Assembly: GCA_947366545.1 (NCBI GenBank)
Contig: CANBAL010000003.1
Coordinates: 1-55,491 of the forward strand
Length of the DNA stretch: 55,491 nucleotides
From: an uncultured Clostridia bacterium
GTDB lineage: Bacteria > Bacillota > Clostridia > Christensenellales > UBA1242
Reading direction: 5' to 3'
Shown here in pieces: positions 1 through 55,491 of this stretch (the first letter of the stretch is position 1; every line of letters starts with the position of its first letter). A program made the position numbers and the translations under genes. Under the pieces are notes generated by a model that saw only the letters and a program-made list of their open reading frames with translations, had not been told where the DNA came from and did no database searches.

Positions 1-1880
1 AGATAAAGCCCTGCAAAATTGCCTACCGACGAATCGCTATCTGAAATTGGCAGGTATTTGGTTACGCCACCGTTTGAATTATTGATTGACACTGTAATAT
101 CACTCATTGGCACATAGAGGTTGACATTATACCACTGGCTTGTCATACCATTTCTATGTACAATTCTGTATCTACCACTGCCGCTTGCGTTTTGTTTGTT
201 TACGGTGAATACCACCTTAAAGTTTACAGAATTTGTAGTATTTCCGTTTTGCTCAATTCTTGCAGTAAACCCATCGCCTTCTGTTTCAATCGACAGAAGA
301 TTGGTGCTGTCTTCACCCTCCAAAGTGAAATTGACATTTGGGTCTGCTGGGAATCTAACTGGATTAAGATTGGTGCTGTCCAGTTTTACGTTATAATCCC
401 CTGCAAATTCAAGATTTGCTGCTGTTGGAATTAGATTGAATTTTGTTTGGCAGACAGCCTTTTCGTTTTCATCCGAAATAAATTTAACTTCTACATTTTT
501 GATAGGAGATTGAACACCAGCGAGTATATACAATGTGCTTGCTGAAATTTTATCTGACCTAAAAGTCATTCCGTCTTGTGTGAAATGTACTCTGTCAAAG
601 TTGTTTGGAAGATAAAACTGCAAATCATCAAGTCTTCCGCTGATTGGGTATTTAACCTCTATTGTATAAAGTTTTGTCGCGGTTGGTATATCTGGAGTAA
701 ATTGAACAGTGTACTTCCCACCAAAAGCAAAATTATATGTGGTAAAGATGTCTTCACTATTTTCATTTGAAAGAGATTGCCCATTTTCCTTAATAACACT
801 AAGTTTCTCTATCTTCTCAAAGCAGCTGACCTTAAAGGCCTTGGTCTGATTGCTATAAGCAAGGTCTTTATATCCAAGGTCAAAGTAAACGCTAAACACA
901 TTGTTGACATAATGATTTTTAGCCTTAATCTCAAATATATAATCAGTTGTTTTTTCGTCAACATTTCTTCTTGTATCACTAAGTCTTACGCTAAGCTCGT
1001 CATTATCTTTCTTATAGTTATCTTTGTCTGCCTTATCTTTGTCATAGGCTATGTATTGCACTGGTGGTAATACCGCATCCATTGTAGGCAAACTTACCTT
1101 TACATAGACAATGTAGTTTTCGTCATTTGAAATGTTGGACACTATGCCTAAGGCTTTATCATAGTCAATCGCTGTAAAGCCTTGGCCTGAATATGACATT
1201 GATAAATCGCCGACTATTCCTAATGGTTCCATAACAGCAAGTTCCACAGGGGCATCATCAACGCCCTCCACAGAAGCAACTAGTTTGATTACTGGCTCGC
1301 CATACTCCGCACTTACTGTCAAAATATCTCCGTTGAGAGAAATTAAGCCGTCTTCAACAAAACTATTAAATTCATTATCAATTTTCCAAGTTACATCCCC
1401 TCTCGCATCTTGAGCAGGTTCTTTCTTAACAAGGAGGTTTGTGCTAAGTTCATTGTCCTGTCCTTTTATGACATAAGCGTGGCTTTTATCTGGGTTTTGG
1501 CTAATTGATGTTGTGCGATTGTATACTGACACAGAAATAGTAGACGATACGGTTGCATCATCTTTGCTTGTAACATATATTTCGGCGTCACCTTTTCCTA
1601 CTGCTTTTATGGTGATAACATTTCCACCAGCAACGGTTGAATACTCCGCAGTTGCAATGGCAGTATCAGGGTAGTTTGAAGAAACTGATACCTCCCCTCT
1701 ATCAATGCCCTTTACTGTTGCAACTACTGTGGTAACCTTCTCACTGTCATCATTAAGACAAATCTCAGTGTGGGTGTCGCTAAGTTCAATAGAAAGTTTT
1801 GGCGTATCGCATGCTGTGAACGCCAAACTTCCGCCAAGAAGAACAATCGTACTTAAAAGTCCTAGCCAAAACTTTTTCAT
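1..1880 (-). CDS. Secreted lipoprotein with bacterial Ig-like repeats (C-terminus outside window)
   Basis: An open minus-strand frame runs from the ATG at 1880 to the window edge without a stop (about 626 codons), so the gene is truncated by the window only. AGGAGG lies at 1885-1890. The N-terminus is Lys-Lys, a hydrophobic stretch, then LAFTAC, a somewhat atypical lipobox (Phe at -3), so lipidation at this Cys is probable but not certain. Residues about 25-110 resemble a Big_2 (Ig-like) domain: a VTVKG-type strand, an ATAEYS strand and a closing KAVGKGDAEIYV strand. Further beta-rich, Ser/Thr/Asn-rich segments without obvious catalytic motifs follow. It is probably a cell-surface adhesin or structural lipoprotein. 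The opposite strand also has short open frames, but they lack ribosome sites. Confidence 0.85.
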   Translation of the reverse strand, partial: MKKFWLGLLSTIVLLGGSLAFTACDTPKLSIELSDTHTEICLNDDSEKVTTVVATVKGIDRGEVSVSSNYPDTAIATAEYSTVAGGNVITIKAVGKGDAEIYVTSKDDATVSSTISVSVYNRTTSISQNPDKSHAYVIKGQDNELSTNLLVKKEPAQDARGDVTWKIDNEFNSFVEDGLISLNGDILTVSAEYGEPVIKLVASVEGVDDAPVELAVMEPLGIVGDLSMSYSGQGFTAIDYDKALGIVSNISNDENYIVYVKVSLPTMDAVLPPVQYIAYDKDKADKDNYKKDNDELSVRLSDTRRNVDEKTTDYIFEIKAKNHYVNNVFSVYFDLGYKDLAYSNQTKAFKVSCFEKIEKLSVIKENGQSLSNENSEDIFTTYNFAFGGKYTVQFTPDIPTATKLYTIEVKYPISGRLDDLQFYLPNNFDRVHFTQDGMTFRSDKISASTLYILAGVQSPIKNVEVKFISDENEKAVCQTKFNLIPTAANLEFAGDYNVKLDSTNLNPVRFPADPNVNFTLEGEDSTNLLSIETEGDGFTARIEQNGNTTNSVNFKVVFTVNKQNASGSGRYRIVHRNGMTSQWYNVNLYVPMSDITVSINNSNGGVTKYLPISDSDSSVGNFAGLY

Positions 1881-2100
1881 CTTTCCTCCTTGTTTAATGT
1901 TTGTAATTTGGAAACAATCATCCCTTCAAAAATCACAAAATTAAACTTTATGTAAAAAGTATAGTTTTGCTGGAGAAAATTGTCAAATAAATTACTAAAA
2001 TTATTATTAATAAAATAATAAATATTATTTGCATAAAGTAATATTTTTTAGCAAATTTTTATTTCCTAAAAAAATCAAAAAATTTAATTTTTATTTTTTA

Positions 2101-2129
2101 TTGCAATTTTTAATTAATTTTGCTATATT
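2101..2129 (+). promoter_or_regulatory. Sigma-A-type promoter for the TtcA-like gene
   Basis: TTGCAA (2101-2106), 17-nt spacer, TATATT (2124-2129). The predicted start near 2136 leaves a leader of about 15 nt containing the GAGGCGG ribosome site at 2141-2147. The rest of 1881-2150 is AT-rich with no other recognisable feature. Confidence 0.7.
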
Positions 2130-2150
2130 TTTCTTGAAAAGAGGCGGTTT

Positions 2151-2855
2151 ATGCAAAAAATACTAAGTGCATTACGAAAGGTATGCCAAGAAAACAACTT
2201 AATTGAAGACGGTGACAAAATTGCGGTAGGAGTGTCAGGGGGCAAGGATAGCCTTGTACTTTTGTCCGCTCTTGCCCGTTACAGAAATTTTAGTAAAGAA
2301 AAATTTGACATTGTGGCTATAAGTGTTGACCTTAGTGGCGGCCAAATGGATTACAGCAAAATAAGGGCGTTTTGTGGGGAGATAGGAGTGGAGTTTCATT
2401 TGGTGCCTTCAAATGTCTTTGAAGTGGTTTTTGACCTGAAAAAAGAGAAGAATCCTTGTAGTTTATGTGCAAACATGAGACGCGGTATTTTGAATAGTAA
2501 GGCAAAAGAACTGGGATGCAATAAAGTGGCGTTAGGGCATCACAAAGATGACCTTATTGAAACTTTTATCATTTCACTTTTCTTTGAAGGGCGCTTGTCC
2601 ACCTTTAAACCTATAAGTTATCTATCTAATACAGACCTCTATGTTATACGCCCCCTTCTTTATTCAAGTGAGCAGGAAATCATTTCTGCAAGTGCAAGTC
2701 TTCCAGTTTTACAAAACATATGCAAAGTGGACCACAAAACGCAGCGAGAAAAAGCAAAAGAAATATTAAAAAAATTCGATGAAAAATACCCCGATTCAAA
2801 AAATAAAATATTTAATGCAGTTATTCACAAAGAAAGATATAATTTATTTGATTAA
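2151..2855 (+). CDS. TtcA/TilS-family PP-loop tRNA-modifying enzyme
   Basis: A 234-residue ATP-pyrophosphatase of the N-type PP-loop superfamily, closest in layout to TtcA, which makes 2-thiocytidine at tRNA position 32 through an ATP-adenylated intermediate and an iron-sulfur cluster. Seen: the PP-loop SGGKDS at residues 29-34, the CSLC pair (Cys103, Cys106) followed by a RRGILN segment, the LGHHKDD motif near 128-134, and a third cysteine (Cys191) in ICKVDHKTQRE, matching the third cluster ligand of TtcA. It is shorter than E. coli TtcA, as is common for Firmicute homologues. The start has GAGGCGG and its own promoter, so it is transcribed alone. TilS is less likely because TilS lacks the CxxC pair. 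Confidence 0.85.
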   Translation: MQKILSALRKVCQENNLIEDGDKIAVGVSGGKDSLVLLSALARYRNFSKEKFDIVAISVDLSGGQMDYSKIRAFCGEIGVEFHLVPSNVFEVVFDLKKEKNPCSLCANMRRGILNSKAKELGCNKVALGHHKDDLIETFIISLFFEGRLSTFKPISYLSNTDLYVIRPLLYSSEQEIISASASLPVLQNICKVDHKTQREKAKEILKKFDEKYPDSKNKIFNAVIHKERYNLFD

Positions 2856-2868
2856 ATAGAAAATTAAA

Positions 2869-2908
2869 TAAAAAATCGAAAAAAATTAATTATTTTTCGA
2901 TTTTTTTA
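2869..2908. terminator. Bidirectional intrinsic terminator
   Basis: A-rich arm with ATCGAAAAA and its complement TTTTTCGAT, with A and T tracts on either side, between convergent genes ending at 2855 and 2918. It can serve both strands. Confidence 0.75.
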
Positions 2909-2917
2909 TTATTTTTT

Positions 2918-3451
2918 TTAATTTCTGCAATTAATTATTCTAATTTCTATTGCATTTTTTTGAGAATTTATTAACGTAATTATCTCCGAAATTTCTCTGT
3001 TTACTTCTGCTGTGAAGCCCCCTCTTGAAAGAGTGTTTGCCACCACCAGCATGTCGTCAAGATAACCATTTACCGTGCGAAACCCAGTACAAATATTTCC
3101 GCCAAGCACAGGCAGCGGTAACCTTTGACAACGGCAATTATTTCGCCCGCCTAATCTTACGCTGACACTAAGTGCAAGTTCAGTCACCCTATCATTTTCA
3201 CTCATTAGTGTCAAAAAAATAGGGTCGAAGTTAATTGAGTATAATGGCTGGTATAGTAGATTTAATATCTTTGACATTTTATAAAGCCTGCACGCAAGCA
3301 CCACACCCTCTTCGTTACTTATGGGATTATTCACAGGTGCTGGCGTAGGCCTTGGCGTTACCACTGGCTGTGGCTGAGTAGTAGGCTGCGGAGGAGTCGG
3401 ATTTTCAATCAACACCTCTGTCCTATTATCTAAATTATGTATATTTATCAT
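2918..3451 (-). CDS. Unknown protein with proline-rich N-terminal linker
   Basis: A 177-residue protein that I do not recognise. Start ATG at 3451 with GGGAG five to six bases upstream. Residues about 15-45 are Pro/Thr/Gln-rich, a disordered linker of the kind seen in surface or spore-coat proteins. The rest is mixed helical, with several cysteines in a short stretch (NNCRCQR, then NICTG) and a final NCRN. There is no signal peptide or membrane segment. It stands alone, convergent with the TtcA-like gene and divergent from gpmI, with 41 bp between its start and the gpmI promoter. A coat or structural role is only a guess. Confidence 0.65.
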   Translation of the reverse strand: MINIHNLDNRTEVLIENPTPPQPTTQPQPVVTPRPTPAPVNNPISNEEGVVLACRLYKMSKILNLLYQPLYSINFDPIFLTLMSENDRVTELALSVSVRLGGRNNCRCQRLPLPVLGGNICTGFRTVNGYLDDMLVVANTLSRGGFTAEVNREISEIITLINSQKNAIEIRIINCRN

Positions 3452-3492
3452 TTTTTCTCCCTACAAATATTTATATGCATATTACTATCGGT

Positions 3493-3522
3493 TTGACAAA
3501 GCATGATGAAAAGATATAAAAT
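3493..3522 (+). promoter_or_regulatory. Promoter of gpmI
   Basis: TTGACA (3493-3498) with a -10 of TATAAA at 3515-3520 (16-nt spacer) or TAAAAT at 3517-3522 (18-nt spacer). It lies downstream of an in-frame ATG at 3503, so that ATG cannot be the translation start. Confidence 0.75.
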
Positions 3523-3541
3523 ACTGTTATTAGGAGAAATT

Positions 3542-5041
3542 ATGGTAACACTCGTAATTTTAGACGGCTTCGGCCTTTCTAAAAAGAAATTTGGCAATGC
3601 GATAAAAGCGGCAGGAACACCTAACCTCGACAAACTTTTAAAGATGTATCCACATACCGAGTTGGAGGCAAGCGGCGAGGCGGTAGGCCTTCCGGATGGA
3701 CAAATGGGTAATTCCGAGGCTGGACACTTAACTATTGGAAGTGGAAGAGTTGTTTTACAAGACTTAAAACTTATTGACACTGAAATTGCAAATGGCAACT
3801 TTTTTAAAAATCCCGCCCTTATTAAAGCAATGAGGCATGCAGAAAAGAACAAATCCAATCTTCACATTATGGGAATAATTTCAGACGGACGAGTGCATGC
3901 TGATATCGCGCATCTTTTTGCAATACTTCGTCTTGCTAAAAACTATGATATACCTCACATATATATTCACGCCTTTCCTGATGGCAGAGACACTCCACCC
4001 AAAAGTGCAAAAAAATACATTTCGGAGTTAGAAAACATTATCTCTGGTACAAATGCAAGTATTGGCACAGTTGTTGGCCGAGTTTTACTTGACCGAGAAC
4101 TGAGATACGATAGAGTACAGAAAATGTATGACCTTCTTGTTTTTGGAAAGGGAGAAAAGGCAAAAAGTGCAATGGATGCTGTGAAAACAAGTTATCAGCG
4201 CGGTATCACAGATGAATTTATTGAGCCTTTTGTTATTGGTGAAAACGCTCGCGTGCAGGACGGCGACAGTTTAATATTCTATAATTTTCGAACGGATAGA
4301 GAGCGTGAGATTACTTTTGCGTTCACCGATCCTAAATTTAAGGAATTTAAAACAAAAAAGCTCAAAAACTTTCTTTTCACTCAAATGGTGCAATATGCTG
4401 ATAATTTAGCACACTTAAACACTGCGTATCCACCTAAATCTGTGGATAACAATCTTGCCGAAATTCTTTCAAAAGAGGAAAAAACTCAATTCCATATTGC
4501 CGAAACTACAAAATACATGCATGTTACCTATTTCTTCAATGGGATGTCAGATGTTCAATACAAGGGAGAAACTCGAAAACTGATTGACACAATAGACACA
4601 AATAGTTATGCGTATTATCCTAAAATGCGTGCACTTGAAATTACAGAAAACACCCTTGACGCGATTGCATCAAATAAATATGACTTTATACTTGTAAACT
4701 ACTCTAATCCTGATATGGTTGGGCATACCGGCAATTTTGAAGCGACAAAAGAGGCAGTCACCTGTGTAGAAAAACAGGCATACGCTTTGGCTCTCGCCAC
4801 TCTTATGGCTGGTGGAGAATGTATTATCACCGCTGACCATGGTAACGCAGAAGAAATGATTGACAAGGATGGCAACCCTATCACTTCACACACAACCAAC
4901 AAAGTGCCTTTTATACTTGTAAGCGAGAAAAATAAAAAAACGAAACTGAAAAAACATGGCACCCTTGCAAATATCGCGCCTACCATTCTTAAACTTATGC
5001 ACCTTGAGGCTCCAAAAGATATGGAAAAGCCACTCTTCTAA
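3542..5041 (+). CDS. gpmI: 2,3-bisphosphoglycerate-independent phosphoglycerate mutase
   Basis: Glycolytic, Mn-dependent enzyme interconverting 3- and 2-phosphoglycerate through a phosphoserine; cytosolic. The 499 residues are the usual family length. Seen: LDGFG with metal-binding Asp8, the phosphorylated serine in GNSEAGH (Ser58), DGRVHADIAH, FPDGRDTPP, the GRVLLDRELRYDR segment, NFRTDRERE and the second metal cluster TADHGNAEEM. The start at 3542 has AGGAGA upstream; a longer in-frame start at 3503 is rejected because the promoter overlaps it. The gene is monocistronic; in many Clostridia gpmI sits in a gap-pgk-tpi operon, which is absent here. Confidence 0.97.
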   Translation: MVTLVILDGFGLSKKKFGNAIKAAGTPNLDKLLKMYPHTELEASGEAVGLPDGQMGNSEAGHLTIGSGRVVLQDLKLIDTEIANGNFFKNPALIKAMRHAEKNKSNLHIMGIISDGRVHADIAHLFAILRLAKNYDIPHIYIHAFPDGRDTPPKSAKKYISELENIISGTNASIGTVVGRVLLDRELRYDRVQKMYDLLVFGKGEKAKSAMDAVKTSYQRGITDEFIEPFVIGENARVQDGDSLIFYNFRTDREREITFAFTDPKFKEFKTKKLKNFLFTQMVQYADNLAHLNTAYPPKSVDNNLAEILSKEEKTQFHIAETTKYMHVTYFFNGMSDVQYKGETRKLIDTIDTNSYAYYPKMRALEITENTLDAIASNKYDFILVNYSNPDMVGHTGNFEATKEAVTCVEKQAYALALATLMAGGECIITADHGNAEEMIDKDGNPITSHTTNKVPFILVSEKNKKTKLKKHGTLANIAPTILKLMHLEAPKDMEKPLF

Positions 5042-5062
5042 GCACTATTTCGCGATATTATT

Positions 5063-5090
5063 TTGACTTAAAACAAATTTCGACTAAAAT
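5063..5090 (+). promoter_or_regulatory. Leaderless-type promoter
   Basis: TTGACT (5063-5068), 16-nt spacer, TAAAAT (5085-5090), then six bases and the ATG at 5097. The predicted transcription start falls on the start codon, and no Shine-Dalgarno sequence is present. Confidence 0.65.
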
Positions 5091-5096
5091 AGACAT

Positions 5097-5714
5097 ATGA
5101 TTTTTACAAGAAACTTTAAAATCATATTGTCTGCTTTGTTCTGCTTTTTGGTGAGCATTTTCTCGTGCCTTGCCTTCCTTTTGTTTTCTGTTCCCAAGGC
5201 CCAGCCACTCACCTTCACTATTAAAGACATATATCTTGAAATTGGAGAAAGCATTTATATAGATTATGAAGTAAACTATGATGACGCAGAAGTCTTTTTC
5301 TCTATTGCAAACACTTCCATTGCTTTAGTAGAAAACAACAAAGTTGTTGCACTTAGTGAAGGAAGTACATATTTAAGAGGCTCCGCTTCATATAATGGTG
5401 AAGTGTGTTACGCAGGATGCAATATTGTTGTTTCTGCTCAACACAAACAAAATTACTCGTTTATTGTTTCAGTACTGAATGGAGGATATTACGAAAACAA
5501 TACAATCTTTTCTCAAAATAATACATATTTCACCTTAACTGTTGTAGACAAAAATAACACTGAGCAAGATATTCAAGACATACTATATGATACCGATTGC
5601 ATTTCGCAAGAATTTAAAATATTCTATCTAGATAACAATTTTGAAGGCGTTTTACACTTTGAATGCCCGTCGATAAACTTCTCTTTTGATATAACTGTGA
5701 AAAAATTTCAATAA
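5097..5714 (+). CDS. Small secreted protein with Ig-like (Big_2) domain
   Basis: A 205-residue exported protein. The N-terminus (about residues 5-38) is a long hydrophobic signal or anchor following Arg and Lys. Residues about 40-112 fit a Big_2-type Ig fold: an LEIGES strand, a FSIANTSIALV strand and the closing ALSEGSTYLRGSASY segment. A second beta-rich half of about 85 residues is not recognised. It may remain membrane-anchored, since no clear signal peptidase site is visible. The gene stands alone with a promoter directly against the ATG. It resembles in style the lipoprotein at 1-1880 but lacks a lipobox. Function unknown, probably envelope-associated. Confidence 0.75.
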   Translation: MIFTRNFKIILSALFCFLVSIFSCLAFLLFSVPKAQPLTFTIKDIYLEIGESIYIDYEVNYDDAEVFFSIANTSIALVENNKVVALSEGSTYLRGSASYNGEVCYAGCNIVVSAQHKQNYSFIVSVLNGGYYENNTIFSQNNTYFTLTVVDKNNTEQDIQDILYDTDCISQEFKIFYLDNNFEGVLHFECPSINFSFDITVKKFQ

Positions 5715-5729
5715 AATAACAAAAAATGG

Positions 5730-5758
5730 TTGACTTGAAGGTTAATTCAAGGTATAAT
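5730..5758 (+). promoter_or_regulatory. tRNA-Ile promoter with embedded palindrome
   Basis: TTGACT (5730-5735), 17-nt spacer, TATAAT (5753-5758). The spacer holds the perfect inverted repeat CTTGAA-GGTTAA-TTCAAG (5734-5751), placed as operators of MerR-type regulators are, although those usually have a 19-nt spacer. Confidence 0.75.
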
Positions 5759-5763
5759 TCTAT

Positions 5764-5844
5764 TGCGTTAATTAAAGAAGCAAAATATATTTTCTTTTTC
5801 CTCATATAATCCCTCTTGAGATAAAGACCGCTTCTTAAAACGCA
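5764..5844 (+). other. Stem-loop forming the whole tRNA-Ile 5' leader
   Basis: TGCGTT (5764-5769) pairs with AACGCA (5839-5844), and AAGAAGC (5775-5781) pairs with GCTTCTT (5830-5836), giving a two-part stem closing a 48-nt loop. It starts at the predicted transcription start and ends five bases before the mature tRNA. Confidence 0.6.
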
Positions 5845-5848
5845 TTAT

Positions 5849-5925
5849 AGACTTGTAGCTCAGTCGGTTAGAGCACCACCCTGATAAGGTGGGGGTCGGT
5901 GGTTCGAGTCCACTCAAGTCTACCA
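5849..5925 (+). tRNA. tRNA-Ile (anticodon GAT)
   Basis: A 77-nt tRNA with encoded CCA. Acceptor AGACTTG pairs with CAAGTCT; the D-arm is GCTC/GAGC; the anticodon stem CCACC/GGTGG encloses CTGATAA with anticodon GAT; the variable loop is GGGTC; the T-arm loop is TTCGAGT. It is not next to rRNA genes here. Confidence 0.95.
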
Positions 5926-5926
5926 G

Positions 5927-5956
5927 AAAATAGCCCGTTTGAGGCTATTTTTTATT
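5927..5956 (+). terminator. tRNA-Ile terminator
   Basis: AAAATAGCC, 7-nt loop, GGCTATTTT followed by a T-rich tract, directly behind the CCA end. Confidence 0.8.
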
Positions 5957-6008
5957 TTGCCACCCCACCTTGTGCTGCAAGGTAGCACGCAAAGTGAAAC
6001 TTTGCATC

Positions 6009-6270
6009 AGGGTGGCACCCTGTTAGTTTACGCATCAAATTTATTTGATATAAGGTGGGGGCGCTGTCGGAGCGGACAAGAAGCAGATGCGCTCGGCCAC
6101 TCGCTTTCGCTCGTAACGAGTCCACTAGAGGTCTACCAGAGAAGGAGTGGCGAAAACGCAACTTCTTTTTTTTATTATGAGCAAGGCAAATTTAAGGCAA
6201 CCTAGTTGATACTTCGCCACTCATCTCTACCAGAAAAAAGAATGGCATTTACCATTCTTTTTTATTTCTT
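6009..6270 (+). pseudogene. Shattered second copy of tRNA-Ile plus a third 3' end with terminator
   Basis: Pieces of tRNA-Ile occur in the right order but with inserts between them: CACCCTG (6016-6022), a 28-nt insert in the anticodon loop, TAAGGTGGGGG (6051-6061), a GC-rich hairpin insert, CGAGTCCACT (6117-6126) and GTCTACCAGA (6131-6140). An inverted piece, CAGGGTGG, precedes it. A third 3' end, TCTACCAGAAAA (6226-6237), is followed by its own hairpin terminator (AAGAATGG/CCATTCTT and T-run, to about 6270). An open frame across this block has no ribosome site and is not a gene. The block fills the gap between the tRNA and the next CDS. Confidence 0.65.
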
Positions 6271-6726
6271 TAAATTGTCTTTACCATTTATATTTAGATT
6301 TTCTCTTAACTTTATAGATAAATCGTTTAAATTTGAGTACGCAATAAAAGTAGCATTAGGATATGCCCCCGTTACCATATTACTGATATACGATGTTTCT
6401 TCATAGCAAAAAACAACCTCTTTATTTCTTTCATGTGCAACGCCAAGTTCTAACCCCATTCCAGTAGAAAGTGCTGATAAGTCACACACAATCAAATCAC
6501 TGTTACGAACACAATCAAGGTCGTAATCCACCATTACCTTGTCAATTTCTAACTTATTACGATTCGGATTGTTTGCTATACATTTCTCTCTAAAATTCCA
6601 AATATCATCGGGGGTGATCAATTCTACATTTTCAAAACAATCTATCAAAACATTTCTATACGTTTGATATTTATTCAACTGTTTTTTATCGGTAGAACTA
6701 ACTGCACCTGCTAAAAATATTCTCAT
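6262..6726 (-). CDS. Nucleoside 2-deoxyribosyltransferase-like protein
   Basis: A 154-residue protein resembling the nucleoside 2-deoxyribosyltransferase / DUF4406 fold. Seen: the N-terminal beta strand IFLAGAV; the middle segment DYDLDCVRNSDLIVCDL, where family members place an acidic residue near the sugar; and the characteristic TGMGLELGVAHERNKEVVF helix with its catalytic-type Glu. These enzymes swap or hydrolyse the base of deoxynucleosides or related nucleotides in the cytosol; the substrate cannot be told here. The ATG at 6726 has AAGGAG upstream. Its upstream 50 bp hold a repeat also found before the gene at 7753. The 3' end runs into the terminator at 6232-6270. Confidence 0.75.
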   Translation of the reverse strand: MRIFLAGAVSSTDKKQLNKYQTYRNVLIDCFENVELITPDDIWNFREKCIANNPNRNKLEIDKVMVDYDLDCVRNSDLIVCDLSALSTGMGLELGVAHERNKEVVFCYEETSYISNMVTGAYPNATFIAYSNLNDLSIKLRENLNINGKDNLKK

Positions 6727-6728
6727 GA

Positions 6729-6770
6729 TTACTCCTTTTCTTCAAAATAAAATCCATAAACGGCAACTTT
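6729..6770 (-). repeat. Direct repeat copy A, possible gene remnant
   Basis: About 42 bp closely matching 7756-7797, in the same orientation. Read on the minus strand it encodes KVAVYGFYFEEKE and a stop, whereas the other copy reads KVADYGFCFEEKG. Together they look like the C-terminal end of a lost gene. Confidence 0.6.
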
Positions 6771-6777
6771 TATTCAT

Positions 6778-7308
6778 TTATATGCATTTTTTTAAATACT
6801 CTTCCTTTGTAATGCCAAAAAATTTAAACGCTGTTATTTTTTGAGTTGCCTCGTTAAAGGCGTAATTCTTAATACTGCCTTCGTAATTCATAAGCAGTTT
6901 TTCTTGTAATATTTTAGTCGAGGCGTAATTATCTTCAAAGCAATCCGCTTCAATTCTATGCATACCTCCCTCTATAAAACAATATTTTACCACCGCTTTG
7001 CATGCCTCTGTACAATACCCTTTATTCCAATAATCTGCGTTAAACACATAAGAAAGTTCACCACAATTATTATCCTTATTTAATTTAACCCCACATGTTC
7101 CGATCATTTTGTTGTTTTCTTTTAGTACAACGGCAAAACTATATGGATTTGGCTCAGACTTTTTCTTTTTTTCAAAATATCTTTCCGCTGCTTCGTGAGA
7201 CATTCTATGCACAAATCTTCCCACCTGCTCTGACTTAAAAATATCATAAAAGTCTTCTAAATCGTCTTGTGTCATAGGCCTTAAAATTAATCTGTTTGTT
7301 TCAATCAT
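6778..7308 (-). CDS. GNAT-family N-acetyltransferase (RimJ/RimL type)
   Basis: A 176-residue acetyltransferase of the Acetyltransf_3 type, which transfers acetyl from acetyl-CoA to a protein N-terminus or small amine. Seen: the opening IETNRLILRPMTQDDLEDFYDIF typical of RimJ/RimL relatives, the strand MIGTCGVKLN, the YWNKGYCTEACKAVVKYCF segment that forms the CoA-binding loop and helix, and HRIEADCFEDNYASTKILQEKL, the conserved C-terminal motif. The substrate is unknown. It follows the gene at 7310-7753 with one base between them and has AAGGAG before the ATG, so the two form an operon. Confidence 0.88.
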   Translation of the reverse strand: MIETNRLILRPMTQDDLEDFYDIFKSEQVGRFVHRMSHEAAERYFEKKKKSEPNPYSFAVVLKENNKMIGTCGVKLNKDNNCGELSYVFNADYWNKGYCTEACKAVVKYCFIEGGMHRIEADCFEDNYASTKILQEKLLMNYEGSIKNYAFNEATQKITAFKFFGITKEEYLKKCI

Positions 7309-7309
7309 A

Positions 7310-7753
7310 TTAATTTATCTCCTTATATTTTGAAATAACCACTTCGTCTATATATTTTTTATTGAAAAATTTTTCCTTTCTTGTTACTTCAGTTTGATAA
7401 GAAGCGTTATCTAGCATAATGGCTAAGTTCTTAAAAGTTGAATTGCAATAATAATCAATTTTTTGAACTGGCAAATTGTCGATGTTTGAAATAATATACT
7501 CATCGCTCTTTCGAAAATCGCATGAAGGGTAAATGGCAAGCCTTTGCGTTTGTTCATCAAATTGAAATTTTATAATCAAATCCCCCTTTTGCAAATAAAA
7601 TTTTTTGTCAGATGTAATATTTGCTTTAGTCTTATCTTTTTGAAGATTTATTTTAAATTCTGAATTTAAAATATTGCTTTCATTTAAAATGGCAATTTCC
7701 TCATCTGCAAGATTGCGAAAACCTTTCATAAAATTTAAAATTTCGTTTTTCAT
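7310..7753 (-). CDS. Unknown small cytosolic protein
   Basis: A 147-residue protein without recognised motifs, signal or membrane segment. It is Lys/Asn/Ile-rich. The N-terminal third is probably helical (FMKGFRNLADEEIAILNES) and the middle beta-rich (KFYLQKGDLIIKFQFDEQ). It could be a small SRPBCC- or immunity-like protein, but that is speculation. The ATG at 7753 has GGGGAG upstream and overlaps by ATGA the stop of the remnant reading frame in the repeat at 7756-7797. It is the first gene of a two-gene operon with the acetyltransferase. Confidence 0.7.
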   Translation of the reverse strand: MKNEILNFMKGFRNLADEEIAILNESNILNSEFKINLQKDKTKANITSDKKFYLQKGDLIIKFQFDEQTQRLAIYPSCDFRKSDEYIISNIDNLPVQKIDYYCNSTFKNLAIMLDNASYQTEVTRKEKFFNKKYIDEVVISKYKEIN

Positions 7754-7755
7754 CT

Positions 7756-7797
7756 TCTCCCCTTTTCTTCAAAACAAAATCCATAATCAGCGACTTT
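7756..7797 (-). repeat. Direct repeat copy B, possible gene remnant
   Basis: Partner of 6729-6770. The minus strand reads KVADYGFCFEEKGRR, then TGA overlapping the start codon of the gene at 7753. The two copies bracket the unknown gene and the acetyltransferase. Confidence 0.6.
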
Positions 7798-7886
7798 AAA
7801 ACCTAAAGTCTTTCATATTTTTATTATATCACATTCTTTAATGTTTTGTAATGTTTTTATAAATATTTCTATAAAAGATAGATTAT

Positions 7887-7915
7887 TTGACTTTATAATA
7901 GTTTGATGATAACAT
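7887..7915 (+). promoter_or_regulatory. Promoter of the flavodoxin-like gene
   Basis: TTGACT (7887-7892), 17-nt spacer, TAACAT (7910-7915), then a short leader with AGAGGTG before the ATG at 7936. Confidence 0.65.
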
Positions 7916-7935
7916 ATAAAAGAGGTGCAATATAG

Positions 7936-8523
7936 ATGAAAAAAGCATTGATAATTAATGGTAGTCCAAAAGCAAATGGCAACACAATGAAAGTAGTAAA
8001 TATTTTTAAGGAGTTTTTTGACGGTGAAACAGAAGTGATAAATTTGTATGCTCACCTTTCTTCAGATAACAAAGGCTGCCAGACCTGTATTGATTGCGGA
8101 GGCTGTGAAAGGGCAGCGGGCTGCGTTGTGAAAGATAAATTTCAAGACATTTTAAGAGATGATTTCGACATAATTATTTTAGCCTTCCCTATCTTTTATT
8201 CAAATGCCACATCAGCGGTATTTAACCTTATTTCAAGATTTAATTTCATGTATAATAACAAAAAGCACCTAGGCATTAAGCATAACTTTAAAGAAAAAAC
8301 TTCTGCTTTAATAATATTGGGTGGAGGCAGTGCTTGCGAATCACTACAAGGTTGTAGCAATGAGGATTCACCCATAAAGCAAGGTCGTTTTATATTGAAA
8401 AAGTTGAATGCACCATTAAGGGACGACAATATAATTACAGTCTTAAACACTGACGACATAAAAATTGAAGATAACAACGGCTTAAAAGAACAAATAAAAA
8501 GACTAACCGCAAGACTTGGTTAG
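7936..8523 (+). CDS. NAD(P)H-dependent FMN reductase / flavodoxin-fold protein
   Basis: A 195-residue FMN-binding oxidoreductase of the NADPH-dependent FMN-reductase family. The N-terminal phosphate loop INGSPKANGNTMK matches the family GSPRKxGNT pattern. CQTCIDCGGCERAAGC (residues about 55-70) carries five cysteines in the spacing seen in iron-sulfur flavoproteins, where a 4Fe-4S cluster can be bound between subunits. The AFPIFYSNATSAVFNLISRF segment is the usual flavin-contacting P-x-Y/W loop. Redox partner and substrate are unknown. It stands alone, with its own promoter and a strong terminator at 8496-8533. Confidence 0.85.
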   Translation: MKKALIINGSPKANGNTMKVVNIFKEFFDGETEVINLYAHLSSDNKGCQTCIDCGGCERAAGCVVKDKFQDILRDDFDIIILAFPIFYSNATSAVFNLISRFNFMYNNKKHLGIKHNFKEKTSALIILGGGSACESLQGCSNEDSPIKQGRFILKKLNAPLRDDNIITVLNTDDIKIEDNNGLKEQIKRLTARLG

Positions 8524-8533
8524 TCTTTTTTTT
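8496..8533. terminator. Bidirectional terminator
   Basis: AAAGACTAACC, 9-nt loop, GGTTAGTCTTT with T-runs. It overlaps the end of the flavodoxin-like gene and faces the end of glyA. Confidence 0.85.
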
Positions 8534-8537
8534 ATTG

Positions 8538-9770
8538 TCATACTTGTGGAAATCGTTTCATAAGTGCAAGCACTTGTTTTCTTACTTTTGGCACCGCTTT
8601 TTCTTTATTTGTTACAATTTCATAAATCATTTTTGCGATCTCTTTCATTTCCTCTTCTCTCATTCCCAGTGTTGTCACCGCAGCGGTACCTAAGCGAAGT
8701 CCACTTGTAACAGTAGGCCCCAATTTTTCATTAGGTATAGAGTTTTTATTTGTAGTAATATTTGCTGCGTGCAAAAGTTCTGCCGCCTCTTTTCCTGTGC
8801 AATTAAATGGCGTTAAATCAACAAGCATAAGATGATTATCTGTGCCGCCCGACACAAGTCTGAAACCAAGTTTTTTAAGTTCACTGGCAAGCGTCTTACA
8901 ATTTTTAACGACTTGTTTTTGGTACTCTTTAAACTCTGGTTGCAAAGCCTCTTGCAGCATTACCGCTTTCCCCGCAATAATATGTTCAAGTGGGCCGCCT
9001 TGTGTGCCTGGAAATACCGCACTATCTATCTTTTTCGCAAGTTCGGCCTTGCATAAAATCATTCCCCCGCGTGGTCCTCTTAAAGTTTTGTGGGTGGTGG
9101 TTGTTACAACATCGGCATACTTACATGGATTTTCATGAAGCCCCGCCGCAACGAGACCCGCTATATGCGCCATATCCACCATTAAATAGGCACCCACCTT
9201 ATCAGCAATTTCCCTAAAGCGTTTAAAATCTATCTTTCTAGGATAGGCACTTGCACCTGCAATAATCAGTTTTGGCTTATGTTTTAAAGCAAGGCGTTCT
9301 ATTTCATCATAATCAAGTCTCTCAGTATCAGGGTTAAGGTCATAGGCAACCGCATTGTAAATCTTACCCGACACATTCACCTTCGTTCCGTGTGTAAGGT
9401 GTCCGCCTGCGGGAAGAGACATCCCGAGTATAGTATCACCCGGTTTTAAAAGCGCGACATAGACAGCAAAGTTTGCGTTTGCACCCGAATGTGGCTGCAC
9501 ATTCGCATGCTCAGCATGAAACAACTTTTTCGCACGCTCTATCGCAAGAGTCTCAACCTTATCAATATTTTCACAGCCGCAATAATAGCGTTTATTTGGA
9601 TAGCCTTCTGCATACTTATTTGTCAGCACGCTACCCACGGCCTCTCGCACCGCTTTACTCGTGAAATTCTCACTAGCGATAAGTTCAATATGCTCCCTTT
9701 GGCGCTTTTCCTCCGCCTTTATCGCCTCATAAACCTCGTAGTCCACTTGTTTCAAATTGTTTTTTGACAT
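8538..9770 (-). CDS. glyA: Serine hydroxymethyltransferase
   Basis: A PLP enzyme interconverting serine and glycine with transfer of the hydroxymethyl group to tetrahydrofolate, the main source of one-carbon units; cytosolic homodimer or tetramer. The 410 residues match the family. Seen: the N-terminal [11 protein letters not shown], the [11 protein letters not shown] loop, [20 protein letters not shown], and the PLP-binding lysine (Lys228) in [24 protein letters not shown] precedes the ATG at 9770. It works with the fhs product encoded at 14887-16551, although the two are not in one operon. Confidence 0.98.
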
Positions 9771-9822
9771 AAATCCTCCCTCTTAATTTAATTTTAACAT
9801 AGTTCTAATTTATTTAAAAATA

Positions 9823-9848
9823 AAACAGCCTAATTTGCTGTTTTATTT
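9823..9848 (-). terminator. Terminator of the membrane protein gene
   Basis: AAAACAGC, 8-nt loop, GCTGTTTT-type stem followed by a T-rich tract on the minus strand. The TAA stop codon sits at the base of the stem. Confidence 0.75.
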
Positions 9849-10439
9849 TTTTTCATCGTCAGTTGTTAGTTTCTTTGTTCTTTTCTTAATCACTTCCACA
9901 TTGGACGCACAAAGCTTTAATAGAATAAATTGCTTCCTCCTCATAGACGCCCTTTGAAGAAAGAATGCATCTGTCGCTTCCCACAAAAACACCCAAACTA
10001 TAATTTCTAAAATCACATCTAAAAATTCATTTCTAAAAAACAGATATGATAGGTACAAAACGCCAAGGAATAAAAGCCCTGCAATAAGCATGGACAGACT
10101 GAAAAGTGCATTTTTCTTTTTCTCCTCTTTGAGTTCAAGATACTCCTTTTTAAACTTGTTGTGAATAGCGTTTTCTATTTCCTTTTTATTTGCTTTCTCG
10201 CTGGCATAAACCTTTATTCTTATGTCGCTTTTTGCAGGAACAAATCTAGCCTTGTCCCAAATGTACTCCGCAAGTTCTTCATTAAGTTTTTCATTATTGT
10301 CATAATCATAAGAGGAAAATAACTGCTCGTCTTTATCAGCCTTCACCGTGATAAGAGCGTTATCATCACTGTCAAAATGTATTTCCTCTTTTTTCGCCAT
10401 TTCCTTTCTTGTCGCTTTTAATTTCTTTCTATCAAACAT
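9843..10439 (-). CDS. Conserved membrane protein, function unknown
   Basis: A 198-residue protein with a charged N-terminal cytosolic part (about residues 1-115, ending in a KKEIENAIHNKFKKEYLELKEEKKK helix) and two membrane segments at about 116-160. These are followed by WEATDAFFLQRASMRRKQFILLKLCASNVEV, a pattern I have seen in uncharacterised Firmicute membrane proteins in which a W-E-A-x-D-x-F motif follows the second helix. AGGTGG lies before the ATG at 10439. It follows the SDF symporter gene on the same strand, separated from it by a terminator at 10483-10511. No enzymatic motif is visible. Confidence 0.75.
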   Translation of the reverse strand: MFDRKKLKATRKEMAKKEEIHFDSDDNALITVKADKDEQLFSSYDYDNNEKLNEELAEYIWDKARFVPAKSDIRIKVYASEKANKKEIENAIHNKFKKEYLELKEEKKKNALFSLSMLIAGLLFLGVLYLSYLFFRNEFLDVILEIIVWVFLWEATDAFFLQRASMRRKQFILLKLCASNVEVIKKRTKKLTTDDEKK

Positions 10440-10482
10440 GTTCCACCTATTGTTATTCTACCACATTTAAAAAATTGGACAA

Positions 10483-10511
10483 AATAAAAAGCCATATGTT
10501 TATGGCTTTTC
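10483..10511 (-). terminator. Terminator of the SDF symporter gene
   Basis: AAAAGCCATA / TATGGCTTTT hairpin with a T tract on the minus strand; the TAA stop of the symporter lies inside it. Confidence 0.8.
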
Positions 10512-11843
10512 TTCTTTTATATTTTCTTGTTTTGCTGTTTCCGCCGAGTTCTCGTCTGGTGGCAATTCGGTTTTTTCCTCCTCTTGTGGAATTTCTGGTG
10601 GCGGAAGTTCCTTTGGTGGTGTCTCTTTACCATTTTTAGCTTTCTTTTCTTTCTTTTTACGATTAACCCATTTCTCGATAAGCATAGTGCTTGGAATATC
10701 ACCACAGACATTCATCATGGTGGCAGGGGCGTCTACAATCCAGCCTATTGTTGCAATCATTGTGAAGGCACTTGTTGGAAAACCGTAGAGTGAGACTATC
10801 AGCATTTCACCTATAAGTCCGCCGCCTGGAATACCCGACATAACAACACCGCTAAGCACTGCAATAAGGACTGCGACAAGGACCCCGCCAAAACTTTGTG
10901 GCATGTTGAATATACTGAATAGGAAGAATATTTTTAATATTGACGCAATAGATGAGCCTTCCATATGAATTGTGCTTGCAAGTGGAAGAGAGACCTTGCT
11001 CACAGTTTTGTCTATACCCATGTCATCCGCCACCTCCATGTTAGAAGGCAGGGAGGCAAGTGACGACTGAGTGGCAAGTGAGGTGACAAAGGATTTGAAT
11101 ATATGGCGATAGAAGTTTTTTACACCATTTTTTCCACCCGCCACAAAGGCATACAAAGTGTAGAAAACAAGGAAATATATCGCTGAAACAACAAGGTATA
11201 TTAAAAGCGTTTTTAGATAACTTGTTATAATATCTCCACCAAAGGATTTGACTAGGCAAGCAAAGTATGCACAAACCCCGATAGGTGCGTAGTACATTAC
11301 AATCTTAACAAACTTTAACATGGCATTTGAAATTACTTCAAGGCCTTTGCCAATTCTATTTTCTTTATCGACTTTACGAAGGCAGATGCCAAGTATAATA
11401 GAAAAGATTATAAGTGCAAGCATATGCGACTTGGACAGCAAGTTAAAAAAGTCTGGCACGGTGATTGCCTTACTTAGTGCATCTAAAAATCCTACTGGTT
11501 CCTGCACCTCCCCTTCCACGGGCGTTATGTTTGCAGTAGGCTTCACGATAAGCACACCAAACAGTGCAAGAAGTGAACTTATTAAACTTGTAATAATGAA
11601 TACAACTATTGTTTTTGTCAGTATCTTTGATAGTTTTGCCTTCTTATCCATATTGGCAATACTGGCAGTGATTGTGAAAAACACCAGTGGCACAACCAGT
11701 GTAAACATAAGGTTTACAAATATATCGCCCAGCGGTGCGATGGTATTAACAAAGCCATCACTTGCAAAAAGACCTATGATAGTCCCTATAATAAGTGCAA
11801 GCAGCATAAAAAGCGAAAACGCATACTTTTTTAAAACTCTCAT
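10500..11843 (-). CDS. Dicarboxylate/amino acid:cation symporter (SDF family)
   Basis: A 447-residue integral membrane transporter of the sodium:dicarboxylate (DAACS) family, importing an acidic or small neutral amino acid or a dicarboxylate with Na+ or H+. Eight hydrophobic helices are visible. Signatures are the serine-rich hairpin 1 region (TSLATQSSLASLPSNM), the hairpin 2 region GVVMSGIPGGGLIGEML, and the substrate/ion site GWIVDAPATMMNVCGD. The C-terminal 50 residues are an unusual Lys/Pro/Glu-rich cytosolic tail. I chose the start at 11843 because GGAG lies properly before it; the in-frame ATG at 11855 contains that GGAG and has no ribosome site of its own. The substrate is not predictable from sequence alone. 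Confidence 0.93.
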   Translation of the reverse strand: MRVLKKYAFSLFMLLALIIGTIIGLFASDGFVNTIAPLGDIFVNLMFTLVVPLVFFTITASIANMDKKAKLSKILTKTIVVFIITSLISSLLALFGVLIVKPTANITPVEGEVQEPVGFLDALSKAITVPDFFNLLSKSHMLALIIFSIILGICLRKVDKENRIGKGLEVISNAMLKFVKIVMYYAPIGVCAYFACLVKSFGGDIITSYLKTLLIYLVVSAIYFLVFYTLYAFVAGGKNGVKNFYRHIFKSFVTSLATQSSLASLPSNMEVADDMGIDKTVSKVSLPLASTIHMEGSSIASILKIFFLFSIFNMPQSFGGVLVAVLIAVLSGVVMSGIPGGGLIGEMLIVSLYGFPTSAFTMIATIGWIVDAPATMMNVCGDIPSTMLIEKWVNRKKKEKKAKNGKETPPKELPPPEIPQEEEKTELPPDENSAETAKQENIKEEKP

Positions 11844-11931
11844 AAATTTCTCCATATTTTTTGATATGAGGCAAATTCAATATATGTTAAAGAAATTATA
11901 AAAATATGACAATTTTAGCATATACAAATGA

Positions 11932-11960
11932 TTGACATTAAAAAATTATTGTGTTAGAAT
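11932..11960 (+). promoter_or_regulatory. Promoter of the T-box leader
   Basis: TTGACA (11932-11937), 17-nt spacer, TAGAAT (11955-11960), giving a start near 11967. Confidence 0.8.
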
Positions 11961-11966
11961 GGCGTA

Positions 11967-12169
11967 TATCAAGCGATGAAAAAGAGAGTAATTTTGAGGG
12001 CTTGTTTTCTAAAGAGAGGTGCGTCGGGGTGAAAGTGCACTGGAAACAATCAAAATGAAGGACACTTTGGAGTTTGAACAAAAATAAAGAGTGGTCATTT
12101 GACAAATTAGGTGGCACCGCGGAAATTATATTTTTCGTCCTAATGCGATAACGCATTTGGGCGTTTTTT
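11967..12169 (+). promoter_or_regulatory. T-box riboswitch, aspartate-specific (GAC specifier)
   Basis: The T-box core AGGTGGCACCGCGG is at 12109-12122. Upstream, Stem I shows the AGAGAG, GGGTGAAA apical region and a paired ATTTTGA (5') / TCAAAAT (3') stem. The 3' side of the specifier loop reads GAAG-GAC-ACTTTGG, placing specifier codon GAC (Asp) at 12061-12063. The terminator hairpin CGTCCTAATGCG/CGCATTTGGGCG with a T-run is at 12136-12169. Uncharged tRNA-Asp should stabilise the antiterminator and switch on aspS, asnS and fhs. Confidence 0.92.
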
Positions 12170-12185
12170 ATTAAAAGGAGAAATT

Positions 12186-13466
12186 ATGAAGATATCAGAA
12201 ATTAAAGAGGGACCAGTAGAAATTCAAGGCTGGATAGAAAATCTTAGAGACAAGAAAAGCATGCAATTTATTGTAATTCGCGACCTTTCTGGCAAAATTC
12301 AAATAACAGTGGTTAAGGAAGAACATCCGGAAATTGCGGAAATCTTTTCACATGCAACATTAGAGTCTACCGTAAAAATTAAAGGTATGGCAGTGAAAAA
12401 CGACTATGTAAAACTTGGCGGAATGGAGATAATTCCAGAAAAAGTGGAAATAACCAGTCATGCGGAGGCATTCCCTATCGGACCAGAAAGTTCGATAGAC
12501 CAACGCCTTGACTACCGCTGGATTGACCTAAGAAGCCCTGAAAAGGCACTCATATTCCAAGTGGAAACAGTGCTTAATCAAGCAATGAGGCAGTATTGCA
12601 TTGATCACGGCTTTATTGAAATTCACACACCAACACTTATTGGTGCATCCAGCGAAGGTGGTAGTGATGTGTTTGAAGTAAAATACTTTGACAAAAAAGC
12701 CTACCTTATTCAAAGCCCACAGTTCTACAAACAAATGGCAATGGCAGCAGGCTTTGAAAAAGTGTTTATCAATACACCTGTATTTAGAGCAGAAAAGTCG
12801 CATACAAAAAAACACGCAACAGAGTTCAGCGGTTTTGATATTGAAATGAGTTATGTTTCCTCCGAGGAAGATGTAATGAAGGTGCAGGAAGAAATGCTTG
12901 CATACGCAATTAAAGAGGTGGCAGATAAACTTGGCGACAAAGTGAAGGAACTTCTCGGCGTTGATATAATTGTTCCTACTCTGCCTTTCCCAAGGATTAC
13001 TGTAAAAGAGGCATATGTAATTTTAAGAGGATTGGGACTTGACATCAAAGACGGTGACGATTTCACTACTGAACAAGAGATTGCACTTTGCAAATATATG
13101 GAAGAAAAGAATGGGCACCAGTTCTTCTTTGTAAACGAATACCCTTCTGCTGTGCGTGCCTTCTATACCATGGCAAAAGAGGATGAGCCTACTTACTCAA
13201 AATCTTATGACCTATACTTTAAGGATGTAGAACTTACTTCTGGTGCACAGCGTGAGCACCGCCCAGACATTTTGAAAAAACAAATTGAGGATAGAGGCAT
13301 TGACCCAACCCCAATGACAGACTACATCAACTTCTTTAAAAACGGCTGTCCACCACACGGCGGATTTGGGCTTGGGCTTGACAGATTTTTAATGCTACTA
13401 CTTAATCTTCCAAGTCTTAAAGAGGCAATGTATGTCTTCCGCGGCCCAGACAGATTAAATCCATAA
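12186..13466 (+). CDS. aspS: Aspartyl-tRNA synthetase, archaeal-type
   Basis: A class II aminoacyl-tRNA synthetase charging tRNA-Asp. At 426 residues it is the compact archaeal/eukaryotic-like form, without the large GAD insertion of the usual bacterial AspRS (about 590 residues). Seen: an N-terminal OB-fold anticodon-binding domain (about 1-100, EIQGWIENLRDKKSMQFIVIRD), class II motif 1 near SPEKALIFQVETVLNQ, motif 2 around FRAEKSHTKKHATEFSGFDIEM, and motif 3 GGFGLGLDRFLMLLLNL. The GAC specifier of the T-box upstream agrees with Asp. AAGGAG precedes the ATG. The AsnRS gene follows after 12 bp, so Asn-tRNA can be made directly and this enzyme need not be non-discriminating. Confidence 0.93.
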   Translation: MKISEIKEGPVEIQGWIENLRDKKSMQFIVIRDLSGKIQITVVKEEHPEIAEIFSHATLESTVKIKGMAVKNDYVKLGGMEIIPEKVEITSHAEAFPIGPESSIDQRLDYRWIDLRSPEKALIFQVETVLNQAMRQYCIDHGFIEIHTPTLIGASSEGGSDVFEVKYFDKKAYLIQSPQFYKQMAMAAGFEKVFINTPVFRAEKSHTKKHATEFSGFDIEMSYVSSEEDVMKVQEEMLAYAIKEVADKLGDKVKELLGVDIIVPTLPFPRITVKEAYVILRGLGLDIKDGDDFTTEQEIALCKYMEEKNGHQFFFVNEYPSAVRAFYTMAKEDEPTYSKSYDLYFKDVELTSGAQREHRPDILKKQIEDRGIDPTPMTDYINFFKNGCPPHGGFGLGLDRFLMLLLNLPSLKEAMYVFRGPDRLNP

Positions 13467-13478
13467 AAGGAGAAAAAT

Positions 13479-14864
13479 ATGAAAAGAATTGAAATTAGAG
13501 ATTTACACAAAACTTTTGCAAAGTATGCTGACAAAGAGATTACCGTATGCGGCTGGGCACGCACCGTGCGTGATAGCAAAAATATCGCTTTCATAGAACT
13601 TAATGATGGTGCTTTTAAAAGCGTTCAAATTGTAGTTGAAAAAGATAAACTTAAAAACTATGACGAAGTGGTAAAACAAAATGTTGGCGCGTCTTTTGAA
13701 GTACAAGGCAGGCTTATTCTCACTCCTTCTGCTCAACAACCTTTTGAAATTAATGCTAGCAAGGTTGTAATTCTTGGTGAGAGTGATAGCGACTACCCTC
13801 TTCAAAAGAAAAGACACACAGTGGAATTTTTGCGCACCATTCCAACAATCCGTGCAAGAGGCAACCTTTTTAACGCAGTATTTAGAGTGCGTTCAGTAGC
13901 CGCATTTGCCATTCACAAATTTTTTAACGAGCAAAACTTTGTATACCTCCACACACCTATTATCACCGCCAACGACTGCGAAGGCGCTGGCGAAATGTTT
14001 GAAGTAACCACCCTTGACCTTAACAGAGTGGCAAAAGAGGGCAAGGTGGATTACAGTAAGGACTTCTTTGGAAAAAAGGTGGCACTTACGGTATCTGGGC
14101 AACTTCATGAAGAGACCCTAACTCATGCTTTTGGCAAAACATATACCTTTGGCCCTACCTTCCGTGCTGAAAATTCCAACACCACCCGTCACGCAGCAGA
14201 ATTTTGGATGATGGAACCAGAAATGTGTTTTTGTGACCTTGATGAACTTATGGACAATGAAGAGGCCATGGTGAAATATGTGATCCGCTATGTCATGGAA
14301 GAATGCCCTCATGAACTTGAATTTTTAAATAAGTTTGTGGACACAGGCCTTCTTGAAAGACTTAATAACATTATAAGTAATGACTTTGTTCGTCTTGATT
14401 ATACTGAGGCTATTAAGGAACTTGAAAAAGTGAAGAACAGATTTGTATTCCCTGTTTCTTGGGGCACCGATCTTCAAAGCGAACACGAACGCTATCTAAC
14501 CGAAGAGGTTTATAAAAAACCGGTATTCCTTAAAAACTACCCTAAAGACATTAAAGCCTTCTATATGCGTCAAAACGATGACGGAAAAACCGTGGCTGCC
14601 GTGGACATGCTTGTGCCAGGTATTGGTGAACTTTGTGGCGGAAGCCAACGCGAGGAGCGTCTTGATAAACTTCTTGCCCGTATGGAGGAACTTGGCCTTA
14701 AGAAAGAAGATTATGCGTGGTATCTTGATACCCGCCGTTATGGTACAAACATACATTCTGGCTATGGCCTAGGATTTGAGAGACTTGTTATGTATCTTAC
14801 TGGAATTAGCAATATTAGGGATGTGCAACTTTTCCCTAGAACGGTAGGCTCAATTCAAGGCTAA
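13479..14864 (+). CDS. asnS: Asparaginyl-tRNA synthetase
   Basis: A class II synthetase charging tRNA-Asn; 461 residues, the standard bacterial length. Seen: an N-terminal OB-fold ([22 protein letters not shown]), [18 protein letters not shown], the motif 2 region [23 protein letters not shown], and motif 3 [22 protein letters not shown] lies before the ATG, 12 bp after aspS. It is the second gene of the T-box-controlled operon. The specifier reads aspartate, so asparaginyl-tRNA supply is tied to aspartyl-tRNA status. Confidence 0.97.
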
Positions 14865-14886
14865 CAAAATTTGGAGGTGCAAAGCA

Positions 14887-16551
14887 ATGCTGACAGATAT
14901 TGAAATTGCAGAAAAATGTAAACTCAAAGATATTAGAGATATCGCATCAAAACTGGGACTAAACGAGGAAAGCCTCGAACTATATGGAAATTACAAGGCA
15001 AAGATTAAACTTGAAAAATTTAAGACCAAAAAATCAAAACTGATTTTAGTCACCGCAATCAATCCCACCCCTGCCGGCGAAGGAAAGACCACTGTGTCTA
15101 TCGGCCTTGCTGACGGGATGGCCGAACTTGGAATGAAGGTTTGCCTTGCACTTAGGGAGCCATCCCTTGGCCCCGTGTTTGGGGTGAAAGGCGGTGCTAC
15201 TGGTGGCGGCTATGCACAGGTAGTGCCTATGGCAGACATGAACCTGCATTTCACTGGCGACTTGCATGCCATCACCTCGGCAAACAACTTGCTTTGTGCC
15301 ATGATTGACAACCATATTTTCCGTGGAAACAACTTAAAAATCAAAGAGGTGTTATTCCATAGATGCATGGATATGAATGACAGAGCGCTACGCGATATGA
15401 CTTTGAAAACCGAGGCGGGAAACATGAAGGGCTGCCAAAGTTATGAAAGAAAGGAAAATTTTGACATAACCGCGAGCAGTGAAATCATGGCGATTCTTTG
15501 CCTTGCCAAAGATTTAAGCGATTTGAAACTGAGGCTAGGTGACATTATTATCGGCAAAAACGATAAAGGACACCTTGTTTATGCCCGCGATTTGCACGCA
15601 GAAGGTGCTATGACGGTGCTGCTTAAAGACGCAATAAATCCAAACCTTGTGCAAACCCTTGAAGGCACACCTGCCATTGTACATGGCGGCCCATTTGCGA
15701 ACATAGCACATGGCTGCAACTCAATTCGTGCGACTTATGCTGCTATGACACTTGCAGATTATGTGGTTACTGAGGCTGGCTTTGGTGCCGACCTTGGCTG
15801 TGAAAAGTTTTTAGATACCAAATGCCGCATTGCAGGCATAGAGCCAGATTGTATTGTGCTTGTTGCTACAATCAGAGCACTTAAATATCATGGTGGAAAA
15901 AGAAAGAATGAACTTGCCAAGGAAGATGTTACCGCACTATTCAATGGCCTGCCAAACCTTGTGAAACATATTGAAAACATACAAAATATATATCATAAAC
16001 CTGTTGTTGTGGCGATAAATGAATTCGCAAGCGACACAGAAAACGAAATCAAACTGATTGAAAGTGTATGCCATGAAAAGAGCGTGCCTGTGGTGCGAGC
16101 AAATGTTCATGCAAAAGGCGGAAAGGGTGCGTTGTCGCTTGCTGAAGTTGTCTCTCGTGAATGCAATAAAAAAAGTAAACTTACCTTTGCATACAACCTT
16201 GAAGACGATATCAAAACTAAGATTAATGATATTGTCAAAAAAGTGTATGGTGGCAAGGGTGCAGAATTTTCTAAAGAGGCCTTGGCATCTATTAGAAATA
16301 TAAAAAAGCAGGGTTACGAAAACCTGCCTATTATAATCGCAAAAACACAATACTCGCTTAGCGATGATCCAAAACTATTGTCACGACCTCAAAACTTTAA
16401 AGTAAGTGTCAGAGATATTATGGTAAAAGGTGGTGCAGGCTTTATTGTGGTGACGACTGGTGACATCATGCTTATGCCTGGATTACCGCTAGTTCCACTT
16501 GCAGAGCAAATTGATATAGATAAAAATGGAAAAATAAAAGGATTATCATAG
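14887..16551 (+). CDS. fhs: Formate-tetrahydrofolate ligase
   Basis: An ATP-dependent enzyme making 10-formyltetrahydrofolate from formate; it feeds purine and Met-tRNA formylation and, in acetogens, the methyl branch of the Wood-Ljungdahl pathway. The 554 residues are the expected length. Seen: the P-loop TPAGEGKTT, the LREPSLGPVFGVKGGATGGGYAQV segment, FTGDLHAI, the VTEAGFGADLG segment, and the C-terminal VSVRDIMVKGGAGFIVV. TTGGAGG lies upstream, 22 bp after asnS. Its presence in an aminoacyl-tRNA synthetase operon, apart from glyA, is unusual. A terminator follows directly. Confidence 0.97.
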   Translation: MLTDIEIAEKCKLKDIRDIASKLGLNEESLELYGNYKAKIKLEKFKTKKSKLILVTAINPTPAGEGKTTVSIGLADGMAELGMKVCLALREPSLGPVFGVKGGATGGGYAQVVPMADMNLHFTGDLHAITSANNLLCAMIDNHIFRGNNLKIKEVLFHRCMDMNDRALRDMTLKTEAGNMKGCQSYERKENFDITASSEIMAILCLAKDLSDLKLRLGDIIIGKNDKGHLVYARDLHAEGAMTVLLKDAINPNLVQTLEGTPAIVHGGPFANIAHGCNSIRATYAAMTLADYVVTEAGFGADLGCEKFLDTKCRIAGIEPDCIVLVATIRALKYHGGKRKNELAKEDVTALFNGLPNLVKHIENIQNIYHKPVVVAINEFASDTENEIKLIESVCHEKSVPVVRANVHAKGGKGALSLAEVVSRECNKKSKLTFAYNLEDDIKTKINDIVKKVYGGKGAEFSKEALASIRNIKKQGYENLPIIIAKTQYSLSDDPKLLSRPQNFKVSVRDIMVKGGAGFIVVTTGDIMLMPGLPLVPLAEQIDIDKNGKIKGLS

Positions 16552-16568
16552 TGATAATCCTTTTTTAT
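16537..16568. terminator. Terminator after fhs
   Basis: AAAGGATTATC / GATAATCCTTT hairpin with T-run. The fhs stop codon lies in the loop; it can also serve the convergent DegV gene. Confidence 0.85.
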
Positions 16569-17389
16569 TCTTTACTTACAAACACATAACCAAAAGCGTT
16601 AGGCCCCCAATGGCTTGCAATCGCAGGGTCAAGGTTGTCAAACACCATTTTATCTTTATATTTCTCATCTGTCATTGAAATAAGTTTGTCGAGATTTCCC
16701 CTATTATAGGTGTAAGATGCAACTATATCATAATTATCATCATAATTAAGTTCCGCTAGAGAGCCAGCCAAATATTTCATGGCATTTGCAAGCCCTATCT
16801 TTTTGCTGTGCACCGTCACCTTTCCATTTTTGAAACCTATAATCGGCTTAATCTTTAAAATGCTGCCAAGTATCCATTCCATTTTTGAAAGTCGCCCGCC
16901 CCTAAGAAGATAATCAAGGGTTTCTGGTATTGCCAAAATCTTAATACGAGGAATAAGGGCGTTTACCCTCGCTTCAATTTCGTCAAGGCTTTCATCTTTA
17001 TGCCTATTAATTTCATCAACGATAAGGCGCATTCCACCAACCGCCATTTTGCTATCAATAACCTTTACTTTTGGATTGCCTTCAAAAAGAATTTTGATTG
17101 AAGAATTTGTACTTGAAATGCCAGAAGAAATTGTGAGAATAATTACATCGTCGCCATTCTCTACGCATTTATTTACTCTCTCCTCTAGTTCAACTAGATT
17201 AGGTAGTGAGGTTTTTGGAAAGCCCTTTTCCTCTATAAGAAATTTATAAAAATCGTCCAAATCTAAATTCACGCCGTCAAGATATTCTTCATCTCGCATA
17301 TTCACAATAAGTGGTATCAGTTCTACACCATATTTTTCTTTTTCGTCTTGCTTTATACTGCTGCCAGAGTCAACAAAAATTTTTAACAT
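16565..17389 (-). CDS. DegV family fatty-acid-binding protein (copy 1)
   Basis: A 274-residue DegV/FakB-type protein. These hold a fatty acid in a deep pocket and, with the FakA kinase, present it for phosphorylation; many paralogues have no assigned ligand. Seen: the N-terminal VDSGSSIKQDEKEKYGVELIPL, FPKTSLPN containing the conserved TSLP/TSQP serine, ILTISSGISSTNSS with the lipid-headgroup serines, and LRGGRLSKMEWILGSILKIKPII. GGAGG lies before the ATG. No FakA gene is in the window. A second DegV gene lies at 48536-49402. Confidence 0.92.
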   Translation of the reverse strand: MLKIFVDSGSSIKQDEKEKYGVELIPLIVNMRDEEYLDGVNLDLDDFYKFLIEEKGFPKTSLPNLVELEERVNKCVENGDDVIILTISSGISSTNSSIKILFEGNPKVKVIDSKMAVGGMRLIVDEINRHKDESLDEIEARVNALIPRIKILAIPETLDYLLRGGRLSKMEWILGSILKIKPIIGFKNGKVTVHSKKIGLANAMKYLAGSLAELNYDDNYDIVASYTYNRGNLDKLISMTDEKYKDKMVFDNLDPAIASHWGPNAFGYVFVSKE

Positions 17390-17557
17390 TTTTCCTCCAT
17401 AAATTAATTTATTTCTAGTTTTAACTATTTATAACCATTAAGGTCAAAGGGATTTTATAGGATAAGTATATCAAAATTTTGGACTAAATCAAACTTTTAT
17501 TCGCTGAAAATAATAATTATGGTGTTTTTCACACAAATTTTATCGCTATACTTAAAA

Positions 17558-17583
17558 AAGACTTCCTTTAAGAAGCCTTCCTT
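17558..17583 (-). terminator. Terminator of the DUF5131 gene
   Basis: GGCTTC / GAAGTC hairpin with one G-U pair, followed by TTTTTT on the minus strand; it overlaps the stop codon. The 165 bp between here and 17389 hold nothing recognisable. Confidence 0.65.
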
Positions 17584-18302
17584 TGCAGTTCTTCCATCGC
17601 CTTTTTTGCCTGCGAATATTCATCATGATGTTTAATCTTATACCTTTTACCGTCTTTAATAAAGTTGGAGCCTGTTTGATGAAAGTCAAATTCCACACCA
17701 TACTTTTGACACTGGGCAAAAATATCTTTTACCCAGTCATAATCACACTCTCGCGCATAGGCATAAGATTCGCCGCCCACACATACCCTATCAAACTTAC
17801 CACTTTTTAAATGTTTTTCTAGGTTTACTTTTTCTAGGATTGGCGACACAAATATAAATTTTTTAAATGCAGGCACTTTTTCAAATATCGGCAGTCTAAA
17901 ATCTGCCCTCTTTTGATTTTCACAAGTGACTGCAATGGCTACATTCTTATAGCCCTCGCCCCAGTCTTTTGGCAGGCATTTTTCTACCCTCTCCACACGC
18001 TTAGTGCAAATCAAAAACTTGACATCTGGGCGGGATTTTATGATACTCCACGCCTCGTCTCGCCACCCGTCTGCTTCTTCTAAAAAGAAATCGGAGGTAA
18101 AACAAGTGGCAACCTCACTATTAGGGGCTATTTTGTAATCCCCCTGTCTATCTTTTTTAAGTGGCAAATTAAAATTTGTTTTCGATTTTGTAACAATGCT
18201 TGCATCTTTATCCCTTTGTTTATCAAGGTAATACACATAGCAGTTCGCACACCCTTCACTACACTTATGGCACCCGTGCCACGGACTCCAAAGTAAACTC
18301 AT
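17568..18302 (-). CDS. DUF5131 family protein (phage Gp37/Gp68-like)
   Basis: A 244-residue protein of the DUF5131 (Gp37/Gp68) family, first noted in phages but common in bacterial chromosomes. The N-terminus WSPWHGCHKCSEGCANCYVY carries the typical cysteine cluster, which resembles a radical-SAM or iron-sulfur site. KTKTNFNLPLKK, CFTSDFFLEEADGWRDEAW, FLICTKRVER and VGGESYAYARECDYDWVKDI follow the family pattern. The biochemical function has not been established to my knowledge. GGAG precedes the ATG. It is downstream of the EFR1 gene with a 15-bp gap and may share its transcript. Confidence 0.85.
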   Translation of the reverse strand: MSLLWSPWHGCHKCSEGCANCYVYYLDKQRDKDASIVTKSKTNFNLPLKKDRQGDYKIAPNSEVATCFTSDFFLEEADGWRDEAWSIIKSRPDVKFLICTKRVERVEKCLPKDWGEGYKNVAIAVTCENQKRADFRLPIFEKVPAFKKFIFVSPILEKVNLEKHLKSGKFDRVCVGGESYAYARECDYDWVKDIFAQCQKYGVEFDFHQTGSNFIKDGKRYKIKHHDEYSQAKKAMEELQRKAS

Positions 18303-18316
18303 ATTTATCTCCGTTT

Positions 18317-19060
18317 TTAAATGTCTTTTCCTATCTCACTTTCATCTATGTTTGGATTTATGTATCTAAATTTCTTTTTCCTACCTTTGTACTCTATTGC
18401 TTTTTGTGGGCATCTATGATAACAGCCTAAACATGCCACACACTTGTCGCCAAATACAATTTTACCATCCACCAACGATATATTACCTACTGGGCACACC
18501 GAAATGCACTTTTGACACTTGACACAATTTTCATTCGCCTTAAAGTCCCTTCCTATAAGATGCCAGTTGCTTTTATTCGTTAAATACTTTTGTTCTCTGG
18601 TTTTTTGCTTTTTAGGCAAAATATATTTTTTGTTTTCTATCATATCAAGAATTTTATTTATTCGCTTTTGTGAGGTCTTTAAAGCCTTATTCAAATAAAA
18701 CTTAGGCACCGTGAAAGTAAGGGTGAAATTCTCTGGCATTTTCAATTTGTATACACTTTTAATATTCAGTCCCTGCTTTTTTGCGTACTGATATAGTAAA
18801 TAATCAGCACCAGCGGCCATGCCTCCATAATTTTGCAAAACAATTATCTCTTTGCTTTTATCTAGCCTTGGCAAAAGGTCATAGACATGCACTGGCATTC
18901 CATAAGAATAAATAGGAGTGACTATAAAAATCCTATCAAACTCACTGACATTGCCTTGGTACTTTGGAATATATATTATCTTCCCGCCGAAACGCCCCTG
19001 CACTGCCTTCGCTATCTGCAAACTATTGCCCGTAGCACTAAAATATAAAATGCCGTTCAT
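18317..19060 (-). CDS. EFR1-type flavodoxin/ferredoxin fusion
   Basis: A 247-residue cytosolic electron-transfer protein: an N-terminal flavodoxin-like domain (FSATGNSLQIAKA phosphate loop, FIVTPIYSYGMPVHV, LQNYGGMAAG) joined to a C-terminal 2x[4Fe-4S] ferredoxin (CVKCQKCISVCP and CVACLGCYHRCP, residues about 185-225). Such EFR1 family proteins occur in strict anaerobes; partners are unknown. I chose the start at 19060 because GGAG lies just upstream; an in-frame ATG at 19123 lies inside the Nudix gene upstream. The gene begins 11 bp after that Nudix gene ends, so they are an operon. Confidence 0.9.
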   Translation of the reverse strand: MNGILYFSATGNSLQIAKAVQGRFGGKIIYIPKYQGNVSEFDRIFIVTPIYSYGMPVHVYDLLPRLDKSKEIIVLQNYGGMAAGADYLLYQYAKKQGLNIKSVYKLKMPENFTLTFTVPKFYLNKALKTSQKRINKILDMIENKKYILPKKQKTREQKYLTNKSNWHLIGRDFKANENCVKCQKCISVCPVGNISLVDGKIVFGDKCVACLGCYHRCPQKAIEYKGRKKKFRYINPNIDESEIGKDI

Positions 19061-19071
19061 ATCTTTCTCCT

Positions 19072-19590
19072 TTATTTTAAAGCTTCCACAATCCAGTCTA
19101 TATAAGATTTTTGTCCAACGCAAAACTCGTCACTATATATAAGTTTTACAAACTCATCATATTTCAGCCATTTCACTTCGCTTACCTCTTCCTTCTGTAA
19201 AACTATATCCTTTTCCTCTATATCTACGATTAAGAGATATGTTTGAGCTAGTTCCATTCCTTCTTTGTTAACCCACTCTCTTAAAAATATAAAATCCTCT
19301 TTTTTCACATTCAACCCTAGTTCTTCTTTAGTTTCTCTAACACAGGTATCAATACAACTTTCCCCCGCATCTACATGTCCAGCAGAAGGTGCGGCCCATT
19401 TATTCGGATGAACCTTTTTAAACTTTGCACGCTTTTGAACAAGTAACTTCCCTTTACTATTTTTAATCCAAATCCACACCGCCTTATGAAACTCCCCCCC
19501 CCGTCTTGCTTCGTCACTATGGCAATAACTTCTAGTTCTTACTCCAAGGTGGTTTCCATTTATATCAAAAATATCAAGCATTTCTTCCAT
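19072..19590 (-). CDS. Nudix hydrolase (isopentenyl-diphosphate-isomerase-like subgroup)
   Basis: A 172-residue Nudix protein. The Nudix box GHVDAGESCIDTCVRETKEELGL fits GX5EX7REUXEEXGU, with the Mg-binding glutamates in place. The opening DIFDINGNHLGVRTRSYCH and HKAVWIWIKNSKGKLLVQKR resemble the YfcD/IDI-like subgroup, whose members hydrolyse diverse nucleoside or isoprenoid diphosphates; the substrate is undetermined. AGGAG lies ten bases before the ATG. A run of eight C residues (19496-19503) lies within the gene and could be a slippage site. It is followed closely by the EFR1 gene. Confidence 0.88.
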   Translation of the reverse strand: MEEMLDIFDINGNHLGVRTRSYCHSDEARRGGEFHKAVWIWIKNSKGKLLVQKRAKFKKVHPNKWAAPSAGHVDAGESCIDTCVRETKEELGLNVKKEDFIFLREWVNKEGMELAQTYLLIVDIEEKDIVLQKEEVSEVKWLKYDEFVKLIYSDEFCVGQKSYIDWIVEALK

Positions 19591-19739
19591 TTTCTTTTCT
19601 CCTACAATTATTTTATCAAAAAGATAAAATAAAAGGAAGTAATATTACTTCCTTTATTTAATTTTTTGTTTTAAAGAATTATGTCAACATTACAAGAAGC
19701 CTTTTTTGATTTCTACTTTTTGATTTCGTAAAATTCAAA

Positions 19740-20198
19740 CTAAATTTGTATTATCTCATATTCTACGACTTTACATTTATCATCCAATGTAAACTTCCCC
19801 TCAAACAAATTCTCTTTAAACAAATATTGTGTAAATTTTTCGTTTTGTTCAAATTGTCTTATATTTGGTAAATCATCAATGTTGACCCATTCTAAGTTTC
19901 CTTCAACCGAATCCGATTTTAATTTGCCCCTATAATTTGATGCAACAAAAACAAATATGACTCCTTCAACAGAATCTTTCCAATAACTAATCCCCTGTAA
20001 TTTTGGGTTTATTAATGTTAATCCCGTTTCTTCAAAGAATTCTCTTTTAATACAATCAGTTGGTGTTTCCCCACTCTCGAACTTTCCGCCAGGAGGAGCG
20101 TATACTTGTTCCCACTTTTTAGAAAACTTTATCATTAATACTTTGTTATCTTTCTTCAAATAACAAGCCGTAGAATTATAATGACAAACTCTTTCCAT
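19740..20198 (-). CDS. Nudix hydrolase (MutT-like)
   Basis: A 152-residue MutT-type Nudix hydrolase, likely a nucleoside-triphosphate pyrophosphatase that cleans up oxidised or unusual nucleotides. The box GKFESGETPTDCIKREFFEETGL has the GX5EX7REUXEEXGU spacing. The N-terminal YLKKDNKVLMIKFSKKWEQVYAPPGGKFE is typical of 8-oxo-dGTPase relatives. The start has GGGGGG three bases before ATG. It lies 37 bp downstream of the tRNA-Leu gene on the same strand with no strong terminator between, so read-through expression from the tRNA promoter is possible. Confidence 0.86.
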   Translation of the reverse strand: MERVCHYNSTACYLKKDNKVLMIKFSKKWEQVYAPPGGKFESGETPTDCIKREFFEETGLTLINPKLQGISYWKDSVEGVIFVFVASNYRGKLKSDSVEGNLEWVNIDDLPNIRQFEQNEKFTQYLFKENLFEGKFTLDDKCKVVEYEIIQI

Positions 20199-20235
20199 AA
20201 TCCCCCCAAAAAAAAGACTTTTTAGTTAGTATAGA

Positions 20236-20317
20236 TGGTGCGGCTAACAGGACTTGAACCTGCACGGTTTCCCACTGGAACCTAAATCCAGCGCGTCTGC
20301 CATTCCGCCATAGCCGC
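20236..20317 (-). tRNA. tRNA-Leu (anticodon TAG)
   Basis: An 82-nt class II tRNA with encoded CCA. Acceptor GCGGCTA/TAGCCGC; the anticodon stem CTGGA/TCCAG encloses TTTAGGT with anticodon TAG; a long variable arm (TGGGAAACCG) and a T-arm with TTCAAGT are present. It is about 140 bp from the nearest good promoter. Confidence 0.93.
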
Positions 20318-20364
20318 ATACTCCATTTTACTTGTTATAATCTTTTGTTTAAAGTTTTATCAGC

Positions 20365-20449
20365 GCTGGATTTAAATCCAGCATCGTCTGCCACTTTGCA
20401 CCCCAAAAATGACAATCATTTTCGGGGAACCCCGCTCCGCCATAGCCGC
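20365..20449 (-). pseudogene. Broken 5' half of tRNA-Leu with hairpin insert
   Basis: On the minus strand GCGGCTATGGCGGA (20449-20436) equals the first 14 bases of tRNA-Leu. A 43-nt insert with a CCCC-hairpin-GGGG core (20393-20435) follows, then GGCAGACG (20392-20385) and GCTGGATTT (20382-20374). The last piece continues as its own mirror, forming the perfect 18-bp palindrome at 20365-20382. It sits just downstream of the promoter at 20463-20491. Confidence 0.7.
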
Positions 20450-20462
20450 AAGTAGTAAGTTA

Positions 20463-20491
20463 AGTATACAAAAATTTTTAAGATTTTGCAA
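20463..20491 (-). promoter_or_regulatory. Promoter of the tRNA-Leu locus
   Basis: Minus strand TTGCAA (20491-20486), 17-nt spacer, TATACT (20468-20463). The broken tRNA-Leu 5' end begins 13 nt downstream; the intact tRNA starts about 145 nt downstream. Confidence 0.75.
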
Positions 20492-20575
20492 GTCTTTTAA
20501 TTTATTTACTAAACCTTCTAAGAAATATTTGGCAAAATTTTGTTTTGATATTATAATTCTTCTTATGGAGGCATT

Positions 20576-21475
20576 ATGCAAAAAGCAGTGTTAGAAGCAA
20601 GAGATGGTTACAAACTTAACATACATATCTTTGAGGTTAAGGAAGCAAAAGCCGTTATTCAAATTATACATGGTATGGAAGAGCATCAAGAAAGGTATGA
20701 GCGACTTGCAAAATTTTTAAACAAGAATGGTTACAGCGTTGTCACCTCTAACATGCGGGGGCATGGTGAGGACGCACCACTACTCGGTTATTTTAAAGAC
20801 AAAAAAGGCTATCTTGAACTTGTTGAGGATCAAAAAATTATCACAAAGTTTATTAAGGACAAATACAAGAAAGTGCCTGTATTTATTTTCGCACACTCAA
20901 TGGGTACAATCATTACAAGGGTGTTGCTTCAAACTGACTCCGCTGAATACAGTAAAGTGATTTTATCTGGCTACCCAAGATATCAAGGGGCGGCTGGCTT
21001 TGGCATCATGCTTACAAACCTTATCAAAACTTTTAGGGGCGGCAAATACAAATCAAAATTTATTGAACATATGGGGGTAGGAATATTTAACAAATCAATT
21101 GAAAACCCCAAAACGCCTATTGATTGGATAAGTTACAACGAGGCGAATCTTTATGAATATTTTAAAGACCCTTACTGCGGCCATGGCTTTACGGTGTCAG
21201 CATTCAACGATTTGTTTCACCTTGTAAAACTTATGCACAAGCCTTCTAGGTACAAAAATGTAAACGGCGAGATGCCACTCCTTTTGTTGCGAGGACTTGA
21301 TGATCCTTGTGTTGGCGGAAATGACGGCGCGCTTGACTCTTACAGCGTTCTAGCGGAGGCAGGCTTTGTAAACATACAATCCATATCTTACCCACACATG
21401 AGACACGAAATCATTAACGAGGCTGGATATAAAAAGGTCTTTGATGACATCCTATATTTCATAGAAAAAAAGTAG
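20576..21475 (+). CDS. Alpha/beta hydrolase, monoacylglycerol-lipase-like
   Basis: A 299-residue serine hydrolase of the Hydrolase_4 (S33/monoacylglycerol lipase) type. Seen: oxyanion-region IIHGMEEHQERYERLA, the SNMRGHGE segment, the nucleophile elbow FAHSMGT, a catalytic Asp in LLLRGLDDPCVGG and the His in PHMRHE. These enzymes hydrolyse lipid esters such as monoacylglycerols or lysophospholipids in the cytosol. GGAGG precedes the ATG. It is monocistronic or weakly linked to the DUF421 gene, with a terminator at 21466-21495 between them. Confidence 0.92.
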   Translation: MQKAVLEARDGYKLNIHIFEVKEAKAVIQIIHGMEEHQERYERLAKFLNKNGYSVVTSNMRGHGEDAPLLGYFKDKKGYLELVEDQKIITKFIKDKYKKVPVFIFAHSMGTIITRVLLQTDSAEYSKVILSGYPRYQGAAGFGIMLTNLIKTFRGGKYKSKFIEHMGVGIFNKSIENPKTPIDWISYNEANLYEYFKDPYCGHGFTVSAFNDLFHLVKLMHKPSRYKNVNGEMPLLLLRGLDDPCVGGNDGALDSYSVLAEAGFVNIQSISYPHMRHEIINEAGYKKVFDDILYFIEKK

Positions 21476-21495
21476 ACAAGCGTCTGCTTTTTTTG
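21466..21495 (+). terminator. Terminator after the alpha/beta hydrolase
   Basis: AAAAGTAGAC / GTCTGCTTTT stem with one G-U pair and a T-run, overlapping the stop codon. Confidence 0.75.
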
Positions 21496-21539
21496 AATAA
21501 AAATTCCTCTGTAAGCAAACGCTAAACGAGGAGGACTTT

Positions 21540-22229
21540 ATGTTTGGAATTGACGGAATTTATTGGGTGCTAATCAACTCTGTGGTATCTGTAATCTATC
21601 TTTTTATGATTGCAAAATTTCTTGGCAAAAAGCAGATTGCTCAACTTGAATTTATCGACTATGTGATTGGCATCTCGCTTGGCTCTATCGCCGCCGAAAT
21701 GGCAACCGATGATCAAAACCCTTTTTATTATTATCTTATCGCAATGGCAATATATTTCATTTTTGCCTACCTCTTATCAATAATTGGCCGAAAAGGTACT
21801 TGGCTTAAACGCGTGGTGCAAGGACACCCCAGTATGATTATCTATGAAGGAAAACTCAACTACGACGAAGTGAAAAAATGCAAAGTAGATATAAACGACA
21901 TTTTAGCAATGTTACGCAGCCAAGGATATTTTGACATAAACGATGTTGCATTCGCCGTGCTTGAAACAAGCGGAGAACTATCAGTTATGCCAAAAGGCAA
22001 TAAGCGGCCTGTGGTGATTGAAGATTTAAACAAAAAAAGTGAGGCTGCACAAATTACAAACTATCTTATAGCAGACGGTAACATTTCATACTCTGGTCTA
22101 CGCGAAATAAATAAAGACAAAGAGTGGCTTTATAAGAGACTGAAAATAAAAAGCAAAAAAGACCTTAAACAAATCTTTCTTTGCTCTTATGACCCTGCCA
22201 CCGACAAATTTAGCGTGCACAAAAAGTAG
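21540..22229 (+). CDS. DUF421 (YetF/YcaP family) membrane protein
   Basis: A 229-residue protein with three N-terminal membrane helices (about 5-90) followed by the cytosolic DUF421 domain. Seen: MIAKFLGKKQIAQLEFIDYVIGISLGSIAAEMA, the GHPSMIIYEGKLNYDEVKK segment, LAMLRSQGYFDINDVAFAVLETSGELSVMPK, and the closing WLYKRLKIKSKKDLKQIFLC. This architecture matches Bacillus YetF and the spore protein relatives YrbG and SpoVA-adjacent homologues. Its molecular function is unknown. GAGGAGG lies well placed before the ATG. It ends one base before the end of spoIIE on the opposite strand. Confidence 0.9.
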   Translation: MFGIDGIYWVLINSVVSVIYLFMIAKFLGKKQIAQLEFIDYVIGISLGSIAAEMATDDQNPFYYYLIAMAIYFIFAYLLSIIGRKGTWLKRVVQGHPSMIIYEGKLNYDEVKKCKVDINDILAMLRSQGYFDINDVAFAVLETSGELSVMPKGNKRPVVIEDLNKKSEAAQITNYLIADGNISYSGLREINKDKEWLYKRLKIKSKKDLKQIFLCSYDPATDKFSVHKK

Positions 22230-22230
22230 T

Positions 22231-24531
22231 CTACTGCTGGAAGATTTTAACCACAAGCACCGTCATATCATCCACGGCGTAACCATTATTACTTAAAAGT
22301 GCTTTTTCAAGTATCGCATTTGCAAACTCCTGTGGGTTTGCAGTTTTTATTGTCATAATATAGTCCTGCATTTCCCCGTCACTTCCAAAAGCGTCACTTA
22401 CGCCGTCACTACATATAACTATAAAATCCTTTTCGCCGACAACCACCTTTTTAGTTAAAGCGTTTGCATTTTGTATAACGCCCACGGGTAGTGCCCCGCC
22501 CTCGATTATTTTACACTCTTCACTACTCCTGATATAGGAGGACGGTGAGCCCATTTTTACGAAATCAGCAATTCCACTCCTTAGATCCACCACACAAATG
22601 TCAAGTGTTGAGAATATCTCATCCTTTTCAAGGTTTAATAATTGATTTACGCTTGAAAGAATTGTCTCATTATCAAACCCCGCCTTGTAGAAATTCTCAA
22701 TAAGGCCTATTGCCGTCTCACTCTTTTCGCTTGCTTTGTCGCCAGAGCCCATACCATCACAAACCGCAAACATGAATTTATCGCCATCAAGCCTTAATAC
22801 TGTATGACAATCCCCCGACACCGTACTTCCAGATTTGTTTTGATTGGCAAGTCCAAACACGCAGTCATATCTTGACGCTGTTTTTAAATTGATTGTTTTA
22901 AGTCCGGCTTTGGAAGAAGGATAAACCTCGTACGGCATCATCTTGTTTCCGCACACCTTACTTACAACCTCGCGTAGTTTCATTCTGTCAACATCTTCGT
23001 CACGAACTATGAGTGAGGCCATCATTGTTCTGGCATCTTTTTCGTACACGACTGCATCAGTACAAATGATATTATTGTAGGCAAGTTCGTCAATGATTTT
23101 ATTCTCCCTTACCGCATCAAAAGATACAAGTAGGTCTACCTCTTTTGCAAGCCCTTTCATAATGTTTGAGATGCCGCCAAGTTGCTCGGCAATCAACATT
23201 TTGCTGGTGTCAACATTGCCAACAAGGGAGGAATAGTTTTTATACTGGCTTGTAAGTGTGTTAATTTCCCCGATTAGCGCATTCGTCTTTCCACAACGCG
23301 AGGTAAGATAACTTGGTATATCAAGCAAGGTGATTTTTCCCTTTTCGAGCGAAATTTGAATAAGCTCCTCAAACATATTTTTAGTGTCAGCACTAAAAGT
23401 CCTGTGACAATGCTTATACTCGGGGCAGCCCTTACATATCTGTCCGCGCACCTCCTCAAAAAGCATGGTTTTAACTTCTTCCTCGCTGAGGGACTGCTTG
23501 ATAAGTTTTCGAAACACGCTGTCCATATCGCAGAAGACCTCGCTTAAATTGTTAAGCCGTCTTGAAAGCACTTCGCGATTTCTATTGACAATGTTTTTCA
23601 TTGCTAAGCGGTCCGAATTTGATGATAGAAGCACCGCGATTTGGTCGTACCACTTGGTTGGCAACACAACAAAAATTAAACACCCTATTACCACCGGCAG
23701 AATTTCTAGCCATGTGTAAGAATAATACAAAGTGAAATAGTAGCCACAAAGAAGTTCGCTTATTACAAGTGCCAAGGCAGGGAATATTCTAGTGCGAGAG
23801 CGAAGTGCGGTGATTGCAAGCGACCAGACAACCATTGGCGCGACATACACCGCGTTGTTTGAGCCAAGCATGGTGCCAAGTCCTAATACCCCTGCAAGCA
23901 GGCAGGCGTTGTAACCTTTTGTAGTATAGGAAACGCAAAGCAGCAAAAATGGAATAACTAACTTTAGAAATGAAAAGCCCGCCAAAGTAAAGCCCGCAAG
24001 GCCATCGCTTAAAATTGCAAAGATGATTGCCCCACAAATCAGTTCGCTGCTTGTGAGTTTGTAGGCAAAACCGCGAATAATAAGCGGCTCAAAAATATGT
24101 ATGCACGCCGCCATAAATGCAAGGCCCACTATGGCGTGAGCTAAAATTAAAATCCAGTGCACCCCGCCTATTGCACTAAAAACGATAGTTGCAGTTTGGC
24201 TTAGGGCGGCATAGATGTAAACTTCCCATTTAAACATATTCTTTTTGCAAAGCACATGAATGTAGTAAGGCAATGCACAAACAAATACTGCGACTAATGC
24301 GGCAATAATATTCTCAAAAGTCTGGCTGTAAGCAATACTTGCAATGAAATATGCGGGACAGACAAGCCACACCTTTTGGTTAGCCCACACAAGAGCAAAC
24401 ATCATTCCAAAAGCAAACGGAGTTACAACTCCCCTTATACTTGCAAATTGCAAGACAAAAAATAGCCCTATAAAAAGCAGAAAGACCAGAGCGTATTGAA
24501 GTTTTTTGTTAGACCTGAAAATATTTTCCAT
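22231..24531 (-). CDS. spoIIE: Stage II sporulation protein E (PP2C phosphatase)
   Basis: A 766-residue membrane phosphatase that dephosphorylates the anti-anti-sigma factor SpoIIAA and so activates sigma-F in the forespore. Residues about 10-300 hold some ten membrane helices; a central cysteine-containing linker region (CKGCPEYKHCH) follows; the C-terminal PP2C domain shows SGDCHTVLRLDGDKFMFAVCDGMGSGDKASEKS and VICSDGVSDAFG with the metal-binding aspartates. The start at 24531 is chosen because a TATAAT box ends six bases before it (leaderless type); a longer in-frame start at 24612 lies upstream of that box. Confidence 0.95.
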   Translation of the reverse strand: MENIFRSNKKLQYALVFLLFIGLFFVLQFASIRGVVTPFAFGMMFALVWANQKVWLVCPAYFIASIAYSQTFENIIAALVAVFVCALPYYIHVLCKKNMFKWEVYIYAALSQTATIVFSAIGGVHWILILAHAIVGLAFMAACIHIFEPLIIRGFAYKLTSSELICGAIIFAILSDGLAGFTLAGFSFLKLVIPFLLLCVSYTTKGYNACLLAGVLGLGTMLGSNNAVYVAPMVVWSLAITALRSRTRIFPALALVISELLCGYYFTLYYSYTWLEILPVVIGCLIFVVLPTKWYDQIAVLLSSNSDRLAMKNIVNRNREVLSRRLNNLSEVFCDMDSVFRKLIKQSLSEEEVKTMLFEEVRGQICKGCPEYKHCHRTFSADTKNMFEELIQISLEKGKITLLDIPSYLTSRCGKTNALIGEINTLTSQYKNYSSLVGNVDTSKMLIAEQLGGISNIMKGLAKEVDLLVSFDAVRENKIIDELAYNNIICTDAVVYEKDARTMMASLIVRDEDVDRMKLREVVSKVCGNKMMPYEVYPSSKAGLKTINLKTASRYDCVFGLANQNKSGSTVSGDCHTVLRLDGDKFMFAVCDGMGSGDKASEKSETAIGLIENFYKAGFDNETILSSVNQLLNLEKDEIFSTLDICVVDLRSGIADFVKMGSPSSYIRSSEECKIIEGGALPVGVIQNANALTKKVVVGEKDFIVICSDGVSDAFGSDGEMQDYIMTIKTANPQEFANAILEKALLSNNGYAVDDMTVLVVKIFQQ

Positions 24532-24537
24532 ATGGCA

Positions 24538-24543
24538 ATTATA
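24538..24543 (-). promoter_or_regulatory. -10 box of spoIIE, leaderless type
   Basis: Minus strand TATAAT followed by six bases and ATG at 24531. The -35 region is weak (CTAGTT at 17 nt), consistent with a promoter that needs an activator. Confidence 0.6.
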
Positions 24544-24594
24544 CCTTTTTGCTACTGTAAAACTAGAACAAAAAACTGTTTGTTTTTGGGCTTT

Positions 24595-24613
24595 CTTGTC
24601 ACATAATGACAAG
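24595..24613. promoter_or_regulatory. Palindrome upstream of spoIIE
   Basis: CTTGTCA-5 nt-TGACAAG, 64 to 82 bases before the spoIIE start and directly after the terminator of the gmk-type gene. It could be an operator. It only partly matches the Spo0A box TGTCGAA. Confidence 0.4.
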
Positions 24614-24614
24614 A

Positions 24615-24642
24615 CAAAAAAGTCGCCCTAGCGACTTTCTTT
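24615..24642 (-). terminator. Terminator of the gmk-type gene
   Basis: AAAGTCGC / GCGACTTT with the TAG stop codon in the loop, followed by T-run on the minus strand. Confidence 0.8.
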
Positions 24643-25170
24643 TAAAAACTTCTCTATTACTTTAATTGTCTTCTCCATGTCAAGGTTTTCTATTACAAGG
24701 TCATAATCCTCTTTGCGCGCACGTTCCATGCCGCCACGGGATAGCCTAACCCTAGCACGTTCCTCACTTTCGCCTCTGTCAATCAACCTTGTATAAAGCA
24801 CTTCGTCTGGGGCTTCCAAGAAAATTGAAACCGCCCTTGCCCTGCCGTTGAAATATTCCCTTATTTTTGCATTACCATTTACATCAATGTCTTTAATATA
24901 GTCGTTATGGGTATCGCTTATTATCATATCAAGGTCTTTGTTAAGTGTGCCATAGTAGTCACCATGCACCTCTTCCGTTTCAAAAAACTCATCATTAGCC
25001 TTCCTTTTCAAAAACTCATCTTTTGAAAGGTACAGATAATTATTCTCCCCCTCTCTTCTTGCCCGTGTTGTTGCAGATTTGAAATATTTGAGGTTATTTC
25101 GCCTCTCAATAAGTTTTTTGATTATTGTGTTTTTGCCAACCCCTGATACTCCAGATACTATAATTAACAT
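24628..25170 (-). CDS. gmk: Guanylate kinase family protein
   Basis: A 180-residue P-loop kinase of the guanylate kinase family (GMP + ATP to GDP + ADP). Seen: P-loop SGVSGVGKNT, with Asn where most enzymes have Gly or Ser; KSATTRARREGE; EFFETEEVHGDYYGTL, the GMP-binding region; IDVNGNAKI; and FLEAPDEVLYTRLIDRGE with the lid arginines. The start is taken at 25170 (ATG) with AGAGGTGG upstream; a GTG two codons earlier overlaps that site. It sits between cwlD and spoIIE, away from the usual rpoZ/yicC neighbours, so a second, canonical gmk elsewhere is possible and this copy may have a specialised role. Confidence 0.85.
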   Translation of the reverse strand: MLIIVSGVSGVGKNTIIKKLIERRNNLKYFKSATTRARREGENNYLYLSKDEFLKRKANDEFFETEEVHGDYYGTLNKDLDMIISDTHNDYIKDIDVNGNAKIREYFNGRARAVSIFLEAPDEVLYTRLIDRGESEERARVRLSRGGMERARKEDYDLVIENLDMEKTIKVIEKFLKESR

Positions 25171-25228
25171 AACCACCTCTTAGGCTAATTATATTACCAA
25201 ACTTTCTCATAATTGGCAAATAAAATTG

Positions 25229-25927
25229 TTACATTTCATAAAAATTCAGTATTCCACAAAGCAAACTATAACAAAAGTTTTCTTTATACTTTTCTGATAT
25301 TAAAAGGTTTTCTTCCTCCGCATTTGAAAGAAATCCGCACTCAACAAGTATTCCTGCTTTACTTGTGCAATTTAAAACATAGTAGTCGCCAACCTTTACT
25401 GTTTTCTTCGCATAATCAATGCTTTGATGTAGGGCGTTGCCTACCCTTTCCGCAAGGACCTTGCCGCTTTCATTGCCGTCCGCATAATATACCTGCGCTC
25501 CCCGTGCGGAAGGAAGAGGAAAACTATTCATATGAAGACTGACAACAAGGTCGGCTCCACTACTTTCAATTATCTGCCTTCGCTTTTCCATTTCACTTTT
25601 CTTCTTATTAGGCGCTGAGATTGAGTATAGCCCATTCATATCACTACGCGTCATTACCACTCTAATCCCAAAGTTTTCACAAAGTGATTTTAACTCCATG
25701 GCATATTCAAGATTAAGATGACTTTCATCAATCCCTGACACCTTGCCCACCGCACCGCCGTCAATCCCGCCATGCCCCGCATCAATCACAATAGTATGCA
25801 CCGGCTTTGGCGTAGCACTTGCCTTGATAGGAAAATATGTCCCACAAAACACACCTATTGCAAGAACGCATAACAAACCGACAACTATTGCCCTCTTCTT
25901 AATTGTAAGAAATTTAATTTTTCTCAT
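25229..25927 (-). CDS. cwlD: N-acetylmuramoyl-L-alanine amidase, CwlD-like
   Basis: A 232-residue zinc amidase (Amidase_3) with an N-terminal membrane/signal helix (about 12-35). CwlD cleaves the peptide from muramic acid in the spore cortex, the first step of muramic-lactam formation needed for germination. Seen: zinc ligands in IDAGHGGIDGG (His), GIDESHLNLE (Glu) and VSLHMNSF (His), and the catalytic Glu in LVECGFLSN. No extra cell-wall-binding repeats are present, as in CwlD. No ribosome site is visible; a TAGAAT box ends six bases before the ATG. The spoIIE gene nearby supports a sporulation role. Confidence 0.88.
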   Translation of the reverse strand: MRKIKFLTIKKRAIVVGLLCVLAIGVFCGTYFPIKASATPKPVHTIVIDAGHGGIDGGAVGKVSGIDESHLNLEYAMELKSLCENFGIRVVMTRSDMNGLYSISAPNKKKSEMEKRRQIIESSGADLVVSLHMNSFPLPSARGAQVYYADGNESGKVLAERVGNALHQSIDYAKKTVKVGDYYVLNCTSKAGILVECGFLSNAEEENLLISEKYKENFCYSLLCGILNFYEM

Positions 25928-25933
25928 AAAAAC

Positions 25934-25939
25934 ATTCTA
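25934..25939 (-). promoter_or_regulatory. -10 box of cwlD, leaderless type
   Basis: Minus strand TAGAAT, six bases, ATG at 25927, no Shine-Dalgarno sequence. No convincing sigma-A -35 at 16-18 nt, so another sigma factor may be used. Confidence 0.45.
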
Positions 25940-26044
25940 TTAATGAAATAAGCAATTTAGGACAAAATGTAAAAATTTGCCCCGAGTTATAGGGTCAACA
26001 CAAAGATGGAGAGCCCTAGACGCATGCCTATCTTTAAATTTCAT

Positions 26045-26073
26045 TTGACAAAGTATTTATTGTGTAATATCAT
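26045..26073 (+). promoter_or_regulatory. Promoter of the lipoprotein gene at 26099
   Basis: TTGACA (26045-26050), 17-nt spacer, TATCAT (26068-26073), then a leader with AGGAG before the ATG. Confidence 0.75.
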
Positions 26074-26098
26074 ATATCTAATTAGGAGTTCAAAAATA

Positions 26099-27460
26099 AT
26101 GAAAAAAATTGAAAAAGTATTATCAATGGCTTTTGTTTTTATTATGGGAATATTTTTCTCTTTTAACACAGCTGGATGTGGCGAACAACCTGTCTCTACT
26201 CCTCCGTCAGCATCAACTGTGCTATATACAATTTCTGAGACGCTAAAAGAAACTTCCGATAAATTAGCAAGCAGTGCATCGGGTATAGATACTGAAGAGT
26301 CTAGCATAGCAAATACTTCTGTAATGGCTTACAGATCTATAGAATTTAATAAAGGCGAAGTATATAATTATTTATACATCAATCAAAAAGCCTCTCAATT
26401 TTTGTATATAATTTGCCGATTGGCAGAAAATGCTTTGGGGGAAGATAATTACCACAACGATTTCGAATATGACAAAATTTATAGAGGCAATTTAAACATA
26501 AATGGGCTGGATGGAAAGGTTTATATCAAAACATCAACAACCGAAGACGGGGTTTTACTATATTTTGATTTCGGCACTAATTACATGGGGTTGGAAATTG
26601 ACTTTTTAATTACAACTTATGTAAAATACGATTTCGAAACCAATACAGTAAAAAGTATCGAGCTGAATTATCAATGTTTGCCATTGATGATGGAAATGTT
26701 TGCTGTTAAATATGATCTTGTAAACAATACCTTTGAAGGTTTCATCCTCGATGATTACAACTCTCCAAAAACAATTGAACAAACCAATGAAATTATTGAT
26801 TCTTACAACAACGGAACTTTCACTTTTGATAAAATGATGACTTATAATTTTCACTTGATAATTCCAGTTAAGGGCAACATTACTGATAGACCAGAGGAAC
26901 TTTCTTTTAATGCCTATGTTGTCAATTTTAGTCAAGCCGAAAGCACTGCAAGTATTGAAGAAGTAGAACATTTGTATAATTCAGTGTATGACACAGTTTC
27001 ATCTTTCAAACTACGTGAATTAGATAAAATGCTTAAAGATGACAACGCTCAAGAGGTTGACTATGTTCAAAACTATGCAGATTATGGGTTGAATAAATCC
27101 ACATTCTCCACTTATAGAGATGAAAGCGGAAAATATTATTATAGATACACCTTTCTTGAATATGAGGAAATGCTATCCAATATGAAGTCAGTCAAGGAAA
27201 TGGTCAATAATGATATTGACGCCACAAACGAAATTAAAACACTTGCTGATAACGCTGTTGAATATCTTGAAAACAAGGGTAAGGCAGGATATACTGGCAA
27301 TTTTGAAACCTATAACAATATACCAATGGAATTAGAAACATCATACTTTATTGAAAACAATAGCCATGTTGTTAAATACACTTTAAAAACTTCTAATAAC
27401 CAATATTTAAGTTTCGAAACAGTAAACAATAGTATTCAAAATTTACATTACACAAACTAG
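26099..27460 (+). CDS. Secreted lipoprotein, function unknown
   Basis: A 453-residue lipoprotein. The N-terminus has Lys-Lys, a hydrophobic stretch and the lipobox NTAGC near residue 30. The mature protein is rich in Asn, Tyr, Glu and Thr, with a helical start (SETLKETSDKLASSASGIDTEE) and then beta-rich segments; no domain is recognised. It would be anchored on the outer face of the membrane. I chose the start at 26099, with AGGAG ten bases upstream and a promoter just before it; a longer in-frame start at 26006 precedes the promoter. A terminator follows at 27474-27504. Confidence 0.8.
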   Translation: MKKIEKVLSMAFVFIMGIFFSFNTAGCGEQPVSTPPSASTVLYTISETLKETSDKLASSASGIDTEESSIANTSVMAYRSIEFNKGEVYNYLYINQKASQFLYIICRLAENALGEDNYHNDFEYDKIYRGNLNINGLDGKVYIKTSTTEDGVLLYFDFGTNYMGLEIDFLITTYVKYDFETNTVKSIELNYQCLPLMMEMFAVKYDLVNNTFEGFILDDYNSPKTIEQTNEIIDSYNNGTFTFDKMMTYNFHLIIPVKGNITDRPEELSFNAYVVNFSQAESTASIEEVEHLYNSVYDTVSSFKLRELDKMLKDDNAQEVDYVQNYADYGLNKSTFSTYRDESGKYYYRYTFLEYEEMLSNMKSVKEMVNNDIDATNEIKTLADNAVEYLENKGKAGYTGNFETYNNIPMELETSYFIENNSHVVKYTLKTSNNQYLSFETVNNSIQNLHYTN

Positions 27461-27473
27461 GCATCTAATATAT

Positions 27474-27504
27474 AAAGCATATCTTTTGATATGCTTTTTT
27501 ATTT
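27474..27504 (+). terminator. Terminator of the lipoprotein gene
   Basis: AAAGCATATC-TTTT-GATATGCTTT and T-run, 14 bp after the stop. Confidence 0.85.
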
Positions 27505-27505
27505 C

Positions 27506-27571
27506 TCAAAAACCATACTGTCCCACTTTGACAGCAATCCCGCCATGTCCGGCATCAATCACAATGGTGTG
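27506..27571 (-). pseudogene. Fragment of a CwlD-like amidase
   Basis: The minus strand reads HTIVIDAGHGGIAVKVGQYGF and a stop, matching the zinc-site start of the cwlD product (HTIVIDAGHGGIDGG) 1.7 kb upstream, with a small deletion. There is no start codon and no continuation; it is a leftover of a partial duplication. Confidence 0.75.
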
Positions 27572-27600
27572 CTATTACCATTACGAAGCCGTCAATTTGT

Positions 27601-27630
27601 TTGACAAATAAAGGCTAATTTGTGTATCAT
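27601..27630 (+). promoter_or_regulatory. Leaderless-type promoter of the HAD/SpeD fusion
   Basis: TTGACA (27601-27606), 18-nt spacer, TATCAT (27625-27630), six bases, ATG at 27637. No ribosome site. Confidence 0.7.
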
Positions 27631-27636
27631 TCTATC

Positions 27637-29154
27637 ATGAAAACTCAAGACATTTATTTATTTTTAGACTGGGTTATGACGGTTAACGAACTTGTTATTA
27701 ATGATAAAATTGTAAAAAGCAAGTTTAACAGTTTTGTCAACGCAATTGAGAAATTGGAAACCGCAAATAACGCAAAAGTCCGCCTTATTATCGTTTCAGG
27801 CACAAAAGCGTCCAGCGCACAAAAAAGATTTAACATTTTAAAGCAAGCCTTGCATGAGATAGAAAGGGAGGATCTGCTTTTAGGTTTTGCTTATGAATAT
27901 GGGGCATACATGATTGATAAAACAAATCAAATTATAAAAATGTTAGAAGCCCCTCTTCTCCCAAAGCAGTGGCAAAAGATACAAACGATAACAAATTCTT
28001 TTGGCTATGAGATTAACAAAGACTACAAAACCTTTTTTAATGTTGAATTTGATTGTTTCGACGAACAAGCGAAAAGATTTCTTGACCGTTGCAAGAAAGA
28101 GTTGCCGGAGCTAGATTTTGAAGTTTATGATGATAAATATGGACACGGCATTGACATTAAAAACTTTAAACTAAATAAAGGCGACTTTATTGACTTGTTC
28201 CTAAAAAAATATACTGACAATAATCCATATATGATTATTGCAGGTGGAGATAGTCAGCAAGATGTGAAAATGTTGTCACCGCAGTATAATTGCGAAAAAT
28301 ACTTTATTGGTTTTTCTAATATGCAAAAAGAGTCTTTGCAAAACGCTATTTTAAGTAAAAAACCTAATGTTGACGGAATTATAGATTGCCTTGAAACGAT
28401 TAGTAATTTCAGAGTTGTCCATTACGCTTTTGATATTTCAGATATAAAACAAAACGCAAACAACCTCTTATCTTGCTATAAATGTTTTGAAGATTTTTCT
28501 GCTAAATTTGGCTTAACACTTCTTGAAAAGCCTCAAATTATTCCTTATTATCATGGGAAGGTGAAAGACGATGCGGGAATCAGTCTGTTTGCATTTCTAT
28601 CCCCTATCGGCCATATTACTATGCACAATTTTGAAGTGCTAAGGAAATCATATATTGATGTTTTCACAAATAAATTATTTGATATAGATAAAATAAAAGA
28701 CTTTTTCACGGCATTTTTTGACACCCATTCAATAGACGCACAAATTCTTAATCATTCAGGCACTCAAAAAAAGAAATCTGCTTTCGGTCCACATGCGATT
28801 GTAAACTATTCCACACGAAAGAACTATACCCTCCAAAATGTCTTTGATTTTTTATTAAATCTTCCAGATAAGATTGGCATGACACCCATAACGCTGCCTT
28901 TTGTTTATGAATCTCCCGAAGTGATAATGGGAATAAGGCTTATTGCGGAGTCCCACATTTCATTTTACTATGTCAAAAATAAATTTATTGCTTTTATTGA
29001 TATTTTTAGTTGTGTAATGGACTCACTGGATCAAATAAAAAATGAACTTACAAAAGCATTCCCTAACTGCAAAATCTTAGTGAACATCCGAGGGGGAAAA
29101 TATGAAAAACATAAGCCTTTGGGTGGAAAAACACAACTTAAAAAGAAGCAGTGA
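27637..29154 (+). CDS. Fusion of HAD-like domain with two S-adenosylmethionine-decarboxylase-like domains
   Basis: 505 residues in three parts. Residues 1-255: HAD fold of the Cof type, with nucleophile Asp11 in FLDWVMTV (Val13 replaces the usual second Asp), Ser54 in IIVSGT, and the Asp cluster GGDSQQD (Asp205, Asp209). Residues about 258-375: first SpeD/AdoMetDC-like repeat, where the self-cleaving Glu-Ser is replaced by Ile324-Gly325, His330 is kept and the Cys position is Asn345. Residues about 383-490: second repeat with AESH (candidate pyruvoyl precursor Ser439) and Cys459, but Tyr444 in place of the catalytic His. Ser-to-Cys spacing of 20 equals that of bacterial SpeD. A pyruvoyl decarboxylase acting on AdoMet or another amino acid is plausible. 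The start is set by the promoter against it. Confidence 0.8.
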   Translation: MKTQDIYLFLDWVMTVNELVINDKIVKSKFNSFVNAIEKLETANNAKVRLIIVSGTKASSAQKRFNILKQALHEIEREDLLLGFAYEYGAYMIDKTNQIIKMLEAPLLPKQWQKIQTITNSFGYEINKDYKTFFNVEFDCFDEQAKRFLDRCKKELPELDFEVYDDKYGHGIDIKNFKLNKGDFIDLFLKKYTDNNPYMIIAGGDSQQDVKMLSPQYNCEKYFIGFSNMQKESLQNAILSKKPNVDGIIDCLETISNFRVVHYAFDISDIKQNANNLLSCYKCFEDFSAKFGLTLLEKPQIIPYYHGKVKDDAGISLFAFLSPIGHITMHNFEVLRKSYIDVFTNKLFDIDKIKDFFTAFFDTHSIDAQILNHSGTQKKKSAFGPHAIVNYSTRKNYTLQNVFDFLLNLPDKIGMTPITLPFVYESPEVIMGIRLIAESHISFYYVKNKFIAFIDIFSCVMDSLDQIKNELTKAFPNCKILVNIRGGKYEKHKPLGGKTQLKKKQ

Positions 29155-29160
29155 TTTTTC

Positions 29161-29189
29161 TTGACAAATATTTTTGTTTTAATGATAAT
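29161..29189 (+). promoter_or_regulatory. Leaderless-type promoter
   Basis: TTGACA (29161-29166), 17-nt spacer, GATAAT (29184-29189), six bases, ATG at 29196. Confidence 0.65.
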
Positions 29190-29195
29190 TATGTT

Positions 29196-29783
29196 ATGAA
29201 GATGTTAATGTGTTTAATGATGCTGTTTACAGGTGCGGTAAGCGGAACGCAGGTGAGTGTTGTGGCTGATTTTTGCTATCTTTACTCCTCACCTAGTTTT
29301 GAAGAGGTTGTTGAATATGAAGGCTCGCCTTTAAGGATTGAACATTTGGACTTCCTAACCGTACTTGAAGATGATGAAACAACGCAATTTATCAAAGTGA
29401 AAGTAGAAGAAAAAAATATTGAAGGTTATGTATACCGCTACTATGTTACCTATTCCTCCCCTTCGCAAGAGGTATACCCTGTGTTTAACGGAAAGGTTAC
29501 AAAAAATGATGCGGTTATCTATGATTTGAACAGAGTAGACAGCACCTATCGTGCAAAAAATGGACAGGGAATATACCTTTATTCTGGATTTACCGACAAA
29601 GAGAAGATGAACGCCGTGGCAATCGTGCTTGATGACGGCAGCCTTTATTACGGCTTTATGGAAACAAAAGATATTGCACCTAATGGTGTTAATGGTGGAC
29701 TTATCACTGGGATTATGGTAATAGTGTCCTGCCTTACCATTATTTTCCTGCTACTTTTTATGAAGAAAAAGAAACGGCACTAA
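29196..29783 (+). CDS. Membrane-anchored protein with SH3-like domain
   Basis: A 195-residue exported protein: short signal sequence (MLMCLMMLFTGAVSG), an extracytoplasmic part with a bacterial SH3-like beta fold (VVADFCYLYSSPSFEE, then FIKVKVEEKNIEGYVYRYYV), a second beta segment (residues about 100-160), and one C-terminal membrane helix followed by KKKKR, so the protein faces outward and is held by its C-terminus. SH3b domains often bind peptidoglycan peptides. It starts 42 bp after the fusion gene, with its own promoter but no ribosome site. No link in function to the upstream gene is evident. Confidence 0.75.
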   Translation: MKMLMCLMMLFTGAVSGTQVSVVADFCYLYSSPSFEEVVEYEGSPLRIEHLDFLTVLEDDETTQFIKVKVEEKNIEGYVYRYYVTYSSPSQEVYPVFNGKVTKNDAVIYDLNRVDSTYRAKNGQGIYLYSGFTDKEKMNAVAIVLDDGSLYYGFMETKDIAPNGVNGGLITGIMVIVSCLTIIFLLLFMKKKKRH

Positions 29784-29786
29784 CTA

Positions 29787-29815
29787 TTGCAAAGGTGAAA
29801 AACTCATGTTACACT
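29787..29815 (+). promoter_or_regulatory. Promoter of the coiled-coil protein gene
   Basis: TTGCAA (29787-29792), 17-nt spacer, TACACT (29810-29815), then AAGGAG before the ATG at 29836. Confidence 0.65.
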
Positions 29816-29835
29816 CCTTTAAAAAGGAGAAAGAC

Positions 29836-31002
29836 ATGAACGATATTAAACAAATAAATAGTACGATTGAACAACTAAAAAAAGAGGTATGGTATATAGC
29901 CAAAGTTTCTATTCCTGACATATTGAAGGCACTCGGAAATCTTGCTATGCCTAACCTTGATGACATCAAAGCGGACATTAATGAAAACAGCGATAAAATA
30001 ACCGCTCTTGAAAGCAGCGTAACGGGGCAGGCGAGTACGATTAACGCAATGAACGCCAAACTTACTAGCCAAGAAACAAGCATAACAAATATAAACAATG
30101 AGTTAACCACACAAGACAAGCGTATTGATGGCTGTCAAAGTGTAGCAAATGGAAATACTGCAGCAATCAATGCCTGCCTAAGCAGCATCAATGCGGTTGA
30201 TGACAGAGTAATGGAATGTGAGGAAAACCTTACTTCTTGCCAAAACGCAATAAGCACAATAAACCCTAAGGTAACCACGCTTGAAAGCACTGTGGCTACT
30301 CATGGTACAAAACTGAAAACTGCCGAAAGCACTCTTAATACTTTAAGCACAAATCTTACCGAGGTGACAAACGCCCTTAACGACACAATAAGCCTTGTTG
30401 GGGATTTGTCTGAGGCTATGCAAGGAGTACGCACAACAGTGTCCTCCCATGTTAATACACTTTCCACTCATGATAGCCAAATTTCTGCACTTACAACAAA
30501 AGTGACAAATCTTGAAACCCTGTTTAACGAGCATCAGCAAAGCTTTACCACATGGAAAAATAGTGTTGACAGCGCAATAGCTAATCTTCAAAATAGTGGC
30601 GGGCAAGGCGGAGGCACTACCCTTGACCTTATTTATGACAACACCAGCACCGACGCTGCGATAAATCGTGGCTTTACCGCAGGACTGGTTGGCGGAAACT
30701 CTTTTGACTTTGATTTCTCATCTTACAAAAAAGTCCATGTGTATGCTGGACTTAACAAGAATGACGCATACACCGTTATCAATCTTGAAAAACGCAGATA
30801 TGCCGAAGGCAACCTTATGGCTGTATCGGTGGGCGCAAATAGAATTATGAACATGAAAGTCAACATTACTCCTGCTAAAAACCGATTTGTTGTCAACCAA
30901 CTGGCTTGGTTTGAGGCAAACCTTACAACAGGAGCGATTAGTTTTACTAGAGACAAGGGCAATGTCGCGTATTTTGTTTATAGAATTGAAGGAGAAAAAT
31001 AA
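29836..31002 (+). CDS. Coiled-coil fibre-like protein with C-terminal beta domain
   Basis: A 388-residue protein resembling a phage tail fibre or trimeric adhesin stalk. Residues about 45-250 are long heptad/undecad repeats rich in Thr, Ser, Asn and Leu (patterns such as ITALESSV, VTTLESTV, ISALTTKVTNLE). A GGQGGG linker at 255-260 leads to a beta-rich C-terminal domain of about 125 residues (DLIYDNTSTD to VYRIEGEK) that could be a receptor-binding knob. No signal peptide is present, so export, if any, needs another route. AAGGAG precedes the ATG; the in-frame ATG at 29806 overlaps the promoter. No other phage or tail genes are nearby. Confidence 0.75.
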   Translation: MNDIKQINSTIEQLKKEVWYIAKVSIPDILKALGNLAMPNLDDIKADINENSDKITALESSVTGQASTINAMNAKLTSQETSITNINNELTTQDKRIDGCQSVANGNTAAINACLSSINAVDDRVMECEENLTSCQNAISTINPKVTTLESTVATHGTKLKTAESTLNTLSTNLTEVTNALNDTISLVGDLSEAMQGVRTTVSSHVNTLSTHDSQISALTTKVTNLETLFNEHQQSFTTWKNSVDSAIANLQNSGGQGGGTTLDLIYDNTSTDAAINRGFTAGLVGGNSFDFDFSSYKKVHVYAGLNKNDAYTVINLEKRRYAEGNLMAVSVGANRIMNMKVNITPAKNRFVVNQLAWFEANLTTGAISFTRDKGNVAYFVYRIEGEK

Positions 31003-31027
31003 ATACGGGGGCACCCCCGTTTTTTTT
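31001..31027 (+). terminator. Terminator of the fibre-like gene
   Basis: ACGGGGG-CA-CCCCCGT stem followed by eight T. Confidence 0.9.
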
Positions 31028-31328
31028 AAAATCTTATATTGCCAGATACGAAGGAATAAATGATTATTCCGATAGTGGCAAAGAAAAATATTATCGCAAA
31101 TGCAAGATTTAGTTTACTTATTTTTTTGCCGTTAAAAATCTCTTGATAGGTAGAATTTAATGTAAAGCATACCGCCATGGCATAACTGAGGGTTATGATA
31201 GATACCCATGGGTCAAGCACCTTGAAATAATAGAAAAAAATGCATGCAACGCCAAGTATTGAACTGAGCAGTCCGACCAGTCTTGTCTTTACTAATGTCT
31301 TTTTAAGTTTTTTGCTATAAATATCCAT
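31026..31328 (-). CDS. Small membrane protein with three helices
   Basis: A 100-residue protein with three predicted membrane helices (about 16-36, 40-58 and 74-94) and a basic N-terminus (SKKLKKTLVKTR). No family recognised. GAGGATAGGG lies before the ATG, and a promoter (TTGACT, 17 nt, TAAAAT; 31347-31375) precedes it. It is convergent with the fibre-like gene and its stop lies in that gene's terminator. Function unknown. Confidence 0.65.
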   Translation of the reverse strand: MDIYSKKLKKTLVKTRLVGLLSSILGVACIFFYYFKVLDPWVSIITLSYAMAVCFTLNSTYQEIFNGKKISKLNLAFAIIFFFATIGIIIYSFVSGNIRF

Positions 31329-31346
31329 TACCCTATCCTCACACCT

Positions 31347-31375
31347 ATTTTACAAGGTTAAATTTATAAAGTCAA
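31347..31375 (-). promoter_or_regulatory. Promoter of the small membrane protein gene
   Basis: Minus strand TTGACT (31375-31370), 17-nt spacer, TAAAAT (31352-31347). Confidence 0.7.
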
Positions 31376-31383
31376 ACTAATAA

Positions 31384-32220
31384 CTAAAATTTTGGAATAA
31401 ATGCATCATTTGCACTTGCCTCATCTTGATAGTACCCTTGGCTTAACCCTATCCTTTCCGCAAAACTTAACACGGTTTTAATTTCAAGGGGCGTAAGTTT
31501 TCTTTGCAGACTTCCCTTGCATGGGGTAAACTGGCTCATAATGCTGACAAAAGGATTTTTGATATTATCTTTTATGTGCTGCAAAATCATCATGCTGTCT
31601 TTTACATGGTCTGGTAAAATAAGATGCCTTATTAATACGCCTTGTTTCATTAACCTGTCTTTAAAAATATTCTCTTTCTTTTCACACATCAGTTTTATCG
31701 CTTTAGATGCAACCGAAAAATAATCTCTTGCGCCGCAAAGTTTTTCCGACAATGCACTATCGTAGAACTTGAAATCCACCAAGAATACATCAACACGGCT
31801 GCAAAGTTTTTTTATCATCTCCTCGGTTTCATAGCCGTTGCTATTCCACACAATAGGCACCGGAAGGCTGACACCTTTCAGTGCCTCTAAAAGTTGCAGT
31901 GAAAAATGGGAAGGCGTGATAAGGTCAATGCAATCAAATTTTGATAAATCAAAGGAAAGTAAAAAATCCCTAAACTCATTTATAGTAAACTGTTTTCCCT
32001 TTCCTATGTGTGATATCTCATAATTTTGGCAGAACTCACACCTTAAATTACAACCCGAAAAAAAGATGGCAAGCGCGCCTTTTTTACCACTTATACAAGG
32101 CTCTTCCCATGTAAAATTTTCAATTACCTTCGCCACGCGTATCTTTTCACCCTCTCGGCAAAATCCCTTTGCCACGGCTCTATCAATATTACAACTGCGT
32201 GGACACTGCGTACATAACAT
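31384..32220 (-). CDS. PflX-like radical SAM protein
   Basis: A 278-residue radical SAM enzyme related to pyruvate-formate-lyase activating enzymes (PflX, COG1313). Seen: an N-terminal cysteine cluster CTQCPRSCNIDR...GFC; the SAM-cluster motif CNLRCEFC; the radical-SAM strand WNSNGYETEEMI; FLVDFKFYDSALSEKLCGA; and VLIRHLILPDHVKDS. Its target is unknown and no glycyl-radical enzyme is in the window. The start at 32220 is chosen over an in-frame ATG at 32280, because the smr terminator and a perfectly spaced TTTACA-17-TATAAT promoter lie between them and the family begins near this Cys cluster. No ribosome site: leaderless type. Confidence 0.87.
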   Translation of the reverse strand: MLCTQCPRSCNIDRAVAKGFCREGEKIRVAKVIENFTWEEPCISGKKGALAIFFSGCNLRCEFCQNYEISHIGKGKQFTINEFRDFLLSFDLSKFDCIDLITPSHFSLQLLEALKGVSLPVPIVWNSNGYETEEMIKKLCSRVDVFLVDFKFYDSALSEKLCGARDYFSVASKAIKLMCEKKENIFKDRLMKQGVLIRHLILPDHVKDSMMILQHIKDNIKNPFVSIMSQFTPCKGSLQRKLTPLEIKTVLSFAERIGLSQGYYQDEASANDAFIPKF

Positions 32221-32226
32221 ACCTTT

Positions 32227-32255
32227 ATTATAACCTTTTCTTTTGGCGTTGTAAA
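32227..32255 (-). promoter_or_regulatory. Leaderless-type promoter of the PflX-like gene
   Basis: Minus strand TTTACA (32255-32250), 17-nt spacer, TATAAT (32232-32227), six bases, ATG at 32220. The -35 box overlaps the T-tract of the smr terminator. Confidence 0.75.
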
Positions 32256-32277
32256 TAAAAACAAGGCATAGCCTTGT
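32253..32277 (-). terminator. Terminator of the Smr-domain gene
   Basis: ACAAGGC-TAT-GCCTTGT followed by TTTTATTT on the minus strand, directly after the stop codon. Confidence 0.8.
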
Positions 32278-32615
32278 CATATTCTTATAATTGTAATCCC
32301 CGCATTTGCTTTGTTTAAATCTTCATCACCTGCAATAGTTTTGTCTGCATTAAGTATTTCGAGGGTGCGAGGCGAAAATATATTCCATTCGTCGCCGCCA
32401 AAATAATCGGTGATTTTATTTTGTTTTTTTAGCTCTCGTAGCCTTCTTCTAAGTTCGACTAGAATTATTCCTCCCCTGCCATGCGAGCCATAACCATGCA
32501 GTACTTTAATCGCACTTACACCTTCCGCCTTTGCATTCTCGATTTCAATTTCCACTATCGCAAGTGCGTAATCTACACTGGGGTTACACTCTTTTAGATT
32601 TATAAACTTTATCAT
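32277..32615 (-). CDS. Smr-domain protein
   Basis: A 112-residue protein consisting of one Smr (MutS2-related) domain, which in characterised cases is an endonuclease acting on branched DNA or on RNA. Seen: LHGYGSHGRGGIILVELRRRL, matching the LHG-x-G-x(4)-L core, and the YFGGDEWNIFSPRTLEILNA segment near the end. The canonical LDLH motif near the N-terminus is replaced by INLKECNPSVDYAL. It is transcribed from its own promoter just before the ATG and ends at a terminator, so it is separate from the PflX-like gene. No ribosome site is present (leaderless type). Confidence 0.8.
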   Translation of the reverse strand: MIKFINLKECNPSVDYALAIVEIEIENAKAEGVSAIKVLHGYGSHGRGGIILVELRRRLRELKKQNKITDYFGGDEWNIFSPRTLEILNADKTIAGDEDLNKANAGITIIRI

Positions 32616-32621
32616 ACAATG

Positions 32622-32650
32622 ATAATAATAAAATTTTACATAAAAAGCAA
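32622..32650 (-). promoter_or_regulatory. Leaderless-type promoter of the Smr-domain gene
   Basis: Minus strand TTGCTT (32650-32645), 17-nt spacer, TATTAT (32627-32622), six bases, ATG at 32615. It lies within 10 bp of the spo0A stop. Confidence 0.6.
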
Positions 32651-32654
32651 GAGT

Positions 32655-33398
32655 TTAGCCTTCCATAATCATTTTATCAGCGATAAGAGCGATAAGCTCA
32701 CCATTGGTTGGCTTTTCATTACTGTTATATATCTTAAGTCCAAACAGTGAATTGATATTTTCTATCTTTCCTCTATTCCAAGCCACTTCTATTGCATGAC
32801 GCATACCTCTTTCAACCTTAGAAGAACTTGTGTCAAATCTCTCCGCTATGGTAGGATAAAGTTTCTTTGTGATAGAGCCGATAATTTCAGGCTCCTCCAC
32901 CGCGAGTTTGACAGCCTCTCTTAAAAACTGATAACCTTTGATGTGTGCTGGAATGCCGATGCTGATAAATATATTTGATATCTTTTCGTCAAGTCCGCGT
33001 TCTCCTCTATCTTGGCTTGTGCCTTTGGAGTGAATAAGGTCTTTCATCCTTTGTTCAAGATTTTCAGGAAGCACTGGCTTTACCATAAAATAACTTGCAC
33101 CTTCCTTGATTGCTTTTGAAACAAAGCCGCTATGTGAAAGGTTGGAAATAAAAATCACCTTTGGCATTTTATCCTTCATTTCTTTCTTAAGATTTTCCAT
33201 TACCATAAAACCATCCATGCCAGACAACATAACTTCCATAATAAGAAAGTCTGGCTTTAATAGTTTTACATCGCGTACCACTTCAACGCCGTCAGTACTC
33301 GTTCCGACTACTGAAAATTTTTCGCTGCTTTTAAAATACTCCATAAGTGTGTTATCTTCGGTATCTGCCAAATAGATTTTTAATTTTGACTGTTCCAT
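32655..33398 (-). CDS. spo0A: Sporulation response regulator Spo0A with altered receiver
   Basis: A 247-residue master regulator of sporulation entry. The C-terminal DNA-binding domain is highly typical: GIPAHIKGYQFLREAVKLAV, ITKKLYPTIAERFDTSSSKVERGMRHAIEVAWNRG and KPTNGELIALIADK. The N-terminal receiver is abnormal: the phosphoacceptor position (Asp56 in B. subtilis) is Glu55 in KPDFLIMEVML, and the acidic pair reads Asp12-Thr13 instead of Asp-Asp. The conserved Lys (MVKPVLPENL) and the Ser/Thr switch (FISNLS) remain. It may therefore work without phosphorylation, or Glu may mimic phosphate. AAGGAGAGG precedes the ATG. No spoIVB or sigma gene is adjacent. Confidence 0.95.
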   Translation of the reverse strand: MEQSKLKIYLADTEDNTLMEYFKSSEKFSVVGTSTDGVEVVRDVKLLKPDFLIMEVMLSGMDGFMVMENLKKEMKDKMPKVIFISNLSHSGFVSKAIKEGASYFMVKPVLPENLEQRMKDLIHSKGTSQDRGERGLDEKISNIFISIGIPAHIKGYQFLREAVKLAVEEPEIIGSITKKLYPTIAERFDTSSSKVERGMRHAIEVAWNRGKIENINSLFGLKIYNSNEKPTNGELIALIADKMIMEG

Positions 33399-33468
33399 AT
33401 CCTCTCCTTTTTTATTTCATCTTTCAACCTAAAAATTGAAACAATACAAAGATAGCACAAAATTATAT

Positions 33469-33511
33469 CAAAAAAAATCATAATGGCAGTCGTTAAACCG
33501 CGAATTATGAT
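33469..33511 (-). terminator. Terminator of the DUF5050-like lipoprotein gene
   Basis: ATCATAAT (33511-33504) pairs with ATTATGAT (33484-33477) around a 19-nt loop, followed by eight T on the minus strand. Confidence 0.65.
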
Positions 33512-33574
33512 AGTTTTTGTCACCTTGTGTAGCATTACCAAAATGCTCTCGGATTATTAAATTTTTTTGTTTTA

Positions 33575-34930
33575 TTACGCCTTTTTCTCTACTCTTTTGA
33601 AGTTTGATAGCATTTGGTAATTCCCTTGCCCACTGACATCAACGCGATAAGCATAGTAATTGTTGTCTTCCTCATATTCCTTATCATCGGTTTCGCTGTC
33701 TACTGGCTCAAGCTTTGCATAGTAGTAAATATAATTGTCTACATAGGAGCATGCACTTGGCTCAATCTCGTTTTGCATTTCAACGATTGTCTTTCTTGTT
33801 TTATCTCTTGCACTTATTGCATAGATACCTTTGGTTGTGGAGTAGTATACCCAGTCACCCTCTACAAAAAGCATGTTTGAAAAGTCTGTTTCACTTTTAT
33901 CAAGTAAAATGGTTGCTTGCTCGCCAGTGCGCACCATGTTTTTGTACATGATTGAACCACTTTTGCCAAGGAAGACATAGCCTTCTTTATCTGCATCGCC
34001 CTCACATACTTTATGAAGATTTGTTATTTCTGGAAGGCGGTAGAACGCATCACTTCCGTCAAGTACGATACTTATATCATCGCTAAGATATTTGTAATAC
34101 GCTTGTGCTGCGGCATCGCCGTTGGTATAAATCACCATATCGCCTTGTCTGTCTATGAACTTGGTGCTATCTGAAACCGATGTTGCCTTTTCTTTTTTAT
34201 TTGTGGCATAGTCCACGCTGTAAACTTCGGTATCTGAACCAGTACTCTCACTATTTACGGTATAGAGTATTTTTTTGTACTCGTAGTTATCTTTTTCTTT
34301 TGGCATTGCAATGCTGGTAACATCTTTTGCAAGTTCTTGACGCTTTCCAACGCTGTTGCCGATAGCAAAAGAGTTAAGGTTTGTGCCGTCAAATATTACA
34401 AGATGATAATTGTTGTCGCTGCCTTTAAGTACTCTTGTCATTGCCTTTGTTTTGTCATAAGTGGTTGTTGTGTAAATTTCGCTAAGTCCGTCACCATTAA
34501 GTCTTGAACGGAAATAAGATACTAAGTTATATTCGTTTTCCACCTGCTTATTTTTATGTGTGTTTACTGTTGAGAAATAAATGTAATCGCCAAGCACAAA
34601 CATATATTCGCTTTCAAATCCAACAACGCGGGAGTTGACCTTTTCTGTAACCTTTGGACTTTCATTTGCACTCGCAAATCCACCATTCAAGTTCACTCTG
34701 TTCATATATGAAATTTTTGCATTGCCGTCATAGTCGAAATCTTTGCTTTGGTCACCAACTGCGGTGTAGCCATTGGCAAAATACACATAGTCACCAACTT
34801 TGACTACATTTCCGCCATTAAAAATCAAATCGGTGTCGGTGTTTTTAATATCGCTTACTGTAGCACAACCTGTGACAAGAAGTGCAAACACAAACACGAA
34901 ACTAAACATTTTAAATAAATTCTTTTTCAT
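33575..34930 (-). CDS. DUF5050-like beta-propeller lipoprotein
   Basis: A 451-residue lipoprotein with lipobox LVTGC at residues 18-22. The mature protein has repeated blade-like units of the kind V-x-D-Y-V-Y-F/Y-(x)n-I-x-x-I/V (VGDYVYFANG, LGDYIYFSTV, VEGDWVYYSTTKGIYAIS, VDNYIYYYAKL), typical of DUF5050 and related propeller-like proteins of Clostridia. The ligand is unknown; such proteins are found on the outer face of the membrane and in forespores. GGAG precedes the ATG. It is monocistronic, with a terminator at 33469-33511. Confidence 0.8.
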   Translation of the reverse strand: MKKNLFKMFSFVFVFALLVTGCATVSDIKNTDTDLIFNGGNVVKVGDYVYFANGYTAVGDQSKDFDYDGNAKISYMNRVNLNGGFASANESPKVTEKVNSRVVGFESEYMFVLGDYIYFSTVNTHKNKQVENEYNLVSYFRSRLNGDGLSEIYTTTTYDKTKAMTRVLKGSDNNYHLVIFDGTNLNSFAIGNSVGKRQELAKDVTSIAMPKEKDNYEYKKILYTVNSESTGSDTEVYSVDYATNKKEKATSVSDSTKFIDRQGDMVIYTNGDAAAQAYYKYLSDDISIVLDGSDAFYRLPEITNLHKVCEGDADKEGYVFLGKSGSIMYKNMVRTGEQATILLDKSETDFSNMLFVEGDWVYYSTTKGIYAISARDKTRKTIVEMQNEIEPSACSYVDNYIYYYAKLEPVDSETDDKEYEEDNNYYAYRVDVSGQGNYQMLSNFKRVEKKA

Positions 34931-35023
34931 TTTTTCTCCGCTAAGTCTAAGATTTACTAAGTTTACTATAAAATAGCCCTTTTGTCAATTAGTTTAAAGT
35001 ATTATTGCCCTATATAAAGGCGG

Positions 35024-35713
35024 CTAAACCTCACTAATTTCAATAAGTTTGTTCCCTACCATATCGCAAGAGGTGAGGTAATAAGGAATTTCATCTTTAA
35101 AAAATTTCAGTTGCATTGTTTTGTAACCATGCAAATGGCCAAAAATCACGGCGTCCACTTGATAGGTTTTTAAAAGACGCGAAAACTCACTATCTTCCCG
35201 CCTAGCATTTACTGGTGGATAGTGCATCATACAAACAATTTTGTCGCCTTCCTCTTTCATTGCAAACGCCTGCTTTAAGGTGAGTTCCAGCCTTATCACT
35301 TCGCGATTAAAAATCTTTTCGTCGGCTGGCTCCCCATTTGGGAAGGTCCAACCACGGGTGCCACACACTATGATATTTCCAAATTTAATGGCATCATTTT
35401 GAATAGCGTAAAATCCCTCTGGCAAAAACTCACGCACTGCTGATATACCTTTCCACCAGTAATCATGATTGCCGCGAATGATAATCTTTTTACCTTTCAG
35501 GTCTTTTAAAAGATCGAAATCTTTTTTTGTATCTTCAAGCGCCATTGCCCACGAAAAATCCCCCGCCATAAGTACGAGGTCATCTTCATTTACTTTACTG
35601 TTCCAGTCTTCAATAATGTTTTCCACATAGTTATCCCATGCTGGCCCAAAAATGTCCATAGGCTTTGGATTGTTTATGGAAAGATGAAGGTCGCTGATTG
35701 CAAAAACCCTCAT
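35024..35713 (-). CDS. Metallophosphoesterase
   Basis: A 229-residue calcineurin-like phosphoesterase with all dimetal motifs: SDLHL, AGDFSW, RGNHDYWW, MMHYPP and GHLHG. Related to the YkuE/YfcE-type uncharacterised hydrolases; substrates may be phosphodiesters, but none can be assigned. It starts immediately after the stop of the YqeY gene (AAGGGA as ribosome site inside that gene's end), so the two are co-transcribed. Confidence 0.9.
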   Translation of the reverse strand: MRVFAISDLHLSINNPKPMDIFGPAWDNYVENIIEDWNSKVNEDDLVLMAGDFSWAMALEDTKKDFDLLKDLKGKKIIIRGNHDYWWKGISAVREFLPEGFYAIQNDAIKFGNIIVCGTRGWTFPNGEPADEKIFNREVIRLELTLKQAFAMKEEGDKIVCMMHYPPVNARREDSEFSRLLKTYQVDAVIFGHLHGYKTMQLKFFKDEIPYYLTSCDMVGNKLIEISEV

Positions 35714-36136
35714 TTAAATTTCCCTTAACACTTCTTGTACAAGACGCATATCACACTTGCCATTGTAATTTGCTTTAAAATGTTTCATTACATAAGGGAT
35801 TGTCTTGTCAGGGAGAGAATTGATTATTCCCTTGATTTCATCTTTGGAAAGCATCTTTGGAAGATATTTTTCTACAATCTTAATCTGAGTTTTGATTTTT
35901 TCGCACTCTTCTTGATTGCCTGCCTTTAAATAATTGTCCGCCTCTTCTGCAAGTTCCTTTATAGTTTTTTGAAGTATGTTGGAAACATCGGCATCTTCCA
36001 ATGCTTGTCCTTTTTCTCTTTTCTTGATATTTTCAAGCATAAGTTTATTAAGCACAACGCTGTAAATACTACGGGCGACTGTGTCCTTATCCTTCATGGC
36101 TTGTACATTTGCTTTTTTAATTTCTTCGTATAACAT
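35714..36136 (-). CDS. GatB/YqeY domain protein
   Basis: A 140-residue helical YqeY-type protein, homologous to the tRNA-binding tail domain of GatB. Seen: an N-terminal helix MLYEEIKKANVQAMKDKDTVARSIYSVVL, the central LPKMLSKDEIKGIINSLPDKTIPYVMKHFKANYNGKCDMRLVQEVL, close to the family pattern LP-x-(Q)L-(x)-G-K-D. Its role is not established; it may help amidotransferase or tRNA metabolism. AAGGAG precedes the ATG and a TATAAT box lies upstream. It is the first gene of an operon with the metallophosphoesterase. Confidence 0.88.
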   Translation of the reverse strand: MLYEEIKKANVQAMKDKDTVARSIYSVVLNKLMLENIKKREKGQALEDADVSNILQKTIKELAEEADNYLKAGNQEECEKIKTQIKIVEKYLPKMLSKDEIKGIINSLPDKTIPYVMKHFKANYNGKCDMRLVQEVLREI

Positions 36137-36194
36137 TTTTATCTCCTTTAATAAAATTATACAATAAAAACAAAATTTTACAAAGTGAATTTTT

Positions 36195-36213
36195 GGTGTC
36201 TGTCCTAAATAAT
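36195..36213. repeat. 19-bp direct repeat, distal copy
   Basis: GGTGTCTGTCCTAAATAAT, identical to 36373-36391, where it covers the end of alr. The two copies bracket a GC-rich block. Confidence 0.85.
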
Positions 36214-36372
36214 TTTGACAAATTATGTAATTAAAATTATGGACTGGCGGATTTCAAAGTAACAGGGCTTTGCCCGCTCTTGAAATCCAAAAGGACCCCG
36301 CACGGAAGAGGACTAGGCGGAGAAACCGCGAGGCAGCGAGTCAAATCTTTGATTTGTGAGTGTCCGACGAGT
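36214..36372. repeat. GC-rich hairpin block between direct repeats
   Basis: 159 bp with nested inverted repeats: GGATTTCAA / TTGAAATCC around GGGC-TTT-GCCC, GCGG/CCGC, GACT/AGTC and AAATC/GATTT. It contains GGACCCCGCACGG, similar to GGACCCCGTACG in the tRNA-Met insert. No coding frame. Base composition is far richer in G and C than the surroundings. Confidence 0.6.
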
Positions 36373-36391
36373 GGTGTCTGTCCTAAATAAT
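36373..36391. repeat. 19-bp direct repeat, alr-proximal copy
   Basis: Identical to 36195-36213; includes the last codons and TAG stop of alr. Confidence 0.85.
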
Positions 36392-37375
36392 AATTGTTTT
36401 TCCTCGCATATGGTTGAAATTTGTTGTAACTTCATAGGAAGAGGTTTTGAGTTTTTTTGCTAAATACCCCTCGTCATAAAGCACTATAACCACACTTCCC
36501 TCACTCGCTTTTACCTTTGAAATATCAACCGCAAACATATCCATACAAATATTGCCAAGGATTTTACATTTACTGCCACCTATTATCACCTCATAATCAT
36601 TTGCAAGCATTCTCTTTAATCCGTCAGCGTAACCTACCGGCACAATCCCCACCCGCATTCTCTTTTTTGCAATAAAACCATTAGAGTAACCTATGCGGGC
36701 GCCCTTTTCTACATTAAGAGTCCTTATTATTCTGCTTTCTATTCTCATAGCACCGTGGTAGATGCCTTTACCTATTCGTATCATGCTTGCCTCTGGCACC
36801 TCTTTGGCAAGTGCCCAACTGCCGCCTATATGGATTATAGGGTTTAAATCTTTTGGCATCAAAGCAAGATATCTTTTGAATACCGAGTACTGATACTTGA
36901 AGTAATCATCATCACAATCAAGGGTACAAAAATGAGTGTACACTCCCTCAATGTTCACCTCTTTATCACGCAAAACCGAAATTGCATTTGTAAAGTCCTC
37001 AGCATTATCAAAGCCTAGTCTATGCATTCCGCTGTCAATTTTTAAATGCACATCCGCACCCTTCGGTGCATAAAGTGCGTCAGTAAGATTTGTGACTGCA
37101 TAGGAAATATTATTGTCTTTACAAATATACGGATCGTAGTTTTTCCCTACAACCAGTATCTTTTTCTCAGAGTTTAACGCTCTAACCTCAAGCGCCTCTT
37201 CAACATTTGCCACCCCAAAAAAATCTACATAAGGTGAAATAAGTTGTACAATTTCTCTAACATCAAAACCATAGGCGTTACCCTTTACCATGGCACAAAT
37301 TTTTTTTGATTTGAAAATACTTAAGTTCTCCAAAATCTTTTGCGAAGATATAATCCGCTTGTTAAAATAATTCAT
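36383..37375 (-). CDS. alr: Alanine racemase
   Basis: A PLP enzyme converting L-alanine to D-alanine for peptidoglycan; 330 residues, shorter than the usual 360-390. Seen: the PLP lysine Lys31 in AMVKGNAYGF (Gly replaces the common Ala), LKIDSGMHRLGF, VYTHFCTLD, the second-base tyrosine in ARIGYSNGF, VPVGYADGL and GNICMDMFAVD. In sporulating Firmicutes an alternative alanine racemase can act in spores, and this short form could be one. No ribosome site; a TATAAT box ends five bases before the ATG. The 3' end is part of a 19-bp repeat that also occurs 178 bp downstream. Confidence 0.93.
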   Translation of the reverse strand: MNYFNKRIISSQKILENLSIFKSKKICAMVKGNAYGFDVREIVQLISPYVDFFGVANVEEALEVRALNSEKKILVVGKNYDPYICKDNNISYAVTNLTDALYAPKGADVHLKIDSGMHRLGFDNAEDFTNAISVLRDKEVNIEGVYTHFCTLDCDDDYFKYQYSVFKRYLALMPKDLNPIIHIGGSWALAKEVPEASMIRIGKGIYHGAMRIESRIIRTLNVEKGARIGYSNGFIAKKRMRVGIVPVGYADGLKRMLANDYEVIIGGSKCKILGNICMDMFAVDISKVKASEGSVVIVLYDEGYLAKKLKTSSYEVTTNFNHMRGKTIII

Positions 37376-37380
37376 AGTAA

Positions 37381-37386
37381 ATTATA
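37381..37386 (-). promoter_or_regulatory. -10 box of alr, leaderless type
   Basis: Minus strand TATAAT, five bases, ATG at 37375; no clear -35 at normal spacing and no Shine-Dalgarno sequence. Confidence 0.5.
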
Positions 37387-37417
37387 AGAATTATTTTTAA
37401 ATAATGTGCGAGTACAT

Positions 37418-37450
37418 TCAAAAATAAAAAACACCCTAAGGGTGTCTTTT
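37418..37450 (-). terminator. Terminator of the broken tRNA-Met copy
   Basis: ACACCCTTAGGGTGT hairpin followed by a T-rich tract on the minus strand, right after the copied CCA end. Confidence 0.75.
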
Positions 37451-37453
37451 TAC

Positions 37454-37536
37454 TGGTAGCAGCTACTGAGACCCCACCCCACAAATATCAATATTTATGG
37501 GGACCCCGTACGAACCAACTGGTTCGATCCCAGAAA
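37454..37536 (-). pseudogene. Broken 3' end of tRNA-Met with hairpin insert in the T-loop
   Basis: On the minus strand TGGTTCG is followed by an insert of about 42 nt with a CGGGGTCCCC-hairpin-TGGGGTG core, then CAGTAGCTGCTACCA, the 3' end of tRNA-Met. Just before it stands the inverted T-arm CTGGGATCGAACCAG. It lies between the intact tRNA-Met, with its own terminator, and a second terminator. Confidence 0.7.
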
Positions 37537-37544
37537 AAGTGTAT

Positions 37545-37568
37545 TAAAAAAAAGACTTCCGTCTTTTT
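37545..37568 (-). terminator. tRNA-Met terminator
   Basis: AAAGAC-GGAA-GTCTTT followed by eight T on the minus strand. Confidence 0.8.
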
Positions 37569-37570
37569 AC

Positions 37571-37647
37571 TGGTAGCAGCTACTGGGATCGAACCAGTGA
37601 CCTCATGAGTATGAATCATGCGCTCTAGCCAGCTGAGCTAAGCTGCC
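37571..37647 (-). tRNA. tRNA-Met (anticodon CAT), elongator type
   Basis: A 77-nt tRNA with encoded CCA. Acceptor GGCAGCT/AGCTGCT (G-U at the end pair), D-arm GCTC/GAGC, anticodon stem CATGA/TCATG with loop TTCATAC, T-arm CTGGTTCGATCCCAG. The anticodon stem lacks the three G-C pairs of initiators, so it is an elongator Met tRNA; a lysidine-modified Ile tRNA is a less likely alternative. Confidence 0.9.
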
Positions 37648-37657
37648 ATGCTTTTAA

Positions 37658-37686
37658 AGTATAAATAATTTATCTCCATAAGTCAA
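37658..37686 (-). promoter_or_regulatory. tRNA-Met promoter
   Basis: Minus strand TTGACT (37686-37681), 17-nt spacer, TATACT (37663-37658), ten bases before the mature tRNA. Confidence 0.85.
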
Positions 37687-37779
37687 TAAAAATTTGAAAT
37701 ATTTTTTATTTTTCCCATAAAAAGTGACAAGGCCGACTATTTTATGATTATAAACTACATCTCTATGGGTACTGATAGC

Positions 37780-37808
37780 TTTACATTAAATCAAAAATAT
37801 AGTAATAT
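37780..37808 (+). promoter_or_regulatory. Leaderless-type promoter of the DUF2207 gene
   Basis: TTTACA (37780-37785), 17-nt spacer, TAATAT (37803-37808), eight bases, ATG at 37817; no ribosome site. Confidence 0.65.
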
Positions 37809-37816
37809 ATTTTTAT

Positions 37817-39730
37817 ATGAAAAAGGTGAATAAAAAATTTTTTGTTTTTCTCAGTGCAATTGTTTTGCTATTAATTGCACCGCTTTGCTTTATTAATTTT
37901 TCTGCCAACACGCCAGCGGGTGCTGAAAATTACAAAGATACGAATATTGAATGCTTGGAGTTTTCAAAAGATATTGTAATAAATGAAAACAAGGTCTGCC
38001 TAATAACAGAAAAACTTATTTTTAACTATAAGGAAGACTATATTAATGTTGGATTTGTGAGAAGTGTATCAAAGGTGAACGCAATCACTCGCAAGGTAGA
38101 TGGCAAAGAATACCGCACCAAAACTATTGCGGGGTTTAAACTAATTTCACTGACCATGGACGGAAAAAATGAGTACAAGTTTGTGGAAGAGGAAAACGGC
38201 TTTTACTATATTAACGCAGGGCGTGACGGCGATTACAAAGTCGGCAGACATGAATACGAACTTGTGTATAGCCTTGATTTTGGAGAGGACATGATATCTG
38301 AGTTTGACGACTTCACCTTTGACATAAAAGATGAAGATTTCGGCTTTGATATTGCAAGTTTCAACTGCTCCGTCACCTTCCCAGAGGGAAAGGACATTCT
38401 GAATGGAAAAGAACTTGATGAGATTTTATCACTAAGAAACCACTTAGATAAACCAAACCTAGATTTAAGGTCTTTTCATACAGAATACAATATCAGCGCA
38501 AATAAACTTACTTTTAGTAGAACAAATATAGGCAAAAATGTATGTGTCACTATGCAACTTATTCTGCCACAAAAATATTTTGATACCTCTTTCTCCCCTA
38601 ACACGGGCTACTGGGCTTTACTGGTGGTATGCATTTTAATTCCAATCATCATTCTTATCATCACTTTTGGCAGCCGTATTCACAAAAACGGAATACAGAC
38701 TGTGGAGTTTTATCCACCACAGGGGCTTAACCCTATTGATGTCGCTCGCATCTATCGAGGCGAGGTGCTTTCAAAAGATTTTGCTGCACTTGTGATTGAA
38801 TGGGCAGGAAAAGGACTGATTTCGCTGGAATTTAAAAGTAAGTACCACATTGTACTTACAAAACTTAAAGATTTTACTATAGAAGGAAATTCTCCTTTCT
38901 CTTCCAAGAAAAAAGAGAAAAAATACTTTGATGCACTATTTGCCTCAAGCGACACTTTTGACACTCAGGAAAACAAACGACGGGTTAATTCAAGCCTATC
39001 TAGTGCTGCACAAAGCCTTTATGAAACAAACGATAAGGCAAAAAAGAAGAAAAGATTTTGCCGAGCTTTAACCTCTTTTCTCGCAGTGGTGCCACTTGTA
39101 TTCTATATAATTTGGCAAGGCTCTTTTGGAGGTTTTGAGCCAATGTTTTTCATGATACTACTTTTCCCTTTGATAGCCGTAAATGTATTTGTATACACCC
39201 CTATTCCCCTTTGGTTTAAAATTATTTGGTGTGCGGGCTTTGGCGGTGTCCCACTCGGCCTACTTTTAACGGGTTACAACTTTTCTTACGACATCTATAG
39301 CCTTGGCATTGTTACCGCAGTTATATTAATTGTCGGCACCATGCTTGGAAGGGTAATCAAATTTTACCCTAAAGAAGAAGGTGCGGTAAGAGGGCAGATA
39401 CTTGGCTTTAAAAACTTCCTTGTGAAAGCGGAACTATCTAAACTTGAAATGCAACTGGAAGAAGACCCAGAATATTTCTATAAGATACTGCCATACTGCT
39501 ATGTGTTTGGAATAACCAAGAAAATGGAAAAACGCTTCCAAGAACTGCATGTTGCAAAACCTGAATATATGAATAATGGCTATTCTTATGTTGCCATTGG
39601 ACACTGCATCAGTCATTCAATGAGCCGCTCCTCTGGTTACAGCTCGCGGGGCGGATACTCCAGCGGCGGCGGAGGTCACGGTGGTTCCTCTGGCGGCGGT
39701 GGCGGTGGCGGCGGTTGCCACGGCAGATAA
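37817..39730 (+). CDS. DUF2207 (YciQ-like) membrane protein with Gly-rich tail
   Basis: A 637-residue membrane protein: N-terminal signal helix (about 8-30); extracytoplasmic DUF2207 domain (about 40-255, with CLEFSKDIVINENKVCLITEKLIFNYK and the YVLVYSLDFGED-like strand); a membrane helix near 265-285; a cytosolic segment starting EFYPPQGLNPIDVARIYRGE; two more membrane hairpins at about 410-515; then a C-terminal part (MEKRFQELHVAKPEYM) ending in a Ser/Gly-rich tail with runs of glycine and a final CHGR. The architecture is that of the widespread YciQ/DUF2207 family; function unknown, probably envelope-related. It is followed by a terminator at 39783-39820. Confidence 0.88.
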   Translation: MKKVNKKFFVFLSAIVLLLIAPLCFINFSANTPAGAENYKDTNIECLEFSKDIVINENKVCLITEKLIFNYKEDYINVGFVRSVSKVNAITRKVDGKEYRTKTIAGFKLISLTMDGKNEYKFVEEENGFYYINAGRDGDYKVGRHEYELVYSLDFGEDMISEFDDFTFDIKDEDFGFDIASFNCSVTFPEGKDILNGKELDEILSLRNHLDKPNLDLRSFHTEYNISANKLTFSRTNIGKNVCVTMQLILPQKYFDTSFSPNTGYWALLVVCILIPIIILIITFGSRIHKNGIQTVEFYPPQGLNPIDVARIYRGEVLSKDFAALVIEWAGKGLISLEFKSKYHIVLTKLKDFTIEGNSPFSSKKKEKKYFDALFASSDTFDTQENKRRVNSSLSSAAQSLYETNDKAKKKKRFCRALTSFLAVVPLVFYIIWQGSFGGFEPMFFMILLFPLIAVNVFVYTPIPLWFKIIWCAGFGGVPLGLLLTGYNFSYDIYSLGIVTAVILIVGTMLGRVIKFYPKEEGAVRGQILGFKNFLVKAELSKLEMQLEEDPEYFYKILPYCYVFGITKKMEKRFQELHVAKPEYMNNGYSYVAIGHCISHSMSRSSGYSSRGGYSSGGGGHGGSSGGGGGGGGCHGR

Positions 39731-39782
39731 TAAATAAAAAAGAGGCTTAGTTACTCAATTTTGAAACTAGCGGAATAATTAA

Positions 39783-39820
39783 AGAAAAACATAGACAAAA
39801 AATAGCCTATGTTTTCTTTT
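39783..39820 (+). terminator. Terminator of the DUF2207 gene
   Basis: AAAACATAG, 12-nt loop, CTATGTTTTC and T-rich tract. Confidence 0.75.
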
Positions 39821-39849
39821 TGCTTCCAACTCTCTCTTAATTGCCCAAA

Positions 39850-39949
39850 AAGCGAATATCTCTGCCGTTGTCACAGGTTGTCGTGAGAATTGATAATCTA
39901 CGAATAATTAGACATTCACTTTAACCTTGACAACAAAGAAAATTCGCTT
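39850..39949. ncRNA. Nested stem-loop, candidate structured RNA or hairpin element
   Basis: Outer stem AAGCGAAT (39850-39857) with ATTCGCTT (39942-39949); inner stem GTTGTCACAGGTT (39867-39879) with AACCTTGACAAC (39923-39934), one base bulged; the unpaired sides are 9 and 7 nt and the apical region is 43 nt. No coding frame. No promoter is obvious, so it could be DNA-level rather than RNA. Confidence 0.45.
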
Positions 39950-39982
39950 ACTCTAGAAAATGGAGAGAAGATAACAAAAAGC

Positions 39983-40025
39983 AAAAGAGCGGTGTGCGTT
40001 ACGCTCCGCCAGCAACCGCTCTTTT
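39983..40025. repeat. Inverted repeat (hairpin 2 of the 39.8-40.1 kb spacer)
   Basis: AAAAGAGCGGT (39983-39993) and ACCGCTCTTTT (40015-40025), perfect 11-bp arms around a 21-nt GC-rich loop that itself can pair. Confidence 0.75.
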
Positions 40026-40040
40026 GGGAGCAAAGTTGAG

Positions 40041-40106
40041 TTTAGGCGTGTGCTTGTATGGCGAGGCAAAGCCGAGCCACTTGTAAATACCAAGCACACG
40101 CCTAAA
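40041..40106. repeat. Inverted repeat (hairpin 3 of the 39.8-40.1 kb spacer)
   Basis: TTTAGGCGTGTGCTTG (40041-40056) and its exact complement at 40091-40106, perfect 16-bp arms; the loop holds GGCGAGGCAAAGCCGAGCC, which can fold further. No gene lies in 39731-40225. Confidence 0.85.
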
Positions 40107-40167
40107 TGCCATAGATAAAATTTTTATAGATTATTTTTAATTTTTTGATACAAAATAAGAACTTATG

Positions 40168-40176
40168 TGGTATAAT
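40168..40176 (+). promoter_or_regulatory. Extended -10 promoter
   Basis: TGGTATAAT (extended -10) ahead of GGAGG and the ATG at 40226; the -35 region is weak. Confidence 0.6.
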
Positions 40177-40225
40177 ATATACGTTTAAATATGGCGATAA
40201 ACAACAATTTGTGGAGGTAAAACGC

Positions 40226-40810
40226 ATGAAAATTATTAGCAGCGTTATAACACCTGCATTAACAATTCTATTGGTGTGGCTAATAGTGCCTTGTATTGTT
40301 TCTATACGTCACAAAGCCGAAAAAGCCGCCATTGATGATAAGAAAATGTGTTATCTCCGTTCTGGCGTAATTACCATGTGGGTATTGTTAGGGGTGGCAT
40401 TTTTGTTAACCTTGGCAGTATTGGTAGGTACAATCCTTTACATTGTGATCCCTGAGATAATGGAGGCATCTACTGGAGATATTTGGGGAATTATACTCAC
40501 TTGGGTACTTGGCGTCATACTTGATGTATTTATAATTGTATTTCTAACAATATGTACAAGGGAAATAACCTACAATAATAACTCTTTTACGGATATTAGA
40601 CTTAACAGAAAAAAACAACAATACTTTTACAAAGATATTACTAAGATTGAAAGTACTATTAAAATAGTTTACGGAATGTCTGAAAGCAGAAGAGGAAACT
40701 TGAAAATTTATTTTGGGGAAAAGTACGTTAAAATTCCTGCTACAATGTTAGGTGTAAATGAGTTTATGACATTGCTTCATACAAAATGCCCAAACTTAAA
40801 TTTTGATTAA
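40226..40810 (+). CDS. Membrane protein with cytosolic PH-like tail
   Basis: A 194-residue protein with three membrane helices (about 4-25, 44-70 and 80-105) and a C-terminal soluble part. The tail has a repeated strand pattern, EITYNNNSFTDIRLNRKKQQYFYKDITKIES and GNLKIYFGEKYVKIPATMLG, like bacterial PH-domain membrane proteins, in which a lookup of the form field-I-x-K-I follows a bent strand. No known name. I chose the start at 40226 with GGAGG upstream; an in-frame ATG at 40145 lies before the -10 box. A terminator follows at 40831-40866. Function unknown. Confidence 0.75.
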   Translation: MKIISSVITPALTILLVWLIVPCIVSIRHKAEKAAIDDKKMCYLRSGVITMWVLLGVAFLLTLAVLVGTILYIVIPEIMEASTGDIWGIILTWVLGVILDVFIIVFLTICTREITYNNNSFTDIRLNRKKQQYFYKDITKIESTIKIVYGMSESRRGNLKIYFGEKYVKIPATMLGVNEFMTLLHTKCPNLNFD

Positions 40811-40830
40811 ATTATAATTTATAAAACAAT

Positions 40831-40866
40831 AAAAAATGAACTCTAAGAAAAGAGTTCTTTTTTTGC
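40831..40866. terminator. Bidirectional terminator
   Basis: AAATGAACTCT-AAGAAA-AGAGTTCTTT with A and T tracts, between convergent genes. Confidence 0.85.
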
Positions 40867-40898
40867 TAGTTTCAAAGTTTATAACCCTTGTCCTCTTT

Positions 40899-42149
40899 TT
40901 ATTTTTTACATCTTCCAAGTGTGAAGTTATCTTTTTTGCGGTCGCGGAGTTCCTTAACTGGATTTTCCTTATCTTCAAGGCGGTAGTCCTGCCCAAACCG
41001 GTCAATATGCTGCGTGATTACAACATGGCCCGCTTCCATTTCTGGTTTTACATTCACCTTGTTTTGATATTTAAAGAAGTTGGCATTGTCAGGCAGTTTA
41101 TCCACCTTGATATACTTCTCTCTATCACCAGTAAGGGTCACCGTCTTGCCAAGGATGCCTCTGATGTAGTCTTTATTTGAATGAAAACTGATAAGCTCTG
41201 GGTAAACCCCATTTGGAATAACATCCACCCAGTCCTTCTTTTCAAATTTTCGGAGCATTTTAAGTGCCTCGTGTAGATGTGCTAGTTCCTGCTCAAAAAG
41301 TCTTTCCCAAATCTTTTTTATATATGGGTCGGTTTCATCATTAAGCATTGAAAAATATAGATAACTTTCAATGTATTCATGCATCAGCATTTCTTCGCAC
41401 ATTGAAGCATTAGGGTCTATTAAACTGCCATATTGAGATACGTGTTCCTCTTCTACCATCGCAATTTCAGTATAAAGTTCGCGGCCCATTTTATTTTTGT
41501 AGAAGGCACCCAAATTCATATAGTAGTTCATGGTTTGCTGCTCGGCAGCGGTGATTATTGAAACATCAAGTTTGGTAATAGGGTCTGCCGTTTTATTGCA
41601 AATTCCCTCTTTTATATTATCATATGGATGACGGTGATGAGAGATTGTTGGTCTTGCTGGCATAATCTCAGTATAATCGCCAACATATTTTTCCGCATGC
41701 TCCCCCATATCTGTTTCCAGCAAATTTGCATACCTATAAAGGTGGTCAAAATCTTCAAGAAGGGCGAAGTCAAGCGCGTCCTTAACATGTTTATCATTTG
41801 CCCTTGCGGCAAGAATAGCGGTAAGGTCTACCGCAAGCTGCTCGTAACCTATCGTGGTTTCAAGGATATTTTCATCAAGGGGTTTCAATCCTGATATTAG
41901 TTTCTGTTGTTGCTGCTCCATATTTCTAATTAAAGCCACACTACGCCTTACATCATTGTCATCACAGTGTCTATTAAAATGATGTTTTGACCACACCGCC
42001 TCATACTCTGTGCCGTTCATTAGAATGCATCGCACTCTTGTATAAGGGTCCACTTCCTCTTTGTTATATGACTTTGGGGCAAGGTCCTTCCAACTCATGA
42101 CCAAACTTTCAAGTTTCTTTGGTTTTTCTAAAAATGGGTTATAGTTCAT
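40899..42149 (-). CDS. Ferritin-like-domain protein
   Basis: A 416-residue protein of unknown name that looks like a double ferritin-like four-helix bundle. Residues about 85-155 contain TTIGYEQLAVDLTAILAA...LEDFDHLYRYANLLE, with the E...ExxH spacing of diiron sites; residues about 200-310 contain ITAAEQQTMNYYMNLG, MVEEEHVSQYGSLID, EEMLMHEYIESYLYFSML and LFEQELAHLHEALKML, again ExxH pairs. The last 100 residues are polar (FHSNKDYIRGILGKTVTLTG). It could be an iron- or oxygen-handling protein. AGGAGG precedes the ATG. It lies 48 bp upstream of no other gene on its strand; the kinase gene ends 48 bp beyond its start. Confidence 0.75.
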   Translation of the reverse strand: MNYNPFLEKPKKLESLVMSWKDLAPKSYNKEEVDPYTRVRCILMNGTEYEAVWSKHHFNRHCDDNDVRRSVALIRNMEQQQQKLISGLKPLDENILETTIGYEQLAVDLTAILAARANDKHVKDALDFALLEDFDHLYRYANLLETDMGEHAEKYVGDYTEIMPARPTISHHRHPYDNIKEGICNKTADPITKLDVSIITAAEQQTMNYYMNLGAFYKNKMGRELYTEIAMVEEEHVSQYGSLIDPNASMCEEMLMHEYIESYLYFSMLNDETDPYIKKIWERLFEQELAHLHEALKMLRKFEKKDWVDVIPNGVYPELISFHSNKDYIRGILGKTVTLTGDREKYIKVDKLPDNANFFKYQNKVNVKPEMEAGHVVITQHIDRFGQDYRLEDKENPVKELRDRKKDNFTLGRCKK

Positions 42150-42197
42150 ATTTATCCTCCTTTTAGTATTCTTTCTAAAAGAAGGCCTATTTATACT

Positions 42198-43073
42198 TTA
42201 AGGTACGATAATTTCTATCCCCTCTTTGATTACCTCAAAATCAAAGCTGCCAGTAAAAGCATTTTCCCCGTCAATGTTAATGACTTCGCTATCCTTGGTT
42301 TCTAATTTGAATTTATCAAGTTGAAGTCTTACCCCCTGCCTTTTTAGGCCACAAACAAAAAGTGAAAACACCTTAAATATTCCCTTTAAAGATACCTTTT
42401 CCCTCTTATCTTTGACAAGAAGTATATCCATTTTTCCGTCATTAATTTTGGCTTTCCCGTTTATCTTAAATCCGGCAACTGAACGAGAATTTAGCACAAG
42501 CACAAAGGCAAATCTTCCTTCTATCTCCCCGCCGTCAAATTTAAGTTTAAGATCCACACTGTCCGTTTTTAAAAGTTTTTTGCAGCCATGGAAAAAGTAA
42601 GCAAGTTTTCCTATACGCTTTTTATCTTTCTGACGGGTGGAATAACTTGTTTCGGTGAATAGCCCCGCACAGCACACATAGATGCCATAACTATTATTCG
42701 CTTTAAAAATATCATGTTTTATGGTTTTACCTTTAAGGATTACCTCCATACATTTTTTCACATTCCGTGGTAAACGCAAACTGTGTCCTACATCATTCAC
42801 GGTGCCATGAGGAATATAACCTATAACCGGCTTATTATCTTCTTCTGCTATGCCGTTGATTACTTCACTTAAAGTGCCATCGCCGCCTAGGACAATAAGG
42901 GTGTCATATTTCCCGCAACTGTCTTTTGAGAGACTAACCGCGTGCCTAGGTTTTTGCGTAGGAAAAATATCGACCACTTCATACTTTGTTTGTAGTCTTT
43001 TCACTATGTAATCTCTGCATTTTTCTTGCCTTACTTTACCACTATTTGGATTATAAATAAAAGCACATCTCAT
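42198..43073 (-). CDS. Diacylglycerol kinase-like lipid kinase
   Basis: A 291-residue cytosolic/peripheral lipid kinase of the DagK (diacylglycerol / sphingosine kinase catalytic) family. Seen: IYNPNSGK, the nucleotide motif VLGGDGTLSEVINGI, and PHGTVNDVGHSL, followed by the beta-rich C-terminal domain ending DGENAFTGSFDFEVI. DagK recycles diacylglycerol from lipoteichoic-acid synthesis; relatives phosphorylate sphingoid bases. The start is set at 43073: a TTGCAA-17-TATATT promoter ends six bases before it, and an ATG 48 bp earlier lies upstream of that promoter. No ribosome site (leaderless type). It lies close to the SPT-like/SDR/flippase genes. Confidence 0.92.
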   Translation of the reverse strand: MRCAFIYNPNSGKVRQEKCRDYIVKRLQTKYEVVDIFPTQKPRHAVSLSKDSCGKYDTLIVLGGDGTLSEVINGIAEEDNKPVIGYIPHGTVNDVGHSLRLPRNVKKCMEVILKGKTIKHDIFKANNSYGIYVCCAGLFTETSYSTRQKDKKRIGKLAYFFHGCKKLLKTDSVDLKLKFDGGEIEGRFAFVLVLNSRSVAGFKINGKAKINDGKMDILLVKDKREKVSLKGIFKVFSLFVCGLKRQGVRLQLDKFKLETKDSEVINIDGENAFTGSFDFEVIKEGIEIIVP

Positions 43074-43079
43074 ACTCTC

Positions 43080-43108
43080 AATATACGCCTTTTTATTTAT
43101 TGTTGCAA
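43080..43108 (-). promoter_or_regulatory. Leaderless-type promoter of the lipid kinase gene
   Basis: Minus strand TTGCAA (43108-43103), 17-nt spacer, TATATT (43085-43080), six bases, ATG at 43073. Confidence 0.75.
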
Positions 43109-43146
43109 AAAATTTTAACATTAATTCTTAAAAAGCGATAAAATAT

Positions 43147-43175
43147 TTGTTTTTTTTAATCTTTTCGAGTATATT
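43147..43175 (+). promoter_or_regulatory. Promoter of the YitT gene
   Basis: TTGTTT (43147-43152), 17-nt spacer, TATATT (43170-43175), then a short leader with GAGG before the ATG at 43192. Confidence 0.6.
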
Positions 43176-43191
43176 TGACTTGAGGCTTATC

Positions 43192-44304
43192 ATGAAAGAT
43201 GTTTTACACAATAAATATTGGCAATTTGCAATTCAAGTTTTAGGTATCGCACTTGGTTGTTTTTTTATGGGTATTGCTTTCAACTGCTTTTATACCCCAA
43301 ACAATATCACGCCTAGCGGGTTTATGGGTTTATGTACCGTCATTACAAATTTGCTTGCAAGGGCTGATATCAACATCTCACCTTCAATTTTATACTTCTC
43401 TATAAGTTTTATCTTGTTCTTAATCGCGCTTAAATCCTTTGGTTGGAGATTTGGACTTTTAACTTTGATAGGCATGGGCATTTTCACTTTGGCAAGCGAG
43501 TTTGTTGTTATTGATGCACTTGTTATTCAAAACGATATAGTACTTGCCGCTGTAATAGGTGCGTCCCTGCTTGGTCTTGGCTCTGGCATTGTTTTTCGTG
43601 TAGGCGGTTCTACTGGTGGTAGCGATATTGTGGCGTCACTTGTCACCAAAGCCTTTCCAAGAATAAAAACTGGGCAATGTTTAATGGTAATAAACGCAAT
43701 CGTCGTAATAAGCAGTATTTTAGTAAGCGGCGATATCACCTGCGGACTTTACACTATTATTGCCATTTTCATTTCTGGCAAAATGGTAGATCTTGTGCTT
43801 GACGGCTCAAAGTCGGTACGCGCCTTCTATATAATTTGCGACAAGGATGAAGCGGTGGCAGAAAAGATACTTGAGACCTTCCATAGGGGCGTCACTAAAT
43901 TGCCAGCAGAAGGAATGTTCTCACACAAAGAAAAGAAACTTCTTGTCTGCCTTGTGACAAATGAACAGGCCCCCGCCATGAAAAGTATCATTAAAGAGGC
44001 CGACCCAAATAGTTTTGTTTACTCCACTACTGTACGGGAAACATTAGGTGAAAGTTTCTTTTTAAGAGAGGCCTCTGTACGAAAGAACAAGATTAGAAAT
44101 GCCCGCCCAACCTTAAAAAGTAAGGTGCGCCTTACGCACAAATTAAAATTCCTCTTCACTAAAAAGAAACTTTTTATGAAAAGTAAACTTAAATTTATTC
44201 CACATGGCTGGCAGATTAAAACCGCTAACGCAATTCTAAAAACCGAACAAAAATATTCAAACAAAAAAGCAGTCTTTGGAAAGAAAAATAAATTGCATAT
44301 GTAA
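43192..44304 (+). CDS. YitT family membrane protein with basic tail
   Basis: A 370-residue YitT/DUF2179 protein: five to six membrane helices in residues about 8-195 with the family signature SGFMGLCTVITNLL and RVGGSTGGSDIVASLV, then the DUF2179 domain (about 215-290, ending EADPNSFVYSTTVRE). The remaining 75 residues form a strongly basic tail (NARPTLKSKVRLTHKLKFLFTKKK onward) not found in typical YitT proteins of about 285 residues. Function of the family is unknown. GAGG lies ten bases before the ATG at 43192; an in-frame ATG at 43147 overlaps the promoter. It is divergent from the lipid kinase gene and convergent with the MATE-HAD gene. Confidence 0.9.
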   Translation: MKDVLHNKYWQFAIQVLGIALGCFFMGIAFNCFYTPNNITPSGFMGLCTVITNLLARADINISPSILYFSISFILFLIALKSFGWRFGLLTLIGMGIFTLASEFVVIDALVIQNDIVLAAVIGASLLGLGSGIVFRVGGSTGGSDIVASLVTKAFPRIKTGQCLMVINAIVVISSILVSGDITCGLYTIIAIFISGKMVDLVLDGSKSVRAFYIICDKDEAVAEKILETFHRGVTKLPAEGMFSHKEKKLLVCLVTNEQAPAMKSIIKEADPNSFVYSTTVRETLGESFFLREASVRKNKIRNARPTLKSKVRLTHKLKFLFTKKKLFMKSKLKFIPHGWQIKTANAILKTEQKYSNKKAVFGKKNKLHM

Positions 44305-44333
44305 AAGAAACACCGCAAGGTGTTTCTTTTTAA
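44303..44333. terminator. Bidirectional terminator
   Basis: AAAAGAAACACC-GCAA-GGTGTTTCTTTT between the YitT gene and the MATE-HAD gene. Confidence 0.85.
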
Positions 44334-46261
44334 TCAATCACTTCGTTATAAGTAAAACCATTTTTGCATCTAAAATAGTTCATTTTAAGTTTCTTCGCAG
44401 GTTTAATATCATGATTTTTACTGTCGCCAATGACAAGCACATTCTCTGGCTTTAAACCATTTTCTTCCATTATCTTTAAGAAAAGTCCTTCCTTGCTCGT
44501 GTCTTTTGTTTTTATCTCGTTATTGTAAATATGCTCGAAAATAGTTAAATCTATCTTATAAAACGCCGCCGTTTTTTGAATGTTTGTAAGTCTTGAATTT
44601 GAAACAATATAAAGTTTACCAAGCTTTGCAAATTTTTGAATTTCCCGCTTTGGCACAGCCCTGCCTTTTTTCTCAGCAGGGTCCATTTCCATTCCATCGC
44701 GATAGTCTAGCCATGGGTCTGAAGAGCCTTCTAGGTCTATAAGTATATGACATAAAACCTCATCCGCCATACAAAAATCTTTTTTCTTGTATCTAACTCC
44801 ATACTTTTTAAGAAGCGCCTTCTTCTCGTCAAAACTCATGTTAGAAAAATGATTGTCAAACCACTGTCCCACCGTTCTATACCAAAAGTGCCAGTTAATT
44901 CCGTAATATAAGGTGTCATCAAAATCAAATATCACACATTTTACTTTATTTCTAAGTGCTTTTGGGTCATCATTTATGTTCGCCATCCACTTCTTGCGTT
45001 TGTAAATAATAAGGCAAACAACAAGTTTTATTAAATCTGGCACAAGAATTACTCCATAGGCAAGGAAGATATTGATTGGCAAATACTGCACTAGTATACA
45101 CATTACGAATAGATAAATACTGCTAACTATTTCTACTATTAATAACCCTTTTCCCTTGCCACCAAGTCTTAGCATATAGGAAGAAAAGTTCCAAGCCAAA
45201 AACCTTACAAGATGAATAAAGGCATAACATGGCACAGCATAAAACATCAAATTAAAATATTCATTATTCGCACCTATGGCAAGCGGGTAAATAAGCAATA
45301 AACTGACAATAAAATAACCTGCCCAAATTATTACCGTGCCGATGAGCGAATATTTTGCATGCTGTCCTGCCTTTTTAAATTGATTGCGCCCAAGACACCT
45401 TGCAATTCGCACACATGTAACACAAATGTAGCCAAATAGAAAGCCATTAAATATATCTAGTACGTTTTCAAGATAGGCATAGGTGTTGAATATACCATCG
45501 TTGAGCCTTAATAAAAACATACTGGTTGCAAAATAGCCTATCTGCCATATAACCTCCGTAAAGAAGTTTGTAAGCATGATTGTCCATTGCCGTTTTGTAA
45601 ATCTTACCGTCAGTTTGCTGAAAATATTAATCTTGAATTTCTTGTCTTTAAATAATGACACTGCTGCAAGAGTAACACTGACTAGACCGCTGACTATATA
45701 TACGATTGCAATATAATTTAGGTAATAGATACCTGCAAAGTAAAGCACCACAAAGCCTATAATCGTCACTACTATCGGCATGATTTCACAAACAAACTCA
45801 ATCTTATATTTCTGTAATGCCTGTAACATATCTTGCATATAGTTTGACACTCCAGTTAAAAACAAATAAATACACATTATATAGTAAAAAGTGTAGTCGT
45901 TTGGAACAAAGTCACCAAGGGTCTCCATCATAAACTGCGGGAAAGCAATTAAGATGCATTCAAATATACATAACGCAGTAACAGAAAGATAAAAGCCTGC
46001 ACTTGTATATTGTCGCACTCTGTATTTTGAGGAGATGTTTTGATTAACAAAAATGCTTGTAGACTGAGATACACCAAAAGATATCATGGTTCCAAAATAG
46101 TTTATTGCCAAGAATGCATTGAGATAGGTAAGTTCGGGGGTGTCAAGTAAATTGGCTAAAACCGTGACAATACTCATAAGCACAGCGTTCGTCAAAAAAG
46201 TGGCAAGCAAAAACTTACCTTGTTTAAATGTGCCAAAAAAGTACTTCCAAAATTTTTTCAT
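44330..46261 (-). CDS. MATE/MOP-type flippase fused to a HAD phosphatase
   Basis: A 643-residue two-domain protein. Residues about 10-430 form 12 membrane helices with the even, polar-poor pattern of MATE/polysaccharide-type (MOP) transporters. Residues about 440-643 are a HAD hydrolase: IFDFDDTLYYG with nucleophile Asp446 and Asp448, the Ser/Thr motif IVSNSRLTNI, Lys in EIKTKDTSKEGLF, and VIGDSKNHDIKPAKK. All HAD catalytic residues are present, so the cytosolic domain should be an active phosphatase. I chose the start at 46261 with AGAGGAC upstream; an earlier in-frame ATG at 46315 has no ribosome site. It lies 77 bp downstream of the SPT-like gene on the same strand. Confidence 0.87.
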   Translation of the reverse strand: MKKFWKYFFGTFKQGKFLLATFLTNAVLMSIVTVLANLLDTPELTYLNAFLAINYFGTMISFGVSQSTSIFVNQNISSKYRVRQYTSAGFYLSVTALCIFECILIAFPQFMMETLGDFVPNDYTFYYIMCIYLFLTGVSNYMQDMLQALQKYKIEFVCEIMPIVVTIIGFVVLYFAGIYYLNYIAIVYIVSGLVSVTLAAVSLFKDKKFKINIFSKLTVRFTKRQWTIMLTNFFTEVIWQIGYFATSMFLLRLNDGIFNTYAYLENVLDIFNGFLFGYICVTCVRIARCLGRNQFKKAGQHAKYSLIGTVIIWAGYFIVSLLLIYPLAIGANNEYFNLMFYAVPCYAFIHLVRFLAWNFSSYMLRLGGKGKGLLIVEIVSSIYLFVMCILVQYLPINIFLAYGVILVPDLIKLVVCLIIYKRKKWMANINDDPKALRNKVKCVIFDFDDTLYYGINWHFWYRTVGQWFDNHFSNMSFDEKKALLKKYGVRYKKKDFCMADEVLCHILIDLEGSSDPWLDYRDGMEMDPAEKKGRAVPKREIQKFAKLGKLYIVSNSRLTNIQKTAAFYKIDLTIFEHIYNNEIKTKDTSKEGLFLKIMEENGLKPENVLVIGDSKNHDIKPAKKLKMNYFRCKNGFTYNEVID

Positions 46262-46338
46262 AAGTCCTCTAGTATTAATGATATATATCTTATCATAGTT
46301 TTGACACTGCCACAAAATAAAATCCCCATGCGGAGATT

Positions 46339-47520
46339 TTAAATTATTTCTAGTTCTTTTAAAACATCTCGTATTGCTTTCATAGCCTTGTCCATCTGCT
46401 CTTTAGTATGGGTGGCAGTATAGCTTGTTCTAAGAAGGGCTTTGCCTTGTGGCGTTGCTGGTGTGACTACTGGATTTACATAAACCCCGCGCTCAAGCAG
46501 TTTTTTACAAGCCACAAACGCCTTATAATCATCGTAAGTATAAATAGGTATTATCGGCGTCTCGCTATCGATAATCTGTACCCCTAATTTCTTCAGTCCT
46601 TCCCTCATATAATTACTGATATCTCTCAGTGCTTGAACTCGCTCTGGCTCCCTTTCAAGTATTTTTAATGCAGTTAAAGCACTCGCCACACATGCAGGAG
46701 TGATGCTGGCACTAAAAATATATGGGCGAGAGGTGTGCTTAACATAATCTACCACTCTTTGTGATGCTGCCATAAAACCGCCAAGACTTGCAAGCGATTT
46801 TGAGAAGGTTCCCATAATAATATCAACTTCATCTTCAAGTCCAAAATGCTCGGCAGTGCCTCGTCCATGTTTCCCAAGGACGCCTAAACCATGTGCATCA
46901 TCCACCATCACTCTTGCACCATATTTTCTTGCAAGAGCAACAATTTCTGGAAGTTTACATATATCGCCGCCCATGCTGAATACACCGTCTGTAACTATAA
47001 GTATTCCCTTGTCCTCTGGAATTTCTTTAAGTTTTCTTTCAAGATCTACCATATCTGCATGCTCAAATCTTACCATTTTACCAAAGCTAAGTCTTGCTGC
47101 ATCATAAATACTGGCATGGTTTTCTTTATCGCAAACAATGTAGTCATTTCTTCCAACTACTGCACTGATAATTCCTAAGTTTGACTGGAAACCTGTACTA
47201 AAGGTTACAACAGCCTCTTTGTGTAAAAACTTGGCAAGTTCCTTTTCAAGCTGCACATGCATATCTAGGGTACCATTTAAAAAGCGCGACCCCGAACATC
47301 CCGAGCCATACTTTTCAAGGGCCTCAACCCCTGCTTTTATTACCTCTGGGTGCGAGGTAAGCCCAAGATAGTTGTTAGAGCCTATCATGATTGTTTCATG
47401 CCCCTCCATTTCTACCACTGTGTCTTGTCCAGATGTAAGCTCGTGAAAATAAGGATACACCCCTGCATCTTTTACTTCGTCAAATAACTGCCTTGCTTGC
47501 ATCTTTTTAAAAATATCCAT
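46339..47520 (-). CDS. Alpha-oxoamine synthase, serine-palmitoyltransferase-like
   Basis: A 393-residue PLP enzyme of the alpha-oxoamine synthase family, which condenses an amino acid with an acyl-CoA or acyl-ACP with loss of CO2. Seen: GSRFLNGTLDMHVQLE, FSTGFQSNLG, ENHASIYDAARL (His135 stacks on PLP), VTDGVFSMGGD, VDDAHGLGVLGKHGRGT, PLP lysine Lys241 in GTFSKSLASLGGF, RPYIFSASITPA and VNPVVTPATP. The GSRFLNGT, GTFSKSLAS and SASxTPA wording is closer to bacterial serine palmitoyltransferases than to KBL or BioF as I remember them. AAGGAG before ATG; 10 bp after the SDR gene. Confidence 0.85.
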   Translation of the reverse strand: MDIFKKMQARQLFDEVKDAGVYPYFHELTSGQDTVVEMEGHETIMIGSNNYLGLTSHPEVIKAGVEALEKYGSGCSGSRFLNGTLDMHVQLEKELAKFLHKEAVVTFSTGFQSNLGIISAVVGRNDYIVCDKENHASIYDAARLSFGKMVRFEHADMVDLERKLKEIPEDKGILIVTDGVFSMGGDICKLPEIVALARKYGARVMVDDAHGLGVLGKHGRGTAEHFGLEDEVDIIMGTFSKSLASLGGFMAASQRVVDYVKHTSRPYIFSASITPACVASALTALKILEREPERVQALRDISNYMREGLKKLGVQIIDSETPIIPIYTYDDYKAFVACKKLLERGVYVNPVVTPATPQGKALLRTSYTATHTKEQMDKAMKAIRDVLKELEII

Positions 47521-47530
47521 TTTACTCTCC

Positions 47531-48304
47531 TTAACAATATAATATTTTTATTAGCCAATCCAACATTCTTACTGGCAATATCTTTTGTAAGAAGATGAGT
47601 AGTTTTAATGAGCCTACACTCACCCTTGGTTTTGGTTTCTTTTTCTCAGCAAGGGCCACAATCTTTTTTGCCACTTTGTTAGGGCTCATGCCTTGACGCT
47701 CATACTTATCAAATTTGTCCAGCGACCTGTCAACCTTCTTGTCTCTGCCTTCCGCCTTGATTTTCGCATCAGTAAAGCCTGTTTTAACATCCCCCGGCAT
47801 TATCGCACTGACATAAACGCCATAGGGCATAAGTTCGGTACGGGTTGTTCTTGAAAGCACTTCTATTCCAACCTTAGTGGCACTATAAGCACTTTGATAA
47901 GGAAGAGGGAACACAGCAGAAAGAGAGGATGTGTTTATTATCTTCCCATGTCGCTGCTCTTTCATAATCTTTCCAACGATAGCAATATTGACTGCAACGG
48001 CAGTGAGATTTGTTGAAAACAGTTTTTGTATATCTTCCGTTTTAAGTTCAACAAGTTCTCCTACAAGACCAAAGCCCGCATTATTAACAAAAACATCTAT
48101 ATGCCCTTCTTTTTCATAAACGCCGTTTATTATCTCCTTCATTTTAGGCGTGTCATTGACATCACAGTTATAATTTGTAAAATCGCCGCCGTCATATTCA
48201 CCTTTTGAAATGCCATATACTGTATACCCTTTTGCTACAAACAGTTTTGCCGTAGCAAGACCTATTCCACTATTGGCACCAGTAATTATTACTACCTTGT
48301 TCAT
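47531..48304 (-). CDS. Short-chain dehydrogenase/reductase, lipid-type
   Basis: A 257-residue classical SDR oxidoreductase. Seen: the cofactor motif TGANSGIG near residue 8, NNAG at about 88, the catalytic Ser in INTSSLS, and the YSATK active-site Tyr-Lys. The last 30 residues (LKLLIFLQKILPVRMLDWLIKILYC) are a hydrophobic/amphipathic helix pair as found in SDRs that act at membranes on lipid substrates. With the adjacent oxoamine synthase it would fit 3-ketosphinganine reduction. AAGGAGG precedes the ATG at 48304. It is the first gene of the run SDR, SPT-like, MATE-HAD. Confidence 0.9.
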   Translation of the reverse strand: MNKVVIITGANSGIGLATAKLFVAKGYTVYGISKGEYDGGDFTNYNCDVNDTPKMKEIINGVYEKEGHIDVFVNNAGFGLVGELVELKTEDIQKLFSTNLTAVAVNIAIVGKIMKEQRHGKIINTSSLSAVFPLPYQSAYSATKVGIEVLSRTTRTELMPYGVYVSAIMPGDVKTGFTDAKIKAEGRDKKVDRSLDKFDKYERQGMSPNKVAKKIVALAEKKKPKPRVSVGSLKLLIFLQKILPVRMLDWLIKILYC

Positions 48305-48463
48305 TTTTTCCTCCTTGTGTTAATTTACAAAACCGATTATACATAAGAAAATAGAAAACGCAAAATAATTTTAAAACAAATCAAAAATTTATTTTTACTT
48401 ATTTATAAACCCTACATCCCTTTAATTTAAAGGGAAAGCGGCATTTTTTTGAAACAAATTTCA

Positions 48464-48500
48464 TAAAAAAAGTAGGCCTTCAAAATAGTCTACTTTTCTT
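48464..48500 (-). terminator. Terminator of the DegV gene (copy 2)
   Basis: AAAAGTAGAC / GCCTACTTTT stem with T-run on the minus strand, after the stop at 48536. Confidence 0.7.
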
Positions 48501-48535
48501 TATTTATAAGCCTTGTAGCGATTTTATAAAAGTTT

Positions 48536-49402
48536 TTACTTTTTTATATACTTTCTTGCACATGCAACAGCGATTGAACCACCGCCTATGTGACAAGCAA
48601 CACTTAAAGATAGTGGATCCATCATAGTAACTTCTACATTTGGAATAGCGGCTTCAATTTCTTGCTTAAATACTTTTGCTTTGTCCAGACAATTTGTGTA
48701 CGCCACATAAAGTTGCATTTCATTATAAAAATCTTTAAATCTACTTTCCAAATCTTTTTTTATGGCTTCAATCATTTTAGTTTTTCCAACCTGACTACTC
48801 ATAACCTTGGCAAAAGTATCAAGTTTGCCGCCTTGTATTTGAAGCACGGGCTTGATTTTAAGTAGTGTGCCTATTGCTGCTACCGCGGGTGTAAGCCTTC
48901 CTCCCTTCTTCAAATATTTAAGAGTGTCCACCATAATGTAAATACTAGAATCTTTTGCAGTGCGCTCCAAATAGGACTTGATTTCTTGTGCGGTAAAGCC
49001 GTCTTTCGCAAGATTTATTGCATCTAGTGTCGCTTGCTTTTGGGTAACCGAAATTCTATGGTTATCAACCACTTGCACCCGCCCATTATAATCCTCTGCA
49101 AGGCGAAGTGCGGTATTGCAAGACTCACTAAGGCCGCTCGACATTGGTATATGTACTATTTCATCATATTCTTTTAATATCTTGTCCCACAGTTCTGTCA
49201 CCTGCCCCACTGCTGGTTGGGAGGTGGATATGTCCTCTCCTGTCAAAAGTTTTTGATAAAATTCTTCTTGAGTAAGATTTATATCCTCGAAATATTCTTC
49301 CTCGCCAATGATAAATGGCATGGGAATTACAAAAGCACCGATTTTCTTGGCCTCGATTTGAGTAATACCTGAATTGCTATCTGTCACTATTGCCGTTTTC
49401 AT
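48536..49402 (-). CDS. DegV family fatty-acid-binding protein (copy 2)
   Basis: A 288-residue DegV/FakB-like protein. Seen: VTDSNSGITQIEAKKIGAFVIPMPF, ISTSQPAVGQV with the conserved TSQP serine/threonine, VHIPMSSGLSESCNTA, and YLKKGGRLTPAVAAIGTLLKIKPVL, then the MDPLSLSVACHIGGGSIAVA end with the His and Gly motif. In proven cases such proteins carry fatty acids to FakA for phosphorylation. GGGAG precedes the ATG. It lies upstream of the SDR/SPT-like genes on the same strand, which suits a role in exogenous fatty-acid supply, though the terminator at 48464 separates the transcripts. Confidence 0.93.
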   Translation of the reverse strand: MKTAIVTDSNSGITQIEAKKIGAFVIPMPFIIGEEEYFEDINLTQEEFYQKLLTGEDISTSQPAVGQVTELWDKILKEYDEIVHIPMSSGLSESCNTALRLAEDYNGRVQVVDNHRISVTQKQATLDAINLAKDGFTAQEIKSYLERTAKDSSIYIMVDTLKYLKKGGRLTPAVAAIGTLLKIKPVLQIQGGKLDTFAKVMSSQVGKTKMIEAIKKDLESRFKDFYNEMQLYVAYTNCLDKAKVFKQEIEAAIPNVEVTMMDPLSLSVACHIGGGSIAVACARKYIKK

Positions 49403-49485
49403 ACTTTCTCCCTATTGTACAGAAAGCAGTATACAACTTTTTAGTATAATTTGCAAAAAAAATTGACTTGTGACAATAAAAAAAT

Positions 49486-49503
49486 GCCTAACGGCATTTT
49501 TTA
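49486..49503 (-). terminator. Terminator of the small membrane protein gene
   Basis: AAAATGCCGTTAGGCATTTT with T-run on the minus strand at the stop codon. Confidence 0.8.
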
Positions 49504-49734
49504 GTCAATCCAAAGTACTTTATCACTTACAGCAAGTGTAATGATATCGACAAGCCATAAGAATGGTATACCTACAATGATAAGTACTACTGCAAGTACA
49601 ATTCCTAAGACATTATTCTTGGCAATACTGTGGCAAAGTCTGTAGATTACCCAAATAATATCGAGGAATGGAATTGCTAAGAGTATCTTAACAAGTTTTG
49701 GCATTTTATCCATTGCTGATACGAATTGTTGCAT
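49501..49734 (-). CDS. Small two-helix membrane protein
   Basis: A 77-residue protein with two hydrophobic segments (about 13-33 and 42-72; PKLVKILLAIPFLDIIWVIYRLCHSIAK and NNVLGIVLAVVLIIVGIPFLWLVDIITLAV). It resembles in outline the small Firmicute proteins of the Pmp3/TM2-like type, but I recognise no family. AAGGAGG lies well placed before the ATG. Stands alone; function unknown. Confidence 0.7.
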   Translation of the reverse strand: MQQFVSAMDKMPKLVKILLAIPFLDIIWVIYRLCHSIAKNNVLGIVLAVVLIIVGIPFLWLVDIITLAVSDKVLWID

Positions 49735-49821
49735 ATCTTTCCTCCTTTTTCTTTTATTCTATTTATATTATATCACACTATTCCTATGTGACAAATTATT
49801 TCAAAAACTTTTTGAAAAAGT

Positions 49822-49850
49822 TTGACACTTTTTTTATATGAGCATAAAAT
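49822..49850 (+). promoter_or_regulatory. Promoter of the ABC exporter operon
   Basis: TTGACA (49822-49827), 17-nt spacer, TAAAAT (49845-49850), then GGGGGGCG before the ATG at 49885. Confidence 0.85.
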
Positions 49851-49884
49851 AATTACCGTATTATCTGCTTTCGGGGGGCGTAAA

Positions 49885-51654
49885 ATGCTTAAAATTTTAA
49901 GAAAAAACCTAAAACTTAAAGAATGGCTTATGATAGTAGCAAGTCTTGCTTTTATTGTACTTCAGGTCTGGCTAGATCTTAAAGTGCCTGAATATATGAG
50001 TAAGATTACTATGCTGGTGACGACAGAAGGCAACTCCATGACTGATGTGTGGATTAATGGTGGGTATATGCTGGCCTGCGCACTGGCAAGTGCACTTCTA
50101 TCGGTGGGCGTCGGCTTTTTTGCTGCACAAGTTTCCTCGGGTATGGCAAGGGCGGTAAGAAGTGATATCTTTGATAAAGTACAATCTTTTTCTAAAAAAG
50201 AAATGAAAAGTTTTTCCACCGCCAGTTTGATTACCCGCTCAACAAACGATGTTACTCAAATTCAGCGCTTTGTTGCAATGGGACTTCAAGTGCTTATTAA
50301 AGCCCCTATTCTTGCCACTTGGGCAATATGTAAAATAGTTGGAAAAAGTTGGCAATGGTCTGTGGCAACTGTGATTTGTATTGTGATTATTTTATCTGTC
50401 ATCATCATGCTTATGATTATTGTTCTACCAAAATTTAAGAAAATGCAAACCTTAACCGACAATATCAATCGTGTGACACGCGAAAACCTGACTGGACTAC
50501 GGGTAGTGCGCGCCTACAATGCGGAAAATTATGAGGCAAACAAATTTGAAAAAGCAAATGATGAACTTACCAAAACAAGTTTATTTTCAAACCGCATGAT
50601 GAGTCTTTTAGGTCCAGTTATGAGTATTAGTATGTCAGGGCTTTCTCTTGCCATTTACTGGATTGGCGCTGCACTTATAAATAATACCGCAATGACAGAC
50701 CCATTTACAAAACTCACTCTTTTCAGTGATATGGTTGTATTCTCCTCCTATGCTATGCAAATCGTAATGTCTTTCGTTATGCTTACCATGATTTTCATTA
50801 TGCTTCCAAGGGCAAGTGTATCTGCAAAAAGAATTAATGAAATATTAGATACCGTGCCAAGTGTGCAAGACGGAAATGGCGAATATGATATTCACTCACC
50901 AGTGCAAGGCGAAATTGAATTTAAGCATGTCTCTTTCAAATACCCAGATGCAGACGAGTATGTTCTTAGGGACATCAATTTTACTGTGCATAAAGGTGAA
51001 ACAGTGGCTTTTATAGGTTCTACTGGTAGCGGAAAAAGCACACTTATCGACCTTGTCCCTCGTTTCTATGATGCAACAGAAGGCGAGGTTATTGTTGACG
51101 GCGTGAATGTGAAGGATTATAAAGTCCAAGATTTACACAATAAACTCGGTTATGTATCACAAAAAGCCTTCCTATTCAGCGGCACTGTGTCCAGCAATAT
51201 TTCTTTTGGTGATGATATTGACGCAAAACCTACCGAAGAGGAAATTAAAAACGCAGTAAAAATTGCACAGGCAAAAGAATTTGTAGAAAAAATGCCTGAG
51301 ACCTATAATGCTGAAATCACTCAAGGCGGCAGCAATGTTTCTGGTGGACAAAAACAACGCCTTTCTATTGCAAGAGCGATTGCAAGAAATCCCGAAATAT
51401 TTATCTTTGATGACTCCTTCTCTGCCCTAGACTACAAAACAGATAAAAAACTCAGAAAAGCACTCAATAAATATCTTTCACACGCAACCTGCCTTATTGT
51501 CGCACAGCGTATCGGCACCATAAAACACGCCGATAAAATTATCGTGCTTGATGAGGGTGAAATGGTGGGCATCGGCACTCATGACGAACTTCTAAATTCT
51601 TGTGAGGTGTATAAAGAAATTGCACTTTCACAACTTTCAAAGGAGGAACTATAA
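49885..51654 (+). CDS. ABC exporter half-transporter, degenerate-Walker-B subunit
   Basis: A 589-residue half-transporter with six N-terminal membrane helices and a C-terminal nucleotide-binding domain, exporting drugs or lipids as one half of a heterodimer. Seen: Walker A GSTGSGKST, signature VSGGQ, and Walker B IFIFDDSFSALD, where the catalytic Glu is replaced by Asp (degenerate site). GGGGGG before ATG and a promoter at 49822; an in-frame ATG at 49822 lies within the promoter. The partner gene follows with a TAATG overlap. Confidence 0.93.
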   Translation: MLKILRKNLKLKEWLMIVASLAFIVLQVWLDLKVPEYMSKITMLVTTEGNSMTDVWINGGYMLACALASALLSVGVGFFAAQVSSGMARAVRSDIFDKVQSFSKKEMKSFSTASLITRSTNDVTQIQRFVAMGLQVLIKAPILATWAICKIVGKSWQWSVATVICIVIILSVIIMLMIIVLPKFKKMQTLTDNINRVTRENLTGLRVVRAYNAENYEANKFEKANDELTKTSLFSNRMMSLLGPVMSISMSGLSLAIYWIGAALINNTAMTDPFTKLTLFSDMVVFSSYAMQIVMSFVMLTMIFIMLPRASVSAKRINEILDTVPSVQDGNGEYDIHSPVQGEIEFKHVSFKYPDADEYVLRDINFTVHKGETVAFIGSTGSGKSTLIDLVPRFYDATEGEVIVDGVNVKDYKVQDLHNKLGYVSQKAFLFSGTVSSNISFGDDIDAKPTEEEIKNAVKIAQAKEFVEKMPETYNAEITQGGSNVSGGQKQRLSIARAIARNPEIFIFDDSFSALDYKTDKKLRKALNKYLSHATCLIVAQRIGTIKHADKIIVLDEGEMVGIGTHDELLNSCEVYKEIALSQLSKEEL

Positions 51655-53492
51655 TGGCTAAAAAACCTATGCGAAGCCACGGCGGAATGGGCGTGGTGGA
51701 AAAACCAAAAAATTTTAAAGCATCCTTTGGCAAACTTATCAGATACTCCAAAAAGCATATGTGGGGCGTTATAATTGCACTGCTGTTTGCAGTGGCTGGC
51801 ACCGTGCTTACTTTAATAGGGCCAAACAAGGTGAGTGACCTTACCGACCTAATTCGCAACTCTCTTCCAGTATTTGATGAACTTAGTCACACTTTAATAA
51901 GTCTTGGCACCCCTGTCGAAATGCAAAAGATTATCGAAATCGGCGTGTTCCTAGTTATTATATACGGCTTAAGTGCAGTGTTCAGTTATGTCCAAGGTTT
52001 TATTATGACAACCATTACTCAAAGACTTTCTAAAAGGATGAGAAAAGATATTTCCAGTAAGATTAACAGGCTGCCACTTAAATATATGGATAGCACACCT
52101 TATGGAGATGTCCTTAGCCGTGTAACCAACGATGTGGACACAATAGGCCAAACACTGAGTAACAGCATCACCACCCTCGTAAGTTCCATCACCCTTCTTG
52201 TTGGAAGTGTTGTAATGATGTTTATTACAAACTGGATTATGGCACTTGTTGCCATCGGCGCAAGTTTAATCGGTTTTATTTTCATCGCACTTGTAATGAA
52301 ATTTTCTCAAAAGCACTTTAAAGCGCAACAAGAAGAACTTGGTAATATCAACGGCCATATTGAAGAGGTGTATTCTGGTCATGATATCGTAAATGTCTAC
52401 AACGGCAAACGTGAAACAAAACAAAAGTTTGAAGAGATAAATACAAGGCTATATAACAGCGGCTGGAAATCACAATTTATTTCTGGACTTATGATGCCTA
52501 TCATGAACTTTATCGGAGATTTTGGCTATGTTGCCGTCTGCGTTGTAGGTGCAGTGCTTACAATGAGCGGTCATATATCCTTTGGTGTGATTATTGCCTT
52601 TATGCTTTATGTACGACTTTTCAATCAACCTTTGGCACAACTTGCACAGGCTTTCAACAATCTTCAATCCACCGCCGCCGCAAGTGAACGCGTGTTTGAG
52701 TTTCTTGATGAAAAAGAACTTGCCGATGAAAGCGATAAGACCTTTAAACTTGATAATATTCAAGGTAATGTAGAATTTAAGAATGTAAAATTTGGATACA
52801 ATCCAGAAAAAACAATCATTAAAGATTTCTCTGCCACAGTTAAAGCGGGGCAAAAGGTGGCTATTGTCGGGCCTACCGGTGCCGGTAAAACCACCCTCGT
52901 AAACCTCCTTATGCGGTTCTATGAAGTAGATAGTGGAGAGATACTAATTGACGGCGTTCCAATCAGCAGCCTTACAAGAGAAAATGTGCATGACCTTTTC
53001 TCAATGGTGCTTCAAGACACTTGGCTTTTTGAAGGCACGGTGCGAGATAACATTGTTTACAGCAAGGAAGGCGTGACTGATGAGGATGTGAAGGCGGCCT
53101 GCAAGGCGTGCGGCGTCCACCACTTTATTAAAAGTTTGCCACATGGCTATGATTCCGTTTTGGACGAAAATACATCTATTTCTGCTGGGCAAAGACAGCT
53201 TATGACGATTGCCAGAGCGATGATACAAAACAGGCCTATGCTTATATTAGACGAGGCAACAAGCAGTGTCGACACGCGTACCGAAGTACTCATCCAGAAA
53301 GCCATGGATAAACTCACCGAAGGGCGAACATCCTTCGTAATTGCACACAGGCTTTCGACAATAAAAAATGCCGACCTCATTTTAGTAATGAAAGACGGCG
53401 ATATAATTGAGCAAGGAAATCACAATGAATTACTTGCAAAAGGCGGCTTTTACGCAGACCTATACAACAGTCAATTTGAAGAGGAGGCTTAG
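51654..53492 (+). CDS. ABC exporter half-transporter, catalytic subunit
   Basis: A 612-residue partner of the preceding protein. The N-terminus has a cytosolic extension (MAKKPMRSHGGMG, proline/glycine-rich) as in TM287/288-like exporters, then six membrane helices and an ATP-binding domain with Walker A GPTGAGKTT, a non-consensus signature ISAGQ and a canonical Walker B ending LILDEATSSVD with the catalytic Glu. Paired with the first subunit this gives one consensus and one degenerate ATP site. AGGAGG lies before the ATG inside the end of the first gene. Followed by a terminator at 53478-53506. Confidence 0.95.
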   Translation: MAKKPMRSHGGMGVVEKPKNFKASFGKLIRYSKKHMWGVIIALLFAVAGTVLTLIGPNKVSDLTDLIRNSLPVFDELSHTLISLGTPVEMQKIIEIGVFLVIIYGLSAVFSYVQGFIMTTITQRLSKRMRKDISSKINRLPLKYMDSTPYGDVLSRVTNDVDTIGQTLSNSITTLVSSITLLVGSVVMMFITNWIMALVAIGASLIGFIFIALVMKFSQKHFKAQQEELGNINGHIEEVYSGHDIVNVYNGKRETKQKFEEINTRLYNSGWKSQFISGLMMPIMNFIGDFGYVAVCVVGAVLTMSGHISFGVIIAFMLYVRLFNQPLAQLAQAFNNLQSTAAASERVFEFLDEKELADESDKTFKLDNIQGNVEFKNVKFGYNPEKTIIKDFSATVKAGQKVAIVGPTGAGKTTLVNLLMRFYEVDSGEILIDGVPISSLTRENVHDLFSMVLQDTWLFEGTVRDNIVYSKEGVTDEDVKAACKACGVHHFIKSLPHGYDSVLDENTSISAGQRQLMTIARAMIQNRPMLILDEATSSVDTRTEVLIQKAMDKLTEGRTSFVIAHRLSTIKNADLILVMKDGDIIEQGNHNELLAKGGFYADLYNSQFEEEA

Positions 53493-53506
53493 CCTCCTTT
53501 TTTAAT
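53478..53506 (+). terminator. Terminator of the ABC operon
   Basis: GAGGAGGCT-TAG-AGCCTCC-type stem with the stop codon in the loop and a T-run; it also faces the SIMPL gene. Confidence 0.85.
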
Positions 53507-54203
53507 ACTCAAATACAACTTTAATATTTGCTCTTACAGTAATTTCACCTTTCATTATACTAGAAATCTCATTGTCAATATTCGATAGTGAATAAGCGTC
53601 ACGGGTGAATATGCTGTAACTGCCCTCTTCGCAAACTTCATAGGAAGATATCTCTCTGTCAGCGATTGCACTGGCCTTATTTTTAGCGTTTTCAAGTGCT
53701 TTTTCAAGTGCAAGTTTATATGCACTTTCATAATCCTCTATTGAAAAACTTATTCCACTAAACTTGTTGGCTCCGCTTTCAAGTAGCTTGTTTACTATTG
53801 TGCCAACATTGTCAACATCCTTGGTTTTAAAGTCAATATAATTAGACACTTGATAGCCTAAGAATTTCTCACCTTGGCTGTAATCATATCTTTGATAAAC
53901 ATAGAAGTTTTTGGTTTTAATATCTTCTTCCTTAACACCAAAATCTTTAATTGCATTGATAAGGTTTGAAATGCTTTGCGAGTTTTCTTTCTGTGCAGTC
54001 GCAAGGCTTTCATTCAAAGTCTCAACCCCTAAACTGATGACGGCCATGTCTGGTGCGAGTTTTATTTCTCCCACCCCGTTTACTGTGATTCTACTCACAC
54101 TCTCAGCACTGGTTATGGCTTCTACTGGTGACGTCATAGTAACACCAACCGCACCCACCACAACAAGCATTAAACAAACAATGGTAATAAAAAACTTTTT
54201 CAT
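53502..54203 (-). CDS. SIMPL domain (DUF541) exported protein
   Basis: A 233-residue SIMPL-domain (DUF541) protein with an N-terminal signal/anchor helix (about 4-27). Seen: RITVNGVGEIKLAPDMAVISLGVETL, the family start, then YDYSQGEKFLGYQVSNYIDFKTKDVDNVG and the C-terminal KASAIADREISSYEVCEEG. In other bacteria such proteins oligomerise into large rings (BP26-like); function unclear, sometimes linked to stress. GGAGG precedes the ATG. It is convergent with the ABC operon. Confidence 0.92.
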   Translation of the reverse strand: MKKFFITIVCLMLVVVGAVGVTMTSPVEAITSAESVSRITVNGVGEIKLAPDMAVISLGVETLNESLATAQKENSQSISNLINAIKDFGVKEEDIKTKNFYVYQRYDYSQGEKFLGYQVSNYIDFKTKDVDNVGTIVNKLLESGANKFSGISFSIEDYESAYKLALEKALENAKNKASAIADREISSYEVCEEGSYSIFTRDAYSLSNIDNEISSIMKGEITVRANIKVVFEY

Positions 54204-54271
54204 AATCTCCTCCCTTTACGCTTGTTAGAATTTGATTATAAAAAAGTTTTATTCGCGCTCGACAAACTTCG

Positions 54272-55351
54272 CTAGTTTATCTTACCTTTCTCTATTTTAA
54301 ATATCTTTGCTTCAAGACTACCTGCATCAAAATCGGTGGTTGTAAGTATTGTTTGTGTTTTAGAGGTAAATTTCAAAAGCCTTTGGCGGCGGAAAGAGTC
54401 AAGTTCACTGAATACATCGTCAAGTAGTAGTATTGGGTATTCGCCAATTCGGTTTTTAATAATTTCAAGTTCAGCAAGTTTCATAGAAAGTGCTACTGTG
54501 CGTTGCTGCCCTTGTGAGCCAAAGTTTTTCACTTCCACCCCATTAAGAAAGATATCAATATCATCTCTATGAGGGCCCACACTTGTAAACCCCAGTTTAA
54601 AATCCTTATCAATATTTTTTTGAAGGGCTTTCAGCATAACCGCGTCATAATTCTCTATATCATCACTAAGTCCACTGTACCGAAGTTCAAGTTTTTCCTC
54701 GCCGCCTGAGATATAGTTGTGCGCCATGGAGGCAAATGGTGCAAGTTCATTCAAAAAGTTATATCTCGCTTTTGCAATCTTCTTTGCAATGTCGCATAAC
54801 GCTCTATCCCAAATATCAATCGTCTGCTTTAAAACTTTAATGTCCTGCGAAGTTTTTAAAAGTTTATTTCGGTTTGCCAGTACCTTTTCATATCTACCCA
54901 GCAGATAAAAATATTTCTTGTCCGTTTGTGATATATCAATGTTCATAAAGCGGCGGCGCTCTTCAGGGCTATCTTTAATAAGTTTAAGTTCGTCTGGCGA
55001 GAAAAATACTGCATTCGCACAACCCATAAGTTCGCCTATTCTATGGAGCGGTATTCCGTCAACCTTAATCACTTTCTTTGTTTGATTATTAAAGATAAGT
55101 TCTATCACCTCGTCACGGTATTTTTTGTTGAACACCGCTTTGACATAACTATTTTCTTTATCCCAAGAAATAACTTCTTTTTCCTTGCTGGTTTTAAAAC
55201 TTTTTCCAATCACCGTGAAAAAAATTGCCTCAAGGAGATTTGTCTTCCCTTGTGCGTTCTTGCCTATCAGCACATTCAGCCCGTCAGAAAACTTTATCTT
55301 CGCGTTTTCATAAGAGCGGTAATTTTTCAGTGTCAGTTCACTTATCTTCAC
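54272..55351 (-). CDS. recF: DNA replication/repair protein RecF
   Basis: A 359-residue SMC-like ATPase that loads RecA at single-strand gaps with RecO and RecR. Seen: LKNYRSYENAKIKFSDGLNVLIG, Walker A GKNAQGKTNLLEA, the SPEERRRFMNIDISQ segment, the ABC signature FGSQGQQRTVALSMKLAE and Walker B ILLLDDVFSELD. The start is GTG at 55351: a TAATAT box lies six bases before it and no ribosome site is found for any nearby ATG. The usual dnaA-dnaN-yaaA neighbours upstream are missing on this strand; a divergent gene lies 118 bp away. Confidence 0.95.
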   Translation of the reverse strand: MKISELTLKNYRSYENAKIKFSDGLNVLIGKNAQGKTNLLEAIFFTVIGKSFKTSKEKEVISWDKENSYVKAVFNKKYRDEVIELIFNNQTKKVIKVDGIPLHRIGELMGCANAVFFSPDELKLIKDSPEERRRFMNIDISQTDKKYFYLLGRYEKVLANRNKLLKTSQDIKVLKQTIDIWDRALCDIAKKIAKARYNFLNELAPFASMAHNYISGGEEKLELRYSGLSDDIENYDAVMLKALQKNIDKDFKLGFTSVGPHRDDIDIFLNGVEVKNFGSQGQQRTVALSMKLAELEIIKNRIGEYPILLLDDVFSELDSFRRQRLLKFTSKTQTILTTTDFDAGSLEAKIFKIEKGKIN

Positions 55352-55357
55352 AACATT

Positions 55358-55386
55358 ATATTATCACTTCCATAAAGAAAAATCAA
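55358..55386 (-). promoter_or_regulatory. Leaderless-type promoter of recF
   Basis: Minus strand TTGATT (55386-55381), 17-nt spacer, TAATAT (55363-55358), six bases, GTG at 55351. Confidence 0.55.
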
Positions 55387-55411
55387 ACCCTATTCAATCG
55401 TTCATGAAAGC

Positions 55412-55440
55412 TTGACAAAAAAAATCGTGAATGTTATGAT
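55412..55440 (+). promoter_or_regulatory. Promoter of the gene starting at 55470
   Basis: TTGACA (55412-55417), 17-nt spacer, TATGAT (55435-55440). Confidence 0.8.
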
Positions 55441-55469
55441 TTTACTATCAATATTAAAAGGTGGCTTAT

Positions 55470-55491
55470 ATGCAAGAATTAAGTAGTTTAT
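55470..55491 (+). CDS. Start of a gene cut by the window edge
   Basis: ATG at 55470 with AAAGGTGG upstream and a good promoter; only MQELSSL is visible. Position beside recF would suit a replication gene such as dnaA, but no DnaA boxes were seen in 55352-55469, so the product is left open. Confidence 0.55.

Follow-up and report, generated by a model that had tools for sequence, protein, structure and literature searches.

Tandem SpeD-like proteins with a probable composite pyruvoyl site, one of them fused to a HAD-like domain

A gene encoding HAD-like and SpeD-like domains

The window, by which we mean the whole stretch of 55,491 nucleotides that was analysed, comes from an uncultured Clostridia bacterium. 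At 27637-29154 (+) it carries an open frame of 505 codons that begins with ATG; an alternative GTG start at 27622 (+) would give a protein 5 amino acids longer. Stops interrupt the opposite strand throughout, leaving no coding frame there. The original prediction placed a HAD domain and two consecutive SpeD-type repeats in this chain, and profile searches agree with that layout: Pfam AdoMet_dc matches the whole 505-amino-acid protein significantly (E 5e-13, 49.8 bits, cut-off 25) in two stretches, and HAD profiles match weakly. Searched alone with AdoMet_dc, after division at slightly different points from those listed below, the repeats give 24.2 bits (repeat 1, E 4.6e-5, marginally below the cut-off of 25) and 32.5 bits (repeat 2, E 1.2e-7). 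The equivalog model for class 1b SpeD, TIGR03330, gives 25.7 bits, below its cut-off of 75.65. The parts of the gene are as follows.

27637..28404, + strand: HAD domain of divergent Cof/IIB type, residues 1-256, from profiles and the standalone relatives L002 and L003
28405..28776, + strand: SpeD-like repeat 1, the putative His donor, residues 257-380, from the AdoMet_dc profile and alignments
28777..29151, + strand: SpeD-like repeat 2, with the predicted pyruvoyl site, residues 381-505, from the AdoMet_dc profile and alignments
28624..28626, + strand: codon of His330, the invariant putative processing His from repeat 1 (39/39 aligned sequences)
28951..28953, + strand: codon of Ser439, the predicted cleavage site and pyruvoyl precursor (39/39 aligned sequences)
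29011..29013, + strand: codon of Cys459, the predicted proton donor (39/39 aligned sequences)

No in-frame ATG, GTG or TTG lies within residues 246-275, and the HAD and tandem parts, as assembled in this contig, are therefore presumably translated as one chain. GC content is 0.33, 0.32 and 0.35 for the HAD domain, repeat 1 and repeat 2, and 0.37 for the window. An artefactual join at the fusion point was considered and judged unlikely, as base composition shows no sign of one and the junction in the assembled contig has no in-frame start.

Site residues divided between two repeats

Processing and catalysis in T. maritima AdoMetDC involve S63, H68 and C83 (PMC10407285). Class 1b SpeDs hold the equivalents of these three residues in one copy, as do six of six single-domain phage comparators; in the window protein they are instead split over the two repeats. 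Repeat 2 has E438-S439-H440 at its site and Cys459 at +20, with Y444 at the His68 position. Repeat 1 has G325 at the pyruvoyl Ser position and N345 at the Cys83 position, with H330 at the His68 position and S316 at the position of T. maritima Ser55. All residues listed in the original prediction (V13, G325, H330, N345, S439, Y444 and C459) were found as written, and D312, G314, F332, D455, F457 and R485 are also retained. Shuffling residues 257-505 200,000 times gave the ESH and +20 Cys spacing by chance in 47 cases.

We aligned first 30 and then 39 different tandem sequences, the window protein included. Two broken or cut genes, L064 (present also as L005, L010, L016, L020 and L023) and L065 (also L006, L011 and L017), were left out of both alignments, of the counts and of the tree. 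In the 39-sequence alignment, complementary site residues are present across the two repeats of one chain: S316 and H330 of repeat 1 are found in 39/39 sequences, as are S439 and C459 of repeat 2, and position 325 is Gly in 38/39, with Ser in L047. The second His, at +5 in repeat 2, is retained in just 34/39, being replaced in the window protein, L046, L061 and L062 and gapped in L063, which suggests that it is dispensable where repeat 1 supplies the processing His. The Ser at the Ser55 position, invariant here, is not always essential, since the S55A protein of T. maritima still becomes activated (PMC3975893).

The predicted structure of the tandem part (residues 256-488) has a pLDDT of 84.5 and a pTM of 0.84. 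In Foldseek comparisons, one half of this model matches T. maritima AdoMetDC 1tlu (TMt 0.78, rmsd 2.2). With the human ester intermediate 1jl0_B both halves align, but loosely (TMq 0.51, rmsd 7.8, E 5e-3), and spermine synthase and RnlA rank higher as matches. The idea of a fused pseudo-dimer with one composite pyruvoyl site, put forward from the sequence at the outset, is well supported by the complementary residue loss across the family, with further support from the tandem model and from these fold matches, the human one being a loose one.

We propose that repeat 2 would cleave itself before Ser439, giving predicted chains of 50.7 and 7.8 kDa, and that this Ser would become the pyruvoyl group. 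Repeat 2 would also contribute Cys459, and repeat 1, its own site lost, would contribute the processing His330 and the Ser55 equivalent Ser316 from within the same chain, so that H330 and S439 may meet in one site. The His lost from repeat 2 (Y444) would belong to a second site that is already without its Ser, and its replacement should therefore cost little.

Relation to known fused SpeD proteins

One-site fused SpeD pseudo-dimers are already known, in eukaryotes and, as SpeD joined to a degraded SpeDC, in bacteria. The initial claim that no protein of this design had been described must therefore be withdrawn: eukaryotic AdoMetDC has the residue split (PMC1282579, PMC3975893), and a bacterial SpeD fusion has been published (PMC10407285). 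One half of the eukaryotic enzyme provides the pyruvoyl Ser and the Cys, the other half the processing His; in prokaryotic AdoMetDC a single copy holds both sets of residues, and a pair of identical molecules makes up the holoenzyme (PMC1282579). Human Ser229 and His243 are site residues of the half other than the pyruvoyl half (PMC3975893), and the ester intermediate of the human H243A variant is reported to be cleaved by hydroxylamine. The window protein resembles these class 2 enzymes (human, potato) in its two homologous halves in one chain, its split residues and its probable single pyruvoyl site. It is unlike them in that the predicted pyruvoyl Ser stands in the C-terminal repeat rather than the N-terminal half, the substrate is probably not AdoMet, and a HAD domain is added.

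Bacterial SpeD-SpeDC fusions also have two class 1b-like domains, one of which has lost active-site residues. The fusion of Victivallis vadensis has a degraded C-terminal copy (PMC10407285); there a true AdoMetDC comes first and the degraded copy second, whereas here the degraded copy comes first and, unlike in such fusions, both repeats resemble SpeDC-like protein. SpeDA and SpeDC are arginine and ornithine decarboxylases with the SpeD fold, some of them found with SpeB or AguA (PMC10407285, PMC9992855). As in these, the SpeD fold of the tandem proteins has probably been turned to an amino-acid substrate; unlike these, which are single-domain apart from the SpeD-SpeDC fusions, one site here would be built from two copies.

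The terms Bacillota, Firmicutes and Clostridia do not occur in the main text of PMC10407285. In the literature, covered mostly at the level of titles and abstracts and thinly for subscription journals, we found no account of the degraded-first order, of a tandem family in Bacillota, or of a fusion of tandem SpeD to agmatine deiminase or to HAD, and the literature search gave no paper that combines haloacid dehalogenase, S-adenosylmethionine decarboxylase, fusion and SpeD. The tandem proteins would add to the cases in which a SpeD dimer became one chain with one site, here with the order reversed and with halves that look more like amino-acid decarboxylases than like AdoMetDC. For the origin of the eukaryotic enzyme, SpeD-SpeDC fusions whose second copy is degraded have been offered as a model (PMC10407285), and the tandem family could serve as an independent comparison for the origin of eukaryotic AdoMetDC from such a fusion.

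Distribution of the tandem family

Tandem SpeD proteins are a protein family, found mostly in Bacillota. A search with the whole protein found matches in 8 of 101 genus genomes: the tandem part is matched in G039, G083, G092 and G100 besides the window genome, the HAD part in G073 and G100, and two further matches are short weak segments. Four of 197 genomes in the family sample have a match, with those of the window genome and G167 covering the tandem part. Searches with the tandem alignment matched 17/396 order genomes and 10/398 phylum genomes, the window genome included in each case. A scan of named contigs gave 18 tandem loci, eight of them labelled Clostridia and one Cloacimonadota, the rest being mostly from Bacillota, Bacilli or Mycoplasmatota-type MAGs. 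Fusions to deiminase aside, the other tandem proteins are lone, at ~270 amino acids (frames of about 248-315). Homologues of the three-part fusion were to be sought according to the original prediction, and this search uncovered the tandem family but found the HAD fusion in the window genome only. In the tree, the window protein forms a long branch (3.25) whose placement is not firm.

No tandem or HAD relative was confirmed on viral contigs, and P0001 and one tandem query had no match among plasmids. In phages, P0001 and a tandem query matched three records each and a phage SpeD query 29; the five phage records inspected hold single-domain SpeDs. A viral or plasmid origin was rejected on these results. 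In Microcystis phage MaAM05 (L083), an AdoMetDC-type and a SpeDC-like SpeD homologue stand next to each other, with SpeE after them.

Genes adjacent or fused to tandem SpeD

Neighbouring genes were examined at 31 tandem loci outside the window, with L064 and L065 counted. An agmatine-consuming gene is adjacent, upstream in a gene row, or fused at 18 of the 31. An arginase-family gene lies directly upstream on the same strand at six (L048, L049, L050, L053, L055 and L057), that of L050 being recognised by our own-built profile only. Agmatine deiminase is fused at three (L061, L062 and, in two frames, L064), and lies upstream in a shared gene row at eight (L051, L054, L056, L058, L059, L060, L073 and L074). 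A SpeB-type gene occupies the upstream position in this row at one locus (L076). The L065 frame ends too early to tell whether a deiminase was fused, and neither kind of gene was seen at 12 loci (L052, which is cut, L063, L066-L072, L075, L077 and L078).

Against the agmatinase model TIGR01230 (cut-off 174.3 bits), L049, L053 and L055 pass, and L048, L057 and L076 score 158-159 bits, below it. The fused deiminase part of L061 scores 350.8 bits against TIGR03380, below the cut-off of 381.8, and 290 bits against Pfam PAD_porph PF04371 (cut-off 25). Separate deiminases at L079 and L074 are also below the TIGR03380 cut-off, with 310.1 and 298.8 bits. In eight phylum stretches other than L110, our own profiles marked none of the retained frames as SpeB or AguA, which is a weak negative because the tandem frame of L109 was itself lost to an overlapping longer frame.

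Tandem SpeD and agmatine deiminase form one chain of ~600 amino acids in L061 (5989-7797) and L062 (1221-3026), which are from sister species in the window's genus; two more sister genomes have the gene with a broken frame or cut short. Such a chain would carry arginine to N-carbamoylputrescine within one protein.

In one sister species, the tandem-deiminase gene (L009, identical with the L061 gene) is flanked by relatives of two genes of the window and has the opposite orientation. These relatives are cwlD (54% identity over 99 residues) and a gene for a small SH3-like membrane protein (35% identity over 114 residues). The shared flanking genes imply that a tandem gene occupies the same chromosomal place with different fusion partners: an N-terminal HAD in the window and a C-terminal deiminase in the sister species. 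The two tandem parts are 30% identical over 201 alignment columns.

In the window, the gene for the SH3-like protein overlaps the end of the 505-amino-acid gene by 4 bases and is followed by a gene for a 398-amino-acid coiled-coil protein (29151-31002); a coiled-coil protein, recognised by eye, is also encoded beside the tandem gene in L009. At 22231-25927, spoIIE, a guanylate-kinase-like gene and cwlD are adjacent, and sporulation genes are thus retained in a much reduced genome of 0.95 Mb.

Candidate substrates

The composite site would decarboxylate a basic amino acid and not AdoMet. The tandem family is probably a pyruvoyl-dependent amino-acid decarboxylase, with the conversion of arginine to agmatine as its most likely reaction. 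On speH_1 and L084, two SpeDC-like phage comparators whose activity is itself inferred from gene context and sequence, the profiles of the two repeats reach 74-87 bits, against 23-34 bits on three SpeDs of AdoMetDC type; on L091, from a Sinorhizobium phage, they reach 32.0 and 44.2 bits. The position four residues past the processing His, which we take to be that of the ribose-binding Glu in class 1b SpeD, is V334 in the window protein, directly after E333, and Glu in 3/39 sequences. Ribose is reported to be bound by a Glu that ends the processing-His strand (PMC1282579). No match to Spermine_synth PF01564, the profile for spermidine synthase, was found at E<=1e-3 in the window genome (97% complete). 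Among genus genomes, 41 of 101 match this profile, all at <=32.4 bits in frames of 168-238 amino acids, and we take these to be probably other methyltransferases.

The reading that we prefer, at a probability of about 0.6, is a one-site pseudo-dimer that acts as a basic amino-acid decarboxylase, with arginine the most likely substrate in the family, and carries an N-terminal HAD accessory. For the window protein itself, ornithine is a real alternative to arginine. The protein might be a pyruvoyl-dependent ornithine decarboxylase that yields putrescine directly, its substrate having shifted where an agmatine-consuming enzyme is absent, since its own genome has neither an agmatine deiminase (PF04371) nor an arginase-family protein (PF00491), and PMC10407285 uses the absence of agmatine-consuming enzymes as a sign of SpeDC. 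By the same rule, the tandem genes of 10 further draft genomes (81-96% complete) with no PF04371 or PF00491 match could be ornithine decarboxylases. The corresponding sign of SpeDA, SpeB or AguA in the genome, is missing from the window genome and is adjacent or fused in 18/31 relatives. A preference for ornithine would also suit the high scores of the repeats on SpeDC-like phage proteins, one of which stands beside an AdoMetDC-type SpeD and SpeE. We nevertheless consider this shift doubtful, because L061 and L062, from the same genus, carry a fused agmatine deiminase and the L061 gene, as L009, occupies the same chromosomal place.

It is improbable that we are looking at a decaying gene or a catalytically dead product, left in a reduced genome as the relic of a tandem decarboxylase that was joined to a HAD gene. 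The long branch and the HAD fusion, seen in no other member, would fit decay, as would Glu at position 333, where 23/39 sequences have Pro, the absence of the W..N tail that most lone relatives have, and the state of the gene in two sister genomes (L005, L006), where its frame is broken or cut. However, the frame of 505 codons is intact, the ten residues S316, H330, S439, C459, D312, G314, F332, D455, F457 and R485 are all retained, and the confidence of the tandem model is good. Still less probable is a fused one-site AdoMet decarboxylase for spermidine synthesis as in eukaryotes, which would share its fold and kind of residue split with eukaryotic AdoMetDC and would suit a tandem gene directly before SpeE and SpeB in L110, but which is opposed by the lack of a Spermine_synth match in the window genome and the weak matches in the genus, by the far higher repeat scores on SpeDC-like than on AdoMetDC-type comparators, by the ribose Glu position not being retained, and by the agmatine-consuming enzymes at 18/31 loci. 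In L110 itself (1868-4653), the tandem gene is followed in a row by SpeE (361 bits) and SpeB (321 bits), both clear matches, so AdoMet may still be the substrate in that clade.

The HAD domain

The HAD domain would be an accessory fused at the N terminus of the tandem part, and probably no ordinary phosphatase. The assignment of residues 1-256 to HAD, made from sequence profiles, appears real but weak: TIGR00099 (Cof) matches with E 1.3e-5 and 25 bits against a cut-off of 137, and Hydrolase_3 PF08282 with E 0.0014 and 18.9 bits against a cut-off of 20.9. The whole-protein model has a mean pLDDT of 67.3, with the HAD part mostly poor past residue 86, and matches the HAD structures 3gyg (E 3.7e-4) and 1nf2 (E 6.9e-3). 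A profile of the HAD alignment compared with solved structures matched guanine nucleotide exchange proteins only (best E 0.0024), which we judged to be chance and rejected.

Standalone relatives of the HAD part, L002 and L003, are 255 and 261 amino acids long and 37% identical to it, and have no Pfam match at E<=0.01. D11, T15, S54, K181, D205 and D209 are common to all three proteins. Like Cof-type HAD-IIB hydrolases, the window protein has D11, S54, K181, D205 and D209 at what we take, by eye, to be the HAD motif positions; unlike them, it lacks the second Asp of motif I, and its family scores are all below cut-off. Motif I reads D11-W-V13, and L002 and L003 have F and Y at the place of the second Asp, so the predicted absence of this Asp is confirmed and extends to both relatives. 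Loss of the second motif I Asp, which usually serves phosphatases as acid/base, makes ordinary phosphatase activity unlikely.

HAD relatives occur in 3/112 genus genomes, the window genome included; at E<=1e-15 in the order, the window genome was the only one of 297 to have one. The HAD-tandem fusion itself is found in 1/112 genus genomes, that of the window. The HAD domain therefore does not belong to the general design as first conceived, as it is absent from all other tandem proteins found. In G100, HAD and tandem-deiminase are encoded by two separate genes, which indicates that the fusion is needed for the existence of neither part. Both standalone genes, at 1-792 in L002 and 2669-3742 in L003, lie near a gene for a conjugative coupling protein of VirD4/TraG type, a hint of a mobile element.

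A two-step enzyme, in which HAD acts on the decarboxylation product or its precursor, is a quite unlikely arrangement. If it were true, HAD would take the place of the deiminase fused in the sister species, and the protein would make a modified agmatine or polyamine by an undescribed route.

A recurrent gene row containing tandem SpeD

Twenty loci (L051, L052, L054, L056, L058, L059, L060 and L066-L078) share a recurrent gene row. A protein of ~650 amino acids, which we call U650, and a ParA-like ATPase with a KGG-type motif are encoded in 20/20, and a protein of ~770 amino acids, U770, in 18/20, followed by tandem SpeD; agmatine deiminase or SpeB is upstream in 9/20. Among the members scanned, U770 reaches the cut-off of no profile in Pfam, NCBIfam or PADLOC, and U650 of none in Pfam; neither has a convincing PDB match. 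The row of U650, ATPase, U770 and tandem SpeD is possibly a signalling or conflict system, and the tandem family links polyamine chemistry, if our substrate assignment is correct, to this ATPase gene row, itself uncharacterised, which in some loci has TIR proteins close by. These TIR proteins are found in L066 and, more weakly, in L074 and L079, and a DUF4062 protein in L060. Other neighbours of the row in some loci are CorA-like proteins, or radical SAM and PEP-synthase-like proteins.
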